A stretch of DNA of 64,000 nucleotides. Source: Selenomonadaceae bacterium (lineage in GTDB: Bacteria > Bacillota > Negativicutes > Selenomonadales > Selenomonadaceae). The DNA is taken from contig JAFXTD010000027.1 in the NCBI GenBank assembly GCA_017535925.1, positions 62,001 through 126,000 of the forward strand, given 5' to 3'. Of the stretch, positions 1 to 64,000 are shown one piece after another. The position numbers and the translations under genes were made by a program. The notes under the pieces were generated by a model that made no database searches, was not told the origin of the DNA, and saw only the letters and a program-made list of their open reading frames with translations. Numbering within the stretch: the stretch's first letter is position 1; each line of letters begins with the position of its first letter.

Positions 1-235
1 CGGATACATTGTTGATTGCGTCGTCATCGGTTTGTGTGGTTTTTGATGCTCGTTGCATTTCTCTTTGAGCAGCTATCCTGTTTTGATTCAATATCGACAT
101 TGAACCGAGTGCGTCGCCGGTAATTCCGGTCATTGCCGTTCGTTGACCGATTCCTCTTTGAAAAGCGGCTTTGCTTTGACCGAACATCGGCTGCGAACCG
201 AACGAGCCGACATTGTTGTTAATCATCGTCGCCAT
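1..235 (-). CDS. Hypothetical protein, N-terminal part only (runs off the left edge)
   Basis: The reading frame starts at an ATG with GGAGGA seven bases upstream and stays open to the window edge, giving about 78 residues. The visible part is rich in Asn, Gln, Gly, Ser and Met and has no signal peptide or membrane segment. It begins MATMINNNVGSFG and later contains a predicted helical, charged stretch (QREMQRASK). I do not recognise the family. The low-complexity, polar N-terminus would suit a flagellar or secreted structural protein, but that is only a guess. The gene lies downstream of floA on the same strand, beyond a probable terminator, so it is probably its own unit. Confidence 0.6.
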   Translation of the reverse strand, partial: MATMINNNVGSFGSQPMFGQSKAAFQRGIGQRTAMTGITGDALGSMSILNQNRIAAQREMQRASKTTQTDDDAINNVS

Positions 236-316
236 AATAATTCCTCCTTGGTAAAAAAAATCCGTTAAGCTCTTATCGGCATTGTAGCAAAAAATTTTTG
301 TCATGCAAAGAGTTTG

Positions 317-357
317 CAAAAAAATATCCCGCAAGTTTTTTATGTGCTTGCGAGATT
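317..357 (-). terminator. Rho-independent terminator after floA
   Basis: Inverted arms TCTCGCAAG and CTTGCGGGA enclose an 11-base loop on the minus strand and are followed by a T-rich run. It sits directly after the floA stop codon. Confidence 0.6.
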
Positions 358-366
358 TTTAAAAGA

Positions 367-1359
367 TTATTTCTGCGCGGGAATATGTTTTCTGCTTTTG
401 CCGACTTCACTGACGGCCTTGCGCATTTCCGTATCCGATTGAACGTTCATCATGTTGTAGTAATCCATGACGCCGAGATTGCCTTTTTTGAAAGCCTCTG
501 CCATTGCGTGAGGAACTTCGGCTTGAGCCTCGACGACCTTTGCTTCCATCTCTTGGGTGTAAGCTTTCATTTCCTGTTCTTTCGCGACCGCCATAGCCCG
601 ACGTTCTTCCGCCTTTGCTTGAGCGATTCGTTTGTCAGCCTCTGCTTGGTCTGTTTGAAGTTGCGCGCCGATATTTCTTCCGACATCAACGTCCGCAATG
701 TCGATTGATAAAATTTCAAACGCCGTGCCCGCGTCGAGTCCCTTGCCCAAAACGGTTTTGGAAATATCATCGGGGCTTTCCAAAACATCGGTGTGCATTT
801 CGGAGCTGCCGACCGTCGTGACGATACCTTCACCGACACGAGCAATAATCGTTGGCTCGCCCGCGCCGCCGACCAATCTGTCGATATTCGCACGAACCGT
901 GACACGCGCTTTGATTTTTAATTCGATACCGTTTTTGGCAACGGCAGAGACAACCGGCGTTTCAATGACTTTCGGATTGACGCTCATTTGAACCGCTTCC
1001 AAAACGTCACGACCTGCCAAGTCAATCGCTGCAGACCTTTCAAACGGCAGGACAATCTGCGCACGTTGCGAGGCGATTAAAGCGTCAACAACTTTATCGA
1101 CGTTGCCGCCCGCGAGGTAGTGAGCCTCCAACTGATTGACGTTGACATCCAAGCCTGCCTTGTTTGCTTTGATTAACGGCATGACGATTTTCGCGGGAGG
1201 AACGCGCCGCATCCTCATTCCTATCAGCGTGAATATCCCGACGTGAACATCCGCCGCCAACGCCGAAATCCATAAGCCTATCGGAACGAAATGCAGGAAC
1301 ACCGCCGCGATTATTAATCCGATTAACACGAAGAAGCCTGTACCGATTAGAAAATCCAT
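367..1359 (-). CDS. floA: Flotillin-like protein FloA (SPFH domain)
   Basis: The 330-residue product matches the compact bacterial flotillin FloA in length and layout. A hydrophobic membrane-associated segment lies at about residues 5-30, an SPFH (band 7) core at about 35-200, and an Ala/Glu-rich coiled-coil region at about 225-290 ([19 protein letters not shown]). FloA proteins assemble functional membrane microdomains on the cytoplasmic face and affect membrane fluidity and protein secretion. The gene follows an NfeD-like gene on the same strand, the usual floA partner, separated by a heptamer repeat array. Family assignment is secure; the role in this organism is inferred. Confidence 0.93.
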
Positions 1360-1375
1360 GAGTTAAGACCTCCTT

Positions 1376-1438
1376 TTTAAGCTTTGAGCTTTAAGCTTTA
1401 AGGATTTTTTTCCCTAACAGCTGACAGCTAACAGCTAA
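1376..1438. repeat. Heptanucleotide tandem repeat array between nfeD and floA
   Basis: Two short arrays lie side by side, one with unit GCTTTRA and one with unit CTRACAG, each repeating with a strict period of seven bases. They fill most of the spacer between the two genes. Confidence 0.8.
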
Positions 1439-1815
1439 ACTTGACGAACCATTATGCGGGAGCCGTCCACGTTGATAACTTTGACTTTGTCGCCCTGCTT
1501 GACGAAACCGCCTTCCGCCACAACGTCAAGAGGTTCGCCGTCAACAGTGATTGACCCGGCAGGGCGCAAGTCGGTCACGCAAACACCAATCGCGCCGAGA
1601 AATTTGCTCTTGTCAATGACGCTTGTATAGCCGTTGCGATTTTGCTGGCGTTCTTCAAGGACAAGTTCGTCAAGCATTCCCTCATTCTTCTTTGAGCCGC
1701 GAGAGCCGAGATACAACACAATGAAAATCCCACACAACGCGATGGCTATCATTGCGCAATACGTCAGCATTACAACCGCCGAACTTGCTCCCGAAAAAAT
1801 TTGAACGTCCGACAT
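1435..1815 (-). CDS. Small NfeD-like membrane protein
   Basis: From the ATG chosen here the product has 126 residues. One transmembrane helix lies at about residues 12-37, followed by a charged linker and a C-terminal OB-fold domain of the NfeD type (GAIGVCVTDLRPAGSITVDG, then KVKVINVDGSRIMV). The start was set at 1815 because a GGAGG lies eight bases upstream; a GTG at 1824 overlaps that ribosome binding site. The short NfeD form without the N-terminal serine-protease domain normally accompanies floA and is thought to act with it in membrane microdomains. The two genes are consecutive here. Confidence 0.85.
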   Translation of the reverse strand: MSDVQIFSGASSAVVMLTYCAMIAIALCGIFIVLYLGSRGSKKNEGMLDELVLEERQQNRNGYTSVIDKSKFLGAIGVCVTDLRPAGSITVDGEPLDVVAEGGFVKQGDKVKVINVDGSRIMVRQV

Positions 1816-1842
1816 CTCCCTCACCTCCGCAAAAAATTTAAA

Positions 1843-3540
1843 TCAGTTCGGAATAATTATTTCTGCGCCGCCGTTTGAATCACTTTCAGAATTGTAAGGC
1901 AACTGCTCACGATTTTGTGCAAAACGTTTTCTGAACTCCTCGATTTCCTTTTTGAACATCGGAATAAATTTTTCAATCCGCTTTGCCGCCTCCGCCGTCA
2001 ATTCCGGCAACCGCAACAAAAGTTCACGATACCACTCCAGCCGCTCCATGTAGTGTTGGCTCATAAGTCGTTCGCGCTTGACGTATGCATAAGCATTATC
2101 CGCAACCATGCGCCGAAGATTTTTATTTTTGACAAGCAGGTTAAGCTTCGTGACAAATTCACGGTCGTCGCGATAGATAAAGCCTGTGCGACCTTCCTCG
2201 ATTGTTTTTGAATAGACGACGGGCGAAGCCAAAACTACGCAACCGCTGCCTGCACACTCAATGAATTTCAAATCTGACTTCGAACGATTGAACTCGTTAT
2301 CGCGCAGAGGCAAGATTGCAATGTCCGACGAACGAATCGCCGCCTCGTAAACGTCGTAGGGAACGAATTGCCCCTCGTATTTTTTCATGTCGCCGATAAA
2401 AGTTTTGTTTTCCGCTTCCAGCGCGTCGAATAAATTTTTTCTCGCCAAAATCTTGAACGCAATCTTGTCGCCGTATTGATTGGCGAACCTGTTCAAAATC
2501 GGAAGCAGCTCGATAAAATCACCGTCGCGATTGAGTGCGCCGAAAAAAATCGTGACGGGTTTCTTTTGCTTAAATTCGTCGTCAAAATCTCTCGGCGGCG
2601 GCAATCGTCTCAACTGATTCGCAAAAACCGTGACGTGCGGATTGTATTGGCTCAAATAGTCTGCAAGATACGGCGTCGAGGTTTGAATCGCATGAACCGC
2701 CCGAAAATTTATCCAAGCCGTCTTTTTATAATCGTCTTCCCACAAAACCGGGTGGTCGTCCATTTCGGAAATGAAAAGTATTCCCTTGCGCCGCAGCATT
2801 CTGAAAAAATCCAAGCCGACAGCAAATGACGGGAAACACATTCGCTGATTGATAAAAATTCTGTCCTCGAATTGCTCGCGCTCAAAAATTTTATACTTCT
2901 TGCCCACCGGTGACGACACGATAAAGACGTTCGGCTCCGCCATGAAAAATGCATTGGGCATGTGAACGCGGGCAGGCGCGCAAACCGTCGATTCGCCAAT
3001 CAGCGTTTGAACCATTGTTTTTTTCGGCGGCGTGCTCTTGTAGGCGGTGAAGATGTAAGTGAATACCGAAAGCTCCGTGTTGGAAACTTCGGCGATTTTC
3101 CGTTTGACGGAGGTCGGTCGCCCGGCGTTCAGCGAACGAAGAATCGATAAGCCCGCCTCCTCAATCGCGTCGCTTAATTCCTCGTGATTCAGCGTGACTT
3201 TGAATTTCAGCGGCTTGTCTTCGAGAATCGCAGTGATATTGTCGGCGTGCCCGATATTGTCCAGCGTAAAAATCAGCGTGCCGCCAAGCTTGAGGCGTAT
3301 GGCGATTTTTTTTATCAGCAAGACAAGTTTTTCATTGTCGAGCCTCCCGATAAGCGGACTCTGAACCAAAATTGCGTCGAACAAACCTTTAACGTCCGTC
3401 AAGCTTTTGGCGACGGTGTAATTGCAATCGGGCTGAACTTCCAAGAAATTTTTTTCTGTCGTCTCGAAATCGGCGGGCGCGTCTCCTATAAGCTCAAGCA
3501 CCGTCTTTGACCGCGCCGGAATAAAAGTTTCGAAAGTCAT
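1843..3540 (-). CDS. Glycosyltransferase with N-terminal methyltransferase-like domain
   Basis: The 565-residue product appears to have two parts. Residues 1 to about 175 look like a Rossmann methyltransferase fold (KTVLELIGDAP, then LKLGGTLIFTLDN), but the usual glycine-rich SAM loop is degraded, so activity is doubtful. Residues from about 200 onward form a GT-B glycosyltransferase. Its nucleotide-sugar-binding half includes SDIAILPLRDNEFNRSKSDL and KFIECAGSGCVVLASPVVYS. The C-terminus is a charged helical tail. It starts ten bases after the upstream glycosyltransferase gene, so the two are surely co-transcribed. The acceptor is unknown; glycosylation of a surface or secreted protein is possible given the neighbouring type I secretion operon. 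Confidence 0.75.
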   Translation of the reverse strand: MTFETFIPARSKTVLELIGDAPADFETTEKNFLEVQPDCNYTVAKSLTDVKGLFDAILVQSPLIGRLDNEKLVLLIKKIAIRLKLGGTLIFTLDNIGHADNITAILEDKPLKFKVTLNHEELSDAIEEAGLSILRSLNAGRPTSVKRKIAEVSNTELSVFTYIFTAYKSTPPKKTMVQTLIGESTVCAPARVHMPNAFFMAEPNVFIVSSPVGKKYKIFEREQFEDRIFINQRMCFPSFAVGLDFFRMLRRKGILFISEMDDHPVLWEDDYKKTAWINFRAVHAIQTSTPYLADYLSQYNPHVTVFANQLRRLPPPRDFDDEFKQKKPVTIFFGALNRDGDFIELLPILNRFANQYGDKIAFKILARKNLFDALEAENKTFIGDMKKYEGQFVPYDVYEAAIRSSDIAILPLRDNEFNRSKSDLKFIECAGSGCVVLASPVVYSKTIEEGRTGFIYRDDREFVTKLNLLVKNKNLRRMVADNAYAYVKRERLMSQHYMERLEWYRELLLRLPELTAEAAKRIEKFIPMFKKEIEEFRKRFAQNREQLPYNSESDSNGGAEIIIPN

Positions 3541-3550
3541 CGCCTTGTCC

Positions 3551-4786
3551 TCAACGAACCAAACTGTACATCAAATCTTCCTGCGCCTTCATGCACTTCA
3601 TCAATTCAAAGCGTTCGAGAATCGTTTCGCGAGCCGCCGCACCCAATTTCCTTGCGCGTTCGGGGTCGTCGAGTTGCTCCTCAATCTTGCGGGCAATGTG
3701 ATAGGGCGAACGGAATTCGGCAAGCAAACCGTTGACGCCGTCTTCCATGACCTCTTGCACGGGCGGAGTCTTCGAGCCGACCATCGGGCAAGCAAAACTC
3801 ATCGCCTCAAGGAAAGACCAACTCAACACAAACGGACGAGTTAAATAGACGTGACAACTTGACGCCCGCAAAATTTTTTGATAGTCGCCGCGATTTCTCA
3901 AGCCGACGAAGTGCACGCGGTCAGTGGGATAGCCGCCCTTCTTTTCTTCTTCCTTGAGGTAAGTCGTGCCTTGAAGTTGCGCGCCGTAACAAATTCTGTC
4001 CTTGCCGACAACGACAACGTGAGTATTCGGGCGGCGAGCCAACACGTGACGAATCGCGTCCATGAAATACGGGAAGCCGCGATAAATTTCAAAGCCGCGA
4101 GCAACGTAAGTGATAATCTCCGTGCCTTCGGGCAAGTTGAGTTTAATATCGTCAAGCACAAGACCGGGACGCTTGCCGCTCGGGTCGGGCGAACAAAATC
4201 TTGTGTCAATGCCCTCGTGAATTACATGAATCTTCGGCTTGTATTCTTCGGGGAATTGCGAGTACTGCCACTTGGTCGGAGCAATGCCCGCGTCACACAA
4301 TTCCAAATTCATCAAGTGGTGCGCGTTGCGTGTGCGAATGGAAATGCGATTGCCCATCTGCGGAATTTCATCCGGCCACCAATAACAATCGCTGTCTTCA
4401 ACCAGATAATACCATTCAAAGTAGCCGAGTATCGGGACTTTCGGATACATGTCTTTGCAATAAAGAGTTGAGCCCCAGCCCGTGTGACCGATTATCACAT
4501 CGGGGCGAACGTTCTTTTCTTTTGCGAGCCACTCCATAGCCCGAAGTACTGCTTGACCTTCGACGACTGCCTCTGCCGCAGGGCGCAACGGTCCGCAAGT
4601 TTTAATCCACTTGTCCGCCTCTTCGGTGGGCTTCGGATAAAGTGCAAGCGTCACGCCTTTGAGCTGCGCATTAATCGAATTTTCTTTTGACAAGAAAAAA
4701 ACTTCGTTTTCGGGGTTGCTTGCCAAGTACGGCGCAAGGTTGAGATATTGCGCGGGGAACGACGGGTGCAGAATAAAAATATTCAC
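3551..4786 (-). CDS. GT4-family glycosyltransferase
   Basis: The 411-residue product is a GT-B fold glycosyltransferase. The N-terminal half starts with MNIFILHPSFPAQYLNLAPYL and includes the segment ILGYFEWYYLVEDSDCYWWPD. The C-terminal half has the GT4 signatures VVVVGKDRICYGAQ and SFLEAMSFACPMVGSKTPP, followed by VQEVMEDGVNGLL. The family transfers sugars from nucleotide-activated donors with retention of configuration. It sits immediately upstream of the 1843-3540 glycosyltransferase and downstream of the type I secretion operon, separated from the latter by a heptamer repeat array. Donor and acceptor cannot be read from the sequence. Confidence 0.85.
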   Translation of the reverse strand: MNIFILHPSFPAQYLNLAPYLASNPENEVFFLSKENSINAQLKGVTLALYPKPTEEADKWIKTCGPLRPAAEAVVEGQAVLRAMEWLAKEKNVRPDVIIGHTGWGSTLYCKDMYPKVPILGYFEWYYLVEDSDCYWWPDEIPQMGNRISIRTRNAHHLMNLELCDAGIAPTKWQYSQFPEEYKPKIHVIHEGIDTRFCSPDPSGKRPGLVLDDIKLNLPEGTEIITYVARGFEIYRGFPYFMDAIRHVLARRPNTHVVVVGKDRICYGAQLQGTTYLKEEEKKGGYPTDRVHFVGLRNRGDYQKILRASSCHVYLTRPFVLSWSFLEAMSFACPMVGSKTPPVQEVMEDGVNGLLAEFRSPYHIARKIEEQLDDPERARKLGAAARETILERFELMKCMKAQEDLMYSLVR

Positions 4787-4813
4787 AATAAAAAATCTCC
4801 CTTCGGTCGATTT

Positions 4814-4871
4814 TTAGCTGTTAGCTGTTAGTGATTAGAAAAATCCTAACCACTAACCACTAATCACTAAA
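4814..4871. repeat. Inverted pair of heptanucleotide repeat arrays
   Basis: Units TAGCTGT and TAGTGAT run in one direction, and units CTAACCA and CTAATCA run in the other, on either side of AAAAATC. The arms TTAGTGATTAG and CTAATCACTAA are exactly complementary, so the array can form a hairpin. It lies between the type I secretion operon and the glycosyltransferase genes. Confidence 0.85.
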
Positions 4872-7175
4872 TTATCCCATTTGTGCTTGATGAAGTTTGG
4901 CGTAGACGCCGTTTCGTTTCATAAGTTCCTCGTGCGTGCCTGCCTCGATTATGCGCCCTTTGTCGATAACGATAATCGCGTCACAACCTCTGACGGTCGA
5001 CAGGCGGTGCGCAATCATAAGCATCGTGCGCCCGCGAGAAATCGGTTCGATATTGCTCATGATAATATTTTCGGATTCGTAGTCGAGGGCGGAAGTAGCC
5101 TCGTCGAAAATCAAAATGCGCGGGTTGGAAATCAAAGCACGGGCAATCGCAATGCGTTGACGCTGACCGCCGCTCAAAAGGGAGCCGCGTTCGCCGACGA
5201 AAGTATCATAGCCGTGAGGGAATTGGCTTACGAATTCATCTGCGCCCGCCAAACGCGCCGCTTGCACAACTTCTTCGTGAGTTGCGTTCGGACAAGCAAT
5301 GCGGATATTTTCTTCAACAGTGCCGCTGAAAAGTTTGCTGTCCTGCAAGACGACACCTATTTGACGACGCAACCAAGCCGGCTCGACTTGCGCAATGTCC
5401 ACGCCGTCAATCAAAATGCGTCCCGTTTCGGGAACGTAGAGTCGCTGAATTAATTTCGTTAGCGTCGACTTGCCTGAACCCGAACGACCGACGATACCGA
5501 CTTTCATGCCGGCGGGAATTTTTATGTTGACGTTGTCCAAAACTTTTCCGGCTTCTGGCGAATAACTGAACGCCAACTTCTCCAATGCAATTTCTCCGCG
5601 CAAGCTCGGCAGTGTCGTGCGAGAGGGATTGAACGTCGGCTCTATGTCTTCGTCCATGATGTCCGCGAGCCTTTCCATTGAAACACGAACTTGTTGGAAG
5701 TGTTGCCACTGATTTATAAGGCGCATAATCGGCGCGATTAACTGCCCGGCAATCATTTGGAACGCAATCAATTCGCCGACGGTTATTTCGCCTTCCATAA
5801 CGTAGTAAGCACCAATCCACAGAATGACGAGGTTAAATATGCTGAAGAAGAAAGTACCGATTGAATTGGCGACGTTTGCCAAATTAACGACGGAGAGATT
5901 GGCATTGACCAAGCGGGCAAGCATTTCTTCATAGCGGTGGATAAAATTGTTTTCGACGCTTGAGGATTTGACCGTGTGAATGCCGGTTATCGTTTCGATA
6001 AGGAAGGAGCGGTTTTCGGCACCGATTAAAAATTTGTCGTTAATCAAGCGTTTGAAAATCGGCGCGACGATTAAATTCAACAGCACGAACGCAGGAATCA
6101 TAATCAATACAACGACGCTTAGGATTCGGCTGTAATAGAGGAACATGACGGCGAAATAAACAACCGCGAAGACGATATCCAAAACGATTGTAATGCTGTT
6201 ACCCGTCATGAACGAACGCAACGTCTCCAATTCGCCGATACGTGAGACAACGTCACCGACTTGCCACTTTTGAAAGTAGCTTAGGGGCAAAGCGGTTATG
6301 TTCTTGAAAAGCCGCGAACTCAAAGCCACGTCCATTTTGTTTGTGATGTTCATAAAGAGGTAGGAACGCAACGCCAGCATCCATTGTTGGAAGAGCGTGC
6401 AGACGACCATGCCCAAAACCAAGATGTCGAGCGCGTCCGCTGCCCTGTGCACCAAAACTTTATCGATAATATTTTGCACAAAGAAAGGTGACGCCAAGCC
6501 CAAAATCTGCAGGACAAGCGACATGAACAAAACGCTTTCGAGGAAAGGCACGTACTTTGAGACGACGGGAATGAACCACTTGAAACCGAATTTGCTTTTT
6601 TTCCTGTCGAGTTCAAAGCGGCGCGTGAAGAGAATCGCGTCGCCCGTCCAGTCCATCAAAAGTTTATAGCGGTCGACTTTAACGGGCTGTTGAGAGAAGG
6701 CGGGATCCATCACGTAAATATTTCCCTCGCGTATCGTCGTAATGACAACGCTTCTGCCCGAATGCAACTTAATCAAAACGGGATAGACGAGCTTGTCCAA
6801 GTCCGCCTCTTTCAAGCCTTCGTACTTGCGCGCCTTCAATTTCAATTCGCGGGCAGCTCTTACCAAAGTCGTAAAGTCGACGGCACCCGTTTCCAAAACG
6901 TAAGCGCGTTCGAGCTGGCGATAATCGGCGGGGATGTTGTAGTATTTGGCAATGGCGATAAGGCAGGCAAGACCGGTATCAATGCCGTTGACGACGCCTC
7001 CGTCTTCGGATTGTTGTTGAACATTTGTATCGAGTTTGCCGGGCTTTGCTTGTTCGGCAGGAACTTTTTTGATTGGAACTTTGCCGAGAGCCTGTCCGCC
7101 CGATTTTTGCGGAGCCTGTCCTTTGGAAGGCACCATGCTTTTATCGTCGGGAGTTCGATTTTTGTTTTCCGCCAT
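4872..7175 (-). CDS. Type I secretion ABC transporter with degenerate C39-like domain
   Basis: This 767-residue protein has the HlyB/LapB-type layout. A Pro/Lys-rich N-terminal extension (1-55) precedes a C39-like domain (about 60-185), an ABC membrane domain (about 205-495) and an ATPase domain (about 525-765). The ATPase has Walker A GRSGSGKS at 563-570, LSGGQ at 667-671 and DEATSALD at 691-698. In the C39-like domain the catalytic Cys position (normally in D-C-G) is Thr67 in IDTGLAC, and the His position is Arg141. It should therefore bind or recognise substrate without cleaving it, as HlyB does. It forms an operon with the HlyD-like gene (3 bases apart) and a second ABC gene. The substrate is unknown. 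Confidence 0.9.
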   Translation of the reverse strand: MAENKNRTPDDKSMVPSKGQAPQKSGGQALGKVPIKKVPAEQAKPGKLDTNVQQQSEDGGVVNGIDTGLACLIAIAKYYNIPADYRQLERAYVLETGAVDFTTLVRAARELKLKARKYEGLKEADLDKLVYPVLIKLHSGRSVVITTIREGNIYVMDPAFSQQPVKVDRYKLLMDWTGDAILFTRRFELDRKKSKFGFKWFIPVVSKYVPFLESVLFMSLVLQILGLASPFFVQNIIDKVLVHRAADALDILVLGMVVCTLFQQWMLALRSYLFMNITNKMDVALSSRLFKNITALPLSYFQKWQVGDVVSRIGELETLRSFMTGNSITIVLDIVFAVVYFAVMFLYYSRILSVVVLIMIPAFVLLNLIVAPIFKRLINDKFLIGAENRSFLIETITGIHTVKSSSVENNFIHRYEEMLARLVNANLSVVNLANVANSIGTFFFSIFNLVILWIGAYYVMEGEITVGELIAFQMIAGQLIAPIMRLINQWQHFQQVRVSMERLADIMDEDIEPTFNPSRTTLPSLRGEIALEKLAFSYSPEAGKVLDNVNIKIPAGMKVGIVGRSGSGKSTLTKLIQRLYVPETGRILIDGVDIAQVEPAWLRRQIGVVLQDSKLFSGTVEENIRIACPNATHEEVVQAARLAGADEFVSQFPHGYDTFVGERGSLLSGGQRQRIAIARALISNPRILIFDEATSALDYESENIIMSNIEPISRGRTMLMIAHRLSTVRGCDAIIVIDKGRIIEAGTHEELMKRNGVYAKLHQAQMG

Positions 7176-7178
7176 GAA

Positions 7179-8537
7179 TCAACGCTCCCTCAAGGCTTCT
7201 GACGTATAGCGGCGGAACGGATCGAGGAAGAAGTCGATAATGCGCTTTTCCTTGATTTTAATTTCCGCGCTGACGTTCATGCCGACTTCGAGTTTGGCAG
7301 GCTGTCCGTAAACGTTAATATCGTTGCTTGTCGGGTCGAGGAGGAGCTTGTATCTCATATGCTTTTGTTGGTCGTTGGGTTCGTTGACGGCGTCCGCGCT
7401 GATTTCCATGACTTCCGCCCTGTACATGCCGAATTTTTGGAAGTTAAAAGTTTCAACCTTAACCTCTGCTTCTTGCCCGACTTTGATAAAACCGATGTCC
7501 TTGTTGTCGGCGTAAACTTCAAACTCAAGCTTAACGTCTTCGGGGACAATCTGCATAAGCGGCTGGGCGTCGGTGACGATACCGCCGAGCGTGTGAATAT
7601 TCAAGTTGTAAACTCTGCCGGAAATCGGAGCGTAAATCGTTGCCATGCGCGAATCCTCGTCAGCTTTCTTTATCGATTCGGTAACGGTGTAATATTCTTT
7701 CTTCGCCTCGACGAGGGCGGTCATAATGTCTTTGTGATAAGAGGCGTCGACGTTTGCAAGGTTCTGTTGAGCTTCGGCGATTTCTGCGCGAATGCTGTTG
7801 AGTGAATCCAATTCTGCCTTTGCGTTTTTGGCGTATTCAATCGTTCTGCTCTGTTGTTCGAGGAGCTGGAATTCGGATATGGCATTTTGCTCGCTCAATT
7901 CGATAAGACGAGCTTCCTTTTCCTGTTCGATAGCCAAAACTTCCGCGTACTTTTCGTAGGAGGCTTGAGTTGCCTGAAGCCGTGCCATTTTCTGGTCGAT
8001 AACGTCCAAACGGCTTTGACGTTGAGTGCGATAATCGGAGGTGCGGCTTTGGTAAAGAGCCATTTCCGCCGCCAAATCGTGCGCCTCAAGGTCGGGGTCT
8101 TCTTCGGGCGTGAAAGGTTGTTGCGTGAGCTCGGCAGTCAAGCGTTGAATGTCAAGCTTGTAATATGCGGCGCGTTTCTTCAAGCTGTCGTAATCTGCCG
8201 AAGTCGTCGTCGGGTCGAGGACAACAAGCACGTCGCCTTCTTGAACAAGTTGACCTTCCTCGACGTTGATTTCTTTGACAATGCCTTTGTTTTTGACTTG
8301 GACGGTTTTAATTTGTCCGGAAGGAATGACTTTGCCCGATGCAACTGCGACCTCGTTTATGTGACCCAAAATTGACCAAGCCAGCGCGACGACCACCAAA
8401 AGTAAAATCGACCACATGACAAGGCGTCCTGTCGGCGAAGGCGGCGTTTCCGTTACTTCCAGTATTGCCGGCAAGAATTCTGTTTCTTTTTCACGTTCTT
8501 CGCCGTGAAGAAGCCAATTAAAAAATTTTCTTATCAT
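7179..8537 (-). CDS. HlyD-family type I secretion periplasmic adaptor
   Basis: The 452-residue product has a short cytoplasmic N-terminus, one transmembrane helix at about residues 40-62, and a lipoyl-like half (ASGKVIPSGQIKTVQVKNKG). A long coiled-coil hairpin (about 110-300) is followed by the second lipoyl and beta-barrel half (APISGRVYNLNIHTLGGIVT, LMQIVPEDVKLEFEVYADNK). Adaptors of this family bridge the inner-membrane ABC exporter and a TolC-like outer-membrane channel, so the gene implies a diderm cell. No TolC gene is visible in the window. It lies between the two ABC genes with gaps of 3 and 5 bases. Confidence 0.93.
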   Translation of the reverse strand: MIRKFFNWLLHGEEREKETEFLPAILEVTETPPSPTGRLVMWSILLLVVVALAWSILGHINEVAVASGKVIPSGQIKTVQVKNKGIVKEINVEEGQLVQEGDVLVVLDPTTTSADYDSLKKRAAYYKLDIQRLTAELTQQPFTPEEDPDLEAHDLAAEMALYQSRTSDYRTQRQSRLDVIDQKMARLQATQASYEKYAEVLAIEQEKEARLIELSEQNAISEFQLLEQQSRTIEYAKNAKAELDSLNSIRAEIAEAQQNLANVDASYHKDIMTALVEAKKEYYTVTESIKKADEDSRMATIYAPISGRVYNLNIHTLGGIVTDAQPLMQIVPEDVKLEFEVYADNKDIGFIKVGQEAEVKVETFNFQKFGMYRAEVMEISADAVNEPNDQQKHMRYKLLLDPTSNDINVYGQPAKLEVGMNVSAEIKIKEKRIIDFFLDPFRRYTSEALRER

Positions 8538-8542
8538 ACTTT

Positions 8543-10678
8543 CTACCCTCTGCTTTCTTGCTGGTCGTAAAGATAACGATAGAGCCCGCCGAGTGCAAGC
8601 AGTTGTTCATGCGTGCCGCTTTCGACGATTTCGCCCTTGTCGACAACGATAATTTTATCGCATTTACGCACCGCGCTCAATCTGTGCGCAATGATAAGCA
8701 TTGTCCTGTGTTGACCGATTGCTCCCATGTTGTTCAAAATGATTCTTTCGGATTCATAGTCGAGGGCGGAAGTAGCCTCGTCGAAAATCAAAATCGGCGG
8801 GTTGGCAAGAAGAGCTCTGGCTATTGCAACGCGCTGACGTTGACCGCCGCTCAAAGAATCGCCGCGTTCGCCGACTTTGGTGTCGTAGCCTTCCTTGAGT
8901 TCCAAAATAAAATCGTGAGCACCCGCAAGACGCGCCGCACGAATAATTTCATCCATGGTGGCAGTCGGGCGGCTGATTGCAATGTTGTCGCGGACGCTTG
9001 AGTTGAAAAGGTAATTCTCTTGCATGACAACGCCGATTTGGTCGCGCAGCCAAGAAAGGTTTGCTTCGCGGGTATCAATGCCGCCGATTACGATTCGTCC
9101 TTCTTCGGGTATGTAAAGATTTTGAACGAGGTTTGTCAATGTCGACTTGCCCGAACCCGAACGCCCGACGATACCGATTTTTTGTCCCGGCAAGACGCTT
9201 AAGTTTATATTCTTCAAGACAAGCGGCAAGTCGACACGATAGCGGAAGGAAACGTTGCTTATCTCAATCCCACCGTCAATTCGATTGTCGCCGCGCTTAC
9301 CCATTTCAACAACAACAGGTTCCATCGGCGTATTCAAAATATCTCCGACAAGATTGAGCGCGATTTTGACCATGATGATTTCCCACCACATCATCAAAAG
9401 CGTCGTTAAAGGTGCCGTTGCTTGTCGAGAGATCATTTGGAAAGCGATTAATTGACCGAGAGTAAATTCGCCGCTCATGACCATGTGACCGCCGTACCAG
9501 AGAATTGCCATTGATACCAACGCGTCAACGATGCCTCTGTAACCGCCGATAACCAATCTGAACTTTGCAAACTCAAACGTTCTTCGGACATAACGCGCAA
9601 TCAAATTTTCCCATCTGTTGACGAATTGCGGTTCCACTGCCAAAGCCTTGACTGTTTCGACGTTTGTAATTGATTCAACCATGAAAGATTGGTTTGCCAC
9701 ACGTGCGCTCCACAAGCCTTTGAGTTTCTCACGCATGATTGGCAGAGCCCAAAGTTGAACCAAGTAACACGGCAGTATGGTAAGCGCGATTAAAGTCAAA
9801 GGCACCGAATACCACAACATGAACGCGATAAACACGACCGAAAAGAGCACGTCGAGTATCGTTGTCAAGCCGGGCCCCGTCAAAAAGTTGCGAACACGTT
9901 CCAGCGATTCGACACGCAGAAGCATTTCACCGACGCGCCGCCGTTCATAGTAGGGCAACGGCAAAGCAATTAAATGACGGAAAAGGCGTGTTCCCAAAAT
10001 GGCGTCGAGTTTGTTTGTCGTGTGGTTCAGTATATAAGTTTTCAGCGCGGTGAGAAGTGACTGCATGAAGAAGAACAAAACCATACTGACGCCGATAACC
10101 GTCAATGTCGAGTAGCCGGCGTTGCCGATAACTTTATCGATAATGACCTGCGTGATAAGCGGGAAGACGATTCCCATTACTTGAAGAAAAAGCGTCGCCA
10201 TAACGACTTCAAAGAGCGGTTTCTTGTAGCGGGCAACGACTTTCAAGAACCAATCGACGTTGTAGCGTTTCTTGAAGTAAGCCCAGCTGAAAGACGCCGA
10301 GAAAATCATCAGCTCGTTTGTCCAGCTTTCCAAGAATTCTTTCATTGGAATAGCTTTCGGCTTGTTTTCTCGCGGGTCAATCGCCAAAATGACTTCTTCG
10401 TTCATGCTGCCGATTGCGATATACGCGCCGTCATTCATTTTGGCTATGACGGGATATTCAATCTCGCGCATTTCGTCGACGGTCGGGCGAATCACCGTAG
10501 AGCCGATTTTGTATTTTTTCGCCAGCTTCTTCAGTTTGTTCCAATCAAGTTGCTTATCTGTTTCCGGGTTTTGGTCATAAATTTTTTGCAAATCCTTCAC
10601 GCCGAAGTGCTGCAAAATTTTTATGATAGAAACTATCCCTGTTCGATCCTTGGGCGGCGAAGATTTATTTTCGGGCAT
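8543..10678 (-). CDS. Type I secretion ABC transporter, second copy, with degenerate C39-like domain
   Basis: This 711-residue paralogue begins the operon. The N-terminal domain (about 1-125) is C39-like but contains no cysteine, and the His position is Ala85 in the segment DGAYIAIG, so it cannot be a protease. The membrane domain spans about 150-430. The ATPase domain follows, with GRSGSGKSTL, LSGGQRQRVAIARAL and DEATSALDYES. Two different ABC proteins flanking one HlyD suggests a heterodimeric exporter or two exporters sharing an adaptor; the sequence cannot decide between these. The start has the usual MPENK and is followed by an open frame. Confidence 0.88.
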   Translation of the reverse strand: MPENKSSPPKDRTGIVSIIKILQHFGVKDLQKIYDQNPETDKQLDWNKLKKLAKKYKIGSTVIRPTVDEMREIEYPVIAKMNDGAYIAIGSMNEEVILAIDPRENKPKAIPMKEFLESWTNELMIFSASFSWAYFKKRYNVDWFLKVVARYKKPLFEVVMATLFLQVMGIVFPLITQVIIDKVIGNAGYSTLTVIGVSMVLFFFMQSLLTALKTYILNHTTNKLDAILGTRLFRHLIALPLPYYERRRVGEMLLRVESLERVRNFLTGPGLTTILDVLFSVVFIAFMLWYSVPLTLIALTILPCYLVQLWALPIMREKLKGLWSARVANQSFMVESITNVETVKALAVEPQFVNRWENLIARYVRRTFEFAKFRLVIGGYRGIVDALVSMAILWYGGHMVMSGEFTLGQLIAFQMISRQATAPLTTLLMMWWEIIMVKIALNLVGDILNTPMEPVVVEMGKRGDNRIDGGIEISNVSFRYRVDLPLVLKNINLSVLPGQKIGIVGRSGSGKSTLTNLVQNLYIPEEGRIVIGGIDTREANLSWLRDQIGVVMQENYLFNSSVRDNIAISRPTATMDEIIRAARLAGAHDFILELKEGYDTKVGERGDSLSGGQRQRVAIARALLANPPILIFDEATSALDYESERIILNNMGAIGQHRTMLIIAHRLSAVRKCDKIIVVDKGEIVESGTHEQLLALGGLYRYLYDQQESRG

Positions 10679-10763
10679 GTTGCATACAAGTCTCCCTTCA
10701 TTGTTGTTTATCGATTATGAATTACGATTGTTAAACACAGATTAGAAAAAATTTTCATTTCAC

Positions 10764-10808
10764 GAAAAAACCGCCGTCAACCCGCAAGGAAGACAGCGGC
10801 CTTTTTTA
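10764..10808 (-). terminator. Rho-independent terminator after rpsU
   Basis: On the minus strand the arms CCGCTGTC and GACGGCGG (one G-U pair) are followed by TTTTTT. It lies just beyond the rpsU stop and before the type I secretion operon. Confidence 0.75.
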
Positions 10809-10822
10809 TTTGTCGATAAGGA

Positions 10823-11002
10823 TTAACGATACTTCCGTTTGCGAGCCGCCTCTGATTTTTTCTTGCGGCGTACGCTGGGCTTTTCGTAATGTTCACGCTT
10901 GCGAACTTCGGCGAGCGTTCCTGCTTTCTGACAGGTACGTTTAAAGCGGCGGAGAGCACTGTCTATGGATTCGTTTTTCCCGACTTTGACTTCATTGGCC
11001 AT
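10823..11002 (-). CDS. rpsU: 30S ribosomal protein S21
   Basis: The 59-residue product [20 protein letters not shown]... is a typical S21, with the highly basic C-terminus [15 protein letters not shown]. The start was set at the ATG at 11002, preceded by a GGAGGGAGG stretch; a longer frame begins upstream at a TTG but does not match the family. S21 binds the 3' end of 16S rRNA on the small subunit and takes part in initiation. The gene has its own sigma-70-type promoter and terminator and lies downstream of hpf, another ribosome-associated gene. Confidence 0.96.
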
Positions 11003-11050
11003 TCCATTTCCCTCCCTCCGCTTGATACTCAAAAAGTTGATTGCCCGCGT

Positions 11051-11079
11051 ATTCTAACACGCAACTTTTCAACCGTCAA
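11051..11079 (-). promoter_or_regulatory. Sigma-70-type promoter of rpsU
   Basis: On the minus strand TTGACG is followed after 17 bases by TAGAAT, and the rpsU start lies about 50 bases downstream. Confidence 0.7.
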
Positions 11080-11089
11080 CGTTTTTTTA

Positions 11090-11176
11090 ATTAGGAATTG
11101 GGAATGGGGAATTGGGAATTATTTTTTCTAACTACTAACTAACAACTAACCACTAACAGCTAACAGCTGACAGCTA
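11090..11176. repeat. Heptanucleotide repeat arrays between hpf and rpsU
   Basis: One array has unit GGGAATT/GGGAATG and the next has units CTAACTA, CTAACCA and CTAACAG. All keep a period of seven bases. The arrays fill most of the spacer. Confidence 0.85.
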
Positions 11177-11178
11177 AA

Positions 11179-11724
11179 TCAGCCGTCGAATTCCAAAAGC
11201 CCGTAGGCTCCGGCGTGGCGTTTATAGACGACGCAAATTTGTTCGGTCTGCGCGTCGCGAAAGACAAAGAACGTATGATTCAGCAAGTTCATCTGCATGA
11301 TTGCCTCTTGCACGTCCATAGGTTTCACTACAAAATGTTTCGTTTTGACAACGGGATATTCGCCCTCGTCCTCGCGCTCGACTTGCACTTTCGATTCGGC
11401 AAAAGCCTCTGCCCGCATGCCGCCGTTGCGGAAACGTCTTTCAAGTTTTGTCTTCTGCTTATGAATTTGACGCTCCAACTTCTCAACGACCAAGTCAATC
11501 GAAGTGTACATGTCAACGTTCGACTCCTGCCCGCGCAAGATGAGTCCGCCGCGAACTTCCGCCGTGACTTCGACAATCTGCCTGTCCTTTTCGACCGAAA
11601 GTAAAACAGAAATTTCGTCCATGTTATCGAAGTACTTGGTGATTTTGCCGACGCGCTTTTCGACGTACTCGCGCAGCGGCGGTGTGATTTCGATGTTTTT
11701 GCCTCTTATGTTGAATGTTACCAT
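11179..11724 (-). CDS. hpf: Ribosome hibernation promoting factor, long form
   Basis: At 181 residues this is the long HPF form. The N-terminal S30AE/RaiA-like domain occupies about residues 1-100 (FNIRGKNIEITPPLREYVEK, then KITKYFDNMDEI). The C-terminal dimerisation domain lies at about 122-181 (VVKTKHFVVKPMDVQEAIMQ, ending GAYGLLEFDG). Long HPF alone joins 70S ribosomes into inactive 100S dimers in stationary phase. It is followed by rpsU, which has its own promoter. The start ATG has AGGAGC a short distance upstream. Confidence 0.95.
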   Translation of the reverse strand: MVTFNIRGKNIEITPPLREYVEKRVGKITKYFDNMDEISVLLSVEKDRQIVEVTAEVRGGLILRGQESNVDMYTSIDLVVEKLERQIHKQKTKLERRFRNGGMRAEAFAESKVQVEREDEGEYPVVKTKHFVVKPMDVQEAIMQMNLLNHTFFVFRDAQTEQICVVYKRHAGAYGLLEFDG

Positions 11725-11798
11725 GACTTAACAGCTCCTTCCGCTCTTGCCGTAGGGTTTGAAAAAAATATTCGGCGCGGCGGGGATAAATCCTTTAA

Positions 11799-11838
11799 GA
11801 AAAAAAAATTTTGCCCTCCGTAAACCGGAAGGCAATTT
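11799..11838 (-). terminator. Rho-independent terminator after the histidine kinase gene
   Basis: On the minus strand the arms TGCCTTCCG and CGGAGGGCA are separated by a five-base loop and followed by a run of T residues. Confidence 0.75.
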
Positions 11839-12548
11839 TAAATCGTCGGGATTATCAATTTGAAAGTCGAACCTTCGCCGGGCTTGCTCTTGACTTTTAT
11901 TTCGATGTCGTGGCGGTCGGCTATCCACTTGGCAACCGATAAACCGAGCCCGACAGAATTTTCACTGTCGCTAAGTTTTGTGCGGGCTTTGTCAGTGCGA
12001 TAGAATCTGTCGAAAATTTTTGCGCAATCTTCTTTCGAAATGCCGATGCCTTTGTCGATAAATTTCAACGTCGCCTCGTCACCCGAAGAAGTCAGCTCAA
12101 CTTTAACGACGGTATCGGGCGGACTGTAGCGCAGAGCATTTTCGAGGAAGGCGGCGAACATTTTCTTTAAAAATTCGGCGTCCGCCAAAATTCTGCAGTG
12201 CGTGAGTTTTGTAATCTGCACACGCGACGAAGGATATTCTTCCACAAATTTTTTCAGCAGGTCGTCCAAGTCGACGGGGATTTTGTTGAGCGGCTGATGT
12301 CCTTGATCTGCGCGGGCGAGGAACAATAAACTTTCAATCAAGTTTTGCATGTTCTGCGCGGATTTTTTTATCGAGGAGACTGCCTCTTTAAAAAGGTCGG
12401 GGTCGTCCGCTCCGCAACTTTCAAGCAAATCGACATAGCCGCGAATTATCGTCAAGGGCGTGCGCAATTCGTGAGACACGTCGTTTACAAATCGTTGTTG
12501 ACGCAAAAAATTTTCTGCCGCGCTGCCGGCTTTAATCCTTAATTGCAT
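11838..12548 (-). CDS. Sensor histidine kinase lacking a sensor and membrane region
   Basis: The frame encodes the catalytic core of an OmpR-partner histidine kinase. The H-box VNDVSHELRTPLTIIRGY lies at about residues 19-36, then the N-box ENALRYSPPDTVV, the G1 box FIDKGIGISKEDCAKIFDRF and the G2 box SVGLGLSVAKWIADRH. From the ATG chosen (12548) the protein is about 236 residues, with only about 20 residues before the H-box. There is no transmembrane segment, no extracytoplasmic sensor and no HAMP domain. It overlaps the end of the response regulator gene by 17 bases. The start is uncertain because no good ribosome binding site is visible. The gene may have lost its 5' half by deletion, or it may encode a genuine soluble kinase. 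Confidence 0.8.
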   Translation of the reverse strand: MQLRIKAGSAAENFLRQQRFVNDVSHELRTPLTIIRGYVDLLESCGADDPDLFKEAVSSIKKSAQNMQNLIESLLFLARADQGHQPLNKIPVDLDDLLKKFVEEYPSSRVQITKLTHCRILADAEFLKKMFAAFLENALRYSPPDTVVKVELTSSGDEATLKFIDKGIGISKEDCAKIFDRFYRTDKARTKLSDSENSVGLGLSVAKWIADRHDIEIKVKSKPGEGSTFKLIIPTI

Positions 12549-13221
12549 AGCCGACGCCTCTGGTCGTGTAAATATATTTCTCGCCGAATTTGTCGTCAAT
12601 CTTCGAACGCAGATAGCTTATGTAAACGTCAACAACATTCGTATCGCCGATATAATCATAGCCCCAAACGGTTTGAAGAATTTGGTCGCGGCTCAAGACG
12701 TTGCGTTTGTTTTCGACAAGATATTTCAACAGCTCGTATTCTTTGTGAGTAAGTTCGACGTGCTCGCCCTTGACGGTGACTTCGTAGCGTTCGGGATAGA
12801 GAATCATGTTTTTGACGACGTAACGAGTTTCATCAGCTTTGCGAAGGCGTTCGTTGTGTCGACGAAGTGTGCCGCGAATCCTCGCCAAAAGTTCTTCGGC
12901 GGCAAAAGGTTTCGTCATGTAATCATCCGCGCCCAAGTCCAAGCCTTCAACTTTGTCGCGAATTTCATCACGAGCCGTCAACATGATAATCGGAACGTCG
13001 CTCACTTCACGCACGCGCTTACAAATTTCCATGCCGTCCATTTCGGGCAACATAACATCCAACAAAACCAAATCATATTTTTCTTGCAGAATTCGTTCGT
13101 AAGCTCGTCGCCCGTTTGATTCGGTCGCCGTCTTGAAGCCTTCGCGTTCAAGCGTCAACTGCAAAAGCCGGGCTATCGGTCGTTCGTCCTCCACGATAAA
13201 AATTTTTGCAATATCTTCCAT
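12532..13221 (-). CDS. OmpR/PhoB-family response regulator
   Basis: The 229-residue product has a receiver domain at about 1-120 and a winged-helix DNA-binding domain at about 130-228. In the receiver the acidic pair is EDE, the phospho-acceptor Asp lies in DLVLLDVMLPEMDG, and the conserved Thr and Lys are in MLTARDE and MTKPFAAEELL. The DNA-binding domain ends KYIYTTRGVGYAIKD. It starts directly after the autotransporter stop codon, with GGAGG inside the end of that gene, and overlaps the kinase gene. The three genes therefore form one transcription unit. Confidence 0.94.
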   Translation of the reverse strand: MEDIAKIFIVEDERPIARLLQLTLEREGFKTATESNGRRAYERILQEKYDLVLLDVMLPEMDGMEICKRVREVSDVPIIMLTARDEIRDKVEGLDLGADDYMTKPFAAEELLARIRGTLRRHNERLRKADETRYVVKNMILYPERYEVTVKGEHVELTHKEYELLKYLVENKRNVLSRDQILQTVWGYDYIGDTNVVDVYISYLRSKIDDKFGEKYIYTTRGVGYAIKD

Positions 13222-15444
13222 TTACCAAGTCCTCCTCAACATGATTGACGCCGTAACGTCTTTGTCATTTTTCCCGCGTTGAAGTTCAGCCTCGCCGCCG
13301 ACAAACCAGCCGCGTGCAAATTCACTTTCGCCGCGCACGCTGAACACAAAATGAGTTTTATCACGTTCCTTGCGGAGTCTGTAGCTGCTTGAAGTGTCGC
13401 CCTCGTAGCTGATTCTCAAATCGGGGTCTGCGCCCGTGAAGCCGCGTTTGACACCGAACTTGAACCCGAACATTCCCGTTTGATAGTAGCGTTTGAAATC
13501 AATTCCTGTCTGCGCCGCAAAGTAAGTGTTGCTGTCGGATTCGACATGCTGATTGTAAATGCCCGCGCCGTGTTCGTGATAAGAATTCTGTTTGAGATGC
13601 GAGGCTTGAAAATTTATAAACGGGCTGATGTTCCAAGCTTTATTCGGCGTGAGGTTGTATTTGTATTCGCCGCCGATTTCAATGATACGGCTTTTGTAAT
13701 TGGCGTTCGTCGTGAGTCCGAGCGAAGAAATTCCTCTGTGCAAAGAGTTTCGAAGTTGCCCGCCGTTGACATAAAAATAAACGTCGCTTTGGCGATTGTG
13801 ATAACCGGCGTAGAGACCGAGCCGAGTATCGTAGACCGTTGCCCGCGAAGAATCCGCTCCGTAACCGATTGTCCCGTAGGTCGCAAAAATTCCCGCGCGA
13901 AAATTTTTTCCAAAAGGTCTGTCATAGCCGCCGACAATCGCGCTGCCGTGATAATCCGTGCCGCCGCGCAAGCTTCCCCAGTTCTTCATGTAGTTGAGCC
14001 AGAAATTATTTTCTTGCGAAGAGGGAACTTCAACCTTAACCGACATTTCGGGCGAATCGTCTTCACCGTCAGCGAACTTCACGGGATGAATATTCACGTC
14101 AACAAAATTCGTTGCAAAGACTTTCGAGACACGCGAGGAAATCATTCTGTCGACGACGGTATTTTGTTGAACGACACTCATAATCTGCGCGGCGTCGTCC
14201 GAGCCTATTTCATCCAAAGCTCTTTTTGCTTCGGGCGGCGCGAGGTTATAAAGTTTGCGCATTTCGTCTTGCCGTTTGCTGTCGAGCTTTTCAAACATTT
14301 TATTCATTGCGTCGAAGGTCTCCGACTCTTTGAAATCAAATGCAACCGTATTGTTCGCCTCGTGCGTCGTGACGGTCAAAGTATTTCCGACAATTTCGCC
14401 TGTGGCATTGAGCATTGCGGAAATCGGGACGGGATTATTTTTATCGTTTTTAATGTTGCCCGTGATTGAATCGGCGATTAAAACGGTGGCAGTTTCATTC
14501 GGCAACAAGCTGTCTGTCGTGACGGTCGAGCCTTCGACATTTGCAACTCCTTTGACGATAATCGAACCTGCCGAGCCGCCGCTGACTTTTTGCAAAACGC
14601 CGTCGGAAATCAAATCGCCGTTAATGATTAAATTCGTATCGGGCGAGCCTGCGCCAATCGTTCCGTGATTGATAAAAGTGCCTGCAGCCGCTCCGTCGAT
14701 ATTGTGCAAGTTGAAAGTTCCGCCGAAAAGTTTTGCTCCGAATCCGATATCGACACTCAAGACTTCAGCCGCGCCCGAAAATTTCATTGTGCCGTTGTTG
14801 ACATGCAACTTGATGCTTTCCGCGCCCGAAATGTTTCCGCCGTATGAAAAGTTTGTGTTCACGTTGAGATGCGTCACGCGTTCGGGAAAAAATTTGTTCG
14901 CGTCGAGAGCCGACCAATTTGAAATGATATTGCCGAAAATTTGTGCGCCGTCGTTAATGTTTATGTTCCTGACGAAAGAATTTCCACCGATATAAATTGC
15001 GCAGTTGCCTCCCGCGAGAATTCCCGACAAGTTAAAATTGTTGACAAGCGCGCCGTTAAATCCTTCGCCGCCGAAATTGAATTCGACACCGTTGCCCGCC
15101 GCATAAATATTTCCGTCGACGTTGAGAGTGTGTCCTTGCCCCGAAGAAATCAAAATGCCTCTGCCGAATTGCCCGCTTGAAGTGATTGACCTGCCTTGCG
15201 GAATGACGATTAAATTTTGGGAACCGTCAACGATAACGGCGACCGCTCCTTCTTCCGACAAAAAAATATTTTGGCTCGGTGCGACAACGGCATTTGTGCT
15301 CGAAACGTGCAAGCTTTCCGACGAAAAATCTTCATTCGACTCCGCCGAAGAAACTTGTCCCGTCATCGCGCTCAAGCCGAAAACTGTAGCGACAGCCAAG
15401 AAGAGACGACGCTTTCCAAGATTTTTATCGTTGCTCATGTCCAT
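13222..15444 (-). CDS. Autotransporter outer membrane protein (type V secretion)
   Basis: The start was set at 15444, where AGGGAG precedes the ATG, giving about 740 residues. A signal peptide (KRRLFLAVATVFGLSAMTGQ, cleaved near VSSAES) is followed by a Gly/Asn-rich passenger of beta-helix type to about residue 470 (many NGxI, GTI and GNI strands). The C-terminal beta-barrel occupies about the last 260 residues (NFWLNYMKNWGSLRG to ASIMLRRTW) and ends in an aromatic residue, as outer-membrane barrels do. The passenger has no visible protease triad, so an adhesin role is likelier. The gene heads an operon with a two-component system. Confidence 0.88.
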   Translation of the reverse strand: MDMSNDKNLGKRRLFLAVATVFGLSAMTGQVSSAESNEDFSSESLHVSSTNAVVAPSQNIFLSEEGAVAVIVDGSQNLIVIPQGRSITSSGQFGRGILISSGQGHTLNVDGNIYAAGNGVEFNFGGEGFNGALVNNFNLSGILAGGNCAIYIGGNSFVRNININDGAQIFGNIISNWSALDANKFFPERVTHLNVNTNFSYGGNISGAESIKLHVNNGTMKFSGAAEVLSVDIGFGAKLFGGTFNLHNIDGAAAGTFINHGTIGAGSPDTNLIINGDLISDGVLQKVSGGSAGSIIVKGVANVEGSTVTTDSLLPNETATVLIADSITGNIKNDKNNPVPISAMLNATGEIVGNTLTVTTHEANNTVAFDFKESETFDAMNKMFEKLDSKRQDEMRKLYNLAPPEAKRALDEIGSDDAAQIMSVVQQNTVVDRMISSRVSKVFATNFVDVNIHPVKFADGEDDSPEMSVKVEVPSSQENNFWLNYMKNWGSLRGGTDYHGSAIVGGYDRPFGKNFRAGIFATYGTIGYGADSSRATVYDTRLGLYAGYHNRQSDVYFYVNGGQLRNSLHRGISSLGLTTNANYKSRIIEIGGEYKYNLTPNKAWNISPFINFQASHLKQNSYHEHGAGIYNQHVESDSNTYFAAQTGIDFKRYYQTGMFGFKFGVKRGFTGADPDLRISYEGDTSSSYRLRKERDKTHFVFSVRGESEFARGWFVGGEAELQRGKNDKDVTASIMLRRTW

Positions 15445-15605
15445 TGAAAAATTCTCCCTGCTGATTTTTTCTGCTGACGTCGGAAAATATTTTTGACAGC
15501 TTACCATAAACGCGTGAAAAAATAAAGGCAATACGATTATTTTAATCGCCCGCCGAAAAATTTTTAATGAACTTTAATCTTGCGGGCAAATTCGTTTGGA
15601 AAATG

Positions 15606-15634
15606 TTGACAGATATTTTTCTTTCTGATAATTT
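15606..15634 (+). promoter_or_regulatory. Sigma-70-type promoter of the recT-arg operon
   Basis: TTGACA is followed after 17 bases by TAATTT, about 50 bases before the recT start codon. Confidence 0.55.
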
Positions 15635-15681
15635 TTTCGCAACGAACCATCGGAAAAATTTTGATACGAGGAGAATGAATT

Positions 15682-16506
15682 ATGAAACAAGACGCCCCGA
15701 CCCTCCAACAACTTTTAAATTCAATGAGTATCAAACGCCGTTTCGAGGAACTGCTTGACCAATCGGCACCGTCATTTATCTCATCGATATTGACAATCGT
15801 GAGGAGCAATTCAAAATTGCAAGACTGCTCGCCGAATTCGATATTAAGCGCGGCGGGCATTGCGGCGGCTTTGAAGTTGCCGATAAATCCCTCGCTCGGC
15901 TTTGCGCATATCGTTCCTTACAAGGGTCACGCTCAATTTCAACTCGGCTGGCGCGGCTACGTTCAACTTGCAATGCGCAGCGGACAATATCGAACGCTGA
16001 ATTCCTCCGTCGTCCGCGAAGGGCAGATAAAAGAAATTGATTTTGTCACGGGCGAAATAATTCGCGGCGAAAAAATTTCGGAAGAGGTCGTCGGCTACGT
16101 CGCTTACATGGAACTTCTTAACGGCTTCAAAAAATCTTTGTACATGACGATTGAGGAACTTCAAGCGCACGCCGAAAAATATTCGCAGAGCTACGCTTAC
16201 GACCTCCGTTCGGGCAGGAAGTCTTCCGTGTGGACAACCAACTTCGACGCTATGGCTAAGAAAACCGTCTTGAAAAAACTTCTAAGCAACTTCGGAATCA
16301 TTTCGATTGACCAACAGAGCGCGGCGTTGGCTACGGCGTTGCAGGCAGACCAATCAGTCATTACGGAGGAGGGCTTCCGCTATGTCGACAACGAACGCGG
16401 CGAGGAAAAAATCGTGCCCTTCAACGAAGTGATTGACTTGCCCGAAGACGAAGAGATTGACGAGCCCGAAGAGGACAAAAATAATCGGGAGGATAAAAAT
16501 GATTAA
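15682..16506 (+). CDS. recT: RecT-family single-strand annealing protein
   Basis: The 274-residue product is a clear RecT homologue: SILTIVRSNSKLQDCSPNSI, then GIAAALKLPINPSLGFAHIV, KGHAQFQLGWRGYVQLAMRS and TNFDAMAKKTVLKKLLSNFG. The C-terminal tail is very acidic (LPEDEEIDEPEEDKNN). RecT proteins come from phages or mobile elements and anneal complementary single strands during recombination. No RecE-type exonuclease, SSB or other phage gene is nearby. The gene has its own promoter and GAGGAG site, and its end overlaps the argB start by 8 bases, so it leads the arginine operon. This looks like a captured phage gene, retained intact. Confidence 0.9.
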   Translation: MKQDAPTLQQLLNSMSIKRRFEELLDQSAPSFISSILTIVRSNSKLQDCSPNSILSAAGIAAALKLPINPSLGFAHIVPYKGHAQFQLGWRGYVQLAMRSGQYRTLNSSVVREGQIKEIDFVTGEIIRGEKISEEVVGYVAYMELLNGFKKSLYMTIEELQAHAEKYSQSYAYDLRSGRKSSVWTTNFDAMAKKTVLKKLLSNFGIISIDQQSAALATALQADQSVITEEGFRYVDNERGEEKIVPFNEVIDLPEDEEIDEPEEDKNNREDKND

Positions 16507-17512
16507 CGAAAAATTTCAATTTGACATGGCGGCGGAGTTGCTGAAAAAATTTTTGCCTGCCGAAATGCAAGAGGCGGCTTTGAAAGAATTGAACGCCGAG
16601 CGCGAAGAAAAATCCCTTGAGCCTAAAGAAAAATTCAGCGCGAGTGACAGAGCGGCAATCCTCGTCGAGGCTCTTCCCTACATACAAGAGTTTCACGGCA
16701 AGACGATTGTAATCAAATACGGCGGCAATGCAATGGTCAACGACGAACTCAAGGCTTCCGTCATGCAAGACGTTGCGTTGATGAAATTCGTCGGGATAAA
16801 CGTCGTTATCGTTCACGGCGGCGGTCCGGAAATTACCGGCTTCCTCAAAAAACTCGGCAAGGAAAGTTCTTTCGTGAGCGGCTTGCGTGTCACTGACGAG
16901 GAGACTGTTGAAATTGCGGAGATGGTTCTTGACGGCAAAATAAATTCGGAAATTGTCACGCTGTTAAATCGTCGAGGCTTGAGGGCAGTCGGCTTGAGCG
17001 GCAAGGACGCCGATTTGATTCAAGCAGAAAAAAAATTGGCGACGGTCTACGAAGACGGCGAGAAAACCAAAGTTGACATCGGCTACGTCGGCAAGGCAAA
17101 GCAAGTAAATATTCAAATCGTCGAAGATTTAATCGGTCAAGGTTATGTCCCCGTGATTGCTCCCATTGGCGTCGGCGAGGACGGCGAAAGCTACAACATC
17201 AACGCCGATTACGTGGCGGCTGACATTGCCGGCGCGCTCAAGGCAGAAAAACTTTTGCTCCTCACCGATACAGAAGGCGTTTACAAAAATTTTGAGGACA
17301 AGAAAAGTTTTATTTCGACGCTCAAAGCTGATGAGGCGCGGGCTTTTATCAAAGACGGTATCATAAGCGGCGGCATGATTCCCAAAGTCGAAGCTTGCCT
17401 GCGCGCACTGGACAGAGGCACGAACAAAGCTTACATTATCGACGGAAGACTTCCTCACTCGATTATCTTGGAGCTGTTCACGGCGGCGGGGCTTGGCACA
17501 GAGGTTTTGTAA
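16499..17512 (+). CDS. argB: Acetylglutamate kinase with N-terminal extension
   Basis: ArgB phosphorylates N-acetylglutamate in the second step of arginine synthesis. The kinase core shows IVIKYGGNAMVNDELKASVM, VVIVHGGGPEI, SGLRVTDEETVEIAEMVLDG and GGMIPKVEACLRALDRG. The ATG at 16499 has GGGAGG just upstream and overlaps the recT stop. From this start the protein is 337 residues, about 45 more than usual. The extra N-terminal helix-rich segment (MINEKFQFDMAAELLKKFLP...) lacks an internal Met near the family's normal start, so the extension is probably translated. Confidence 0.95.
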   Translation: MINEKFQFDMAAELLKKFLPAEMQEAALKELNAEREEKSLEPKEKFSASDRAAILVEALPYIQEFHGKTIVIKYGGNAMVNDELKASVMQDVALMKFVGINVVIVHGGGPEITGFLKKLGKESSFVSGLRVTDEETVEIAEMVLDGKINSEIVTLLNRRGLRAVGLSGKDADLIQAEKKLATVYEDGEKTKVDIGYVGKAKQVNIQIVEDLIGQGYVPVIAPIGVGEDGESYNINADYVAADIAGALKAEKLLLLTDTEGVYKNFEDKKSFISTLKADEARAFIKDGIISGGMIPKVEACLRALDRGTNKAYIIDGRLPHSIILELFTAAGLGTEVL

Positions 17513-17524
17513 GTGGTTGAGATT

Positions 17525-17632
17525 ATGACGACCTACTCAATGCGCGAAAAAATTTTGGACAGTCTGTGCGATTTGCGGCAACTTGAAGGCGTCGAGTCGC
17601 TTGGCAGAAATAACGGTAAAATTGAGGAGTGA
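17525..17632 (+). CDS. Possible 35-residue small protein between argB and argD
   Basis: A short frame starts at an ATG 12 bases after the argB stop and ends in a TGA that overlaps the argD ribosome binding region. It would encode MTTYSMREKILDSLCDLRQL and about 15 further residues, mostly polar and helical. A GTG at 17513 would add four residues. There is no strong ribosome binding site of its own, so translation would rely on coupling to argB. I do not recognise it, and it may be only spacer. Confidence 0.3.
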   Translation: MTTYSMREKILDSLCDLRQLEGVESLGRNNGKIEE

Positions 17633-17637
17633 TTCTT

Positions 17638-18834
17638 TTGACTGAAGAAAAAATTTTTGAGCGGGACGACAAAAATTATCTGCCCGTGTTCAAGCGTTAC
17701 AAGATTGTTTTGGAGCGCGGCGAGGGTGCTTACCTCTACGACATCAACGGCAAAAAATATATCGACTTCCTCGCGGGCATCGCCGTCAATGTTTTGGGGC
17801 ACAATTACCCGCCGCTCGTCAAAGCAATTTCCGAACAGGCTGCGAAAGTCATTCACGTGAGCAATCTTTACTACACGCAAGCCCAAGCCAACGCCGCCGC
17901 AAAACTTGTCAAGTTGAGCGGACTGGACAGAGCCTTCTTTGCGAATTCCGGCGCGGAAGCCAACGAGGGCGCAATCAAAATCGCCCGCAAGTTCGCAAAA
18001 AAATTTTCCGCCGATAAAACGCAAATTATCACGGCTTGGGACAGCTTTCACGGCAGAACGCTTGCGACCTTAACCGCGACAGGTCAGCCGAAATATCACA
18101 AAGGCTTTGAACCTCTGCCCGAAGGTTTCGATTACGTTCACTTCAACGACGCCGACGAGCTTGCCGAAAAAATTTCCGATAAGACTTGCGCGGTCATGCT
18201 TGAGACGATTCAGGGTGAGGGCGGCGTTTATCCTCCGAAAAATGATTACCTCAAAAAAGTCCGCGAGCTCTGCGACAAACACAATGCCCTTTTGATTCTT
18301 GACGAAATTCAATCGGGCATCGGGCGCAGCGGAAAATTTTTTGCTTACGAAAAATACAGAATCAAACCCGATATCGTCACGCTTGCAAAAGGTTTGGCGG
18401 GCGGCGTTCCGATTGGTGCTTTTATCGTCACGGAAGAAGTTGCTCAAGCTTTTCACGCGGGCGACCACGGCACGACCTTTGGCGGAAATCCTCTGGCATG
18501 CGCGGCGGCTAATGTTGTCCTCGATACCGTCCCGAACGAAAAATTTTTGGCGCACGTTGCAGAGGTCGGAAAATATTTCAAAGAAAAACTTATCGGCTTG
18601 CAAAAAAAATATCCCGAACAAATTCGGGAGATTCGCGGCGAAGGATTAATCTTGGGCGCACAACTTGACAAGCCCAAACGTTCGGGCGTCGAAATCGTCA
18701 ACGAGTGCATGAAACGCGGCGCGATTATTAACTGCACGGTCGGCACGGTTTTGAGATTCGTTCCGCCGCTGATTATCACGGAGGCGCAAGTCGACGAGGT
18801 TATAAATATTTTGGATGAAGTTTTTGGAGATTAA
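17638..18834 (+). CDS. argD: Acetylornithine aminotransferase
   Basis: ArgD is a class III PLP-dependent aminotransferase converting N-acetylglutamate semialdehyde to N-acetylornithine. Visible signatures are FFANSGAEANEGAIKIARKF, AWDSFHGRTLATLTATGQPK, LILDEIQSGIGRSGKFFAYE and PDIVTLAKGLAGGVPIGAF, where the Lys of LAKG is the Schiff-base lysine. The start is taken as the TTG at 17638, eight bases after GAGGAG; a GTG at 17629 overlaps that site. Length (398 residues) is normal. It is followed after 3 bases by a glycosyltransferase gene. Confidence 0.95.
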   Translation: MTEEKIFERDDKNYLPVFKRYKIVLERGEGAYLYDINGKKYIDFLAGIAVNVLGHNYPPLVKAISEQAAKVIHVSNLYYTQAQANAAAKLVKLSGLDRAFFANSGAEANEGAIKIARKFAKKFSADKTQIITAWDSFHGRTLATLTATGQPKYHKGFEPLPEGFDYVHFNDADELAEKISDKTCAVMLETIQGEGGVYPPKNDYLKKVRELCDKHNALLILDEIQSGIGRSGKFFAYEKYRIKPDIVTLAKGLAGGVPIGAFIVTEEVAQAFHAGDHGTTFGGNPLACAAANVVLDTVPNEKFLAHVAEVGKYFKEKLIGLQKKYPEQIREIRGEGLILGAQLDKPKRSGVEIVNECMKRGAIINCTVGTVLRFVPPLIITEAQVDEVINILDEVFGD

Positions 18835-18837
18835 ATC

Positions 18838-20085
18838 ATGGTCGACAAAAATTTATTCCTGCACAATTTGGCGGTCGTTGCCATTCTCAAGAACGAGGGA
18901 CCTTATCTCAAAGAGTGGCTTGATTATCATCTGCTGGCGGGCGTCGAACATTTTTATCTTTACGACAACGAAAGCCCCGACAATCAAGCCGAAGTTGCAA
19001 AGCCATACGTTGAGGCGGGTCTCGTCGATTATTTTCCTCTGCCCGGCAAAGTCATGCAATGTGCCGCATATAATGATGCCGTTAAACGATTCAAATTTCA
19101 TTGTCGATACATGGCGTTCATTGACGGTGACGAATTTATTTTCCCAAAAAGCAATCGGAGTATCGTTGAGGTCGTCGACGAAATTTTATCGGGCAACCCG
19201 AACGCGGCGGGTTTGGCGATTAACTGGCAAATGTTCGGTTCCAACGGACAAGTTAAAGCAGATTATTCAAGAGGCGTGCTTGAAAGATTTACGCGGCGCG
19301 CTCCGAAAGATTATACACCCGCCGGCGGTGAAACAAATTCTCTTATAAAGACCGTAACGAATCCGCGAAAGATAAATTTTTTTGGCAGCCCACATTTTTC
19401 GAATTATTTTGAAGGATGTTATTCTGTAAATGAAAACGGCAAACTCGTGACAGGCGGTTACAGTGCTCCCGTGACTGCAGAAAAAATCGTCGTCAATCAC
19501 TACTACACAAAATCTTATGAAGAATACGCCAAAAAGGTCAATCGAGGCAGGTCAGATATATTGCAACCACGCGAGCTTAAGGATTTTGAGCATGATGACC
19601 GTAACGAGGAATTTGACGATGACATTTTAAAATATCGTGACGCGCAGGCGAAAACTTATCAGCCGCCCGATATGGCACACGCTGACGAAAAATTATTCAA
19701 CGCGCTTGCAAAAAACTTATCTCCGACGCTTATGCCGACCACGCCGCCGCAATTCTACGCCGGGAAAACGGAAACGTTCCTCACTTGCCGCGCAATTGCT
19801 GCTTACCTAAAGACAAAACTTACCGACGACACGCCCGCAAAATTTTTCGAAGAGGTTTCACTCAATGCAATTCTTAAATCTTTGGGCGGCATGAATTTTG
19901 CGGATGCAAGGCTTTTGATTCGCGAGCTGCCCAATCTTTTGAGCTTGCCCTATCCCGCCGTGAAAGACTTGCGAGGAGCCGCGCTGAATTTTATTCCGCA
20001 AATGATGAACGTCACGCGCCGGAACATTATGTGGAAAGATTACGTCGAACTGGATTATCTTCAAGACTTGCTGAAACTTATTTAG
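18838..20085 (+). CDS. GT92-like glycosyltransferase
   Basis: The 415-residue product has a GT-A fold start with LAVVAILKNEGPYLKEWLDY and HLLAGVEHFYLYDNESPDNQ, followed by the metal-binding DxD-type segment YMAFIDGDEFIFP and a conserved VNHYYTKSYEEYAKK. This pattern is that of the glycosyltransferase 92 (DUF23) group, whose bacterial members mostly sit in polysaccharide loci. The last 130 residues are helical and less conserved. It is wedged between argD (3 bases away) and argF (15 bases away), so it is transcribed with arginine genes although it has no evident role in arginine synthesis. Confidence 0.8.
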   Translation: MVDKNLFLHNLAVVAILKNEGPYLKEWLDYHLLAGVEHFYLYDNESPDNQAEVAKPYVEAGLVDYFPLPGKVMQCAAYNDAVKRFKFHCRYMAFIDGDEFIFPKSNRSIVEVVDEILSGNPNAAGLAINWQMFGSNGQVKADYSRGVLERFTRRAPKDYTPAGGETNSLIKTVTNPRKINFFGSPHFSNYFEGCYSVNENGKLVTGGYSAPVTAEKIVVNHYYTKSYEEYAKKVNRGRSDILQPRELKDFEHDDRNEEFDDDILKYRDAQAKTYQPPDMAHADEKLFNALAKNLSPTLMPTTPPQFYAGKTETFLTCRAIAAYLKTKLTDDTPAKFFEEVSLNAILKSLGGMNFADARLLIRELPNLLSLPYPAVKDLRGAALNFIPQMMNVTRRNIMWKDYVELDYLQDLLKLI

Positions 20086-20100
20086 GGAGGTTGAAAAATT

Positions 20101-21030
20101 TTGTTGAAGGGAAAAGATTTACTTTCGATTCACGATTTGAGCACAGACGAGGTTCAAGAAATTATTGACTTCGCGGCACAATTAAAAGTCATGCAGAAGG
20201 CGGGCGTCGAACACAAGCTCCTCGCGGGCAAAACACTCGGCATGATTTTTGAAAAGTCCTCGACACGGACAAGAGTTTCATTCGAGGTCGGTATCTTCCA
20301 ACTGGGCGGCACGGGTCTGTTCCTGTCAAGCAAAGACTTGCAACTGGGGCGCGGCGAACCGATTAAAGACACCGCAAGAGTTTTGGCGCGTTACCTCGAC
20401 GGGATTATGATTCGCACTTTCGAACAGGCAAAAGTCGAGGAGCTTGCAAAGTACGCTGACATTCCCGTCATAAACGGCTTGACCGATTTGCTTCATCCTT
20501 GCCAAGTGTTGACCGATTTGCTGACGATTCGCGAGCACAAGGGCAAAAACTTCCGCGCACTGAAAATGGCTTACGTCGGCGACGGCAACAACATGACCAA
20601 TTCTTATCTTTACGGCGCGGCGAAAGTCGGCATGACGCTTGCGGTTGCCACGCCCGCGAATTACAAGCCGAATCAAAGAGTTTTCGAGAACGCACTTGCC
20701 GACGCAGAAGAGACCGGCGCAAAACTTTCTTGGACGGAAAATCCGCTTGAGGCTGTCAAAGACGCCGACATTATCGCCACCGACACTTGGGCAAGCATGG
20801 GGCAAGAGGCTGAACACGACGCCCGCAAGAAAATTTTTGCGCCTTATCAAGTCAATAAAAATCTTTTGAGCGGCGCGAGCAAAAATGTAATCGTCTTGCA
20901 CTGCCTGCCCGCCTATCGCGGCGAGGAAATTACCGACGACGTTTTCGAGGACAATGCGCCCGTCATCTTCGATGAGGCGGAAAATCGCTTGCACACGCAA
21001 AAGGCAATCATGGCTTTGACTATGGGCTGA
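20101..21030 (+). CDS. argF: Ornithine carbamoyltransferase
   Basis: ArgF makes citrulline from ornithine and carbamoyl phosphate. The 309-residue product shows the carbamoyl-phosphate loop SSTRTR (residues 53-58), the HPCQVLTD motif, the ornithine-binding DTWASMGQE and the HCLPAYRGEEI signature. The start is a TTG preceded by GGGAGG at nine to ten bases. It closes the recT-argB-argD-GT-argF unit and is followed by a MITE-like repeat and a bidirectional terminator. Confidence 0.96.
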   Translation: MLKGKDLLSIHDLSTDEVQEIIDFAAQLKVMQKAGVEHKLLAGKTLGMIFEKSSTRTRVSFEVGIFQLGGTGLFLSSKDLQLGRGEPIKDTARVLARYLDGIMIRTFEQAKVEELAKYADIPVINGLTDLLHPCQVLTDLLTIREHKGKNFRALKMAYVGDGNNMTNSYLYGAAKVGMTLAVATPANYKPNQRVFENALADAEETGAKLSWTENPLEAVKDADIIATDTWASMGQEAEHDARKKIFAPYQVNKNLLSGASKNVIVLHCLPAYRGEEITDDVFEDNAPVIFDEAENRLHTQKAIMALTMG

Positions 21031-21034
21031 AATT

Positions 21035-21197
21035 AGGGGCTGTTGGTAAATTAGGGAGTGTTGGTAAATTCAATCGACGGCTGAGATTGAGCGTTTCAAT
21101 GATTTTTATTTTTAAATCTACTTTTCTTTTGGGCGACCGTCATCCATGACGGTCGGGCACTCGCCAACCGCTGCTTTTGAATTTACCAACAGCCCCT
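21035..21197. repeat. MITE-like element with 18-bp terminal inverted repeats
   Basis: The left end reads GGGGCTGTTGGTAAATT and the right end is its exact complement. Both ends are flanked by TA, as in IS630/mariner-type insertions. A second, diverged copy of the left end lies just inside. The interior contains a palindromic ACCGTCATCCATGACGGT and has no gene. A close relative lies at 63549-63747. Confidence 0.75.
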
Positions 21198-21243
21198 AGA
21201 TAAAAAAATAAAAGTCATGATTCACTCAATCGAAGAAACGAAC

Positions 21244-21284
21244 ACAAAAAAAGACCGACGATAAATTTCATCGGTCTTTTTAAT
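21244..21284. terminator. Bidirectional terminator between argF and fliT
   Basis: Arms AAAGACCGA and TCGGTCTTT flank a 12-base loop, with A residues before and T residues after, so it can serve both converging operons. Confidence 0.75.
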
Positions 21285-21288
21285 TTCG

Positions 21289-21642
21289 TCAATATTTTCT
21301 GTTGAAAACCGTCCCGCGAAAGTTCGCCGACTCAATCAAGTCATAGGAACGCACCGCGCTGTTTTGCCGCCGCGACTTGTTGAGCCAAGCCTTCGCCCGA
21401 TACATTATCTGCTTGTCCATCGGAATTATCTGTTCAATCAGCTTTTTACATTCTTCGGAATCGCGATAATTATTTTCGGGCAACGCCTTCATTTGCTCGA
21501 TAAGCCGTCCGCGTTGGTCGACAAGCTCCATAAACAACTCGCTGTCTTTCTGGTCGCTGAACTTCAAAAGCTCCTTCGTCAATGAAAAATATTTCTGCCA
21601 AAGGATTCGCGCTTGTTTCAAAGTTTCTTCCGTGTCAGGCAT
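21289..21642 (-). CDS. FliT-like flagellar export chaperone
   Basis: The 117-residue, fully helical and charged product is the last gene of the late flagellar operon, directly behind fliS. Its size and position fit FliT, the chaperone of the cap protein FliD, although sequence conservation in this family is weak. The ATG at 21642 overlaps the fliS stop by 8 bases; an in-frame start at 21675 lies inside fliS and is less likely. Its C-terminal half is basic (KAWLNKSRRQNSAVRSYD). Confidence 0.6.
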   Translation of the reverse strand: MPDTEETLKQARILWQKYFSLTKELLKFSDQKDSELFMELVDQRGRLIEQMKALPENNYRDSEECKKLIEQIIPMDKQIMYRAKAWLNKSRRQNSAVRSYDLIESANFRGTVFNRKY

Positions 21643-22039
21643 AACCTTTACCGCCCGCGCCTTCGCCTTTTTCAAGACGTGCCGACTTCATTGCCTGGAA
21701 CCAAGCGTCGCGTAATTCGGTGACAATTCCCTTTGCCTCGTCGATTTGCGCCAAGTCGCTCTTGATATTGCCCTCGACAAGTCTGTCGTAAATGTAATTG
21801 TACAGCGGGAGCAACTGGTGAGCTATGTCGTAATCAAAATTCAAAGTCAAACGAAATTCCGAGATTATACGCTGGGCTTTCTGCAAAGAATTGTTGGCTT
21901 CCTCATAATTTTTTTGTTCGAGGAATGCTCTGCCGTCGTCGATAAACTTCAAGCAACCGTTGTACAGCATAAGCGTCAAATGTTCCGGCGGCGCGTTCAA
22001 AATCCTCTGCTGTCTGTATGCTTCTGCCGCATTTACCAT
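21635..22039 (-). CDS. fliS: Flagellin chaperone FliS
   Basis: The 134-residue product matches FliS: AYRQQRILNAPPEHLTLMLY and NGCLKFIDDGRAFLEQKNYE, then the helical core DYDIAHQLLPLYNYIYDRLV and LRDAWFQAM. FliS binds the flagellin C-terminus in the cytoplasm and prevents early polymerisation. It follows fliD and overlaps the fliT-like gene, the usual fliD-fliS-fliT order. Confidence 0.95.
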   Translation of the reverse strand: MVNAAEAYRQQRILNAPPEHLTLMLYNGCLKFIDDGRAFLEQKNYEEANNSLQKAQRIISEFRLTLNFDYDIAHQLLPLYNYIYDRLVEGNIKSDLAQIDEAKGIVTELRDAWFQAMKSARLEKGEGAGGKGYA

Positions 22040-22082
22040 ATATCACATCACCTTCCGTTTGGTTTGATTGTTAATCGCCAAA

Positions 22083-23981
22083 TTAAGATTGACTGCCCAT
22101 GACGTAGTTAAGTTGCATACCCAACTTCGCGAGCGTCGATTCCATAGCGTCGTATTTTTTGTAGAGCGCGTCCTCGAAAGAATTCATCAGCTTTTTGAAG
22201 TTACTCATCTTGGTTTGCAGATTGCGCAAGAGGTTGTTCAAGTCGCTGTCTTCGGTGATATCGGCTGAAGAACCCGCACGGTCTTTTATAAGTTTGTTCG
22301 CGCTGACGAAAATGTCGCCGAGACGTTGAGCGATACCGTTGCCGTTTGATTCACTTGTGACTTTGATAATGTTGCCGTTTGCGTCCTTTTCTGTTTTGTA
22401 AACTGCACTGCCGGTTGTCGTGTCTGTGCTTTCCAACTTCGCAAAGACATTGTAAACGGCGTCGGGATCTTCGGCAAGAGCTTTTTTGAGTTTGTCCTCG
22501 TCGAGAACCAACTGACCTTTAATGCCCGTCGTCGAAACGCCCAAGCTGTAAATCGAATTGTACTTGCTGTTAATGCCGCTGACCGTTTCGGAGACCGCGT
22601 CGCGCATGGTTTGAATAACTTTGCCGAGCGTCTGGTCGTGATAGAGCATGCCCGCCTTAGCTTTCTCTTCCCACTTGGTGATTTGGTCTTCCTTCATTTG
22701 GTCTTTCTGCGATTGCGTGAGCGGCTTGTAATCGGAATTGGGCTTCTCGTCATATTTGGCATAAAGGTCGGCGAGGAGCTTGTTGTAATCCGTAATGAAA
22801 CTTTTAACTTTGTCGATAATCGAATCGGTGTCCTGCGCGACGGAAACAGTCGCCGCGCCTGTAGCTGCCGTCGTGTTGAGCGCGGTGTAGGTGACGCCGT
22901 TGACGGTCTTTTTATTGTCCGTGATGTCGTTATATACAACACCGTCAATTTTCATGACGCCATACGAACCCACTGCTTCGGCAGTCTTACCGGCTCCTGC
23001 AAATGTCAATGCACTGCCGCCGGCGTCTTTGGTTTTATCAGTAGTATCATTGTTGTCGGTCAGTGTTGCCGGGTCGTAAAGTTCACCGTCTCTTGACTGA
23101 TAAAGTTTCAATGAATCAAGAAATCTCGCTGCAACCGTCCCTGCATAAGAAACATTCGAGGTACCGGCAGAAGAATAAGAATCGTTTCCCGTAGTTATGG
23201 AAATTGTATTTTCCGCGCCGCCTTTTGTGTTGTAAAGCGAAAAGTTGTCGTTGACGGAATCATAAGCAGCCCTGATGTTAAGACCTGCGGCATTAATTTT
23301 GGAAACCAAATCGTTCAAAGTGGCTCCGTTGTTTATCTCCTCAAAGGTAAAGGAAATTTCTTCTTTTTTGTAAGCACCTTCAATATCGTTTCCGGCGGAG
23401 TCTTTTTCCAATGTAGCACCGTCACTTATAAAGAAACTTATCGCTTTCGCTTTATTTTCATTGGTCAAATCGGCACTGACTGAACCAATGCCAGTAGTAC
23501 CGTCAGGTTTATTCAGTGGTACGTACGTAGCTTTTTTAGTGTCGGTATCCACAGTAAGAGATTTAAAGAGTATGTTCTTAAGCTCAATGCTTGTGCTGTC
23601 CGAATCCACATTACCGTTACCGTCGTAGCGTGTAAGTTTTCCCGTGCTTAGAAGGTAAGCGTTGGAGCTTAGCTTTTCGACTTCAACTTTGTGGCTCATA
23701 AGCGGCGCATTGGAGTTCGCCATAACACTGACCGCCGAAGAAGTACTTTCCGCGCTCTTGGCGTTCATGGTGTTTGACATTTTGTATTGTGAAAGAGTCG
23801 ACGCATTGAACGTGGTGATTTTGCTGCTGAGTTCAAGGTAATCAGCTTTCATCCACTCGTTCTTCGTGTATTTTTGTGCCATCTTGTCGTATTCGTTTTG
23901 CTTGCTCATCATGCCGACTTTAACCATCGACTCGATGTCCATGCCCGAACCCGACAAGCCGTAAATTCCATTGACACCCAT
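22083..23981 (-). CDS. fliD: Flagellar filament cap protein FliD
   Basis: The 632-residue product has the FliD N-terminal domain (GVNGIYGLSGSGMDIESMVK), an Ala/Thr/Ser-rich central region, and the C-terminal FliD domain (GINSKYNSIYSLGVSTTGIK to KYDAMESTLAKLGMQLNYVM). FliD caps the growing filament and guides flagellin insertion. The central portion is long and low in complexity, as expected for the surface-exposed variable part. It lies between flaG and fliS with normal spacing. Confidence 0.95.
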   Translation of the reverse strand: MGVNGIYGLSGSGMDIESMVKVGMMSKQNEYDKMAQKYTKNEWMKADYLELSSKITTFNASTLSQYKMSNTMNAKSAESTSSAVSVMANSNAPLMSHKVEVEKLSSNAYLLSTGKLTRYDGNGNVDSDSTSIELKNILFKSLTVDTDTKKATYVPLNKPDGTTGIGSVSADLTNENKAKAISFFISDGATLEKDSAGNDIEGAYKKEEISFTFEEINNGATLNDLVSKINAAGLNIRAAYDSVNDNFSLYNTKGGAENTISITTGNDSYSSAGTSNVSYAGTVAARFLDSLKLYQSRDGELYDPATLTDNNDTTDKTKDAGGSALTFAGAGKTAEAVGSYGVMKIDGVVYNDITDNKKTVNGVTYTALNTTAATGAATVSVAQDTDSIIDKVKSFITDYNKLLADLYAKYDEKPNSDYKPLTQSQKDQMKEDQITKWEEKAKAGMLYHDQTLGKVIQTMRDAVSETVSGINSKYNSIYSLGVSTTGIKGQLVLDEDKLKKALAEDPDAVYNVFAKLESTDTTTGSAVYKTEKDANGNIIKVTSESNGNGIAQRLGDIFVSANKLIKDRAGSSADITEDSDLNNLLRNLQTKMSNFKKLMNSFEDALYKKYDAMESTLAKLGMQLNYVMGSQS

Positions 23982-24009
23982 GGTAATCCCTCCTTAGAAG
24001 GGCGTCTGT

Positions 24010-24450
24010 TCAAACTGCCCTGTCAATGAACGCGCCCAGCCAATCCTTAGCCTTAATCATGTTTTCAATCATTTCTTCGGGCGGAAATTCTTTTATGACC
24101 TCGTTGGTTTTCTTGTCAATCATTTTGACGTTAAACATTTCGACTTCTTTGTTGTACTTGAACTCGACGTCGCAGTTGATTTTGTCCATGAGCTTGTTGA
24201 AAGTTTCCGTCATTTCGCTGACAGACTTCTCCGACATTGTGCCAGGTTCCAAGCGCGCTTCCTGCTTTTGCTCTTCTTTTTCTGCGGGAGTCAATGCTTC
24301 CAGAGGTTTCGCAGCGACAGATTGAGAAGAGCCGGGTTGCGTGGAAACAGGTTTAATCCGTGCGAAGTCCTGCTCACCTACAGGCTTTGTGCTTGGAGCC
24401 GAGTCTACAACGACCGCCGCCGTGACCATGTCATTAAGTTTCCCTACCAT
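24010..24450 (-). CDS. flaG: FlaG-family flagellar protein
   Basis: The 146-residue product has a disordered Pro/Ser/Glu-rich N-terminal half. The C-terminal half is of FlaG type, with FNKLMDKINCDVEFKYNKEV and NEVIKEFPPEEMIENMIKAK. FlaG proteins affect filament length by an unclear mechanism. Its place immediately before fliD is the normal one. Confidence 0.88.
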   Translation of the reverse strand: MVGKLNDMVTAAVVVDSAPSTKPVGEQDFARIKPVSTQPGSSQSVAAKPLEALTPAEKEEQKQEARLEPGTMSEKSVSEMTETFNKLMDKINCDVEFKYNKEVEMFNVKMIDKKTNEVIKEFPPEEMIENMIKAKDWLGAFIDRAV

Positions 24451-24487
24451 AATAAAACACTCCTTTGTTAAATTTAGGAATTGGTTC

Positions 24488-24715
24488 CTAATTGTTTTTC
24501 AGCGGCAACGCGCCGTGCAAATCGACGTTCAACTTTTGAGCCGCCTTTTGATTTTCTTCTTGTATCGCACGATAGATTTCGCCGCGATAAATTTTTATGT
24601 CTCGCGGTGCATCAATCGCAATACGCACATTTTCGCCCTGAACTTCCACGACGTTTATAACAATGTTGTCGCCAATCATTATTTGTTGACGAGGCTTCCT
24701 CGTCAAGACCAGCAT
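24488..24715 (-). CDS. csrA: Carbon storage regulator CsrA
   Basis: From the ATG at 24715, preceded by GGAGGGG, the product is 75 residues: MLVLTRKPRQQIMIGDNIVI, then VRIAIDAPRDIKIYRGEIYR. CsrA is an RNA-binding dimer that represses translation at GGA motifs, notably on flagellin mRNA. It overlaps no neighbour but follows fliW by 4 bases, and FliW is its protein antagonist, so the pair forms the FliW-CsrA switch for flagellin synthesis. Confidence 0.97.
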   Translation of the reverse strand: MLVLTRKPRQQIMIGDNIVINVVEVQGENVRIAIDAPRDIKIYRGEIYRAIQEENQKAAQKLNVDLHGALPLKNN

Positions 24716-24719
24716 TGAT

Positions 24720-25169
24720 TCACCCCTCCTTTTTATCAGATTCGGGGAAGAGGCGGTGTTTGGTCGTGTAGTTGCTCTTTTCCAAGACGACCTGCTTGGC
24801 TTGCATGTTTGCGCCGTTGAGGACAATGGGAGCCAAGAGATTTGCCGTCATGTAGCGAATTGAGCCGTTCGGGATTGTAACCATTGAATAATAGAACACG
24901 TTTTCGCTGTCTTTAATGTCGAGTTCCTTGACTGTTACATCGTCAATTTCAAAGGTGTAGTCATTGAAGAACAGGAAAGGAATCGTCAACAGGAAAGCCA
25001 AATCCGGCGACTTAAGCGACTGCATGAAATAGTACGGGCTCTCTTCTTCGTAGGGCAAGATAACAAATTCGTGCTCGTCCTCGAACGCGGGGATGCCGTC
25101 CTTGAAATACACGATTTTCTTTTCGTCAACCTCAATCTCACCAAATCTGCTGGTATAAATTTTACGCAT
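24720..25169 (-). CDS. fliW: Flagellar assembly factor FliW
   Basis: The 149-residue product carries FliW signatures: TSRFGEIEVDEKKIVYFKDG, IPAFEDEHEFVILPYEEESP, YYFMQSLKSPDLAFLLTIPF and SIRYMTANLLAPIVLN. FliW binds CsrA or flagellin and so couples flagellin translation to export. It lies directly upstream of csrA. Confidence 0.96.
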   Translation of the reverse strand: MRKIYTSRFGEIEVDEKKIVYFKDGIPAFEDEHEFVILPYEEESPYYFMQSLKSPDLAFLLTIPFLFFNDYTFEIDDVTVKELDIKDSENVFYYSMVTIPNGSIRYMTANLLAPIVLNGANMQAKQVVLEKSNYTTKHRLFPESDKKEG

Positions 25170-25220
25170 GTAACTTTCCTCCTCTGAACTTTCCCCGACA
25201 GAATGAAAAACTTTTCTCGG

Positions 25221-25805
25221 CTAGGCGTAAATGTCATAGCGATCCATAGAGACCCAGTGGCGGATAAAGCCTTCATTTTCAAGAGACGTTTCCACACTGC
25301 CCGGCGTGTAATGAATCCTTGCGTTTGGTTCAGTTTCAATATCGACAGTAACATCACCAACATCGGGTTCGCCGACAACCTCGCTTTGATAACCTTGCAT
25401 TTGCGGGTCGGGTATGTCGGCTGTCGTGAAAACCACACGCGCCTGATAATCGGAGAAGATTTCCGATTTAATCTCTTGGACAACGTCGTCGCCGCGTCTT
25501 GCCGCAGTTGTTGCCTTTGACCAAGCTTTTTGTGCATGACGACCCGTCGCGGCTTGGGCGTCCGAAATGCCTCTTTGCCCGCGTTCGGCTGCCAAATCGC
25601 CGTGTTTCCTGAAGCCGTAAGCTCTGCGGCTGGGGTAGCTGTCGATACTCAAGCTCGGTTGGGTGGCACCTTTATTTGCGCTTGCCTGTCGATTGCCGGC
25701 ACTTCGCGTTCGAGGTTGAACTATTGCCGATTCGTCAAGCCGCCCCTGCGTCTGTCGAATGCTTATTTGCGGCAACTCATGTCGAGTATTTAACCTTACC
25801 ATCAT
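25221..25805 (-). CDS. DUF6470-family protein (YviE-like)
   Basis: The 194-residue product starts with the family-typical ISIRQTQGRLD-like segment after a few residues and has a Ser/Arg/Ala-rich middle (RAYGFRKHGDLAAERGQRGI). Its C-terminal beta-rich part is DVTVDIETEPNARIHYTPGS. Family members sit between flgL and fliW in many Firmicutes, exactly as here. The function is unknown; a link to filament or hook-junction assembly is inferred from position only. No signal peptide or membrane segment is visible. Confidence 0.8.
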   Translation of the reverse strand: MMVRLNTRHELPQISIRQTQGRLDESAIVQPRTRSAGNRQASANKGATQPSLSIDSYPSRRAYGFRKHGDLAAERGQRGISDAQAATGRHAQKAWSKATTAARRGDDVVQEIKSEIFSDYQARVVFTTADIPDPQMQGYQSEVVGEPDVGDVTVDIETEPNARIHYTPGSVETSLENEGFIRHWVSMDRYDIYA

Positions 25806-25950
25806 GACTAATTCCCTCCTTTCAATAAATTTTCCTGCCTGTCCTTGAAATTTTTGCCGAGAATAAAAACTCCGAAAACACCAATAGACGGCAACAAGAA
25901 ATCTCGTTGACGCCTGCAGGATAAAATTATTTGGTTTTCAAAAATTAAGA

Positions 25951-27414
25951 TTAGAGGTAGTCGGCGAGTGACTGCGGCAAAATTCTTCCGCCCAAAGACA
26001 AAGACAAATTGTAAAGGGCGGTTTGTTGCATGAGCTGCGTTGCAAGCTTGGCAATGTCCGCGCCGCTGACGTTGGTTATGTCTTCTGTAATGTTGTCGGC
26101 TTGATGATCCAACATGGTTTCGACTTGGTTATAAAGCTGTTGGCGCGCACCGATTTTTGTTTCTTGAGTGAGCATTGTCGAGTGAGCAACGTCGGCAACG
26201 GTCACGCCGTCGGAGGACATCCAATGAATATCGCAGTTATTTACTCTGGAGCAAACGCAGAACAATTCGTTGAGCATAGCCGTGCCCGAAGCCTCGTTGC
26301 CGGAATTTGCGTTGTCGAAAATATCTCTGCCGAACATGCCCGCGCCCGTTGCGTTGACGGTATCGGCATTGGGGTCGGTCGCGCCGTTGAGCTTGACCAT
26401 CGAAATAAGATTTTCGTCGCCGTTGTAAGTGACGATATTTTGTTTAACCGTCTTGAAAGTGTAAGTCGTGCCGTTTATTGTAATGCCCTCGACACGCGAA
26501 GGACTTTCGCTGTCGTAAGTGAGAACACTCGACATGGAAGCGGGAACGTCTTCTTTTTTCTGCAACAAGCCCTGATTCGTGAAGGCGTCGGAAACTTTGA
26601 AATCGGAATCGAACTGCTCGACTCTGCCTGCATTGAGAAGTTCGGCTACTTCCGTATTGCCGTTTTCTGCCGCGTATTCTGCCTCGCCGATTGTGGTATA
26701 ACCTCTGGCAATCAACTCTTTATAGCCGCTGTCCATGAATTCTTTCGTGTAGAGATTCATCACGCCGTCGGTAGTCTTATCGCCTTTGGCAGCCATGTTG
26801 CCGCTTTTGTCAACCTTTTGATTGTCGAGGTAGTAAATGTTGCCTTCGCTGTCTTCAACGGTGAGCATTTGGAAAAGCTCGGTGTTGTAGTCGGAGGTTG
26901 TGCCTTTGAAGAAAGCGGATTGCGAAACGTCGAGATTTTTGGGAAGCCCGCGATCATATTGTTCAATCGACATTTCAAAGGGCTTTGTCAAATCCTTTTG
27001 CCCCGCGAATAAATATCTGTCGCCGACTTGAGTGTTGGCTACGGAAACAAGCTCCTGCATGTGCGCGAACATTTCTTTATGAATTGCGGCGTAGTCGTCT
27101 TCGGCGTTATCGGAATTCGCCGCGTGGACTGATTTTTCCTTCAAAGTCTGCATCATTTCCGTCATATGAATCATTACGTCATCGGATTGTTTCATCCAAG
27201 AGGACGCCGTTTTGATATTTTCACGATATTGAGTGTTTTCGTTTTCGCTGACGTTGTAGCGCAGGAGCTTTGCATAATTCATCGGGTTGTCGCTGGCGCG
27301 GTGCAATGATGAGCCGTCCGCCTGTTCGAAGAGCTTGCCCTGTTGTTGATAAGCGTGGTTGAGTGATTGCTGATAATTATACATGAAGTGCATTGAGCCT
27401 ATTCTTACGCCCAT
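25951..27414 (-). CDS. flgL: Flagellar hook-filament junction protein FlgL
   Basis: The 487-residue product has a flagellin-like N-terminus with the segment SMHFMYNYQQSLNHAYQQQG, then RASDNPMNYAKLLRYN, and a flagellin-like C-terminus ending in a helical region (LATQLMQQTALYNLSLSLGG). It is about 180 residues longer than many FlgL proteins, with the excess in the variable middle. FlgL and FlgK form the junction between hook and filament. It follows flgK across a short heptamer repeat array. Confidence 0.93.
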   Translation of the reverse strand: MGVRIGSMHFMYNYQQSLNHAYQQQGKLFEQADGSSLHRASDNPMNYAKLLRYNVSENENTQYRENIKTASSWMKQSDDVMIHMTEMMQTLKEKSVHAANSDNAEDDYAAIHKEMFAHMQELVSVANTQVGDRYLFAGQKDLTKPFEMSIEQYDRGLPKNLDVSQSAFFKGTTSDYNTELFQMLTVEDSEGNIYYLDNQKVDKSGNMAAKGDKTTDGVMNLYTKEFMDSGYKELIARGYTTIGEAEYAAENGNTEVAELLNAGRVEQFDSDFKVSDAFTNQGLLQKKEDVPASMSSVLTYDSESPSRVEGITINGTTYTFKTVKQNIVTYNGDENLISMVKLNGATDPNADTVNATGAGMFGRDIFDNANSGNEASGTAMLNELFCVCSRVNNCDIHWMSSDGVTVADVAHSTMLTQETKIGARQQLYNQVETMLDHQADNITEDITNVSGADIAKLATQLMQQTALYNLSLSLGGRILPQSLADYL

Positions 27415-27434
27415 AGAAATCCCTCCTTAGTCTT

Positions 27435-27466
27435 TAATTCCTAACCACTAATCACTAATCACTAAA
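27435..27466. repeat. Short heptanucleotide repeat array between flgK and flgL
   Basis: Units CTAACCA and CTAATCA repeat with a seven-base period and run up to the flgK stop codon. Confidence 0.7.
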
Positions 27467-29392
27467 TTACCTGCCGACGACGCCGGTGGAATTGACGAGA
27501 CGATCCAAGCATTCGTCCATAGCGTTCAAGCAACGTGAGCACGCGGTGAAGCCTTTTTGGTATTTAATCATGTTGGTGAGTTCTTCGTTCCAATCGACGC
27601 CGCCCATAGAGTCGCGCCAATTTTCTACCTGCGTCATAATCGTTTGCATTGCCTCATAGTTTACGTCGGTTGAATAAGCATCAATGCCCAAAGTCGACAT
27701 GGACTTTTGATAGTAGGAATTAAGACTTAATGTGGTCATTGCCGTTGAATATTGCTCGTCGCCGTTTGAGTCGAGGATTTTATTTCCTTCCAAGTCGCGT
27801 ATGACCATATTTTTGGAAACGAGAGCATTGGCTTTGTTGTCTTCGATAATTGTCTTTTGAGAGATGTTGAAAAGTTCGCTGAGATAAACGGCATTTGTCC
27901 CGTCGCCGGTGCGCTTGCCCCACTCCATATCTTCCCAAAAACCTTGACCGGTGGAAGTTTCGACGTATTGTTTGCTTGTCGCCGCCGCAATGTAACGGTC
28001 GCCGTGAATTTCCGATAACTTTGAATTGACTTCCAAAGCGGCAATAATTTGCACACCGCTCAAAAGATTTTTGCTGTCGACCTCGTCGGGGTCGTATTTG
28101 TAGAGATAATTTCTGTCGTATTCGGCGTCGTAGCGATATTCGTAAGTGATGCTTTCCTTGCCGAAGAAATTAATCGTGTCGGGAACTTTTTTTATAATTT
28201 CGTCGGAGGAATTTCTGTAGACTGCCCCGCCGGTGATTTTGATTACCTCTTCCGTGCCGAGCATATAAACGCCTTCCGTCAACTTCACGCTGTCCGCTTC
28301 GGTCGCGGTCAAATACGTTCCGTCGGCTTTCATGAATTCGACTGCGGTCAAGTCACTTTCGGTGGTGGAGGCGGTAACGTCGTTGCCGTCCTCGTCGACG
28401 AATTTATAATCGCCGTTCATATCCCAACCTTGCTTGTGCTGTTCGTTGAAGGCGGTCAACATGAAGCTTGCCATGTCAGCCATCTTGTCAATGTAAGATT
28501 TATCTTCGGCGATTGAATCCAAACGCGCTTTCAAAATTCCGTTTTGCGGCGTGAAGACAATGTTGCTTTCTTTGATTTTAATGTTGTAGTCGGTGACGCC
28601 GTAGTCGATTCCGTACAAGCTGGAGGAAACGCCGTCACTTATCAGAAGATGGGATCTGGTTACTCCGTTTACCAAAGTGACGCCGCCCGAATTTATCTGA
28701 TAAGCTCCGAATTCATTTTCGGTGAAAGAAACGTTCATGTAATTTGACAGCTGGTCGACAAGCAGGTCGCGTCTGTCGCGCAGGTCGTTTGCCGTCGCGC
28801 CCGTGACTTCTTGAGCAACGATTTGCTTATTGAATTGAACGATTTCTTCGAGGATGTCGTCGACTTGCAAAAGCTCGGATTTAAGGTCTTCGTATTCGGA
28901 ACGAATTTGTTCTTGAAGTTCAGCAGTCGCCGTCTGAATGAGGTCGCTTAAATTTTTGCCTTGTTCGATAACTTGAGTTCTGGCGGAAGAATTTGAGGCG
29001 TTCGTCGAAAGGTCAACCCATGTCTGATAAAATTTGTTGATGGAAGCCTCAATGCCCAAGTTTTTGCTGTCGTCGAAAATCGTTTCAAGTTTGTCGTAAT
29101 TGACAGCCATAGTCTCGTAATATTTTTGTGAAGGATTTTCGTTGCGATATTGAATATCGGCGTAGACGTTGCGCGCCCGTTTGACTGCCAAAGCATCGAC
29201 GCCGGTGCCGACCATGATATTTCCGGTCAAGCCTGCGCGTTCTTCGCCGCGCGTCGTGGCAAGGGTAACCATTTGGCGAGTGTAACCTTCCGTGCCCGCG
29301 TTTGTGATATTGTGACCGGTGGTGTCCAAGCCGAGCTGATTCGCCATGATGCCGCGCACCATCGTGTTTAATCCTGCAAAAGTTGCTCTCAT
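27467..29392 (-). CDS. flgK: Flagellar hook-associated protein FlgK
   Basis: The start was set at 29392, with CCTCC complementary to a GGAGG upstream; an earlier in-frame start would lie inside a repeat element. The 641-residue product has the FlgK N-terminus (FAGLNTMVRGIMANQLGLDT, then GHNITNAGTEGYTRQMV) and the C-terminus (NWRDSMGGVDWNEELTNMIK, YQKGFTACSRCLNAMDECLD). It is the first hook-filament junction protein. The region immediately upstream is a MITE-like element separating it from the second flgN-like gene. Confidence 0.95.
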   Translation of the reverse strand: MRATFAGLNTMVRGIMANQLGLDTTGHNITNAGTEGYTRQMVTLATTRGEERAGLTGNIMVGTGVDALAVKRARNVYADIQYRNENPSQKYYETMAVNYDKLETIFDDSKNLGIEASINKFYQTWVDLSTNASNSSARTQVIEQGKNLSDLIQTATAELQEQIRSEYEDLKSELLQVDDILEEIVQFNKQIVAQEVTGATANDLRDRRDLLVDQLSNYMNVSFTENEFGAYQINSGGVTLVNGVTRSHLLISDGVSSSLYGIDYGVTDYNIKIKESNIVFTPQNGILKARLDSIAEDKSYIDKMADMASFMLTAFNEQHKQGWDMNGDYKFVDEDGNDVTASTTESDLTAVEFMKADGTYLTATEADSVKLTEGVYMLGTEEVIKITGGAVYRNSSDEIIKKVPDTINFFGKESITYEYRYDAEYDRNYLYKYDPDEVDSKNLLSGVQIIAALEVNSKLSEIHGDRYIAAATSKQYVETSTGQGFWEDMEWGKRTGDGTNAVYLSELFNISQKTIIEDNKANALVSKNMVIRDLEGNKILDSNGDEQYSTAMTTLSLNSYYQKSMSTLGIDAYSTDVNYEAMQTIMTQVENWRDSMGGVDWNEELTNMIKYQKGFTACSRCLNAMDECLDRLVNSTGVVGR

Positions 29393-29407
29393 ATATTTTC
29401 CCTCCTT

Positions 29408-29562
29408 AGAGCGTATTGGTAAACTCAAAATTATCGAGTGACGAGGAATTTTTTCGACTGACGAGGCGTAAGCGCGAAGGCGTACTTCGGTACGTCGAGC
29501 GCGAAACAACGAAGTCAGGCGGAAAAATAACCGGCACCTGTCAGACTTTACCAACAGCCTCT
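29408..29562. repeat. Diverged MITE-like element between flgN and flgK
   Basis: Imperfect terminal inverted repeats (AGAGCGTATTGGTAAACTC at left, AGAGGCTGTTGGTAAAGTC on the other strand at right) enclose about 155 bases and are flanked by TA. The ends match those of the elements at 21035 and 63549, but the interior differs. The right end reaches the stop codon of the second flgN-like gene. Confidence 0.6.
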
Positions 29563-30019
29563 AGATATTTGCCTCGAACATGCGCCTTGTCCGTTGAGAG
29601 CCCGTATTGGCAGCCGCGCCGTAGGTATCGCTTGCCGAAGTCCTCGCCAAGATGTTCAAATTAAATGCAACATAATCTTTGCCGCGTTTTACGAGCAACT
29701 TGAGCTTGTCCGTTTGATTTTTAATTTTGATTTGAGAGTCGGCGGTTTTCTTCAAAAGTTTTTCCGCCACGTCCCGTTGAATATTTTTTTCTTGTGCCGC
29801 GAGGTATTCTGCAAACGACGGAGCGTTTACACGTTGCAAAAAATCGCGAGCCTTTTGTTCGTTCTTGGAAAGGTCGCGTATTGTTGCCTCGATTTTGCGG
29901 ATCGGCTCCTGCACGTCGGGCGAATTGCTTTCTATGATTTTTATCAGTTCTTCGAAGAGTTCGGGCAAGTGGGCGCATAACACGGCTTGCTCGCGTAAAA
30001 TTTTTATCGTCTCGTCCAT
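29561..30019 (-). CDS. FlgN-like flagellar chaperone, second copy
   Basis: From the ATG at 30019 the product is 152 residues, all helical and charged (MDETIKILREQAVLCAHLPE, then KIEATIRDLSKNEQKARDFL). It directly follows another FlgN-family gene and overlaps nothing. FlgN escorts FlgK and FlgL to the export gate, so one copy may serve each client, but that is inference. The stop codon falls at the end of the adjacent MITE-like element. Assignment rests on position, size and helical character rather than strong motifs. Confidence 0.6.
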   Translation of the reverse strand: MDETIKILREQAVLCAHLPELFEELIKIIESNSPDVQEPIRKIEATIRDLSKNEQKARDFLQRVNAPSFAEYLAAQEKNIQRDVAEKLLKKTADSQIKIKNQTDKLKLLVKRGKDYVAFNLNILARTSASDTYGAAANTGSQRTRRMFEANI

Positions 30020-30029
30020 AGCCGTGACC

Positions 30030-30515
30030 TCAAGCTTTAAAGTCGAAATTTTTTTGATGAGTGACGACGCCCGCGCCTTTGCCGGAATAAGTCGGTTCAA
30101 CCGCCGCGCCGCTCAATCTGTTAAGTTGTCCTTGAACGGCATCCAATGCGCATTGAGCGAGGATTTGATTGTTGTTGCGAAGTGTCACGACGCGCTCAAC
30201 GTTTTTGCTGAGGCGGTCGTGCAGTTGAAGCAATTTTTTTTCGTCGGCAGAGGTCGGAGCTTTTTTGTAAAAATCTTTGGCGCGCGTCGATTCGGTCAAA
30301 GTTTTATCTTCCTTCGACAAGCCGCGCAGAAGTTCAAGGCGTTTTTGCTCAAGCTTTTGAATTTTCGCCGTCAAGAGTTGTTCGGCGTCGAGAATATTTG
30401 AAAGAGACTTCATGTCAATGACGACCAATGCGGAGCGTTTCTTTTCGCCGAGTGCCGCCAAGTTGTCATAAACTTCGCCGAGCTTGTCGAGTGTATCAAT
30501 TAAAGTTTGCCACAT
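30030..30515 (-). CDS. flgN: FlgN-family flagellar chaperone
   Basis: The 161-residue product is helical throughout and shows the FlgN pattern: LIDTLDKLGEVYDNLAALGE, KKRSALVVIDMKSLSNILDA, EQLLTAKIQKLEQKRLELLR. FlgN is the cytoplasmic chaperone for FlgK and FlgL. It lies between flgM and a second flgN-like gene, with 10-base spacers on both sides. Confidence 0.85.
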   Translation of the reverse strand: MWQTLIDTLDKLGEVYDNLAALGEKKRSALVVIDMKSLSNILDAEQLLTAKIQKLEQKRLELLRGLSKEDKTLTESTRAKDFYKKAPTSADEKKLLQLHDRLSKNVERVVTLRNNNQILAQCALDAVQGQLNRLSGAAVEPTYSGKGAGVVTHQKNFDFKA

Positions 30516-30525
30516 GTCCGTTGCC

Positions 30526-30807
30526 TCAATAACGTGTTGCCAAAAGACTTGCCGCGAGGTCTTGCGCCGAAACGAAATATTGCCCCGAAGAAATTTGTTC
30601 TTGGATGCGATTGACTTTATCCTCGCGAACTTCCGAAACGCCTTTGAGTTTGTTTAGCAAGTCGCTGAAACTCTGCGCCTCTTTTGAGGGCATGAAGGCA
30701 TCACTCTTTTGCACGCCGCGAACGTAGCCGACTGAATTTGCGTATCTCGTCGCTGCCACCGAGTTTGAATAAAAATTCGAGGACGAGTTCACGTTGTTTA
30801 CAATCAT
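30526..30807 (-). CDS. flgM: Anti-sigma-28 factor FlgM
   Basis: From the ATG at 30807, with AGGTGG eight bases upstream, the product is 93 residues. The C-terminal sigma-28-binding region reads EDKVNRIQEQISSGQYFVSA, followed by QDLAASLLA, which is typical of FlgM. FlgM holds the flagellar sigma factor inactive until it is exported after hook completion. It is the first gene of the late flagellar operon and is preceded by a candidate sigma-28 promoter. Confidence 0.93.
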   Translation of the reverse strand: MIVNNVNSSSNFYSNSVAATRYANSVGYVRGVQKSDAFMPSKEAQSFSDLLNKLKGVSEVREDKVNRIQEQISSGQYFVSAQDLAASLLATRY

Positions 30808-30874
30808 GATTTTCACCACCTGTTGACTGCTGTCCTTGCAAATATTTTTCAGTGTATCTTCCTTGTTTGCCTAT

Positions 30875-30901
30875 ATATCGAAAAAAATTTTCTTAGACTT
30901 A
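30875..30901 (-). promoter_or_regulatory. Candidate sigma-28 (flagellar) promoter upstream of flgM
   Basis: On the minus strand TAAG is followed after 15 bases by TTCGATAT, close to the sigma-28 consensus TAAA-N15-GCCGATAT. It lies about 70 bases before the flgM start. Confidence 0.5.
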
Positions 30902-30939
30902 AAACTAAATTAGGGGCGGTCGATTTCTTCTTGCCTCGA

Positions 30940-31226
30940 TTGAATGAAAGAGGGAGCTCCCGTCTTTGCCAAAGAGTGGGCACGCAGAACCGGCTGTCGT
31001 ATTCGGAGTTTGTTACTTCGATTTAACGTTTCAATGAATTTAATTTTTTTCTTCTACTTTTTCTTTGCATGCCCAAAGAAAAAGTAGCAAAAAGAAAAGG
31101 CACCTCGCGGGGGCGTTCGTCGTTCATGGTTCGGAGGTTGAGGTTACCCGCAACCGAGAGTGCCGCTGTATTTCGCATCACGCGAAATGGTCGCGGCGAG
31201 GCCGTCATCCATGACGGCCTCAAATT
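30940..31226. repeat. Dispersed intergenic repeat, copy 1
   Basis: This stretch between flgM and prfC carries no gene. It contains CCCGTCTTTGCCAAAGAGTG, a self-complementary region around CTTTTTCTTTGCATGCCC, and at its end a perfect palindrome centred on GCCGTCATCCATGACGGC. The right part recurs in opposite orientation at 52875-53045, and the left part recurs at 63398-63540. Confidence 0.75.
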
Positions 31227-31239
31227 TTTTATCGATCAT

Positions 31240-32835
31240 TTAAAACGGAGTCGCACTCATTTCAAGTTTGGGATTGTTGTCGCTTATCCAGCCCAGAGCC
31301 CATTCGTTTTCGAGGAGCAACACGGGATTTTCCTCGCGGTCGAGGACGAACATTCCTCTGTCTGCGCCGCGCAAGCTTGAAGGAGTGACTTTCGCGCCGT
31401 CGTTAAATTTGAGCCAACGAGCAACTTCAAACGGTAACATCGTCAACAGCACGTCGACGCCGTATTCCGATTTCAAACGATATTGCAGAACTTCAAATTG
31501 CAAAGTGCCGACGGTTCCGACGACGTATGATTCGGTGCCCGCGCCAACTTGATTGAAAAGTTGAATCGCGCCTTCCTGCGTGAGCTGGTCGATGCCTTTG
31601 GCGAATTGTTTGCGCTTCATTGTGTCTTTGGCTTGCACGCGAGCAAATTTTTCGGGCGGGAAGGTCGGGAAGTCCTCGAATTTAAATTTGTGAGAGGCGT
31701 CTGTCAAAGTATCGCCTATCCCGAAAATTCCGGGGTCGAATAAGCCGACGATATCGCCGGGAAATGCCTCGTCGATAATCTGTCTGTCCTGCGCGAGGAA
31801 TTGTTGTGGCTGCGAAAGTTTTATCAGCTTATCGGTCGCCGCGTGCCAAACCGTCATGTTGCGTTCGAACTTGCCCGAACAAATTCTGATAAACGCCAAG
31901 CGGTCTCGGTGCGCGGGATTCATGTTGGCTTGTATCTTGAAGACAAACGCCGAAAATTTTTCGTCTTCGGGCTCAATGATTCCGTCGTTTGAAAGGCGCG
32001 GGGCGGGCGGCGGCGCAAGTTTCAAATACTCTTCCAAAAAATTTTGCACGCCGAAATTTGTCATTGCCGAACCGAAAAACGTCGGAGTCAATTCGCCCGC
32101 GTCGATTTTTTTCTTGTCGAAGGTTTCGCCCGCCTCGTCGAGGAGCATCAAATCTTCTTGAAGCGCGTCGAAATTTTCTTGACCGATACGCTTTATAACT
32201 TCCGCGTCGTCGGGAGAAAAAATTTCGGAGGCGCGTTCCTTCTGCCCGTGAGTTGTATCCTCCGCGAAAAGTTCAATTTGATTTTTTTGACGGTCGAAGA
32301 CGCCCAAATATTTTCCGTCGGTGCCGATTGGGAAGTTCATGGGATAAGTCGGAATGCCCAAAACTTTTTCAATCTCGTCAAGCAAATCAAGCGGAATTTT
32401 TCCGTAGCGGTCGAGCTTGTTGATAAAAGTAAAAATCGGAATGCGGCGTTCGCGACAGACTTTAAAAAGTTTTTTGGTTTGAGACTCAACGCCCTTAGCC
32501 GCGTCGAGAATCATAACCGCGCTGTCGACAGCCATCAACGTGCGGTAGGTGTCTTCGGAAAAATCTTGGTGACCGGGCGTGTCGAGGATATTGATTCGGC
32601 AGCCGGCGTAGTCGAATTGCAAGACGGAACTCGTGACGGAAATGCCGCGTTGCTTTTCGATTTCCATCCAATCGCTGACGGCGTGGCGTTGAGTTTTGCG
32701 AGACTTAATCGAACCCGCCAAATGAATCGCGCCGCCATAGAGTAAAAGTTTTTCGGTAAGTGTAGTCTTGCCCGCGTCGGGGTGAGAGATTATCGCGAAC
32801 GTTCTCCGTTTGTTTATTTCTTCAGTCAGTGTCAA
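31240..32835 (-). CDS. prfC: Peptide chain release factor 3
   Basis: The 531-residue product is a translational GTPase with RRTFAIISHPDAGKTTLTEK (P-loop), SGISVTSS-like switch region (EKQRGISVTSSVLQFDY), DTPGHQDFSEDTYRTLMAVD and FINKLDR. RF3 removes RF1 and RF2 from the ribosome after termination. It is a monocistronic-looking gene between a dispersed repeat and an EamA transporter gene. Length is normal for the family. Confidence 0.96.
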   Translation of the reverse strand: MTLTEEINKRRTFAIISHPDAGKTTLTEKLLLYGGAIHLAGSIKSRKTQRHAVSDWMEIEKQRGISVTSSVLQFDYAGCRINILDTPGHQDFSEDTYRTLMAVDSAVMILDAAKGVESQTKKLFKVCRERRIPIFTFINKLDRYGKIPLDLLDEIEKVLGIPTYPMNFPIGTDGKYLGVFDRQKNQIELFAEDTTHGQKERASEIFSPDDAEVIKRIGQENFDALQEDLMLLDEAGETFDKKKIDAGELTPTFFGSAMTNFGVQNFLEEYLKLAPPPAPRLSNDGIIEPEDEKFSAFVFKIQANMNPAHRDRLAFIRICSGKFERNMTVWHAATDKLIKLSQPQQFLAQDRQIIDEAFPGDIVGLFDPGIFGIGDTLTDASHKFKFEDFPTFPPEKFARVQAKDTMKRKQFAKGIDQLTQEGAIQLFNQVGAGTESYVVGTVGTLQFEVLQYRLKSEYGVDVLLTMLPFEVARWLKFNDGAKVTPSSLRGADRGMFVLDREENPVLLLENEWALGWISDNNPKLEMSATPF

Positions 32836-32865
32836 AATTAATCGCTCTCTTTCATAAAAAATTTT

Positions 32866-33726
32866 TTACTTGCCTTTCTTCACAACAATTAAAATTCCCG
32901 CGAAGATAAATAACATGCCCGAAATTATGTGGACAGTCAGAGGCTCGTTTAAAAATATCACGCCGCCCAAAACACCGACGACCGGCGCGACCAAAGTTGC
33001 GATTGCAGCTTTTCCGGCTTCCATATGCGTCAAAATGTAATTCCACAAGAGGAACGCCAATGCGGAGGCAAGTACGCCGTTGTAAATCACGCAGAGCACG
33101 GCGGGCAGTCCCCAATCAATTTCGCCTTGAGGAAATGCCGTCGAATAAATTATCAGGGCGAGCGCGCCGAAGATCATTTGCCACGTCGTCAGCTGAATCA
33201 TATCGCATTTGCTCAATTTCAACTTGACGAGTATGTAAGCCGCCGCCGCACAAAGCGCACCCAAAATTATTATGAACGCCGCGCTCAAATCGTCGACGCC
33301 CTGCAAGCCCATCAAAATGTACAAGCCGACCGTCGCCAAGAAAATGCCGAAACATTTTTTTCGAGTGAGTCTTTCATTTAAGACGAAGTGTGCAAATATC
33401 GCCGTCCAAAGCGGCACGGTGTAATTCAAGACGCAAGCCATGCCCGCGCTTATCGACAGCATTCCGATTTGTGCGGCGACGTTGTTCAATGAAATTTGCA
33501 AAAGACCCGTCAAAATTATCCAAGGCAAAAATTTTGCATCGGGCAGAGGAATTTTTTTCCACCATGCGACCGCCGACAAAATCAGCGCGCCCGAAGCAAA
33601 TCGCCACGTCACGAAAAGTATCGGCGGGAAAAAATTATTTGCCGTTTTCATGATGACCCAATTCAAGCCCCAAATAAACCAAATCGCCGCAAGTGCTCGG
33701 AGCATTTTTATCACGACCTTTAACAA
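32866..33726 (-). CDS. EamA-family (DMT superfamily) transporter
   Basis: The 286-residue product has about ten predicted transmembrane helices arranged as two EamA repeats. The first includes WGLNWVIMKTANNFFPPILF and LNYTVPLWTAIFAHFVLNER; the second ends EAGKAAIATLVAPVVGVLGG and IFLNEPLTVHIISGMLFIFA. Members export amino acids or other metabolites, but the substrate cannot be predicted. It lies upstream of prfC on the same strand with a 30-base gap. Confidence 0.88.
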   Translation of the reverse strand: MLKVVIKMLRALAAIWFIWGLNWVIMKTANNFFPPILFVTWRFASGALILSAVAWWKKIPLPDAKFLPWIILTGLLQISLNNVAAQIGMLSISAGMACVLNYTVPLWTAIFAHFVLNERLTRKKCFGIFLATVGLYILMGLQGVDDLSAAFIIILGALCAAAAYILVKLKLSKCDMIQLTTWQMIFGALALIIYSTAFPQGEIDWGLPAVLCVIYNGVLASALAFLLWNYILTHMEAGKAAIATLVAPVVGVLGGVIFLNEPLTVHIISGMLFIFAGILIVVKKGK

Positions 33727-33812
33727 AATCTGCCCGCAAGTTTAGAATAATTTTTATGTCATGTCAAAGCAGGGCGAGAAAATTTTTTGTGGAATTTTAT
33801 TGCGAGAAAAAA

Positions 33813-33877
33813 ATAGCTGTTAGCTGTTAGTGGTTAGAAAAATCCTGAAAGCTAAAAGCTGACAGCTGAAAGCTAAC
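33813..33877. repeat. Inverted pair of heptanucleotide repeat arrays
   Basis: Units TAGCTGT and TAGTGGT are followed, after AAAAATCC, by units CTRAAAG and CTGACAG in the opposite sense, all with a seven-base period. It occupies the spacer upstream of the SIMPL gene and can fold into a hairpin. Confidence 0.85.
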
Positions 33878-33893
33878 GAGGAGGGAAAATTTT

Positions 33894-34556
33894 ATGACGG
33901 AAGAAAGACGCACGATTCACATAAAAGGCACGGGGTACGCCGCGCAAATTCCCGACACTGTCGTTTTGTCAATGACTTTGACTGCGCAGAACAAAGAATA
34001 CTCCGCCGCAATGAAAATCGGCAGCCAGCAAGTCGAAATGCTCCGCGAGGCGATCGTCGAGGCAGGTTTCAAAGCCGACGACCTCAAGACGATTAATTTC
34101 GATGTCGAAGCGAAATACGAAAACGAGGAATATAAGGAAGGCAAGTCGACGCGTTACCGCCAAATTTTTATCGGCTTCGAATGCAGCCACGATTTAAAGT
34201 TGAGCTTTGACTTCGACAACGACAGATTAAACAACGCCGTCGATACGATTGCCGCGAGTTTGTCTCAACCGAAAATTTCAATCGCCTTCACGATAAAAGA
34301 TGTTGACGCCTTCAACGACAAAATTTTAAAATCCGCCGCCGAAAATGCTCGACGTAAAGCCGAAATTCTCTGCGCGGCTTCGGGCGTCAAACTCGGCAAG
34401 CTCCTCAAAATAAATTACTCTTGGAACGAAATTAATATTCAACATGAAATGGTTGATGCCTTACTTGCTCCTCCTTCCGAAAAAAGTTCTTTCGACTTTC
34501 AGCCCGACGAAATTAAAGCAAACGATACCGTCGATTTTCTTTGGGAGATTGAGTAA
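33894..34556 (+). CDS. SIMPL-domain (DUF541) protein, cytoplasmic form
   Basis: The 220-residue product has the SIMPL/DUF541 pattern: RTIHIKGTGYAAQIPDTVVL, then SMTLTAQNKEYSAAM, RYRQIFIGFECSHDLKLSFD and AENARRKAEILCAASGVKLG. Most family members are secreted, but no signal peptide is present here. The function is unknown. It starts an operon with two unknown paralogues; the next ATG follows its stop codon with no gap. GAGGAGGG lies upstream of the start. Confidence 0.8.
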   Translation: MTEERRTIHIKGTGYAAQIPDTVVLSMTLTAQNKEYSAAMKIGSQQVEMLREAIVEAGFKADDLKTINFDVEAKYENEEYKEGKSTRYRQIFIGFECSHDLKLSFDFDNDRLNNAVDTIAASLSQPKISIAFTIKDVDAFNDKILKSAAENARRKAEILCAASGVKLGKLLKINYSWNEINIQHEMVDALLAPPSEKSSFDFQPDEIKANDTVDFLWEIE

Positions 34557-34952
34557 ATGGCTAAGCAAATAAAATTCACAATCGGAGGATTTTTCGGCGG
34601 CTACAACACGATTGAAATTTTTATCGACGGCTCAACCGTTCGTTGCAAGGCGGCAAGAATTTCCTACAATAAAGAGGCGTGGCAAAAATTCGACAAACTA
34701 GAAGGTAAACTTGTCGAAGTCTCGGATTCATGGCTTGCAGAGCTTGACGCATTGGAAATTTTTTCTTGGCAAGAAAAATATGATTGTCTTCCAAAATATC
34801 CCGATGACTTCATTTGGTGGAATTTAACTTTTGAAGACAACGGAAAAATTTATCGCGGACAAGGAACCAATACTGCTCACAAAAATTGGTCGCGCTTTAT
34901 GGATTGGCTCGGTGCGATTTTTAAGGAGAAGGACAGATGGGTAGATATATGA
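34557..34952 (+). CDS. Conserved hypothetical protein, short paralogue
   Basis: The 131-residue product is soluble and Trp-rich, with no signal peptide. It resembles the first 115 residues of the next gene product: both have an IKFT or MKFT start, GYNTIEIFIDG versus GYKTVEIFIDD, LEIFSWQEK versus LEIFSWKKN, and IYRGQGTN versus IYRGQGLN. I do not recognise the family. It is directly joined to the SIMPL gene and overlaps the next gene by 16 bases, so the three are co-translated. Confidence 0.75.
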   Translation: MAKQIKFTIGGFFGGYNTIEIFIDGSTVRCKAARISYNKEAWQKFDKLEGKLVEVSDSWLAELDALEIFSWQEKYDCLPKYPDDFIWWNLTFEDNGKIYRGQGTNTAHKNWSRFMDWLGAIFKEKDRWVDI

Positions 34953-35956
34953 AATTCACGACCGGAAACGTCGCGGAAGGTTACAAGACCGTTGAAATTT
35001 TTATCGACGACGACGGCAAGACAGCTTACAAAATTTTACGGAGCGGTTTGCTTTACCTCGACCGAAATAAAAAAATCGCCGCGCAGATGTCCGACGAGTG
35101 GGTTAAAGAATTGGCAGAGCTGGAAATTTTTTCTTGGAAGAAAAATTTTTCGGCGGAGGTTGCCGACGGCGTGCAATGGGAATTAATTTTTGAGGACGGC
35201 AGAGAAATTTATCGCGGGCAAGGTTTGAATGCTTATCCGGAAAATTTTGAGCGTTTCCTTGATTGGCTGGATGCTTTGGTTCCTGAGCTTGAGTTCGTCA
35301 ATCGCAAGCGGCTCGAAAAAATTACGCTGGACTATTCCCGCGAATCGGCTATCGGCTACATGATTTCCGAATGCTTGACGCTCGACCGCCGTGAAAAAAA
35401 TTTGACGCTTGATAAAAAAAATGCTTACGTCTTTGCCAATCATGTTTATCGTTTGGGTTCCAACAAGGAAAAAATTTTCGACGCCTGCCAAAATTTTTTT
35501 GACAATCTCGAAATCGAAGAGAGCGACCCATATTATCCTGCACGAATAAAAATCGAACTCGTCAGGCACGACGGCTCGATTGAAAATTTTGAGACATCTT
35601 ACAACGAAAATTTTTTGCCGGGCATGACAAACCTTATGAAAGAAATTCAAAATTGCGCAAGTGACTTGACGGCAGAAATTTTTTCTCCGTTGCCCGCCGA
35701 AAGAAAGACAGAAGACAAATACATTTTCTGCAAAGTTCAATTCAAGGGCAGCTACAAGCACTACACCTACCGCGCCGAAGACGAAACTCTTTCCGTCGGT
35801 GACGTGGTGGATGTTCCCGTCGGCAAGAACAATGACGTGGCGACGGCGCGCATTGTTGAAATCGGCTACTTCGAAGAATACGAGGCACCCTTCCCCATCG
35901 ATAAGATAAAAAAAATCATCGGCAAGCATATCGCCGACGATTGGGAAAATTATTAA
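34937..35956 (+). CDS. Conserved hypothetical protein, long paralogue
   Basis: The 339-residue product has an N-terminal domain (about 1-115) homologous to the preceding gene product. A charged middle region follows (about 120-255), then a C-terminal beta-rich domain (about 260-335): YIFCKVQFKGSYKHYTYRAE, then SVGDVVDVPVGKNNDVATAR. That last part resembles a small domain seen in many clostridial proteins of unknown role. No catalytic motif is visible. The 3' end converges on and overlaps the rnc stop by 4 bases. Function is not assigned. Confidence 0.75.
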   Translation: MGRYMKFTTGNVAEGYKTVEIFIDDDGKTAYKILRSGLLYLDRNKKIAAQMSDEWVKELAELEIFSWKKNFSAEVADGVQWELIFEDGREIYRGQGLNAYPENFERFLDWLDALVPELEFVNRKRLEKITLDYSRESAIGYMISECLTLDRREKNLTLDKKNAYVFANHVYRLGSNKEKIFDACQNFFDNLEIEESDPYYPARIKIELVRHDGSIENFETSYNENFLPGMTNLMKEIQNCASDLTAEIFSPLPAERKTEDKYIFCKVQFKGSYKHYTYRAEDETLSVGDVVDVPVGKNNDVATARIVEIGYFEEYEAPFPIDKIKKIIGKHIADDWENY

Positions 35957-36729
35957 TCAAGCTCACCAAGTTTTTGCAAAGCTCGTCTTGCCGCCTCCTG
36001 TTCGGCGGCTTTTTTGCTGCGTCCGATACCGCGTCCGAAAATTTTTCCGTCAATCAATGCTGCCGATTCAAAAGTCCTGAGGTGAGGAGGGCCGCTTGAG
36101 TTCAAATCGACGTAAGAAAGTTTTGTCGCGGGATTTTCTTTTTGAAGAACCTCTTGCAATTTGCTTTTGTAATCTTTCGGAATGCCCGTGACTTTGACGT
36201 GTTCGAATTCGTTTGTGAATTGGCGGAAGACATAATCGCGGGCAACTTCCCAACCTCTGTCGAGGTAAATCGCGCCGATGACAGCTTCCAAAGCGTCTTC
36301 CAAATTTGAATCACGTTCGCGCCCCAACATAAATTCGCTTGGGCCGAACAACAACAAATCGCCGAGCCCGATTTCTTTTGCAACACGTGTAAGCGTTGAT
36401 TGACGAACGATGCCCGAACGCGTTTTGGTGAGTTCGCCTTCTTTCAAATGCGTGAAGTGCTTAAACAAATAAGTAGCCGTCGCCAAACCCAAGACTGCGT
36501 CGCCCAAAAATTCCAATCGTTCATTGTATTTTATTCGAGGCTCAAATTCATTCGCGTAGGATTTATGAGTCAAGGCAACGTGCAAAGTTTCTATGTGCGA
36601 AAATTTCACGCCGAGTTTGTCAGCGAATTTTTCCAAAGCTGCGCGGCGTTCGTCGCTCAAAACGTCGTCGACCCAATCCTCGCCTTCGGGTGCCTCAAAA
36701 ATTTTTTCGTCGATTGTCAAAAAGTTCAC
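35953..36729 (-). CDS. rnc: Ribonuclease III
   Basis: The 258-residue product has the RNase III catalytic domain with signature NERLEFLGDAVLGLATATYL and a second acidic site in EDALEAVIGAIYLDRG. The C-terminal double-stranded RNA-binding domain reads DYKSKLQEVLQKENPATKLS and ends SKKAAEQEAARRALQKLG. It processes rRNA precursors and structured mRNAs. The N-terminal 30 residues before the domain are a short extension. The gene is single, followed by converging unknown genes. Confidence 0.96.
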   Translation of the reverse strand: MNFLTIDEKIFEAPEGEDWVDDVLSDERRAALEKFADKLGVKFSHIETLHVALTHKSYANEFEPRIKYNERLEFLGDAVLGLATATYLFKHFTHLKEGELTKTRSGIVRQSTLTRVAKEIGLGDLLLFGPSEFMLGRERDSNLEDALEAVIGAIYLDRGWEVARDYVFRQFTNEFEHVKVTGIPKDYKSKLQEVLQKENPATKLSYVDLNSSGPPHLRTFESAALIDGKIFGRGIGRSKKAAEQEAARRALQKLGELD

Positions 36730-36736
36730 CTCTTAA

Positions 36737-36771
36737 TTAGCTGTTAGCTGTTAGTGGTTAGTGGTTAGCTT
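36737..36771. repeat. Heptanucleotide repeat array between rnc and the O-antigen-ligase-like gene
   Basis: Units TAGCTGT and TAGTGGT repeat with a seven-base period. The array runs into the 3' end of the O-antigen-ligase-like gene. Confidence 0.75.
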
Positions 36772-37966
36772 TTAAAATATTTTCCGCCGCAAGCAACGTT
36801 CCTGCCAAGAGCCAAAACTCGCGCATTATCGGAACTTGATTCATGTTCGTGTCGGTCAAGCCTTCAAGCTGAAGTCCCGCCAAAATTAAGATTGCCGTCA
36901 TGCCCGCGCCGAACGGAATTTTCTCGCGCTTGTATTGAGTAAAAAATTTCCAGAAGAAATAAGCGTACAGACCGATAAACGCCGCCAAACCGATTAAGCC
37001 GCCTTCGCTTGCCCGCTGCAAAAAATTGTTGTGAGGATGAGTGTGACCGTCGCCTATCACGCCGGGACGTTCCCGCGCTTCGGGAGGAATGTAATATTTG
37101 TTGTAAGCGTTGAAGTACATTTTCTGCCCGACGCCGTAAATCGGATAGTCACAAAAAATTTCAGCCGCCGCCTTCCACATCAAAACGCGCTCGGTGTTGC
37201 TTTGAAATTTTGTGCTCGTCATTGTCGTGAGCCTCTCTTGAATTTGCGCAGAGCCGATTGCAAAAATTAAAAAGATTATCGCCAAGCCCGCGCAGATTTT
37301 TGCGGTGAGCAGGCGATACTTTTTTTCAAGCACGACGAAAAGCAAGACGACAATCACGAAGGCAAGCCACGCGCCACGCGTCATTGACAGCACCAAACAA
37401 ATCAACGACAAGCCCGCCGCAAAGACTGCCAATCTCCTCCAAAGCGGCGATAAAATTTCAAGCTGCGCAATGTAAATCGCAATCGGCAACTGCATTAGCA
37501 TGAACGACCCGTAGAAAGTCGGCGTGTGATTGAATCCGAAAGCTCGCGGCTCGCCTTGAACGAAATATTGCCACAAGCCCGCCGCGTCGTTTATCAGTAT
37601 CGCCAAAAGTGTCGCGATCAAGACGCCGCAAAGTTGTTCGCGCTTTTTTATGAAAGTCATGGCGAATATCAGCGGAAAGAATCTGTGCAACTCGCCGAAG
37701 ACTTCTCGGAAACTGTTCACGGGTTCCCAAGAGGTCATCGCGATAAAAATTTGCAGGACGAGATAAACTGCAAGCACTTCCAAAATATTCGAGTCGAACG
37801 GCGGCAATTTTCTGTGGCGCACAGACCAAACGATTATGAACAGCGTCCCGGCTCCGACCGCGATACTTGCTGCGGCAGTCGAAAGAGGAACCGCCAACGC
37901 CAACAGCAAAACGACTTTGTACATTGCGGAGTCGAGAGAAACTTTCGGCAAAAATTTTAGCGGCAT
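36758..37966 (-). CDS. O-antigen ligase / Wzy-type polymerase family membrane protein
   Basis: The 402-residue product has about eleven transmembrane helices. A large periplasmic loop contains the conserved GDGHTHPHNNFLQRASEGGL motif of the Wzy_C (O-antigen ligase) family. Members join or polymerise lipid-linked sugar chains on the periplasmic face. An O-antigen ligase would attach O-chains to lipid A-core, consistent with the nearby GT9 and GT2 core-type transferases. Ligase and polymerase cannot be told apart from sequence alone. The last codons lie in or next to a heptamer array. Confidence 0.8.
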   Translation of the reverse strand: MPLKFLPKVSLDSAMYKVVLLLALAVPLSTAAASIAVGAGTLFIIVWSVRHRKLPPFDSNILEVLAVYLVLQIFIAMTSWEPVNSFREVFGELHRFFPLIFAMTFIKKREQLCGVLIATLLAILINDAAGLWQYFVQGEPRAFGFNHTPTFYGSFMLMQLPIAIYIAQLEILSPLWRRLAVFAAGLSLICLVLSMTRGAWLAFVIVVLLFVVLEKKYRLLTAKICAGLAIIFLIFAIGSAQIQERLTTMTSTKFQSNTERVLMWKAAAEIFCDYPIYGVGQKMYFNAYNKYYIPPEARERPGVIGDGHTHPHNNFLQRASEGGLIGLAAFIGLYAYFFWKFFTQYKREKIPFGAGMTAILILAGLQLEGLTDTNMNQVPIMREFWLLAGTLLAAENILKANH

Positions 37967-38008
37967 GATTCATTTCCCCTTGAATTTTTCTGAAAGCAAT
38001 TCTAACAC

Positions 38009-38040
38009 AAAAAGACCCCTCCCGCAAAGGAGGGGTTTCA
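38009..38040 (-). terminator. Rho-independent terminator after the secreted hypothetical gene
   Basis: On the minus strand ACCCCTCC and GGAGGGGT enclose a six-base loop, followed by CTTTTTG. Confidence 0.75.
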
Positions 38041-38057
38041 TTTTGTCGGCGAAAATC

Positions 38058-38477
38058 TTACTGCAAATTTTTCTGAAGGTATTCGTAAATTTTCGGCCAA
38101 ATCGTTCCGTCGCTGCCGTCAGCGGAAGAAATTTCCGGCGTGAACGAAGGATCTTGCACGGGGTTGCCGTTCTCGGCGATTACGCCGGTGTAGCATTTCT
38201 TTTTGAGTCCGTTCTCTTCAAAGAACCCCATCGAATTAATCATTGCGAACGTTTCTTTGTCGGGAATGATAAATTCGAGTTTGATGTTCGCGCTGAAGCC
38301 GTCCGACCTGTCGACGCCCAACGCCGCGCAGTGAACGCCGCGCTTGATTGAACTTTTATCGACGTAAACTTTGGTATCTTTTTCGCCCACGTCAATTTCT
38401 GTCCAATCGGCCGCAAAGGTCGTCGAGGAAATCATCACGGCGAAGAGGAACGCAATCAGTGCAGAAAATTTTTTCAT
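38058..38477 (-). CDS. Secreted hypothetical protein
   Basis: From the ATG at 38477, with AGGAAG upstream, the product is 139 residues. It has a clear signal peptide (MKKFSALIAFLFAVMISSTT, cleaved near FAADWT). The mature part is short, with the segments DVGEKDTKVYVDKSSIKRG and SANIKLEFIIPDKETF, and two cysteines that could pair. This resembles small periplasmic proteins common in Negativicutes, but I cannot name a family. It ends at its own terminator and lies just downstream of the YrbL-like gene. Confidence 0.7.
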   Translation of the reverse strand: MKKFSALIAFLFAVMISSTTFAADWTEIDVGEKDTKVYVDKSSIKRGVHCAALGVDRSDGFSANIKLEFIIPDKETFAMINSMGFFEENGLKKKCYTGVIAENGNPVQDPSFTPEISSADGSDGTIWPKIYEYLQKNLQ

Positions 38478-38508
38478 GTGAAGCACTTCCTTTTTTAAAA
38501 TTTTCAAA

Positions 38509-39123
38509 TTAAGTTTCCGTTAATTGAGCGACGAGTTGAGGCGGAATGACTTCGGGATAATTTTCTGCAAGCCACGCAACGATTCTGTTCCAATAACGTT
38601 TTGCCTTCCAAGCCGCCGCGAAGTCAAACCAATAGACCAGCGGAATTAAAACGGGCGTGCCGATGTTGTCGACGATTCGGACGCGATAAGTTTCGGGCGC
38701 ATGTTCCTGCACCATAAAATTTTCTATGTCAGTGTCGACGATTGCAATGTTCTCGCGCAGAAAGTCCGATTTAAAATTCAGCAGGGTTGTCCAAATTTTT
38801 TGAAGAGTTTTTTCATCGGGCTTTGTCTTCGGAAGAAATTTTTTCATGTCGAGGCTTGTCTTGCCGTCGTAATCGAGGACGCGCTCAAAGACGTAGCCGA
38901 GCCCCAAATTCGTTTCAATCGTTCCGAAAAATTTTGTGACGAGCCGGGAATTCTCCAACTTCGCCGAGCACATTCGACGATAGCGCATTTCTTTTTTTAC
39001 GTCGCCGTCGTCTTTGGTGTGCGGAATTTTTATGCACTTGGTCGCGTCAAGCGGGTGGATGTATGTCGCTTGATGCCCGCCCGACCCGATAAAAAGTTCT
39101 TCATTAATTTTCAAAGTATTCAT
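38509..39123 (-). CDS. YrbL-like protein (PhoP-regulated kinase-fold family)
   Basis: From the ATG at 39123 the product is 204 residues. The pattern EELFIGSGGHQATYIHPLDA, followed by TKCIKIPH and KKEMRYRRM, is that of the YrbL-PhoP_reg family, which has a protein-kinase-like fold related to lipopolysaccharide core kinases. A later VDTDIENFMVQ and RVRIVDNIG correspond to the catalytic and metal-binding positions. The start overlaps the PIG-L gene stop (ATGA), so they are coupled. A role in modifying surface sugars is inferred from the fold and neighbours. Confidence 0.75.
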   Translation of the reverse strand: MNTLKINEELFIGSGGHQATYIHPLDATKCIKIPHTKDDGDVKKEMRYRRMCSAKLENSRLVTKFFGTIETNLGLGYVFERVLDYDGKTSLDMKKFLPKTKPDEKTLQKIWTTLLNFKSDFLRENIAIVDTDIENFMVQEHAPETYRVRIVDNIGTPVLIPLVYWFDFAAAWKAKRYWNRIVAWLAENYPEVIPPQLVAQLTET

Positions 39124-40838
39124 ATGTTCCTCAACTTGTGAACGCGCAATTTGTCCAGCCAATGCCAAACCTTCAGCTGAATCTGCGCGAAGTCTCCTAC
39201 GCGGCGAATAATTATCCTGTCGTAAATGTCCGTGCCGATAACTTCAGCCGTCACGACAAGTTCGGTCGCCTTGCCGAAATTCAAAATCAATTCTCCGCCC
39301 GTGACAACTTCCGTCAAAATATTTTCGTCGCCGGCGGTCGCAGTGATTTTGACGGGCGCGTCGACTTGAAAACGATAGAGCCCGATAGAAATTTTATCGA
39401 CCTCGTAGGGCACGGCGTAGCGATAAATAAAATTGTCGTTGACCGTGAGTTTGATAAACGGCGGAATTTTATGAAGCGGTTCGGCGTTCGCGAAGAATTC
39501 GACTTCGGCAAGCCCGAAATTTTTTCCGACGTCGATTGCAGAAATTTCGGCGCGTGTCACGAAAATTTTTTCCGTGTCGATAATCAACGGACGCCCTCGA
39601 CTCGGAAGAGTCGCGCTGAAATTTTTTACATTATCTGAAGAAATGCCCGCCTTGTCAATGACGACTTGAGCATCGGCAAGTTCGAGGCGCAAAGAAATTT
39701 TTGCGGGCGCATCGTCGAGGAGGTTGCCGTAAATCACGATACGCCTCACTTGAATTGCCTCTTCCCACTCAAAAAAAATTTTCTTGCCTTGCCAAAGATG
39801 ATTTTCAATTTGAGCGGGCGTCGCGTTAATGTCGTTCGTGTCAATGATTTTGAAGTCGCGAACTTTGCTTGCGTCGCCGGAAGTCGCCGTGACCTTCGCG
39901 GAAAAAGTTTGGCTGTCGGTGCGTCGTTCAAAAAAAATTTCGTCGGAATTCAAAATGCGCAGGGCGTTCCATTGGTTGCGTTGAGACTTGTGAGCGAAAA
40001 TCGCTTCGGCAACGGGATTATCCTTCAAAATCGTTTGGCTGTTCATGACGGGAAAGCGCACGCGATTTTCCCAAACGTAATTGGCGCGGTCGATAAAATC
40101 AAAATCGTAAGTGTCGGTCTCGCCAAGTTTTGGTTTCTTCGTGGCGCGGAGGTTCGTCGCATAAAAATCGGCGGCGGCTGTGAAGGCGGTCGCGTAAGCA
40201 AATTTTTTGTAAACTTCGGGATGATAATCGTTGCGTTCGGATAAAATTTCGCCCAAAACTTCCTCGAACAAAATCGATAAAGCGCGGTGGTCTTGGTGGC
40301 TGTCGAAGTCAACGCAGAAAATTATATTCGCACGAAGTTCGAGGAGCAAACTTTTCAAATCGCGCTTGAAATTTTTTCGGGTGTAGGAGCTGTGTCGCCC
40401 GAAAATTTTTTTTGCATAATCGACAAAATTTTTTGCGGCGTAGGTTTCGACGTGACCGGCGGGCGATTGCGTCGGCTTATCGGAAAGTTTGTGACCGTCG
40501 CCGTAGCCCAGAAAAATAATTTTGTCTTGAGGCACGCCCAAAATTTTCAGCGCGTCGACTGCCTCTTGAGCTCTGGTCTCTGCCGAAACTTCAAAGTCGC
40601 CGTTCGTCGAATAGGCAACGAAAATTTCCGCCTTCGCCGCCGCCAAAGTCAAAATCATATTCCCCGCAATGTTAATCTCGTCGTCGGGGTGCGGTGCCAA
40701 AATCAAAACACGCGTCCCGAAATAATTTTTATCGAAGAAAGAATTGCCCGCCGTCAAAATTTCTTCAGCTTGAGTATCTTCGCCGACCAGTTCAAAAATT
40801 CCGCAAGCCTCCGATTCAAAAATTTTCTTGTCGTCCAC
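39120..40838 (-). CDS. PIG-L family N-acetylglucosaminyl deacetylase-like protein
   Basis: The start was set at the GTG at 40838, with GAGGTG upstream, giving about 572 residues. The N-terminal 240 residues are a PIG-L (LmbE-like) deacetylase with the zinc motif LILAPHPDDEINIAG and the second motif DFDSHQDHRALS. The remaining 330 residues are beta-rich and without recognisable motif, possibly carbohydrate-binding. PIG-L enzymes remove acetyl groups from N-acetyl amino sugars. It lies upstream of the YrbL-like gene and divergent from the beta-lactamase gene, in a polysaccharide region. The substrate is unknown. Confidence 0.82.
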   Translation of the reverse strand: MDDKKIFESEACGIFELVGEDTQAEEILTAGNSFFDKNYFGTRVLILAPHPDDEINIAGNMILTLAAAKAEIFVAYSTNGDFEVSAETRAQEAVDALKILGVPQDKIIFLGYGDGHKLSDKPTQSPAGHVETYAAKNFVDYAKKIFGRHSSYTRKNFKRDLKSLLLELRANIIFCVDFDSHQDHRALSILFEEVLGEILSERNDYHPEVYKKFAYATAFTAAADFYATNLRATKKPKLGETDTYDFDFIDRANYVWENRVRFPVMNSQTILKDNPVAEAIFAHKSQRNQWNALRILNSDEIFFERRTDSQTFSAKVTATSGDASKVRDFKIIDTNDINATPAQIENHLWQGKKIFFEWEEAIQVRRIVIYGNLLDDAPAKISLRLELADAQVVIDKAGISSDNVKNFSATLPSRGRPLIIDTEKIFVTRAEISAIDVGKNFGLAEVEFFANAEPLHKIPPFIKLTVNDNFIYRYAVPYEVDKISIGLYRFQVDAPVKITATAGDENILTEVVTGGELILNFGKATELVVTAEVIGTDIYDRIIIRRVGDFAQIQLKVWHWLDKLRVHKLRNI

Positions 40839-40890
40839 GCTTTCACCTCGCATAAAATTTTACTATAATCAGCTTCGGAGGTTGAAGCCA

Positions 40891-41736
40891 ATGAAAAAAC
40901 TTTTGATTGTCGCAATTATCTTATTGACATTTTTAACCGGTTGCAAGACGCGAACCGCCGATTTGAATTTCCGCGAACTCGAAACGAAATACAACGCGCA
41001 GATTGGAGTTTACGTCCGCGATACCAACGACGACAGCGAAATTGCTTACAACGCCGATGAACGATTCGCTTATTGTTCGACGCATAAATTTTTGAGCGTC
41101 GGCGCGCTCCTTCAACGTAAGAATCTCGACGAACTCGATAAGAGGATATTTTTTTCGGCGGAAGAAATTTTGCCCTTCTCTGCGATAACCAAAGCGCACG
41201 TCGACAGCGGCTTGACCCTTGCCGAAATTTGCGAAGCGGCATTGAGAATCAGCGATAACACCGCCGCCAACTTGGTGCTTGAGGAATTGGGAGGCATTGC
41301 GGCGTTCAGGGAAAGCTTGCGGGCAATCGGTGACGACGTAACCGAACCTGCGCGGCTCGAATTGGAACTGAATATTTTCTCGCCCGACAGCATTGAAGAT
41401 ACAAGTACACCACGACAGCTCGCGAAGGACTTGGAACTTTATCTTTTGGGGGACATTTTGAGTGACGAGAAAAAATCTTTGCTGGCGAAGTGGATGAGCG
41501 ATAACACCATAACCGACGACCTCATAAAAGCCGGCGTCCCGCAAGATTGGAAAGTTTTGGATAAAAGTGGCGCGGGCATTAATTACGGAACGCGCAACGA
41601 TGTCGCAATCATTTTCCCGCCGAATAAAAAGCCGATTGTCGTTGCGATTATGACACGTCGAAACGAAGAGAGCGCACGATTTGACAACGCCTTGATTGAA
41701 GAAATTGCCCGAATGATTTTCACCTCGACGCGATAA
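40891..41736 (+). CDS. Class A beta-lactamase, probable lipoprotein
   Basis: From the ATG at 40891, with GGAGG upstream, the product is 281 residues. It has a lipoprotein signal with lipobox LTGC (Cys18). All class A motifs are present: Ser63-x-x-Lys66 (STHK), Ser121-Asp-Asn (SDN), the omega-loop Glu157 with Asn161 (RLELELN), and Lys225-Ser-Gly (KSG). The stretches ITKAHVDSGLTL and DTSTPRQLAKDL resemble BlaZ-type enzymes. It should hydrolyse penicillins at the cell envelope. It ends overlapping the converging glycosyltransferase gene by 17 bases. No regulator (blaI/blaR or ampR) is adjacent. Confidence 0.9.
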   Translation: MKKLLIVAIILLTFLTGCKTRTADLNFRELETKYNAQIGVYVRDTNDDSEIAYNADERFAYCSTHKFLSVGALLQRKNLDELDKRIFFSAEEILPFSAITKAHVDSGLTLAEICEAALRISDNTAANLVLEELGGIAAFRESLRAIGDDVTEPARLELELNIFSPDSIEDTSTPRQLAKDLELYLLGDILSDEKKSLLAKWMSDNTITDDLIKAGVPQDWKVLDKSGAGINYGTRNDVAIIFPPNKKPIVVAIMTRRNEESARFDNALIEEIARMIFTSTR

Positions 41737-42844
41737 TTTCTGCAAGTTTGGGAATAACGGTTTCGAAGTCGCAAGTTTCACGAATCAATTTTGCCGCGCG
41801 CTCTCCGAAAATTTTTCTGCGTTCGTCGTCCTCGAACAGCTCGGAAATTTTTTCTGCGAAAGCCGCCGCGTCTTCCGAATAAACTCTGTAACCGTTCACG
41901 TCGTTTTCAATCACGTCCTCGCAACCGCCGATGTCGCTCGTGACGGCAGGCAACCCGCTCGCCATTGCCTCAAGCAACGAGGTCGGCAAACCTTCATGTC
42001 GCGAAGGAAAAATATAAACGTCAGCCATTTGATAAAATTCTTGAGGCGCGTCGACCTCGCCGATAACTTTAATCGAATCGTCAAGCTCGGTGGAAAGTTT
42101 TTTCAGCTCGTCAAGCAAATGATTCAAGCCGCCGCCCACGACGAATAAAAGCGCGTCGGGAAATTTCTTGTGCAAAATTTTCCAAACGTCCTGCAAAGTG
42201 TCAACGCCTTTATCTTTGACGACGCGGGCGCAGAAAAGTAAAACTTTTTTATCGGGCTCGACGCCGTGAGAAATTTTCAGCTCGTTGCGAAGATTTTCAT
42301 TCGACTGCGGATATTTTTTCGTGTCGATGCCGTGAGGCAGAATTGAAATTTTTTCGGGAGCAATGCCTCCGCGTTCGATGAAGCCGTCGCGAATTTCTTT
42401 GGTCGTCGCAACGTAATGCGTGCACTTCGCCAAAATTTTGTTCCGCCAATTTTTATCCGCAGAAAAAATTTCCGCCTTGCCCGTCAAAGCCAAAGTCACC
42501 GGCTTGTTGAAAATCCTCGCGAACAAAATCGCCCAGACAGAAAATTTCGGCGTGCCGATTATGTAAAAGGCGTCAATGTCTCTGTGCGTCGTGAGCAGGC
42601 GCAAAAAAATTTCCAGCCAACGAAAAGGCGGGTGCAGTCTTACGAGGTCGATACCGTTTAATTTTTCTCTTGCCGCCGTGAAGAAAAATCTTTTCTTGGT
42701 CATGAGCGTGAGGCGGTGTCCGATTTTGATGAGTTGCAGCGCGTGATTCTCTCCGTGAATTTCCGCGCCGCTCTTTGTCGGGCGTCCGTCAGGCAGAAAT
42801 TTTTTTCCGACGGCAAAATCTTTTATCAGCAAACAAATATTCAT
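41720..42844 (-). CDS. GT4-family glycosyltransferase
   Basis: From the ATG at 42844, preceded by AAAGGAG, the product is 374 residues. It has a GT-B fold with the acceptor-side segment GAEIHGENHALQLIKIGHRL, the linker ILPHGIDTKKYPQSNE, and the donor site VLLFCARVVKDKGVDTLQDV then FPSRHEGLPTSLLEAMASGL. These are GT4 signatures. It has its own promoter in a terminator-promoter cassette shared with the double-glycine peptide genes upstream. The role is likely in surface polysaccharide synthesis. Confidence 0.88.
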   Translation of the reverse strand: MNICLLIKDFAVGKKFLPDGRPTKSGAEIHGENHALQLIKIGHRLTLMTKKRFFFTAAREKLNGIDLVRLHPPFRWLEIFLRLLTTHRDIDAFYIIGTPKFSVWAILFARIFNKPVTLALTGKAEIFSADKNWRNKILAKCTHYVATTKEIRDGFIERGGIAPEKISILPHGIDTKKYPQSNENLRNELKISHGVEPDKKVLLFCARVVKDKGVDTLQDVWKILHKKFPDALLFVVGGGLNHLLDELKKLSTELDDSIKVIGEVDAPQEFYQMADVYIFPSRHEGLPTSLLEAMASGLPAVTSDIGGCEDVIENDVNGYRVYSEDAAAFAEKISELFEDDERRKIFGERAAKLIRETCDFETVIPKLAEIIASR

Positions 42845-42864
42845 GGTCGCTCCTTTCGCCGCCA

Positions 42865-42892
42865 ATTCTATCAAAAAATTTTCTACCGTCAA
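42865..42892 (-). promoter_or_regulatory. Promoter of the 41720-42844 glycosyltransferase gene
   Basis: TTGACG is followed after 16 bases by TAGAAT. It starts immediately after the T-run of the preceding terminator, as in the peptide-gene cassettes. Confidence 0.6.
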
Positions 42893-42893
42893 C

Positions 42894-42928
42894 GAAAAAA
42901 CCCTCCGACATAAGCCGAAGGGCTTTTT
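42894..42928 (-). terminator. Terminator after double-glycine peptide gene 1
   Basis: Minus-strand arms CCCTTCGG and CGGAGGG (one wobble pair) enclose CTTATGT-like loop sequence and are followed by TTTTTT. It is nearly identical to the terminator at 43235. Confidence 0.75.
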
Positions 42929-42948
42929 TAGCTTGTGATGCGAAAATT

Positions 42949-43143
42949 TTAATACAAACTATGATTTTTCGCATTATAGATTGGGTTGTTGTTTTGGAAG
43001 ACGTTTTGTTGAGCTGGAAATTCTTTGTCGTTAATTTTACAATCCCCGGGCCAACTACCGCCCGCGACCTCGTCAAGTTCCTCATCGCTAAGCTGTTCGA
43101 GTTGCTTATTGATTTTTTTAAGATTTTCCTCACGTGTTGCCAT
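42949..43143 (-). CDS. Double-glycine leader peptide 1
   Basis: From the ATG at 43143, with AAAGGAG nine bases upstream, the product is 64 residues. The leader ends in LSDEELDEVAGG, the classic double-glycine processing site preceded by an acidic helix. The predicted core is 35 residues (SWPGDCKINDKEFPAQQNVF, ending NAKNHSLY), Asn-rich, with one cysteine. Peptides of this type are exported and cleaved after Gly-Gly by C39-bearing ABC transporters. No modifying enzyme is adjacent. It is one of three similar monocistronic genes. Confidence 0.8.
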   Translation of the reverse strand: MATREENLKKINKQLEQLSDEELDEVAGGSWPGDCKINDKEFPAQQNVFQNNNPIYNAKNHSLY

Positions 43144-43204
43144 ATTATCAGTCTCCTTTCTGTTTTCTGAAGCTTGTACGTTCAAAATCCGATTTCGTTA
43201 CAAA

Positions 43205-43233
43205 GTATAACAAAAAAATTTTTTCACTGTCAA
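43205..43233 (-). promoter_or_regulatory. Sigma-70-type promoter of peptide gene 1
   Basis: TTGACA is followed after exactly 17 bases by TTATAC, and then by a TGTAACGAAATC box also found before the peptide 2 gene. Confidence 0.75.
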
Positions 43234-43234
43234 C

Positions 43235-43269
43235 GAAAAAATCCTCCGACATAAGCCGAAGGATTTTTG
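43235..43269 (-). terminator. Terminator after double-glycine peptide gene 2
   Basis: Minus-strand ATCCTTCGG and CGGAGGAT arms are followed by TTTTTT, and the next promoter begins three bases later. Confidence 0.75.
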
Positions 43270-43289
43270 TTGCTTGAGTTGAAAATTTT

Positions 43290-43640
43290 TTACTTACCGA
43301 ACTGCGCGTTGATATGTTTCCAGGCGTCTTCGCGGCTGACCTGCTTGCCGTCGATAAAATATTCATTTGCTTTGGATGTTTTCATCAAGTCGCCAAAAAT
43401 GCTGCCGTCGTCTTTGATTGTGACTCCATATTTCGAAAAAGCATTGCGCAGATTTACGAAACCTTCATGGTTGAGGATACCAATGCCGGCCAAGTCATTT
43501 TCGAAAATTTTTACGCCAAGTTGTTCAAATGCTCGTGCATCGTTATAACTTTCCGCGAAAGTGCCGCCCGCCACGTTGTCGAGTTCCTCGTCGCTCAAGA
43601 TTTCGTCCTTCAAGATTTTTTCCGTTGTCACTTTTATCAT
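43290..43640 (-). CDS. Double-glycine leader peptide 2 (long core)
   Basis: The 116-residue product begins MIKVTTEKILKDEILSDEEL and reaches the Gly-Gly at residues 25-26 (DNVAGG). The remaining 90 residues form a polar, Phe- and Gly-containing core without cysteine (TFAESYNDARAFEQLGVKIF...). The leader is almost identical to that of peptide 3 and closely related to that of peptide 1. Such a long core is beyond most bacteriocins and might be a small secreted protein. It has its own promoter and terminator. Confidence 0.78.
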   Translation of the reverse strand: MIKVTTEKILKDEILSDEELDNVAGGTFAESYNDARAFEQLGVKIFENDLAGIGILNHEGFVNLRNAFSKYGVTIKDDGSIFGDLMKTSKANEYFIDGKQVSREDAWKHINAQFGK

Positions 43641-43701
43641 TCTCCTTCGGTCAAAATTTTTTTATATCCTTTATACGTTAGGATTTTGATTTCGTTACAC
43701 A

Positions 43702-43729
43702 TTTTAGCAAAAAATTTTCCTCCGTCAAC
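43702..43729 (-). promoter_or_regulatory. Sigma-70-type promoter of peptide gene 2
   Basis: TTGACG is followed after 16 bases by TAAAAT, then by a TGTAACGAAATC box and AACGTATAAAGG, which recur upstream of the other peptide genes. Confidence 0.65.
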
Positions 43730-43730
43730 G

Positions 43731-43764
43731 AAAAAAGCCCCGTCGATTTGTATGAGGCTTTTGG
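43731..43764 (-). terminator. Terminator after double-glycine peptide gene 3
   Basis: Minus-strand GCCTC and GGGGC arms (one wobble pair) with a loop of about 15 bases are followed by TTTTTT. The peptide 2 promoter begins two bases later. Confidence 0.65.
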
Positions 43765-43780
43765 TTTGCATTTCGAGCTT

Positions 43781-43972
43781 TTAAAAACCGAAGGCTACAA
43801 CTCTTGCGGGCGGAATGAAGTCGCCGATAACGTTTGCCTGCACGAAATTGTTTTCATTTTGTTTGAGTAAAATTTCTCTTGGAAGTCTGATTCTGACTCC
43901 GCCCGCGATGTTTTCAAGTTGCTCTTCGCTCAAGATTTCGTCCTTCAAGATTTCTTTCGTCATTGTTATCAA
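43781..43972 (-). CDS. Double-glycine leader peptide 3
   Basis: The 63-residue product starts MITMTKEILKDEILSEEQLE and has its Gly-Gly at residues 24-25 (NIAGG). The predicted core of 38 residues (VRIRLPREILLKQNENNFVQ, ending PARVVAFGF) is cationic at first and hydrophobic at the end, a pattern that would suit a bacteriocin. AAAGGAGG precedes the start. Unlike the other two, it follows the GT9 gene with only 57 bases between and no TTGACA-type promoter, so it may be read from that operon. Confidence 0.78.
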   Translation of the reverse strand: MITMTKEILKDEILSEEQLENIAGGVRIRLPREILLKQNENNFVQANVIGDFIPPARVVAFGF

Positions 43973-44029
43973 CCTCCTTTGCGTTTGATTTTTTCTTTCT
44001 GTCCCTTATACGTTGCTTGAAAGATTTTG

Positions 44030-45070
44030 TTACACGCTCGGAAGAAATTTTTTTGCGGCTTCGAGGACTTGAGCGGGCGTGACGTTTTGCAGGCAGGCGG
44101 GCTTCGGGTAAGTCGGACACTCTTCGGCTTTGCAAGTGCACGGGCAACAAGTTTCTCGGCTCGTCAAAGCGATTGCGTTCGGATTAATCGGATGCCAGCG
44201 GTCGGGGCTTGTGCAGCCGTACATCGTGACCATTTTTATTCCGGTCGTTGCGGCAATGTGTGTGGCTCCCGTGTCGACCGTGATAAATAAATCTGCGCGG
44301 CGAAAAATTTCGGCGAGGTCTGTCAAAGAAGTTTCTCCGCAAAAATTTTCGACGCCGCCTCCAATCGCCTCGATAACTTCATCTGCGTAGGCTCTGTCGT
44401 TCGGTGCGCCGACGATAAAAAATGCCGCGTCATAATTTTTCCTCAACTTGCGAACGACTTCGGCGAAATATTCTTTGCTCCAAGTTTTGAGCGGGAAAGT
44501 TCCTTTGACACACAGCGCGATTTTAAATTCGGCTTGCGGGAGGCGGGCAAGAAGTTTATCGGCGACGGGCGAAATTTTTTTCGGGAAGCGAGGCGTCTCG
44601 TGACCTTCAATGTTAAAAAATTTTCGAACGATCTCTTGATAAGTTTCGGCTTGCAGTGTTTTGTTGAGGTCGTGAGAAATTTCCACAACGTCTGTATAAA
44701 AAAAAGTCACGCGGCTTTTGTTGTCGTCGAAAACTTTTGACGGACAAACGCGGCGAGGAATTCTTGCAAGAAAAGTTATCAGCGCGGGACGAAGCTTGCG
44801 GTCGAAAGAAATTGCCAAGTCGAAATTCCTCCGCCGAATCTCCTTGACGAGCGCGCGCATCTTCCCGAAAGAATTTTCCTTTGCTTTGTAATCGAGGACA
44901 ATCACCTCATCGACAACGGGATTATCAATGACGGCATCTTTGACGACCGGCTTGACGAGCATTGTGATTTTTGTTTCGGGAAAATTTTTTTTGATAAGCG
45001 CAAGCGCGGAAGTCGTGAGCACCACGTCGCCGAGATTGACCAGCGCATTGACGAGAATATTTTTAAACAT
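44030..45070 (-). CDS. GT9-family (heptosyltransferase-like) glycosyltransferase
   Basis: From the ATG at 45070, six bases after GGAGG, the product is 346 residues. GT9 signatures are ILVNALVNLGDVVLTTSALA near the start, KIALCVKGTFPLKTWSKEYF, and the donor-site segment LFITVDTGATHIAATTGIKM then VTMYGCTSPDRWHP. The Cys cluster TCCPCTCKAEEC near the C-terminus is common in this family. Such enzymes add heptoses to the lipopolysaccharide core. The gene overlaps the end of the GT2 gene, so both are coupled. Confidence 0.88.
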   Translation of the reverse strand: MFKNILVNALVNLGDVVLTTSALALIKKNFPETKITMLVKPVVKDAVIDNPVVDEVIVLDYKAKENSFGKMRALVKEIRRRNFDLAISFDRKLRPALITFLARIPRRVCPSKVFDDNKSRVTFFYTDVVEISHDLNKTLQAETYQEIVRKFFNIEGHETPRFPKKISPVADKLLARLPQAEFKIALCVKGTFPLKTWSKEYFAEVVRKLRKNYDAAFFIVGAPNDRAYADEVIEAIGGGVENFCGETSLTDLAEIFRRADLFITVDTGATHIAATTGIKMVTMYGCTSPDRWHPINPNAIALTSRETCCPCTCKAEECPTYPKPACLQNVTPAQVLEAAKKFLPSV

Positions 45071-45848
45071 CATCCGCCTCCGTGACGTGAACATTTTCTT
45101 TGCCGTAATAGTAAAGCTTGACGTACTTCGCCATCGTGTAGAAATAATGGAAGCCCGCCAACACGAAACCGATTCGCCCGTCGAGGAAACCGCCGCGCAA
45201 AAAATACATTCGGAAGCTTGCCCACAACGGATGCAAAATCATATCGAGGAGGCTCGCCGATTTTCCCTGCTCGTGAGCTTTTTTCGCGGCAAGCGTCGTG
45301 TAAAAATTCAGCTTGTTGAAGTAGTGATTCCAATCGCGATAAGGATAGTGAACGAGATACGCCGCTTCGGGAAAATCTTTTTCTTGGCAAGTGTGATGAA
45401 TTTGCGGGTGAACAAAGCCCGTGACGTAACTTCCTTTCGTCGGGAAGAGGCGCGTGACGTAATCGGGGAACCAGCCGCCGTGTTTGAGAGGTTGTCCCCA
45501 AAAATAACTCAAGCGCGCCGTTCGCCAAGCAAAATTTTTATCGTCGCGTTCAAGAATTTTTTTTATCTCGGCGGAAAGAGCAGGCGTTGCACGTTCGTCG
45601 GCGTCGATAAAAAAAACCCAATCGAATTTCGCCTGTTGAATCGCAAAAGTCTGTTGACCGCCCCAATCGCCGTTGAGCCCGCGTTGAATCACTCGCGCTC
45701 CAAGCTCGGCAGAAATTTTCGCGGTTGCGTCGTCGCTGAAGTCATCGATAACGACGACCTCGTTCGCAAAATCTTTGACGCTCCGAATACACGCGCCGAT
45801 AAATTTTTCCTCGTTCTTCGCCAAAATCAAAACGGATACTTTAGCCAT
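45063..45848 (-). CDS. GT2-family glycosyltransferase (WaaE/KdtX-like)
   Basis: The 261-residue product starts KVSVLILAKNEEKFIGACIR and has VVVIDDFSDDATAKISAELG and WVFFIDADERATPALSAEIK, where DAD is the metal-binding motif. The pattern HPQIHH and YPYRDWNHYFNKLNFYT is typical of WaaE-like transferases that add glucose to the core heptose. It is the first gene of a two-gene unit with GT9, possibly continuing into the third double-glycine peptide. Confidence 0.88.
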   Translation of the reverse strand: MAKVSVLILAKNEEKFIGACIRSVKDFANEVVVIDDFSDDATAKISAELGARVIQRGLNGDWGGQQTFAIQQAKFDWVFFIDADERATPALSAEIKKILERDDKNFAWRTARLSYFWGQPLKHGGWFPDYVTRLFPTKGSYVTGFVHPQIHHTCQEKDFPEAAYLVHYPYRDWNHYFNKLNFYTTLAAKKAHEQGKSASLLDMILHPLWASFRMYFLRGGFLDGRIGFVLAGFHYFYTMAKYVKLYYYGKENVHVTEADDV

Positions 45849-45979
45849 TCAGTTCCTCCAAAAAAATTTTTTCGCCGGCGACGGTTCATTTATCAAAATT
45901 CTAACGATTGACATAAATATTTCATCCTTTCCTTTTGAAAATTTTTGTGATAAAATTGCGGCGAAAGGAGCTGGTTATC

Positions 45980-46264
45980 ATGTACGCAATCGCTTTTGAC
46001 TTAAAAATCGATGACCTTAAACGCGAGTACGGCGACCCTTACAACGGTGCTTACGATGAAATTCGCCGCGAACTTACTATGCTCGGTTTCGATTGGACAC
46101 AGGGAAGTGTTTACATCAACAACAACGAAAAAGATTCTCTGACTACCGTTTATAAGGCAATAAACAAGCTGTCGAAAATCGGCTGGTTCAAGCGCAGTGT
46201 ACGAGACATTCGCGCTTTCAAAGTTGAAGATTGGTCTGACTTTACGGAAGTGGTTAAAGCTTAA
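45980..46264 (+). CDS. vapD: VapD-family endoribonuclease toxin
   Basis: From the ATG at 45980, with AAAGGAG upstream, the product is 94 residues: [40 protein letters not shown], then [20 protein letters not shown], which is the VapD signature. VapD proteins have a ferredoxin-like fold related to Cas2 and cleave RNA. In other bacteria the antitoxin VapX is encoded next to it, but no candidate small gene is visible here. The gene stands alone on the plus strand, with its own terminator. Confidence 0.88.
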
Positions 46265-46274
46265 AAGACATTTC

Positions 46275-46303
46275 CTGCCTCGAATGTTCGGGGCTTTTTT
46301 TTA
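46275..46303 (+). terminator. Terminator after vapD
   Basis: Arms CCTCGAA and TTCGGGG with a two-base apex are followed by GCTTTTTTTT. A related-strand gene ends within it. Confidence 0.65.
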
Positions 46304-47449
46304 TTGTCGAATAATTTTTTCGAGCCGCCTTGCAAAATTCACGGGCGAAAAATCTTCACCCGCTGCTTGAAGATTTTTTTCATACGTCGAAAAATTTTTG
46401 TCGAAGTCGTTGATAAAAGTTTCGAGGACGCCGGCGAGGTCGTTGAGGTTGCCGCTTTGAAAAGTTTCGCCGACGCGGTAGAGGTCGAAAACTTCGGGAT
46501 TCATATCGTCACTTGCAACGACGGGTTTGCCGAAGCCGATCGCCGTGAAAAGCATTCCGCCCCAATGATAACGATAGCGCGGCGCGGAATACGGCATCAA
46601 AAGTGCGTCGACATTCATAATCGCCTGCTGCCATTCCGCTCCGATTAAACCTTTGTGCAAAAAACTCAAGCCCTCGACGCCGCGATATTGTTCGATAATT
46701 TTTTCAAAGTCCTCCGAGTCTTCCGCGTGCATTGTCGAACCTTGAACCAACAACTCAACCTGCCGCGTGTATTTGCCTTTGAGATAAACCTCAAGCAAGC
46801 CGCGCAGATTTTTTTCACGACGATACTGCCCGAAGAATCCGATTTTTAATATCTTGGAATTTTCATTCCTAATTCCTAATTCCTCATTCCTAATTGTTAA
46901 AAGGTCGCGGGCGGTGTAAGTCGGAGGATAAATCGTGAAAATATTTTCGCGCCGCTCGCCGAAAATCGAATCGCCGAAAGTCAACACGACCGGCTTGATA
47001 TTTTTGTTCGTCGAAAGTTTTTCCGCTTCCGCCAAAAATTTCGGAGCCTCTTTCGGATTGATTCCGTGCAAAATAAAAATCAGCGGCACGGAAATTTTTT
47101 TTAAGTCGCTGTAATTTAATGAGCGCAAATATCTGTAAGTCGAAGTCGGGACAATCAGCGCGTCGAATTTTTTTTGAGAGAGCAACAGTTGGCTGTACCA
47201 ACGTTGCCGATTAAATTCGCGTCGAAGGGAAGCCAAAAGTTTTTTCCAGCCGCGCGAATTTGTGTAAGTCACGGCATCGCCCTTGAGCCTCGTCACGGGT
47301 GTTTGATAATCGAATTGGAACGAAAAATTTTCCGGAACGTAAAACTCGACCTCGTGACCGAGAGCTTTGAACTCCTCGACCAAAATCCTGTCAAACTCAA
47401 CCTCGTGACCGCCGGGCGTCATTATGTTTTCAAATATCGCAAGCTTCAT
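46301..47449 (-). CDS. GT4-family glycosyltransferase with repeat-encoded linker
   Basis: The 382-residue product has a GT-B fold. The N-terminal half starts MKLAIFENIMTPGGHEVEFD, and the donor half has LLMPYSAPRYRYHWGGMLFT then AIGFGKPVVASDDMNPEVFD. Between them the stretch LTIRNEELGIRNENSK is encoded by tandem ATTAGGA/ATGAGGA heptamers, in frame, at the junction of the two domains. The start overlaps the VirK/YbjX-like gene by 20 bases. The gene is otherwise intact, so the insertion appears tolerated. Confidence 0.82.
   Translation of the reverse strand: MKLAIFENIMTPGGHEVEFDRILVEEFKALGHEVEFYVPENFSFQFDYQTPVTRLKGDAVTYTNSRGWKKLLASLRREFNRQRWYSQLLLSQKKFDALIVPTSTYRYLRSLNYSDLKKISVPLIFILHGINPKEAPKFLAEAEKLSTNKNIKPVVLTFGDSIFGERRENIFTIYPPTYTARDLLTIRNEELGIRNENSKILKIGFFGQYRREKNLRGLLEVYLKGKYTRQVELLVQGSTMHAEDSEDFEKIIEQYRGVEGLSFLHKGLIGAEWQQAIMNVDALLMPYSAPRYRYHWGGMLFTAIGFGKPVVASDDMNPEVFDLYRVGETFQSGNLNDLAGVLETFINDFDKNFSTYEKNLQAAGEDFSPVNFARRLEKIIRQ
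46865..46897. repeat. Heptanucleotide repeat array inside a glycosyltransferase gene
   Basis: About five copies of ATTAGGA or ATGAGGA (minus strand) keep a seven-base period and leave the reading frame open. Confidence 0.85.
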
Positions 47450-48353
47450 TTTTAAATCCTCTCAAAGTTTCCTCAATCGATTTATCCAACTCGTCAAGCA
47501 AAGCGAATCGCCGCCGATATTGCGCCCGCTTGTGAGAGGGAATTTCCTCGACGGTCTTGCGCGTTTCAATCAAAGGCAACTCGTAAAATCTTTCGTCGCT
47601 CGTCGGAAGACCGCCCGCCTCTTTCCAAAAATCGCTGAAGGAAGTTTTCAATTTTCTGTCGCGGCGGACGTGATTGTTCGCGTAGTAGCCCTCGTTCGTG
47701 ACGGCAAAAATTTTTTTCACGCCGAAATTTCTTGCCACAGCCTGCGCGGCGTAGAGAATCAAATTTTTCGTGCGGTAAGCGTGACATTTTTTTGTAATGC
47801 GCTTGACAAGTTCTTTGGCGTCGTCGACGTTCGGTCCTTGCATGGCACCGATCCACATCGCCCAATCGCCTTCGTGAGTCTTCGCTATCCAAAATAAAAT
47901 TTGATAGACGGGCACCTCGTCCGGTAAATTGAACATGACAGCTGCCAATCCTTCTTTGCGTTGACCCGACTCCGCGCACAAAACCAAATTCATTTCGCCG
48001 AGCGTCTCATCCAAATTCATTCGCCACAGCTCAATTTTTTTGTCGCCGTAAAGTTTGAGCATGAAGTCTTCGTTGAAACGCTCCGACAAAAATTTCATGT
48101 TCTCCTCGATAAGCCGCGCCCGCTCCTCGAAGGTCGACCGATAATAAAAAAATGCCCGCGTTGCCTGTTCGTAGACAAACGGATAACCTTGCGCGACCTT
48201 CGACAGCAATTCCGATTGCGCAAAAAATTTTTCGAGGCGGTTCATGCGTTGAGGATGAAGACAACACCTCGCCAAGAAGACTGCAAATCGATGAGCCTCG
48301 CGAGGATTGTTCAAGTCGTAAATTTTTTTTCCGAGTTCGATAAAGTTCGCCAT
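47430..48353 (-). CDS. VirK/YbjX-family (DUF535) protein
   Basis: From the ATG at 48353, eight bases after GGGAG, the product is 307 residues. It shows the family pattern VAQGYPFVYEQATRAFFYYR, then NEDFMLKLYGDKKIELWRMN, LPDEVPVYQILFWIAKTHEG and AIGAMQGPN-like WIGAMQGPNVDDAKELVKRI, with KKIFAVTNEGYYANN. In enteric bacteria the family is PhoP-controlled and linked to envelope modification. It is the first gene of a unit with the following GT4 gene. Confidence 0.85.
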   Translation of the reverse strand: MANFIELGKKIYDLNNPREAHRFAVFLARCCLHPQRMNRLEKFFAQSELLSKVAQGYPFVYEQATRAFFYYRSTFEERARLIEENMKFLSERFNEDFMLKLYGDKKIELWRMNLDETLGEMNLVLCAESGQRKEGLAAVMFNLPDEVPVYQILFWIAKTHEGDWAMWIGAMQGPNVDDAKELVKRITKKCHAYRTKNLILYAAQAVARNFGVKKIFAVTNEGYYANNHVRRDRKLKTSFSDFWKEAGGLPTSDERFYELPLIETRKTVEEIPSHKRAQYRRRFALLDELDKSIEETLRGFKNEACDI

Positions 48354-48406
48354 AAATTTTTCTCCCAAATCATTCTGCGCCGATTATACCATAAACAAAA
48401 TTAAAA

Positions 48407-48435
48407 TTGCATTGACTTTCACGATTTGATAAAAT
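48407..48435 (+). promoter_or_regulatory. Sigma-70-type promoter of the RNase J gene
   Basis: TTGCAT is followed after 17 bases by TAAAAT. The start codon lies about 120 bases downstream, with a heptamer repeat array in the leader. Confidence 0.45.
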
Positions 48436-48463
48436 GCCTTTAAGCGTTGAGAGTTCGGAAAAG

Positions 48464-48538
48464 CAATTAGGAATGCGAAATGCGCAATGCGTAATGAAAA
48501 AATAATTGCGCATTACGAATTACGAATTACGCATTGTT
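48464..48538. repeat. Inverted pair of heptanucleotide repeat arrays in the RNase J leader
   Basis: Units AATGCGA, AATGCGC and AATGCGT are followed by GCATTAC and GAATTAC units in the opposite sense. The arrays can pair, placing a hairpin in the 5' leader of the RNase J mRNA. Confidence 0.85.
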
Positions 48539-48557
48539 AAAAGGGAGGAGATTCTAT

Positions 48558-50231
48558 TTGAGAATAGACCAACGAGGCGATAACAAACTAAAAATTATTC
48601 CATTGGGCGGGCTCGGCGAAATCGGCAAGAACATGACGCTTATCCGCTACGGCGACGAAATGATTATGATTGACGCAGGGCTCATGTTCCCCGAAAATGA
48701 TATGCTCGGCATTGATTTGGTTATCCCCGATATTTCCTACGTCATGGAAAATAAAACTTGCCTCAAGGCGATAATACTCACTCACGGACACGAAGACCAT
48801 ATCGGCGCGTTGCCTTTCATTTTAAAAAATCTTTCCGTCCCCGTCTACGGCACAAAACTCACGCTCGGCATTTTATCCGGTCGGCTCAAAGAGGACGGAG
48901 TCGAATGCAAAAATCTGCGCGCGGTGTCCGGCGGCGAAATTATAATGGTCGGTTGTTTCAGCGTCGGCTTCATTCGCGTGAATCACTCAATCCCCGATTC
49001 GGTCGGCTTGTCGATTAAAACACCCGTCGGCATGATTGTTCACACGGGCGACTTCAAATTGGATTACACACCGATTGACGGCAAGATGACTGACTTCCGC
49101 CGCTTTGCCGATTTGGGAGCGCGAGGCGTTTTGCTTTTGATGGCTGATTCGACGAACGCGGAAAAGGAAGGTCACACCCCCAGCGAACGAACTGTCGGGG
49201 CAGCTTTCAATCGTGAATTTCAAAACGCGCCCGGCAGAATCATCGTTGCAACTTTTTCCTCGAACGTCCACAGGATTCAGCAAGCGATTGATACGGCGAT
49301 TCGCTATCGTCGACGCGTGGCGATTTTGGGACGCAGCATGGTGAACGTCGTTGCAACTTCCCTTGAGCTCGGCTACCTTCACGCGCCCGAAGGCACAATC
49401 ATTGACATTGAGGACATAAGAAGTTATCCCGCAAACAAAATCGTGATAATCACGACGGGCAGCCAAGGCGAACCGATGAGCGCGTTGACTCGTATGGCAA
49501 TGAGCGACCACAGGCAAGTTGATGTTATTCCCGGCGACACCGTGATTATTTCCGCCACGCCCATTCCCGGCAATGAAAAACTCGTTGCAAAGACCGTTGA
49601 CAATCTTTTGAAGCTCGGAGCAAATGTGATTCACCGCCGCGAAGAAGGAATTCACGTTTCGGGACACGCCGCCCGCGATGAGTTGCGCTTGATTCACAAT
49701 CTGGTAAGACCGAAATTTTTTATGCCCGTTCACGGCGAACTTCATCATTTGGTTGCGCATGCCAAGCTTGCCGAAGAACTGGGCATGAACCGCGAAAATA
49801 TTTTAATCGGCGAAAACGGAGCCGTCATTGAACTCACTCGTGACAGCGGAAAAATCGCGGGGCATGTCAACGCGGGCGTTATCATGGTCGACGGGCTGGG
49901 CGTCGGCGATGTCGGCAATATCGTTTTGCGCGACCGCCGCCAACTTTCTCAAGACGGAATTTTAATCGTCGTCGTGACAATGAATCGCGCTTCCGGAAAA
50001 ATCATTTCCGGTCCCGATATTGTTTCAAGAGGCTTCGTCTATGTCCGCGAATCCGAACAACTCATGGACGACGCAAGAAGCAGAGTCTTCCAAGTTCTCC
50101 GACGCTGCAGAGAAGAACAAATTTCCGATTGGATGACGATTAAGCTCAATATCCGCGACGCCCTTGCACAATTTCTTTTTGAACAAACTCGACGACGCCC
50201 GATGATTCTTCCGATTATCGTTGAAGTGTAA
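48558..50231 (+). CDS. rnj: Ribonuclease J
   Basis: The start is a TTG at 48558, seven bases after GGGAGGAG. The 557-residue product has the metallo-beta-lactamase motif ILTHGHEDHIGALPFIL, the KIIPLGGLGEIGKNMTLI start, the beta-CASP region (ATFSSNVHRIQQAIDTAIRY) and FMPVHGELHHLVAHAKLAEE. The C-terminal oligomerisation domain ends RRRPMILPIIVEV. RNase J is the Firmicute 5'-3' exonuclease and endonuclease of mRNA decay. The leader carries a heptamer-repeat hairpin. Confidence 0.95.
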   Translation: MRIDQRGDNKLKIIPLGGLGEIGKNMTLIRYGDEMIMIDAGLMFPENDMLGIDLVIPDISYVMENKTCLKAIILTHGHEDHIGALPFILKNLSVPVYGTKLTLGILSGRLKEDGVECKNLRAVSGGEIIMVGCFSVGFIRVNHSIPDSVGLSIKTPVGMIVHTGDFKLDYTPIDGKMTDFRRFADLGARGVLLLMADSTNAEKEGHTPSERTVGAAFNREFQNAPGRIIVATFSSNVHRIQQAIDTAIRYRRRVAILGRSMVNVVATSLELGYLHAPEGTIIDIEDIRSYPANKIVIITTGSQGEPMSALTRMAMSDHRQVDVIPGDTVIISATPIPGNEKLVAKTVDNLLKLGANVIHRREEGIHVSGHAARDELRLIHNLVRPKFFMPVHGELHHLVAHAKLAEELGMNRENILIGENGAVIELTRDSGKIAGHVNAGVIMVDGLGVGDVGNIVLRDRRQLSQDGILIVVVTMNRASGKIISGPDIVSRGFVYVRESEQLMDDARSRVFQVLRRCREEQISDWMTIKLNIRDALAQFLFEQTRRRPMILPIIVEV

Positions 50232-50270
50232 AAAAAATCCTCCGCCCGCCAGAGTGGAGGATTTTTTGTT
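50231..50270. terminator. Bidirectional terminator after the RNase J gene
   Basis: Arms AATCCTCC and GGAGGATT flank an 11-base loop, with A and T runs on either side. It serves the two converging genes. Confidence 0.8.
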
Positions 50271-50280
50271 GCAAAGATTT

Positions 50281-51300
50281 TTATTCGGGTAATTTGTCGA
50301 GGAGTTTCAAATTCGTGCCGTCCGCGAAAATTATTTCCGTCACTTCGATATGAATATCTTTTTTCTTGAAGCCGTGTTTCATTGCGTCGGCGTCGGCTCT
50401 CACGAAGGGATTTAAAGTCTTGGTCAAGTTAAAAATTTGAGTACCCTGTTCGGCTCGGCTCATGTCGATTGCAAACGGCGCAAGGCTTTCGCGGTCGCCT
50501 CTGTCGAGGACAACATTGCCGATAACTTTGGCAAGCGGCTTGTCGAAATGAACATCAGCCTTTATCGCGAGGTTGAGCGTCTGTGAAAAGCCGTATTCAT
50601 CGCCGCCCGCATTTTCAACAATGAAACTTTTTACTTTAAAAATTTCGTCCATCTTGTGACCAATCGGCGCGTTGAGTGAATTGAGTTTGCGCTTGAGCGA
50701 ACGACGATAGCCGCTGTAATAACTTTCAAAGCCTTTTGCGTCTTTGATTCGCCAATCGTTTTCGCCGAACGGTTCAAGTTCCATTTCAATCTCAAAATTG
50801 AATTTCATGTACGAATTGTAAAATATCGCCGTGACGATTCGTGAGCTGCCGTCCTTTTGCGGCTTGGAAATGCTTTTGATTTGGCAGGAGGTCACGCCCG
50901 ATTCTTTGAAAAATTTTTGCGCTTCGGTTAAATTTTTCGGGAAGGTCACCTTGCCCGTCGAAATGTATTCTTCCAAAGCCGCACGCCCGCTCGTCACGAA
51001 ATCGGGCTTGAGTTTGTCGTAGCGTTGTTGAAGTTCGTCCATTGAGTAAGCGGTCGGGGCAAGCGTCGAATTTATCTGCGCCGTCAAAATTTCTTCAGCC
51101 GCCCGCTCAAGCAACTTGTCAACGTCGATGCATTTTTCGAAAGTTTCAAGGTCGTGCGCCTCGATTGCATGACGAGCGATAACTGCGGGATTGCCGCCGC
51201 GACTTTTGAGCTGCCGATAACTTTGATAAGCCGCGAAACCGACTCCAATCGTCACAATCAACAGGACGACGCCCGCCGCCAAAATTTTTTTCGTGTTCAT
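50281..51300 (-). CDS. Membrane-anchored hypothetical protein
   Basis: From the ATG at 51300, which overlaps the trmD stop (ATGA), the product is 339 residues. It has a single N-terminal transmembrane anchor (KKILAAGVVLLIVTIGVGFA), then a large extracytoplasmic part with two similar alpha/beta segments (ARHAIEAHDLETFEKCIDVD in the first). The layout recalls DUF2939-type proteins, but I am not sure. No catalytic motif or cysteine pair is obvious. It ends the ylqD-rimM-trmD unit. Confidence 0.7.
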   Translation of the reverse strand: MNTKKILAAGVVLLIVTIGVGFAAYQSYRQLKSRGGNPAVIARHAIEAHDLETFEKCIDVDKLLERAAEEILTAQINSTLAPTAYSMDELQQRYDKLKPDFVTSGRAALEEYISTGKVTFPKNLTEAQKFFKESGVTSCQIKSISKPQKDGSSRIVTAIFYNSYMKFNFEIEMELEPFGENDWRIKDAKGFESYYSGYRRSLKRKLNSLNAPIGHKMDEIFKVKSFIVENAGGDEYGFSQTLNLAIKADVHFDKPLAKVIGNVVLDRGDRESLAPFAIDMSRAEQGTQIFNLTKTLNPFVRADADAMKHGFKKKDIHIEVTEIIFADGTNLKLLDKLPE

Positions 51301-51977
51301 TTTATCAAATCGGGTCTCCTGGTTCGTGTGAGGTTCAAAGCTTGAGCCTCGCGCCATTTTTTTATTTCAGCGTGATTGCCCGACAACAAAACTTCGGGCA
51401 CGATTTTCCCTTCAAAGTCTCGCGGGCGTGTGTATTGCGGGAAGCCGAGCAAGCCGTCGAAGAAAGAATCGGTCTGCGCAGATTCAGCCGAGCCCAAAAC
51501 ATTCGGCAACATGCGAGCCACAGCGTCGACGATAACCATCGCGGGCAATTCGCCGCCGGTCAAAACATAATCGCCGATTGAAATCAATTCGTCGGCAAGG
51601 TCGTAAATCCTCGCGTCGAAGCCCTCGTAGTGTCCGCAGACGAAAATAATTTGTTCAAGCGCGGCGAGGTCTTTGGCTTTTGCTTGAGTGAAAATTTCGC
51701 CGGCAGGGTCGGTGATAATTATCTTGCACGAAAAATTTTCGTCGGACTTGTTCAAAACATCACGGACGGCACGATAGACGGGTTCGGGTTTGAGAACCAT
51801 GCCCGCGCCTCCTCCGAACGGCGAATCGTCAACTTGTCTGTGCTTGTCGAAGGCGAAGTCTCTAAGTTGCGTGAAGCGAATCTCCAAAATTTTTTTTTCG
51901 ACGGCGCGTTTGATGATGCTTTCGCCGAAGACGCCCGCGAACATTTCGGGGAAGAGCGTGATGATGTCGATTAACAT
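51297..51977 (-). CDS. trmD: tRNA (guanine-N1)-methyltransferase TrmD
   Basis: The 226-residue product has the SPOUT methyltransferase signatures IITLFPEMFAGVFGESIIKR, DDSPFGGGAGMVLKPEPVYR, FVCGHYEGFDARIYDLADEL and SIGDYVLTGGELPAMVIVDA. It methylates G37 of tRNAs reading CNN codons. The ATG at 51977 is one base after the rimM stop, and the upstream sequence is a heptamer repeat with no usual ribosome binding site, so translation is probably coupled to rimM. Confidence 0.96.
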   Translation of the reverse strand: MLIDIITLFPEMFAGVFGESIIKRAVEKKILEIRFTQLRDFAFDKHRQVDDSPFGGGAGMVLKPEPVYRAVRDVLNKSDENFSCKIIITDPAGEIFTQAKAKDLAALEQIIFVCGHYEGFDARIYDLADELISIGDYVLTGGELPAMVIVDAVARMLPNVLGSAESAQTDSFFDGLLGFPQYTRPRDFEGKIVPEVLLSGNHAEIKKWREAQALNLTRTRRPDLIK

Positions 51978-51978
51978 T

Positions 51979-52015
51979 TCAACTGACCACTGACCACTTT
52001 TCACTGACCACTATC
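51979..52015. repeat. Heptanucleotide repeat array at the rimM/trmD junction
   Basis: Units CTGACCA (minus strand TGGTCAG), about five copies with one diverged, form the last codons of rimM and the immediate upstream region of trmD. Confidence 0.8.
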
Positions 52016-52479
52016 TTTTTCGCAACAATGTCAATCGATTTAACGACGGACTTCAGCGCGGGAATCAAAGTCTTGCCGTCGACCTCGAACACGTCGTTGC
52101 TGCCGGTCTTCAAAACATTTGTGACCGTTCCGATTTTTTTTTCGCCGTCAAAAATTTCGCAACCGATAATGTCGAAGGTGTAAAATTCTCCTTCGGCAAG
52201 CGGGGCGGCGTCTTTTCTTTCGACCGTCAAAAATTTATTCGTCAAGGTTCGCGCAGCTTCCCGATTGTCGACGCCCGCGAACTTCATAAAAATTTGTCCG
52301 CCGATGTGTTCGACTGCTTCGACGCGAAAAATTTTTCCGCCGACAGAAATCTTTTCCAAGCCGTCGAAACGCCCCTCGAAATCTGTCAGCGGAATTATTT
52401 TCAAAGTGCCGTCAAGCCCGTGAGCCGCGCCGATTTTCCCGACGATTATTTCAGCCTCTGATTGCAATGATTTTGTCAT
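51979..52479 (-). CDS. rimM: 16S rRNA processing protein RimM
   Basis: The 166-residue product has the N-terminal RimM domain (IIVGKIGAAHGLDGTLKIIP) and the C-terminal PRC-barrel domain (EGEFYTFDIIGCEIF, then SNDVFEVDGKTLIPALKSVV). RimM assists maturation of the 30S head. The last ten residues (VVSEKWSVVS) are encoded by a heptamer repeat array and replace the usual short tail. It overlaps ylqD by 29 bases and precedes trmD, the normal order. Confidence 0.95.
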   Translation of the reverse strand: MTKSLQSEAEIIVGKIGAAHGLDGTLKIIPLTDFEGRFDGLEKISVGGKIFRVEAVEHIGGQIFMKFAGVDNREAARTLTNKFLTVERKDAAPLAEGEFYTFDIIGCEIFDGEKKIGTVTNVLKTGSNDVFEVDGKTLIPALKSVVKSIDIVAKKIVVSEKWSVVS

Positions 52480-52846
52480 CTTCCACCAAAATTTCTACGT
52501 TCATTGCCTCGCGAAGATTATCGCCGACTTTCAATTCGACTTGACGCTCCGTCGTGCCTTGAACAATTTCCGCGCCGAGTGCCAATTTTTCAAAAGTCTC
52601 TTTGCGACGATGAGCCTCATCCAAACGCCCTTGACGAGGAGCCATTTCTCTGCCGAAGAAATTTCTGATTTGCGCCTCGTGTTGAGGATTTTTTTCCAAT
52701 TCGCGTTGCATGTCGATGTTAATCTGCTTGAGTTCAAGTTCCATTTGTTCGGCGACTTTGGTTGCCTCGTCGACAAGCCGCGCACGAAGTTTTTCGGTGA
52801 GTTTTGCTTTCACGGTAACCGGAAGAATCATTTTAATGCTGTTCAT
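52451..52846 (-). CDS. ylqD: YlqD-family protein
   Basis: The 131-residue product is helical with a long charged coiled-coil (ARLVDEATKVAEQMELELKQ, then INIDMQRELEKNPQHEAQIR) and a C-terminal beta segment (QVELKVGDNLREAMNVEILV). Family members lie before rimM in Firmicutes, as here, and their function is unknown. AAAAGGAG precedes the ATG. The usual upstream rpsP and KH-domain gene are absent; a dispersed repeat lies there instead. Confidence 0.85.
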   Translation of the reverse strand: MNSIKMILPVTVKAKLTEKLRARLVDEATKVAEQMELELKQINIDMQRELEKNPQHEAQIRNFFGREMAPRQGRLDEAHRRKETFEKLALGAEIVQGTTERQVELKVGDNLREAMNVEILVEDDKIIAIRG

Positions 52847-52874
52847 TTTCTTAACTCCTTTTATTATGGTTGTA

Positions 52875-53045
52875 ATTTGAGGCCGTCATGGATGACGGCC
52901 TCGCCGCGACCATTTCGCGTGATGCGAAATACAGCGGCACTCTACATTGCGGATAGTCATAACCTTCGACCTACGAACGACTGACGCCCCCGCGAGGCGC
53001 CCTTTCTTTTGTAACTTTTCTTTGGGCGAGCAAAGAAAAGTTTTT
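52875..53045. repeat. Dispersed intergenic repeat, copy 2 (inverted)
   Basis: This stretch between ylqD and ireB is nearly the reverse complement of 31060-31226. It opens with the palindrome around GCCGTCATGGATGACGGC, continues with CGCGACCATTTCGCGTGATG and ends with the CTTTTCTTTGGGCGAGCAAA region. No gene is present. Confidence 0.8.
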
Positions 53046-53121
53046 CAAAAATGTAAAAGTAAAAATCGACAACGCTTAGTTTAGCAGGTAATTCTTTAAA
53101 GTCAATCGTCAAAAGTTTTTC

Positions 53122-53151
53122 TTGTCACTGATTGCTTTTTTGGTGTACAAT
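53122..53151 (+). promoter_or_regulatory. Sigma-70-type promoter of the ireB operon
   Basis: TTGTCA is followed after 18 bases by TACAAT, about 40 bases before the ireB start codon. Confidence 0.6.
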
Positions 53152-53189
53152 GCGCGAAATGAATTTGAAGTTTGTAAAGGAGTGATTAG

Positions 53190-53471
53190 ATGAGCGGCGA
53201 CGAGACCAAGACCGTCAGCGACGAAACGAGAATGTTCAGTTTCGGCGTCGAGGAGAATCGTGCGCAAAAAGTTATAAAGAACGCTTACAAGGCAATGACT
53301 GAAAAGGGCTACAACCCCGTGCACCAACTGGTCGGCTATCTTTTGAGCGGCGACCCCGCTTACGTGACGAGTTACCTTGAAGCGCGCAGCATGATTCGCA
53401 AGGTCGAACGCGATGAACTTTTGGAAGAATTGGTGCGTTCTTATCTTGAACGATTGGAGGCTAAGACGTGA
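53190..53471 (+). CDS. ireB: IreB-family regulatory phosphoprotein (UPF0297)
   Basis: The 93-residue product matches the family closely: [60 protein letters not shown]. In enterococci IreB is a substrate of the PASTA kinase IreK. The ATG has AAAGGAG upstream. It overlaps ruvX by 4 bases and starts the conserved ireB-ruvX-DUF1292-mltG operon. Confidence 0.95.
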
Positions 53472-53890
53472 GGGCTTTGGCTCTTGACATCGGCGACAAG
53501 ACAATTGGAGTTGCGGCGAGTGATTTGCTCGGCTTGACTGCTCAGGGCGTCGAGACAATCCGCCGCACTTCCAACAAAAATGATTTGGCTCGGCTCGGCG
53601 AACTCGTCACTGAATTTGAGGCGACGACTTTTGTTATCGGCTTGCCAAAAAACATGGACGGCACAGAGGGCACTCGTTGTGAGTCCGTAAAAAATTTCGC
53701 GGCAAAACTCAAGGCGGCGTTTCCAAATGTCAATCAAGTTTTTTGGGACGAACGCTTGAGCACCGTTGCGGCAACGAAAAATTTAATCGCGGCTGATTTG
53801 AGTCGCAAGAAACGCAAGAAAGTTATCGACAAGATGGCGGCGGTTTTTATTCTGCAAGGATATTTGGACAGCGGGAGAGGAGATTTTTAA
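53468..53890 (+). CDS. ruvX: Putative Holliday junction resolvase RuvX (YqgF)
   Basis: The 140-residue product starts with a GTG that overlaps the ireB stop. It has the RNase H-like fold signatures [35 protein letters not shown] and [20 protein letters not shown], followed by [18 protein letters not shown]. The family acts in pre-16S rRNA maturation or as a Holliday junction resolvase. Position and length are normal. Confidence 0.94.
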
Positions 53891-54223
53891 ATGGCGGATA
53901 AGCGTGAAGAAATTTTGGACGACGATTTTTTGATTGAAATGACCGACGACGAAGGCAACGTCTTTTACTACGTCGAGGAGATGATTATTCCCGTCGACGG
54001 CGAAAATTTTGCGTTGCTGGTTGAAGTCAAAGACGAAGAGCACGTTCACGGTGCAAATTGCGATTGCGGGTGCGATTGCGATTGCGGCTGCGAGGACGAC
54101 GACGTTATCATTGCCAAGATTGTCGTCAACGAGGACGGGCTGGAAGAATACATTGAGCCGACCGACGAGGAGTTTGAAAAAGTTCAAGCGGCTTACGAAA
54201 AACTTTTGGATGAGGAAACATGA
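53891..54223 (+). CDS. DUF1292-family protein with Cys-rich insert
   Basis: The 110-residue acidic product shows the DUF1292 start FLIEMTDDEGNVFYYVEEMI and the end DGLEEYIEPTDEEFEKVQAA. Between them is an insert with six cysteines and two histidines (HVHGANCDCGCDCDCGCEDD), encoded by a TGCGATTGCG-type repeat. The insert could bind a metal ion, which is an inference. The gene follows ruvX directly and overlaps mltG by 4 bases. Confidence 0.88.
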   Translation: MADKREEILDDDFLIEMTDDEGNVFYYVEEMIIPVDGENFALLVEVKDEEHVHGANCDCGCDCDCGCEDDDVIIAKIVVNEDGLEEYIEPTDEEFEKVQAAYEKLLDEET

Positions 54224-55398
54224 GTAACGCGCCCGACGATAAAAAAATTTTAGCCGACGCGGACACCGAACAACTGAAAATTCCCTCACGCCGCGCAGGC
54301 AAAAAAAATTTTCGCGAGAAACTCATGATCTCAATCGGCGACTTGCGCGAAGAAATTTCTTTGAAATATGTGGCGACGGTTGCGGGCGTAGTTTTTGCTT
54401 GCATTGCGGTTATCGGCGCGATTTTAATTTTCGCCGACCCTTCCATTGCGCACATTCAAAAACCCGTGCAAGACGAAACGCCGACCGAAAATATTTTTGA
54501 AGAGGAAAAACGTATCAACATAAAAATTCGTGACGGGTTGTCGACTGCCGAAATTGCCGAACGCTTGGCGGAAAAAGGCGTTATCGACAGCAGCTTGAGA
54601 TTCAGAATTTTTTCGAGGCTTTACGGCTACGACGACAAGTTTCGTCCCGGAGCTTACACTTTCACCGCCGGCATGTCCGACGATGAAGTCTTTGAAAAAC
54701 TTTTGACGGGCGAAAAACAATTTGTCCGCTTCACCATTCCCGAAGGCTTCGGCGTCAAAGAAATTGCCGAGCGTCTTTACAACCTCGACCTCGTCGACAA
54801 AGAAGAATTCCTCAAGGCGGCGGCTGACTTCACGCCCTACGAATACATGCGCAAACGCCAAAATGTTTTCTACGCGGCGGAAGGGTTCCTCTTCCCCGAT
54901 ACTTACAACGTCGAAAGCGACATGGAGGCTGACGAAATTTTAAATCTCATGACGAAAACTTTCGACGAGCGATTGACACCGGCAATGCGTTCGCGAGCAG
55001 AAAAAATGGGCTTATCGGTTTACGACTTGATAACGCTGGCGTCGATGGTCGAGCGCGAAGTTCGTTTCCCCGAAGACCGCCCGATTGTCGCGCAGGTTTT
55101 GTTGAAGCGTCTCAAGCTGAACATGCCGCTGCAAACCGATGCAACTTTACAATATTTAATGGAAGTGCCCAAAGAAGAAGTTTCAATCGAGGACACGCAA
55201 ATAGATTCGCCTTACAACACTTATCAGCACACGGGGCTTCCGCCCGGACCGATTGCCAATCCCGGCATGGCGTCGATTGAGGCAGTCTTGCACCCCGCCG
55301 AAACAGATTATCTTTATTTCGTCGCCGACAAACTTGGGCACAATCATTACGCTTACACTTACGAGGAGCATTTAAATCTTGTCAATCAATATCGCTGA
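54220..55398 (+). CDS. mltG: Endolytic murein transglycosylase MltG
   Basis: The 392-residue product has a cytoplasmic N-terminus, one transmembrane helix at about residues 52-75, a LysM-like region (INIKIRDGLSTAEIAERLAE) and the YceG catalytic domain with ITLASMVEREVRFPEDRPIV and SPYNTYQHTGLPPGPIANPG. The Glu in ASMVEREV is the catalytic residue. It cuts nascent glycan strands. It overlaps the DUF1292 gene and is followed by the U32 peptidase gene. Confidence 0.95.
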   Translation: MSNAPDDKKILADADTEQLKIPSRRAGKKNFREKLMISIGDLREEISLKYVATVAGVVFACIAVIGAILIFADPSIAHIQKPVQDETPTENIFEEEKRINIKIRDGLSTAEIAERLAEKGVIDSSLRFRIFSRLYGYDDKFRPGAYTFTAGMSDDEVFEKLLTGEKQFVRFTIPEGFGVKEIAERLYNLDLVDKEEFLKAAADFTPYEYMRKRQNVFYAAEGFLFPDTYNVESDMEADEILNLMTKTFDERLTPAMRSRAEKMGLSVYDLITLASMVEREVRFPEDRPIVAQVLLKRLKLNMPLQTDATLQYLMEVPKEEVSIEDTQIDSPYNTYQHTGLPPGPIANPGMASIEAVLHPAETDYLYFVADKLGHNHYAYTYEEHLNLVNQYR

Positions 55399-56677
55399 TT
55401 CAATTAGAAATTATGAATTGGGAATTGGGAATGACAACGACGCGAATTTAATTCCTAATTCCTCATTCCACATTCCTAATTGCAATAAACCTGAACTGCT
55501 CGCGCCTGCAGGGAATTTTGAAAAGTTGCAAGCCGCGCTGATTTACGGAGCGGACGCAGTTTATTTCGGCGGAAAAAATTTCAGCCTTCGCGCTTACGGA
55601 GACAACTTCACTCACGAAGAAATTCTGCAAGCCGTCGAATTCACTCACGGGCTCGGAAAAAAAATTTATGCGGCGGTCAATGTCTTTGCACACAACACCG
55701 ACCTCGACGCGCTAACCGATTACTTGAAATTTCTTGACGCGGCTCAAGTCGATGCGGTGTTGGTTTCCGATTTGGGCGTCTTGAGTTTGGCAAAGGAAAC
55801 GAATTTAAAAATCCACGTCAGCACTCAAGCGAACGTCACGAATTTTCAAGCCGCAAAATTTTTTCAAGCACTCGGTGCAAGTCGAATCGTCTTGGCTCGC
55901 GAACTCACCCGCGAAGAAATTTTGGACATTAAACAAAATTGCTCGGCGGAGCTTGAAATTTTTATTCACGGAGCGATGTGCATATCCTATTCGGGACGAT
56001 GTTGGTTGTCGAAATTTTTGACGGGTCGCGATGCCAATCGAGGGGCTTGCACTCATTCTTGCCGCTGGAAATATAATCTTGTCGAGGAAACCCGCGCAGG
56101 CGAATTTTTTCCCGTCGGCGAGGACGAACGCGGCTCCTACGTCATGAACTCAAAAGATTTGTGCCTGTTGCCCTGCCTCGATAAAGTGATTGAGAGCGGC
56201 GTTGCAAGTTTGAAGATTGAAGGGCGCATGAAGAGCGTCAATTACGTGGCTGGCGTCGTGAAAGTTTATCGGGCGGCGATTGATTCATACTTCGACGGCG
56301 ATTTTAAAATTCGTGACGAGTGGCTTGACGAGCTGAATAAAATTGCTCACCGACCGTACACGACGGGTTTTTTCCTCGACGACGGCAACCCGACAGAAAT
56401 TTATTCGACCTCCAAGCCGGCGCGTTCGTCAGAATTTTTGGGAATCGTTTGTGACTTCGACGCCTCGACAATGACGGCGACGATTGAACAGCGCGGCAAG
56501 TTTGAAATCAATCAGCGTGTGGAATTTTTTCAGCCGCGAGAAAAAACTTTTTCGCAGACGATAACTTCAATGCACGACGCGGACGGTTCGGAAATTTTAT
56601 CCGCGCCTCACGCTCAACAAATCGTAAAAATTTCCGTCGTCAAGCCCGTAGAAATTTGGTCATTAATGAGGAGTTGA
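55379..56677 (+). CDS. U32-family peptidase with repeat-derived N-terminus
   Basis: The conserved product begins at KPELLAPAGNFEKLQAALIY and includes GADAVYFGGKNFSLRAYGDN, CISYSGRCWLSKFLTGRDAN, RGACTHSCRWKYNL and KIEGRMKSVNYVAGVVKVYR. The Cys residues match the U32/RlhA/TrhP group, which acts in tRNA or rRNA hydroxylation. Upstream of the domain no ATG, GTG or TTG lies close. The first TTG in frame, at 55379, is inside the end of mltG, and the intervening 25 or so codons are a heptamer repeat. The start is therefore uncertain. Confidence 0.88.
   Translation: MSINIADSIRNYELGIGNDNDANLIPNSSFHIPNCNKPELLAPAGNFEKLQAALIYGADAVYFGGKNFSLRAYGDNFTHEEILQAVEFTHGLGKKIYAAVNVFAHNTDLDALTDYLKFLDAAQVDAVLVSDLGVLSLAKETNLKIHVSTQANVTNFQAAKFFQALGASRIVLARELTREEILDIKQNCSAELEIFIHGAMCISYSGRCWLSKFLTGRDANRGACTHSCRWKYNLVEETRAGEFFPVGEDERGSYVMNSKDLCLLPCLDKVIESGVASLKIEGRMKSVNYVAGVVKVYRAAIDSYFDGDFKIRDEWLDELNKIAHRPYTTGFFLDDGNPTEIYSTSKPARSSEFLGIVCDFDASTMTATIEQRGKFEINQRVEFFQPREKTFSQTITSMHDADGSEILSAPHAQQIVKISVVKPVEIWSLMRS
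55401..55483. repeat. Inverted heptanucleotide arrays at the start of the U32 peptidase gene
   Basis: Units ATTAGAA and ATTGGGA run forward, and units AATTCCT, CATTCCT and CATTCCA run back, with 15-20 unrelated bases in between. They can form a hairpin and lie in the coding frame. Confidence 0.82.
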
Positions 56678-56682
56678 GAAGC

Positions 56683-57030
56683 ATGAGCTTTTGGAAAAAT
56701 ATTTTTGGCAGAGCCGAAGAAGATGCCGAAGTCGTTGAGCCGGTCAACTTGGAAAACGCAATTCGCAAAGCCGGCCGCGCAGAAGGTCGCGTTCAAGGTG
56801 TCGGCTTCAGATTTTTTGTTCAAAGCAATGCCAAAGCTCTCGGCTTGACGGGCTGGGTCAAGAACATGAGCGACGGTTCCGTTACCATGGAATTGCAAGG
56901 CGAGCCGCAGACGATTGAACGTCTTATCGCAAAAATAAAAAAGGGCAACGATTGGATTAAGGTCACGAACTTTGAGGAAAGCGATTTGCCCGTCGTGAAA
57001 GGAGAGAATAAATTTGCAATCAGATACTGA
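56683..57030 (+). CDS. acyP: Acylphosphatase with N-terminal extension
   Basis: From the ATG at 56683 the product is 115 residues. The acylphosphatase signatures are GRVQGVGFRFFVQSNAKALG (with the catalytic Arg) and GLTGWVKNMSDGSVTMELQG (with the catalytic Asn). About 35 extra residues at the N-terminus are unrelated to the family. The enzyme hydrolyses acyl phosphates such as carbamoyl phosphate. It follows the U32 gene and overlaps the aroQ start. Confidence 0.92.
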   Translation: MSFWKNIFGRAEEDAEVVEPVNLENAIRKAGRAEGRVQGVGFRFFVQSNAKALGLTGWVKNMSDGSVTMELQGEPQTIERLIAKIKKGNDWIKVTNFEESDLPVVKGENKFAIRY

Positions 57031-57490
57031 AGGCGTGAACGTCAAGCGGATTTTGGTTTTGAACGGACCGAATTTGAATTTGCTTGGAACACGCGAGCCG
57101 GAAGTTTACGGGCGGACAACGCTCAACGACATAAACGAACTTCTGCGCGAACGAGCCGTTCGGGCGGGAGTCGATGCGATAGATTTTTTGCAGTCGAATT
57201 ACGAGGGCGAACTTGTCGAGGCAATTCAAAAAGCGCGCGGGCGTTACGATTTCATTTTGCTCAACGCGGGTGCCTTGACGCATTACAGCATTGCTTTGCG
57301 CGACGCCATTGCCGCCGTGCCCGTGCCGGTCATTGAGTTGCACTTGTCGAATATTCATCGCCGCGAGGAATTCCGCCACACGTCGGTTATCGCTCCGGTC
57401 GTCATGGGTCAAGTTTGCGGCTTCGGCGTCGACAGCTACATTGCCGCCCTCGATATTGCCATTCGCAAAATTCAGAAGGATACCAAATGA
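57014..57490 (+). CDS. aroQ: Type II 3-dehydroquinate dehydratase
   Basis: The product has LVLNGPNLNLLGTREPEVYG, then FLQSNYEGELVEAIQKARGR, LLNAGALTHYSIALRDAI and PVIELHLSNIHRREEFRHTS, all of the dodecameric type II family of the shikimate pathway. A TTG at 57014, eight bases after AAGGAGA, is used here; a GTG at 57035 is an alternative that gives the family-typical N-terminus. It overlaps pepP-type aminopeptidase by 4 bases. Confidence 0.95.
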   Translation: MQSDTEGVNVKRILVLNGPNLNLLGTREPEVYGRTTLNDINELLRERAVRAGVDAIDFLQSNYEGELVEAIQKARGRYDFILLNAGALTHYSIALRDAIAAVPVPVIELHLSNIHRREEFRHTSVIAPVVMGQVCGFGVDSYIAALDIAIRKIQKDTK

Positions 57491-58569
57491 CTAAGCAATT
57501 TGATTTTGGCGGACGGCTTGCGAGCCTCTATGAAAAATTTTTTGCCGAAGAAGTCGACGCGCTTTTGATTACGAAAATTCCAAACGTCACTTACTTCAGC
57601 GGCTTTACGGGCGACAGCTCCGCGCTGTTTATCGGAAGAAATTTTCTCAAGCTCATAACCGACGGGCGATACACCGCGCAGGCAATCACTCAAGCAAAAA
57701 ATTTTACGCTCGTCGAACAGACCGAAGGGCTTTACAAAAAAATCGTCGACGAAATAAAACTTTCGGGCTGCAAGAAAATCGGCTTCGAGGGGCTCGTCAT
57801 GACGGTCGCCGAATACAGCTACTTAAAGAAAGAACTTGACGGCGTCGAATTTAAATCGATTGAGTTGGATTCGTTGCGGCAAGTCAAAGACGCGGCAGAG
57901 ATTAATCTGATTCGCACGGCGTGTGAAATTGCCGACGACGCTTTTAAAAAAATTTTGGAAGTCATAAAGCCCGGCGTTCATGAAGTTGAGGTCGCGGCGG
58001 AGCTGGAATATTTCATGCGGCGTTTCGGTTCAGAGAAGGCTGCGTTCACGACGATTGTTGCTTCCGGTTGGCGAGGCTCTCTTCCTCACGGCACTGCCTC
58101 CGAAAAAAAATTTTGCGCGGGCGAACTCGTCACGATGGATTTCGGCGCGACATACGGCGGCTATCGTTCTGACATTACTCGGACAATTTGCGTCGGCAAA
58201 GCTTCGAACGAACAAAAGAAAATTTATAACGCTGTCCTCGACGCGCAACTTTACGGCTTGGAAATAATCACGGCGGGCAAGGGCGGCAAGGCAATCGATG
58301 AAGCTGTTCGCGAACGGCTGACAAATGCGGGCTATGAAAAATTTTTTGTTCACGGCTTGGGGCACGGCGTCGGCTTGGAGATTCACGAGGAGCCTCGTCT
58401 TTCAAAGTTGAGCAAATGTGAAAGTCTTTTGCCGAATATGATTGTCACCGACGAGCCCGGCATCTACATTGAAAATTTCGGCGGCGTGAGGATTGAAGAC
58501 ACGGTCTTGGTCACGAGCGGCAAGGCAGAGGCTTTGACACGTTCGCCAAAAAATTTGATAGAGTTGTAA
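57487..58569 (+). CDS. M24-family Xaa-Pro aminopeptidase
   Basis: From the ATG at 57487, which overlaps the aroQ stop (ATGA), the product is 360 residues. It has the creatinase N-terminal domain (LLITKIPNVTYFSGFTGDSS) and the M24 metallopeptidase domain with TMDFGATYGGYRSDITRTIC, HGLGHGVGLEIHEEP and MIVTDEPGIYIENFGGVRIE, providing the dimetal ligands. It removes N-terminal residues before proline. It closes the operon and is followed by a terminator. Confidence 0.94.
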   Translation: MTKQFDFGGRLASLYEKFFAEEVDALLITKIPNVTYFSGFTGDSSALFIGRNFLKLITDGRYTAQAITQAKNFTLVEQTEGLYKKIVDEIKLSGCKKIGFEGLVMTVAEYSYLKKELDGVEFKSIELDSLRQVKDAAEINLIRTACEIADDAFKKILEVIKPGVHEVEVAAELEYFMRRFGSEKAAFTTIVASGWRGSLPHGTASEKKFCAGELVTMDFGATYGGYRSDITRTICVGKASNEQKKIYNAVLDAQLYGLEIITAGKGGKAIDEAVRERLTNAGYEKFFVHGLGHGVGLEIHEEPRLSKLSKCESLLPNMIVTDEPGIYIENFGGVRIEDTVLVTSGKAEALTRSPKNLIEL

Positions 58570-58591
58570 ATTTATCTGCGAGAAACTTTTC

Positions 58592-58631
58592 AAAAAAAAT
58601 CCCGCCTCCGATTGAAGCGGGGTTTTTTTAT
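58592..58631. terminator. Bidirectional terminator between the aminopeptidase gene and murA
   Basis: Arms TCCCGC and GCGGGG (one wobble pair) enclose an 11-base loop and are framed by A and T runs. Confidence 0.8.
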
Positions 58632-59893
58632 CTGTCGACGCGTTTTATGTCCGCGCCGAGACTCACAAGCTTTTGAACCAAGTTGTCGTAGCCTCTGTCG
58701 ATGTGATGAATGTAGCCGACTTGAGTTTCGCCTTCGGCAACGAGAGCCGCCAAGACAATCGCTGCACCTGCGCGGAGGTCTGTCGCTTTGACTTGACAGC
58801 CCGTCAATTTTTCTTGACCTTCGACGACGGAAGTCCGCCCGTCAATTTTAATCCTCGCGCCCATTCGTCTCAACTCGTCAACGTGCATAAAACGATTTTC
58901 AAAAACGGTTTCGGTGACAACGCCCGTGCCGCTCGAAATCGTCAACATTGCCATGAACTGCGCCTGCATATCGGTCGGGAAGCCGGGATAAGGCAAAGTC
59001 TTTATGTCGACGGCTTTGGGGCGTCTGTCGCAGATAACTCGAATGCCGTCAACGTCCTCGATAACTTTGACGCCCGCCTCCTTGAGCTTGGCGATAACCG
59101 GCTTGAGGTGTTCGCTGATCGCGTTGGCAATGTAAACGTCGCCTCGTGTCATTGCGGCGGCTATCATGTAAGTGCCTGCCTCGATTCGGTCGGGGATAAT
59201 CGTGTAATCGCGGGCGGTTAATTTCTTCGCGCCTTCAACTTTTATGACATTGGTGCCTGCGCCTCGAATCTTCGCGCCCATGAGGTTCAGATAATTTGCG
59301 AGGTCGACAATCTCCGGTTCCTGCGCGGGGTTTTCGATAATCGTTTGACCTTCAGCCATAGACGCCGCCATTAAAATATTTTCGGTTGCGCCGACTGAAG
59401 GGAAGTCAAGGTAAATCTGTGCCCCTTTCAAGCCTTCGGGAGCAACCGCCTCAATGTAGCCGTGCCCGATTGAAATTTTTGCGCCGAGAGCCTCGAAGCC
59501 CTTCAAATGCAAATCAATCGGACGAGTTCCTATCGCGCAACCGCCCGGCAAGGAAATTTTCGCCGAACCCAATCTTGCAAGCAGAGGACCGATTATCAAG
59601 AACGACGCCCGCATTTTTCTTACCAAATCGTATGGCGCGGTTATATTTTTAATCGACGTGGCGTCGACGTAGAGTTTATTGTTTTCGGGCTCGTGACGAA
59701 CCTTGACGCCGAGCGTCCGCAAAACTTCGCTGATAGTTCGAACGTCGTCGAGGTTGGGCACTTCGTCCAAGCAAGTTTCTTTATCTTGACCGAGCAACGT
59801 AGCCGCAATGACAGGGAGCACGGCATTTTTCGCGCCGCTGATTTTGACTGTGCCGCTCAATCGGTTGCCGCCTTTTATGACAAGTATTTCCAA
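58628..59893 (-). CDS. murA: UDP-N-acetylglucosamine 1-carboxyvinyltransferase
   Basis: The 421-residue product has [20 protein letters not shown] at the start, the catalytic-loop region [20 protein letters not shown] (catalytic Cys in GGCAIG) and later [20 protein letters not shown]. MurA starts peptidoglycan synthesis by transferring enolpyruvate to UDP-GlcNAc. CTCCT complementary to the ribosome lies upstream of the ATG. Length is normal. Confidence 0.96.
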
Positions 59894-59908
59894 AATCTCA
59901 ATCCTCCT

Positions 59909-59960
59909 TAGGAACTAGTAGATAGGAACAAGGAACTGGTAGTGGTTCCCGGTTCCTAAA
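59909..59960. repeat. Heptanucleotide repeat array upstream of murA
   Basis: Units of the GGAACTA/GGAACAA type are followed by TTCCCGG-type units in inverse sense, again with a seven-base period but more diverged. It lies between murA and the upstream S55-like gene. Confidence 0.6.
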
Positions 59961-61793
59961 CTAAACCTTCTCGACATTGAGAGTCGTGCGCATGACGTTA
60001 TCGATTATATAGTTCGTGTCAACTTTGCTGTCGACTTTTTGAGGAGTCTTGCCTTCCTTCTTGAGCCGAGCCTGCACGCGTTTTGCTTGAGCTATTTCTT
60101 TGCGGATTTGTTTATCGGTTTTGGGTTCGTTCGAGCCGCCGACTTCCACGACGAGTTGATTGTTCTTGCCGGTCTTGAGAAAATCTTTTATCTTGTCTTC
60201 GTAGCTTTTGTTTGAATCAGCCGTGACAAGTCCCGCGTTCGCCATTGCCTGATTGACGGGAACGAGTGCACCGCCGTGAACTTCCAGAGCCAAATTTCCT
60301 TGATGCGCCGTCAAAGGCACGGTGTAAGGTATGACAACTTTTTCTGTCGGCTTGCGATAGGGTTGAAGTTCGACAGTCAAGTTGACCGTTTCGCCGGGCT
60401 TGACTTTCTTTTTGTCGGGCGTGACGGAAACGATTGAAGCCGTGCGCCTGTCCATGTCGAAAGAAATATTCACGTCCACGCCGAAGATATCCGATTCCTC
60501 TTTTGTGTTCGAGCAAACGAGATTGAGTGCCTGCATGAGTTCGAGGATAGCGACTTGCCCGACATCAGAGGCGTTGTAGAACATATTTTTCCGCGCCAAA
60601 GAGCCGCCGTCAACCGCGTTTGTCTTAATGTTAAAATCAACATCAACCGTGCTTTCTGCGAGGGTATCGGTCATTCTGCTCAAGGCAGTGTAGGCAATCG
60701 CCGCGCCCAATTTCGGAACGAGGGTTTCATTGTAAGCAATCGTTGCGTTGAAAGTTTCCTGCTTATCGAGGGCGGTATCCTTAACCGTGACGGTGATTGG
60801 CACGACGGCAGGGAAAGTTCCGAGTATGCCCGCAATGCCCGAATCACGATCTTGATTGACGCGCCCGATAATGTGACCAATGCCCGCAAGTTTGACACCG
60901 TTGCCCGTGTGCCCGCTGACCGAGCCGATAACGGAGGCGTCCGTCATGAAGTAGTTGACATTGCCGCCGTGTGTGAACGAGTGCCCGAACGCCAAAATTT
61001 TTTTGCCGTCAACAGCCGTAACCGTGCCCGTTGCTCCCAAAGAAAAATCGCCGTAGATAATCGCGACGCCCAAAGCCGAGCCGGGCTCAAGGGTTGCATC
61101 AAATTTAAGACCGCGTTCGATTGTCTTGACGGGCGACTGAATTTTTTTCAAGCCCAATTCACGTTGCAAGAAGTTCACGCCGTTCGCATCAAAGCCGCTC
61201 AAATAAAATGCGTCAAGCTTTTCGACTTCGGGAGACTCTTCAACTTCAGCCGTATCCTCGACGGGTTCGGCAGTCGTTTCGGTTGAGTCGTCTTTGTTTT
61301 CGGGTTCGTTGGATTTATTTTTCTCCTTAGCCGCTTTGAAATAATTCACTTGCGCTTTGGGGTCGGGGAGTTGCCAAAGCTCCAACATTTTTTCAATCGG
61401 CGTGATTAAAACGCTGTAAGGATCCATTTCTTTGAGGATGGCAGCGAGTGCGCCGACGAGTTTGCCGTCAATGTAAACGGGAGAGCCGCTCATGCCCTGC
61501 AATATGCCGCCCGTGCGTTGAACCACTTCGCCCGAAGCCTTAGCCAAAATCGTGCGGGAACCTTTGCCTTCGTCAGTCACGCCGATAATTTCCACGTCGA
61601 AATTCTCAATCTTGCCGGAGCCGTCCACGACCGTATAAGCTTTGCCCTTCATGCCGCTTTTGAGTTGTTCGAAAGGCAAAATTTCCGGCATCGCCAATGT
61701 CGCGTGCGGTATCAAAAAAATTATGAGAAGAACGACCAAAAATAATTTCACAAAAAATCTTTGCAAGACCTTCAACTCCATTCCGGGATGCAA
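59961..61793 (-). CDS. SpoIVB-type (S55) peptidase family protein
   Basis: The 610-residue product has an N-terminal signal or anchor (VKLFLVVLLIIFLIPHATLA), then an S55-type protease domain with GGILQGMSGSPVYIDGKLVG, where the Ser of GMSGS is the expected nucleophile, and a His-containing KILAFGHSFTHGG. A charged, Glu-rich linker (about 160-200) splits the domain, and the C-terminus is lysine-rich. In spore formers SpoIVB triggers sigma-K activation, but longer homologues occur widely in Negativicutes. The exact start is ambiguous (TTG or ATG near 61793-61760). Confidence 0.78.
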   Translation of the reverse strand: MHPGMELKVLQRFFVKLFLVVLLIIFLIPHATLAMPEILPFEQLKSGMKGKAYTVVDGSGKIENFDVEIIGVTDEGKGSRTILAKASGEVVQRTGGILQGMSGSPVYIDGKLVGALAAILKEMDPYSVLITPIEKMLELWQLPDPKAQVNYFKAAKEKNKSNEPENKDDSTETTAEPVEDTAEVEESPEVEKLDAFYLSGFDANGVNFLQRELGLKKIQSPVKTIERGLKFDATLEPGSALGVAIIYGDFSLGATGTVTAVDGKKILAFGHSFTHGGNVNYFMTDASVIGSVSGHTGNGVKLAGIGHIIGRVNQDRDSGIAGILGTFPAVVPITVTVKDTALDKQETFNATIAYNETLVPKLGAAIAYTALSRMTDTLAESTVDVDFNIKTNAVDGGSLARKNMFYNASDVGQVAILELMQALNLVCSNTKEESDIFGVDVNISFDMDRRTASIVSVTPDKKKVKPGETVNLTVELQPYRKPTEKVVIPYTVPLTAHQGNLALEVHGGALVPVNQAMANAGLVTADSNKSYEDKIKDFLKTGKNNQLVVEVGGSNEPKTDKQIRKEIAQAKRVQARLKKEGKTPQKVDSKVDTNYIIDNVMRTTLNVEKV

Positions 61794-61830
61794 AAAAATT
61801 TAATCCTTGCTTAACCTAATGAATAATAAA

Positions 61831-63036
61831 TCATTTTCTGAGAATCGTCAACGCATTGCCGACAAGTCGTTCCTTTCCGTCGCTGGGGCTGTTTACGAGG
61901 TTGCCTTTGAAAAATAATTCGGTTGAGCCGCCGCCGTCCAAGTTAATCGCCTCGACCGCTCCGAATTCGTTTTTCAAAATGCGTGCCCATTCGGTGAGGG
62001 TGCAACCTTTGCTGTGAGCTTGCCGACCGTCGACGACCGCAAAAATATAATCGCCGTATTTTGTTATGCCGAAAGCCGAACGCGGGGCACGACCGACGCG
62101 AATATCATTCGGGAATTGTTCGGCGTCTGCCGTCACGTAAATTTCGCCTTCCTTAACCAAAGTGGGACCCGCGCCGATAATGTGAATCGCCTCGTTGAAG
62201 TCGTCGCCGTGTTCGACGTTGATATAATCCTCTTCGAAAGTCATCTTGTCTCCGACGTAAACGCTCTTGAATTTTTCGATAGCGGTTCCGTGTGCACTGA
62301 CCACGAAACCGTTTGGCGGAATGTAATTGTTGCCCTTGTCACGAAAAATATTTGTGACCTCTCCGTCTTGAACGACAAGCTCCACGCCGAAATTATTTGT
62401 GCCGGTCGTCGCGCCTTGCCAACTGTTGTAAACGACAACGCCGTCGGAATTTCTTTCGCAGTCAACGCCGTCAACAACGACTTCCTCGCCGTTGAATTGG
62501 AGGACGCCGCGATAAACTTGCCGCGCAAAAATCATGGTGCCGTCCGCTCTGATTCCGACAGCCGAACGAATAAAATAGGTCGTGCCCGCCGTGAGCCCGT
62601 CGATTTTCGTGTTGCCGTAAATCGTGCCTTTGACGCCGAAATAGCTCGCGTTAATTGTGGCGATTGCTTCAGGCGAATTCATTTGCGAAACGGTTGCGCG
62701 TCCGGGAATTTGATTTTTCGCCAAGACGGGGCGCACAAAATATTTCTCATGGTCGGCGATAACCGCGAACGCCATCACTCCGTTTTTATGATAAACCAAA
62801 AATTCCAAGCCCTCTTCTTCTTCGACGGGCGGCGGCGTGACGGTTTTCGGAGGTTCTTCGCCCTCTTCATAAATCGGCGGGTCGTAATATCCTGACTCAA
62901 GCGGCGTGTGTTTTACGTCGGTTACTTCTTCTTCTGCAGAAGGCGTATCGTCAACAGCTTTCTCTGCTTGTGCGAAATTCGGTGCAGTCAAAAAAAATAT
63001 TCCCGCCGTCAACAGCGCGGCGATTTTCTTTATCAT
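61831..63036 (-). CDS. Phosphodiester glycosidase family protein (NAGPA-like), secreted
   Basis: The 401-residue product has a signal peptide (MIKKIAALLTAGIFFLTAPN, cleaved near AQAEKA), a Pro/Glu-rich linker (about 25-75) and a NAGPA/DUF2233 domain. The domain shows ATINASYFGVKGTIYGNTKI, GRAPRSAFGITKYGDYIFAV and VEAINLDGGGSTELFF. Members cleave sugar phosphodiesters, possibly on wall or surface glycans. The gene has no close operon partner: upstream are tRNAs and downstream is the S55-like gene. Confidence 0.88.
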   Translation of the reverse strand: MIKKIAALLTAGIFFLTAPNFAQAEKAVDDTPSAEEEVTDVKHTPLESGYYDPPIYEEGEEPPKTVTPPPVEEEEGLEFLVYHKNGVMAFAVIADHEKYFVRPVLAKNQIPGRATVSQMNSPEAIATINASYFGVKGTIYGNTKIDGLTAGTTYFIRSAVGIRADGTMIFARQVYRGVLQFNGEEVVVDGVDCERNSDGVVVYNSWQGATTGTNNFGVELVVQDGEVTNIFRDKGNNYIPPNGFVVSAHGTAIEKFKSVYVGDKMTFEEDYINVEHGDDFNEAIHIIGAGPTLVKEGEIYVTADAEQFPNDIRVGRAPRSAFGITKYGDYIFAVVDGRQAHSKGCTLTEWARILKNEFGAVEAINLDGGGSTELFFKGNLVNSPSDGKERLVGNALTILRK

Positions 63037-63105
63037 ACTTATTACTCCTCAAAAATAATTTGGCTTGCAATTTCTGTTGTCGTGAAAAAATTCCTTCACT
63101 ACCGC

Positions 63106-63143
63106 GAAAAAAAAATTACCTCCGCAATCGAGGAGGCAATTTT
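63106..63143 (-). terminator. Terminator after the tRNA-Val genes
   Basis: On the minus strand GCCTCC and GGAGGT pair (one wobble) across an eight-base loop, followed by AATTTTTTTTT. Confidence 0.75.
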
Positions 63144-63158
63144 TAATTTCTTATTCGG

Positions 63159-63234
63159 TGGTGCTCGCTGAGGGACTCGAACCCACGACTTCCTCCATGT
63201 GACGGAGATACTCTACCAACTGAGTTAAGCGAGC
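63159..63234 (-). tRNA. tRNA-Val, anticodon CAC
   Basis: The 76-base sequence folds with acceptor arms GCTCGCT and AGCGAGC, a D arm with AGTTGGTAG, the T arm with GGTTCGAGTCC, and an encoded CCA end. The anticodon stem TCTCC/GGAGG holds the loop GTCACAT, so the anticodon is CAC (valine). Confidence 0.92.
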
Positions 63235-63247
63235 CGGTAAAAAAAAA

Positions 63248-63324
63248 TGGTGGGGCTGACAGAACTCGAATCTGTGACCTCCTCGATGTCAACGAGGCAC
63301 TCTAACCATCTGAGCTACAACCCC
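63248..63324 (-). tRNA. tRNA-Val, anticodon GAC
   Basis: The 77-base sequence folds with acceptor arms GGGGTTG and CAGCCCC (one G-U pair) and an encoded CCA. The anticodon stem CCTCG/CGAGG holds TTGACAT, so the anticodon is GAC (valine). It lies 13 bases upstream of the CAC tRNA and shares its promoter. Confidence 0.92.
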
Positions 63325-63347
63325 ATGTCTCTTTCAAGACAAGCGCA

Positions 63348-63376
63348 ATTATAGCGGTTGAGTTGTCATTTGTCAA
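63348..63376 (-). promoter_or_regulatory. Consensus sigma-70 promoter of the tRNA-Val pair
   Basis: TTGACA is followed after 17 bases by TATAAT, about 20 bases before the first tRNA. Confidence 0.85.
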
Positions 63377-63526
63377 GAAAAAATTTGGCGCGTTTCTTCA
63401 GCGGAACCCCCGTCTTTGCCAAAGAGTGGGCACGCAGAATCGCTGTCGTGATTCGAATTCCTCACTTCGATTTAACGTTTAATGACTTTAGTTTTTTTGA
63501 AAAACTTTTTCTTTGCTTGCTCAAAG

Positions 63527-63551
63527 TAGCTGTTAGCTTTTAGCTGTTAGG
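63527..63551. repeat. Short heptanucleotide repeat array
   Basis: Units TAGCTGT and TAGCTTT repeat with a seven-base period and abut the left end of the MITE-like element. Confidence 0.7.
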
Positions 63552-63747
63552 AGCTGTTGGTAAATTCAATCGACGGCTGAGATTGAGCGTTTCAATGACT
63601 TTTATATTTTAAATCTACTTTTCTTTTGCAGCGCCCGGTTTAGCTGTTAGCTGTTAGTGGTTAGTGGTTAGAATTCTAATCACTAATCACTAAATTGTGC
63701 GGCCGGGTTTTCGCTCACTGCTGCTTTCGAATTTACCAACAGCCCCT
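63549..63747. repeat. MITE-like element carrying a heptamer array
   Basis: Terminal inverted repeats GGAGCTGTTGGTAAATTC and its near-complement are flanked by TA on both sides. The left 60 internal bases match those of the element at 21035 almost exactly. In its middle lies an inverted heptamer array. Confidence 0.75.
63640..63695. repeat. Inverted heptanucleotide arrays inside the MITE-like element
   Basis: Units TAGCTGT and TAGTGGT lead to GAATTC, then units CTAATCA run in the inverse sense. The corresponding stretch is absent from the element at 21035, so this looks like an insertion into the element. Confidence 0.8.
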
Positions 63748-63808
63748 AGGAGAAATGCTGTTTCAGTGCGGCGAGGCGGCCGTCATCCGTGACGGCTCCA
63801 AACGAATT

Positions 63809-64000
63809 CTAAATTATATTTTTTTCGTAGGCGTCGTAAAGGGCTTTGAGTTCCTCAATCTTGGCGTAAATCTCAACTTGCAAGCTTGAGGCGGTTTCGT
63901 AGTCGCCGGAATTCAAGGCGGTTATCAGTTGCGTGAACAAAGATTTTTCGTCGATTGAGTCTTTGGCAAGCGCGGCTCTCAACAGAAAAATTTTGTTCCA
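63809..64000 (-). CDS. Hypothetical protein, C-terminal part only (runs off the right edge)
   Basis: The last 63 codons of a minus-strand gene are visible, ending in TAG. The encoded end (WNKIFLLRAALAKDSIDEKS, then LFTQLITALNSGDYETASSL and KIEELKALYDAYEKNII) is helical and charged, without membrane segments. I do not recognise the family. Confidence 0.6.
   Translation of the reverse strand, partial: WNKIFLLRAALAKDSIDEKSLFTQLITALNSGDYETASSLQVEIYAKIEELKALYDAYEKNII

Follow-up and report, generated by a model that had tools for sequence, protein, structure and literature searches.

What do three adjacent small genes with nearly the same secretion leader make, and what would export and control them, when they sit among genes for surface polysaccharides? 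The genes, here P1, P2 and P3, lie on the minus strand of a 64,000-nt window (the whole stretch of DNA analysed, G000:C24:62001-126000, G000 being its own 2.59-Mb draft genome) from a rumen bacterium that the original prediction had correctly placed in the Negativicutes. We consider it likely that they belong to a dispersed family of co-regulated, exported peptides whose transcription would be controlled by an ECF sigma factor and whose cleavage and export would fall to an NHLM exporter. The leader family, the element common to its genes, the link between element and leader, the way in which the element covaries with the sigma factor, and the NHLM genes can all be read directly from the sequence.

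Leader genes in the window and in related genomes

The expectation of three near-identical double-glycine leaders ahead of cores of 35, 90 and 38 residues, formed from the letters alone, was borne out. A ribosome site stands in front of each gene, and the leaders, 22-29 residues long, end in LS(D/E)E(E/Q)L(D/E)x(V/I)AGG (Table 1). Within the window, a regular expression for the leader matches at P1-P3 alone, and it found nothing in 200 first-order simulated windows. Glycosyltransferase genes flank the trio on both sides, in keeping with the surface-polysaccharide locus that had been proposed: four candidate glycosyltransferase genes nearby were scanned, of which three hit Pfam families of that kind (groups 1/4, family 9 and family 2), and the one at 46301-47449 has no Pfam glycosyltransferase match at E<=1e-6. 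The hairpin and T run behind P2 is near-identical in sequence to that behind P1.

Table 1. Peptide genes of the window and the features around them.
Feature	Position in window	Strand	Remarks
P1, double-glycine peptide gene, 64 aa; leader end LSDEELDEVAGG, core 35 aa	42949..43143	-	ATG start after AAAGGAG
P2, double-glycine peptide gene, 113 aa; leader end LSDEELDNVAGG, core 90 aa	43290..43631	-	GTG start after AAGGAG
P3, double-glycine peptide gene, 60 aa; leader end LSEEQLENIAGG, core 38 aa	43781..43963	-	
P2 core, 90 aa, modelled as alpha/beta; belongs to the recurrent core family	43293..43562	-	
Terminator-like hairpin and T run 3' of P1	42895..42929	-	found by eye; the scan listed just an overlapping plus-strand hairpin
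Terminator-like hairpin and T run 3' of P2	43236..43269	-	found by eye only; absent from the scan list
P1 element, TGTAAC-N16-CGTACAA	43174..43202	-	1 mismatch
P2 element, TGTAAC-N16-CGTATAA	43671..43699	-	
P3 element, TGTAAC-N16-CGTATAA	44006..44034	-	runs into the end of the heptosyltransferase gene upstream
Sigma-70-type promoter match directly upstream of the P1 element	43204..43233	-	11 of 12
Sigma-70-type promoter match directly upstream of the P2 element	43701..43728	-	10 of 12

The family extends well beyond the window. A profile of the P1-P3 leaders gave 15 matches in the own genome at E<=10, corresponding to 14 genes on nine contigs, the fifteenth match (E 5.8) being a second piece of a leader already counted. 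Three of these genes are on C24 and four on C40, while C11, C25, C44, C45, C51, C57 and C74 carry one each, as expected of one leader family with many products. The weakest three by profile score are those on C11 (E 0.0015), C44 (0.020) and C45 (0.039); the C57 gene has a stop codon within its leader, and the C44 gene appears truncated. The sequence pattern GTNGCNGGNGGN gave no signal in the own genome (94 sites vs 84 in a reversed control). The original prediction had called for a leader-profile search of related genomes as well, with absence of the leader from relatives counting against it. A profile built from leaders of the own genome and three relatives matched 54 of 66 same-genus genomes (own genome included) at E<=0.01, with a maximum of 31 matches in one genome; the leader is thus present in most, and 12 of the 66 have no match.

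The peptide cores

The three cores had been described as unrelated. That stands for P1 and P3, whose cores are singletons when 99 different leader peptides (the best matches from the loci at hand, and so a biased sample) are clustered by single linkage at phmmer E<=1e-3, but not for P2: 65 cores fall into one cluster in which the P2 core joins 64 others, and we rejected the idea of three cores without relatives. The main cluster has the consensus TxxETxxDxxxlxkrG...G..ykDxGG...NxYxxkxGxxitreeaw, and its cores (n=65) are hydrophilic, with medians of 86 residues, a net charge of -1 and a GRAVY of -0.72. Searched with a profile built from 22 cores, 87 of the 189 genomes of the bacterial family gave a match; they span 12 of 30 genera, and 48 of them are among the 66 own-genus genomes.

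Neither three cores of the main family nor the C25 core have a Pfam match at E<=1, and a PDB sequence search with the core alignment returned a best E of 0.15. Modelled from 14 sequences, P2 has a mean pLDDT of 71.8, with the leader below 50 and a core running helix-helix-strand-helix-strand-strand-helix; a Foldseek search of this moderately confident model against the PDB gave no match at E<=0.001 (best E 1.4). For the main core family the modelling favours small folded proteins rather than membrane-piercing peptides.

This bears on whether the peptides could be ordinary class II bacteriocins whose immunity and export genes happen to be located at a distance, a reading that the leader type and weak matches to bacteriocin leader models would suit. 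The best NCBIfam match of all three peptides is NF038167 (CTB family bacteriocin; 27.1, 21.0 and 24.9 bits), spanning the leader and some core residues, but none of P1-P3 reaches its cut-off of 32 bits, and the NCBIfam search returned weak leader matches and nothing else. For the class II models PF10439, TIGR01847 and TIGR03949, the matches listed for P1 and P3 are under cut-off and P2 has none listed. No immunity gene was noticed next to P1-P3. The C25 core, an exception in being hydrophobic and glycine-rich (GRAVY 1.11), would fit such a bacteriocin; the hydrophilic, on median slightly negative main family and the folded domain modelled for the P2 core would not, and we regard the class II reading as unlikely.

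The promoter-like element and its probable ECF sigma factor

Upstream alignment of the leader genes revealed TGTAAC(G/A)AAATC-N9-ACGTATAA, some 30-50 nt 5' of the start codon in 13 of the 14, in some of them altered. The C11 gene is without it, and the C44 and C45 genes, weak by leader score, both carry it. Searched at up to two mismatches, TGTAAC-N16-CGTATAA has 13 sites in the own genome and none in the reversed control, and the element is absent from 200 first-order simulated windows. Twelve of the 13 sites precede leader genes, so that 12 of the 14 leader genes have a site at this threshold. The remaining one, at C56:6072, precedes a 63-aa ORF that contains ...MSLEELDYVAAAGND... and whose peptide ends in ...LEELDYVAAAGND (VAAAG), and it overlaps the stop codon of an ECF sigma gene (G000:C56:6099-6641; 181 aa; TIGR02937 128.4 bits vs a cut-off of 42.9). 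ECF promoters generally have AAC at -35 and CGT at -10, according to the available part of PMC4153023, and TGTAAC-N16-CGTATAA fits this rule, fixed spacing included.

The element also leads to leader genes in other genomes, where it takes two further forms described below. We drew 60 sites from five genomes. For the first form these were all 32 sites listed for G005, G008 and G022 together; the second form contributed 8 of the 9 in G028, and the third 20 of the 21 in G030. One of the 60 runs off its contig, leaving 59 assessable. A leader-type ORF lies within 330 nt after 56 of the 59 (30/31 for the first form, 8/8 for the second, 18/20 for the third). Excluding 15 sites already used in shaping the patterns or reading the sigma loci (4, 4 and 7), the count is 41 of 44 (26/27, 4/4 and 11/13). 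In a control, such an ORF followed 7 of 360 positions chosen at random from own-genome loci, family genes being present in one of these loci.

Of the 66 same-genus genomes, 45 have a sigma match at E<=1e-30 and 36 have a slightly loosened TGTAAC pattern (at most one mismatch), which gave two reversed-control matches in total. All 27 genomes with a close sigma ortholog (E<1e-80, at least 72% identity) have the pattern, vs 9 of the 39 others; three of the 27 (G038, G055 and G058) have a single site. Among the nine TGTAAC genomes without a close sigma, four have one or two sites, and five have 6-10 sites and no sigma match at E<=1e-30 (G018, G021, G050, G052 and G061, G018 being 98% complete).

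Leader matches are found in genomes without the TGTAAC pattern as well, and in some of these the leaders are preceded by CTTAA(T/C)-N16-CGTATAA or TGTCAT-N16-CATATA, with a 14-nt spacer at one site. The CTTAAY pattern occurs in all seven genomes whose sigma is complete and 57-62% identical vs 3 of 59 others (five reversed-control matches); G032, which has a contig-cut sigma fragment (64%), has no CTTAAY site. The TGTCAT pattern occurs in all four genomes with a sigma of the third clade (G026, G030, G033 and G048) vs 2 of 62 others (no reversed-control matches), and its TGTCAT and CATATA, with neither AAC nor CGT, fall outside the ECF rule. A sigma tree of 55 rows supports the first, second and third clades at 100/98, 84/77 and 100/99; the third comprises five rows from four genomes. 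Of the seven rows labelled as third clade, the other two, G030a and G032a, fall outside it, G030 and G032 each containing another sigma paralog; the 111-aa fragment G032b was excluded from the tree. When 27, 6 and 4 rows of the three clades were compared (two rows excluded), 12 columns distinguished the clades, and residues 160 and 164, in the last helix, differed among all three; from their position we take these to belong to the helix that presumably reads the -35. The evidence that the -35 form (TGTAAC, CTTAAY or TGTCAT, 16 nt before CGTATA or CATATA) goes with the sigma clade appears strong, but it is not fully independent, because both traits, the sigma clade and the element, track the relatedness of the species.

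Because seven of the 14 own members, two of the three window genes among them, have a sigma-70-type promoter directly before the element, the element could instead be an operator or a leader-RNA site for another regulator, with transcription starting at the upstream promoter and the peptides still forming one exported family. The sigma-70-type boxes are, however, absent from six of the 13 own element-bearing members, P3 included, and by eye A-T runs are present on the upstream side of the element whether or not a member has the boxes. Moreover, from one sigma clade to another the 16-nt spacing stays constant but the -35 hexamer changes, as does the -10 in one of the clades. We therefore find an operator rather improbable and prefer the promoter: the ECF sigma factor encoded on C56 would transcribe the peptide genes from the element, and half of the members would have a second, sigma-70-type promoter just upstream of it.

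The ORF at the thirteenth site represents a recurrent protein of about 60 aa with a conserved helix, DFSxFSKVKxSLL, followed by a leader-like end, MSLEELDxVAAAGN, that lacks the Gly-Gly pair. Of the 27 close sigma orthologs, 24 have this VAAAG protein within 700 nt, and one of the three without it sits at a contig end. With a profile from nine of the proteins it was found to adjoin 42 of 83 sigma genes in the loci covered (40 after the gene and two before, in G028 and G034), a total in which some contigs are counted twice, as named and unnamed loci. It is possibly an anti-sigma factor, a signal or a substrate. One speculative scheme, to which we give little weight, would have it act as an anti-sigma factor that mimics a leader and docks on the NHLM exporter, a free exporter removing or exporting it and so switching the peptide genes on. 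FlgM in flagella, where sigma control is coupled to secretion, is the model for this scheme. If it is true, ECF control, peptide exporter and substrates would be joined in one feedback loop.

The probable exporter and comparison with known systems

No transporter gene adjoins P1-P3, as first noted, but their contig does carry an NHLM peptide exporter, at a distance of about 96 kb. C39 peptidase family matches occur at three places in the own genome, two of them within the window. These two ABC genes (4872-7175 and 8543-10678, with a HlyD gene in between) score over the TIGR01846 (HlyB) cut-off, and their proteins have no cysteine at the C39 position in sequences read by eye, unaligned; being of HlyB type and, by this reading, without the C39 cysteine, they were rejected as exporters of P1-P3. 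The third place, ABC1 (G000:C24:4015-6219), has an ATECGAAS motif with the catalytic cysteine present. It is part of a five-gene NHLM locus (TolC family, adaptor, HlyD, ABC1 and ABC2) that begins at the contig end, and it and its partners exceed curated cut-offs for TIGR03794 (HlyD; 240.3/156.2 bits), TIGR03796 (ABC1; 978.7/853.3) and TIGR03797 (ABC2; 745.6/709.4). The shared exporter that had been foreseen is thus probably this NHLM system with its C39 cysteine, located away from the peptide genes. The 314 nt available on the contig upstream of the exporter operon contain no element at up to two mismatches.

ABC1 is over the NHLM cut-off in 46 of the 66 same-genus genomes, vs leader matches in 54; matches at E<=1e-100 reach 65 of 66 and include HlyB-type paralogs, and only the 46 count as NHLM. 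A scan of named genomes found 74 relatives of ABC1, plus one distant archaeal ABC match, most of them from ruminant-derived Selenomonadaceae or Selenomonadales; identities are 83% in Quinella sp. 2Q5, 85% in Quinella sp. 1Q7 and 74% in Schwartzia succinivorans DSM 10502. One site is the same in the Quinella 1Q7 contig and in G004, a genome of the own genus, which suggests that this genus may be Quinella. In the flanks of the 74 relatives' exporter loci, which are of uneven lengths, a sigma homolog (E<=1e-8) is found in 28, a leader peptide (E<=0.05) in 20 and either in 36; the Schwartzia succinivorans NHLM locus has a sigma gene 42% identical to ours and candidate leader peptides (E 0.016-0.4). 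Sigma homologs and leader peptides adjoining exporter loci tie exporter, sigma factor and peptides together. In the proposed mechanism, NHLM ABC1 would cut after Gly-Gly and the core would be moved, via the HlyD and TolC partners, out of a two-membrane cell. The pneumococcus, which is taken up below, is a one-membrane cell. The released core would act outside the cell, that of P2 as a small folded alpha/beta domain.

The presence of an NHLM exporter would also suit modified RiPPs of the NHLP/Nif11 kind, with the modifying enzymes elsewhere in the genome, and in relatives two co-regulated peptides carry a longer leader resembling Nif11, matching TIGR03798 at E 4.1e-6 and 5e-4, below its cut-off. 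The P1-P3 precursors themselves, however, fail TIGR03793 and TIGR03798: P1 scores 14.3 of 32.3 bits for Nif11 and 13.2 of 50.9 for NHLP, P3 scores 12.3 of 50.9 for NHLP, and P2 is unlisted. None of the five genes in the exporter locus, which begins at a contig end, codes for a modifying enzyme, and 58% of the 99 cores are free of cysteine; we accordingly doubt that these are modified RiPPs. That P1-P3 are chance frames or decaying, function-less repeats, as two damaged-looking members of the 14 and the repeated cassette structure might suggest, is scarcely credible, since simulated windows yield neither leader nor element and since 54 of 66 genomes have leader matches and 87 of 189 match the core family. 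The first reading of the locus is supported in part, having missed the sigma-type promoter with its linked ECF sigma factor and the recurrent family, of about 86 residues, to which the middle core belongs.

Several published systems share features with this family. The NHLP/Nif11 precursors and NHLM exporter of Haft et al. 2010 (PMC2887384), so far as the available part of that paper goes, likewise combine TIGR03794, TIGR03796 and TIGR03797 with a leader end like LSDEELxxVAGG and, in some genomes, many precursors. Unlike them, the leaders here are short (22-29 residues), miss TIGR03793 and TIGR03798 and are linked to an ECF sigma factor, and the five-gene exporter locus is without a modifying enzyme; the word sigma is absent from the main text of PMC2887384. 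EbfG1-4 of Synechococcus elongatus with PteB (PMC4997328), likened here by description and not by sequence, are several small double-glycine proteins with a cysteine-peptidase transporter; a biofilm role was shown for them, and a sigma factor goes unmentioned in the available portion of the paper. The pneumococcal rtg locus (PMC7018657, in part) similarly pairs one C39 transporter with a co-regulated set of double-glycine peptides, but it is a single locus under Rgg/pheromone control. In microbisporicin biosynthesis (PMC4973701, in part), the ECF sigma factor MibX drives exported-peptide genes as proposed here, but within one modified-peptide cluster, with the anti-sigma factor MibW and with the precursor operon driven by MibR, not MibX.

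In open-licence PMC literature, we found among the matches listed (titles and starts of abstracts) no paper on an ECF sigma factor controlling NHLM or double-glycine peptides in Selenomonadaceae. One of the papers listed, on methanobactins (PMC3621798), contains both Nif11 and ECF sigma. Neither bacteriocin nor sigma factor appears as a term in the main text of the Quinella genome paper (PMC9585023). Parts of the picture are already known: NHLM exporters accompanied by several precursors are described in PMC2887384, a lantibiotic under ECF control in PMC4973701 and a single transporter with co-regulated double-glycine peptides in PMC7018657, going by the available parts of these papers. Among the open-licence papers listed we did not come across the combination of a scattered gene set, one sigma-type promoter varying along with its sigma factor, and a core family that Pfam does not match.

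As to what the cores would do, a role in competition between rumen bacteria is our tentative first choice. A role at the producer's own cell surface or in biofilm, by analogy with EbfG as described in part in PMC4997328, comes second and is possible though less probable. If the preferred reading holds, an ECF sigma factor in a rumen genus is dedicated to a scattered set of exported small proteins, the promoter evolves in step with its sigma factor, and members of the family could be found by their promoter alone. The work also defines a core family that has no Pfam match and is present in 12 of the 30 genera searched.

A conserved sigma-linked protein and apparently damaged family members

The ECF sigma gene is accompanied by a conserved protein of ~60 aa with a leader-like VAAAGN end, found next to 24 of 27 close orthologs. 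In the same-genus genome G018, we counted nine promoter sites and 24 leader matches, and no sigma match at E≤1e-30 was found in this 98% complete assembly. Two leader-family genes of the own genome appear to be damaged, judging from their sequences: G000:C57:11702 has a stop codon within the leader, and G000:C44:22755 looks truncated.

Secretion genes and neighbours in the window

The window carries its own type I secretion genes, comprising two HlyB-type ABC transporters that lack the C39 cysteine with an HlyD gene between them, and a gene for an autotransporter beta-domain protein lies nearby. ABC proteins resembling these transporters (~490 bits) occurred in many same-genus genomes among the matches listed. 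In the polysaccharide locus, a beta-lactamase-like gene lies near the peptide genes.

Coordinates of features in the window and at the sigma loci
Feature	Location	Strand	Remarks
Two HlyB-type ABC transporters, HlyD gene between	window 4872-10678	-	both ABC proteins without C39 cysteine
Autotransporter beta-domain protein	window 13222-15531	-	PF03797, E 2.1e-25
Beta-lactamase-like gene	window 40828-41736	+	Pfam Beta-lactamase2, E 3.9e-40
~60-aa VAAAGN-end protein	G000:C56:6072; sigma loci L112, L143-L168		adjoins ECF sigma gene

NHLM exporters and Nif11-like leaders in relatives

Genes for the peptidase-ABC protein of the NHLM exporter (ABC1), 73–74% identical to our own, also occur on two contigs titled Candidatus Riflebacteria (loci L069 and L079), reflecting either mis-binning or transfer. 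At four loci of Schwartzia-like genomes (L067, L068, L102 and L110), a Nif11-like leader precedes a CFI-box-CTERM-domain core near an NHLM exporter; the core assignment rests on NF041770 for the L067 peptide, the sole one tested (47.8 bits against 40), and on inspection by eye for the others. The peptides downstream of two promoter forms, at L234 (G022:C39) and L242 (G028:C17), have leaders that are longer and resemble Nif11 (TIGR03798, E 4.1e-6 for the former and 5e-4 for the latter, both below cut-off); they link the family's short leaders with those of the Nif11 type.
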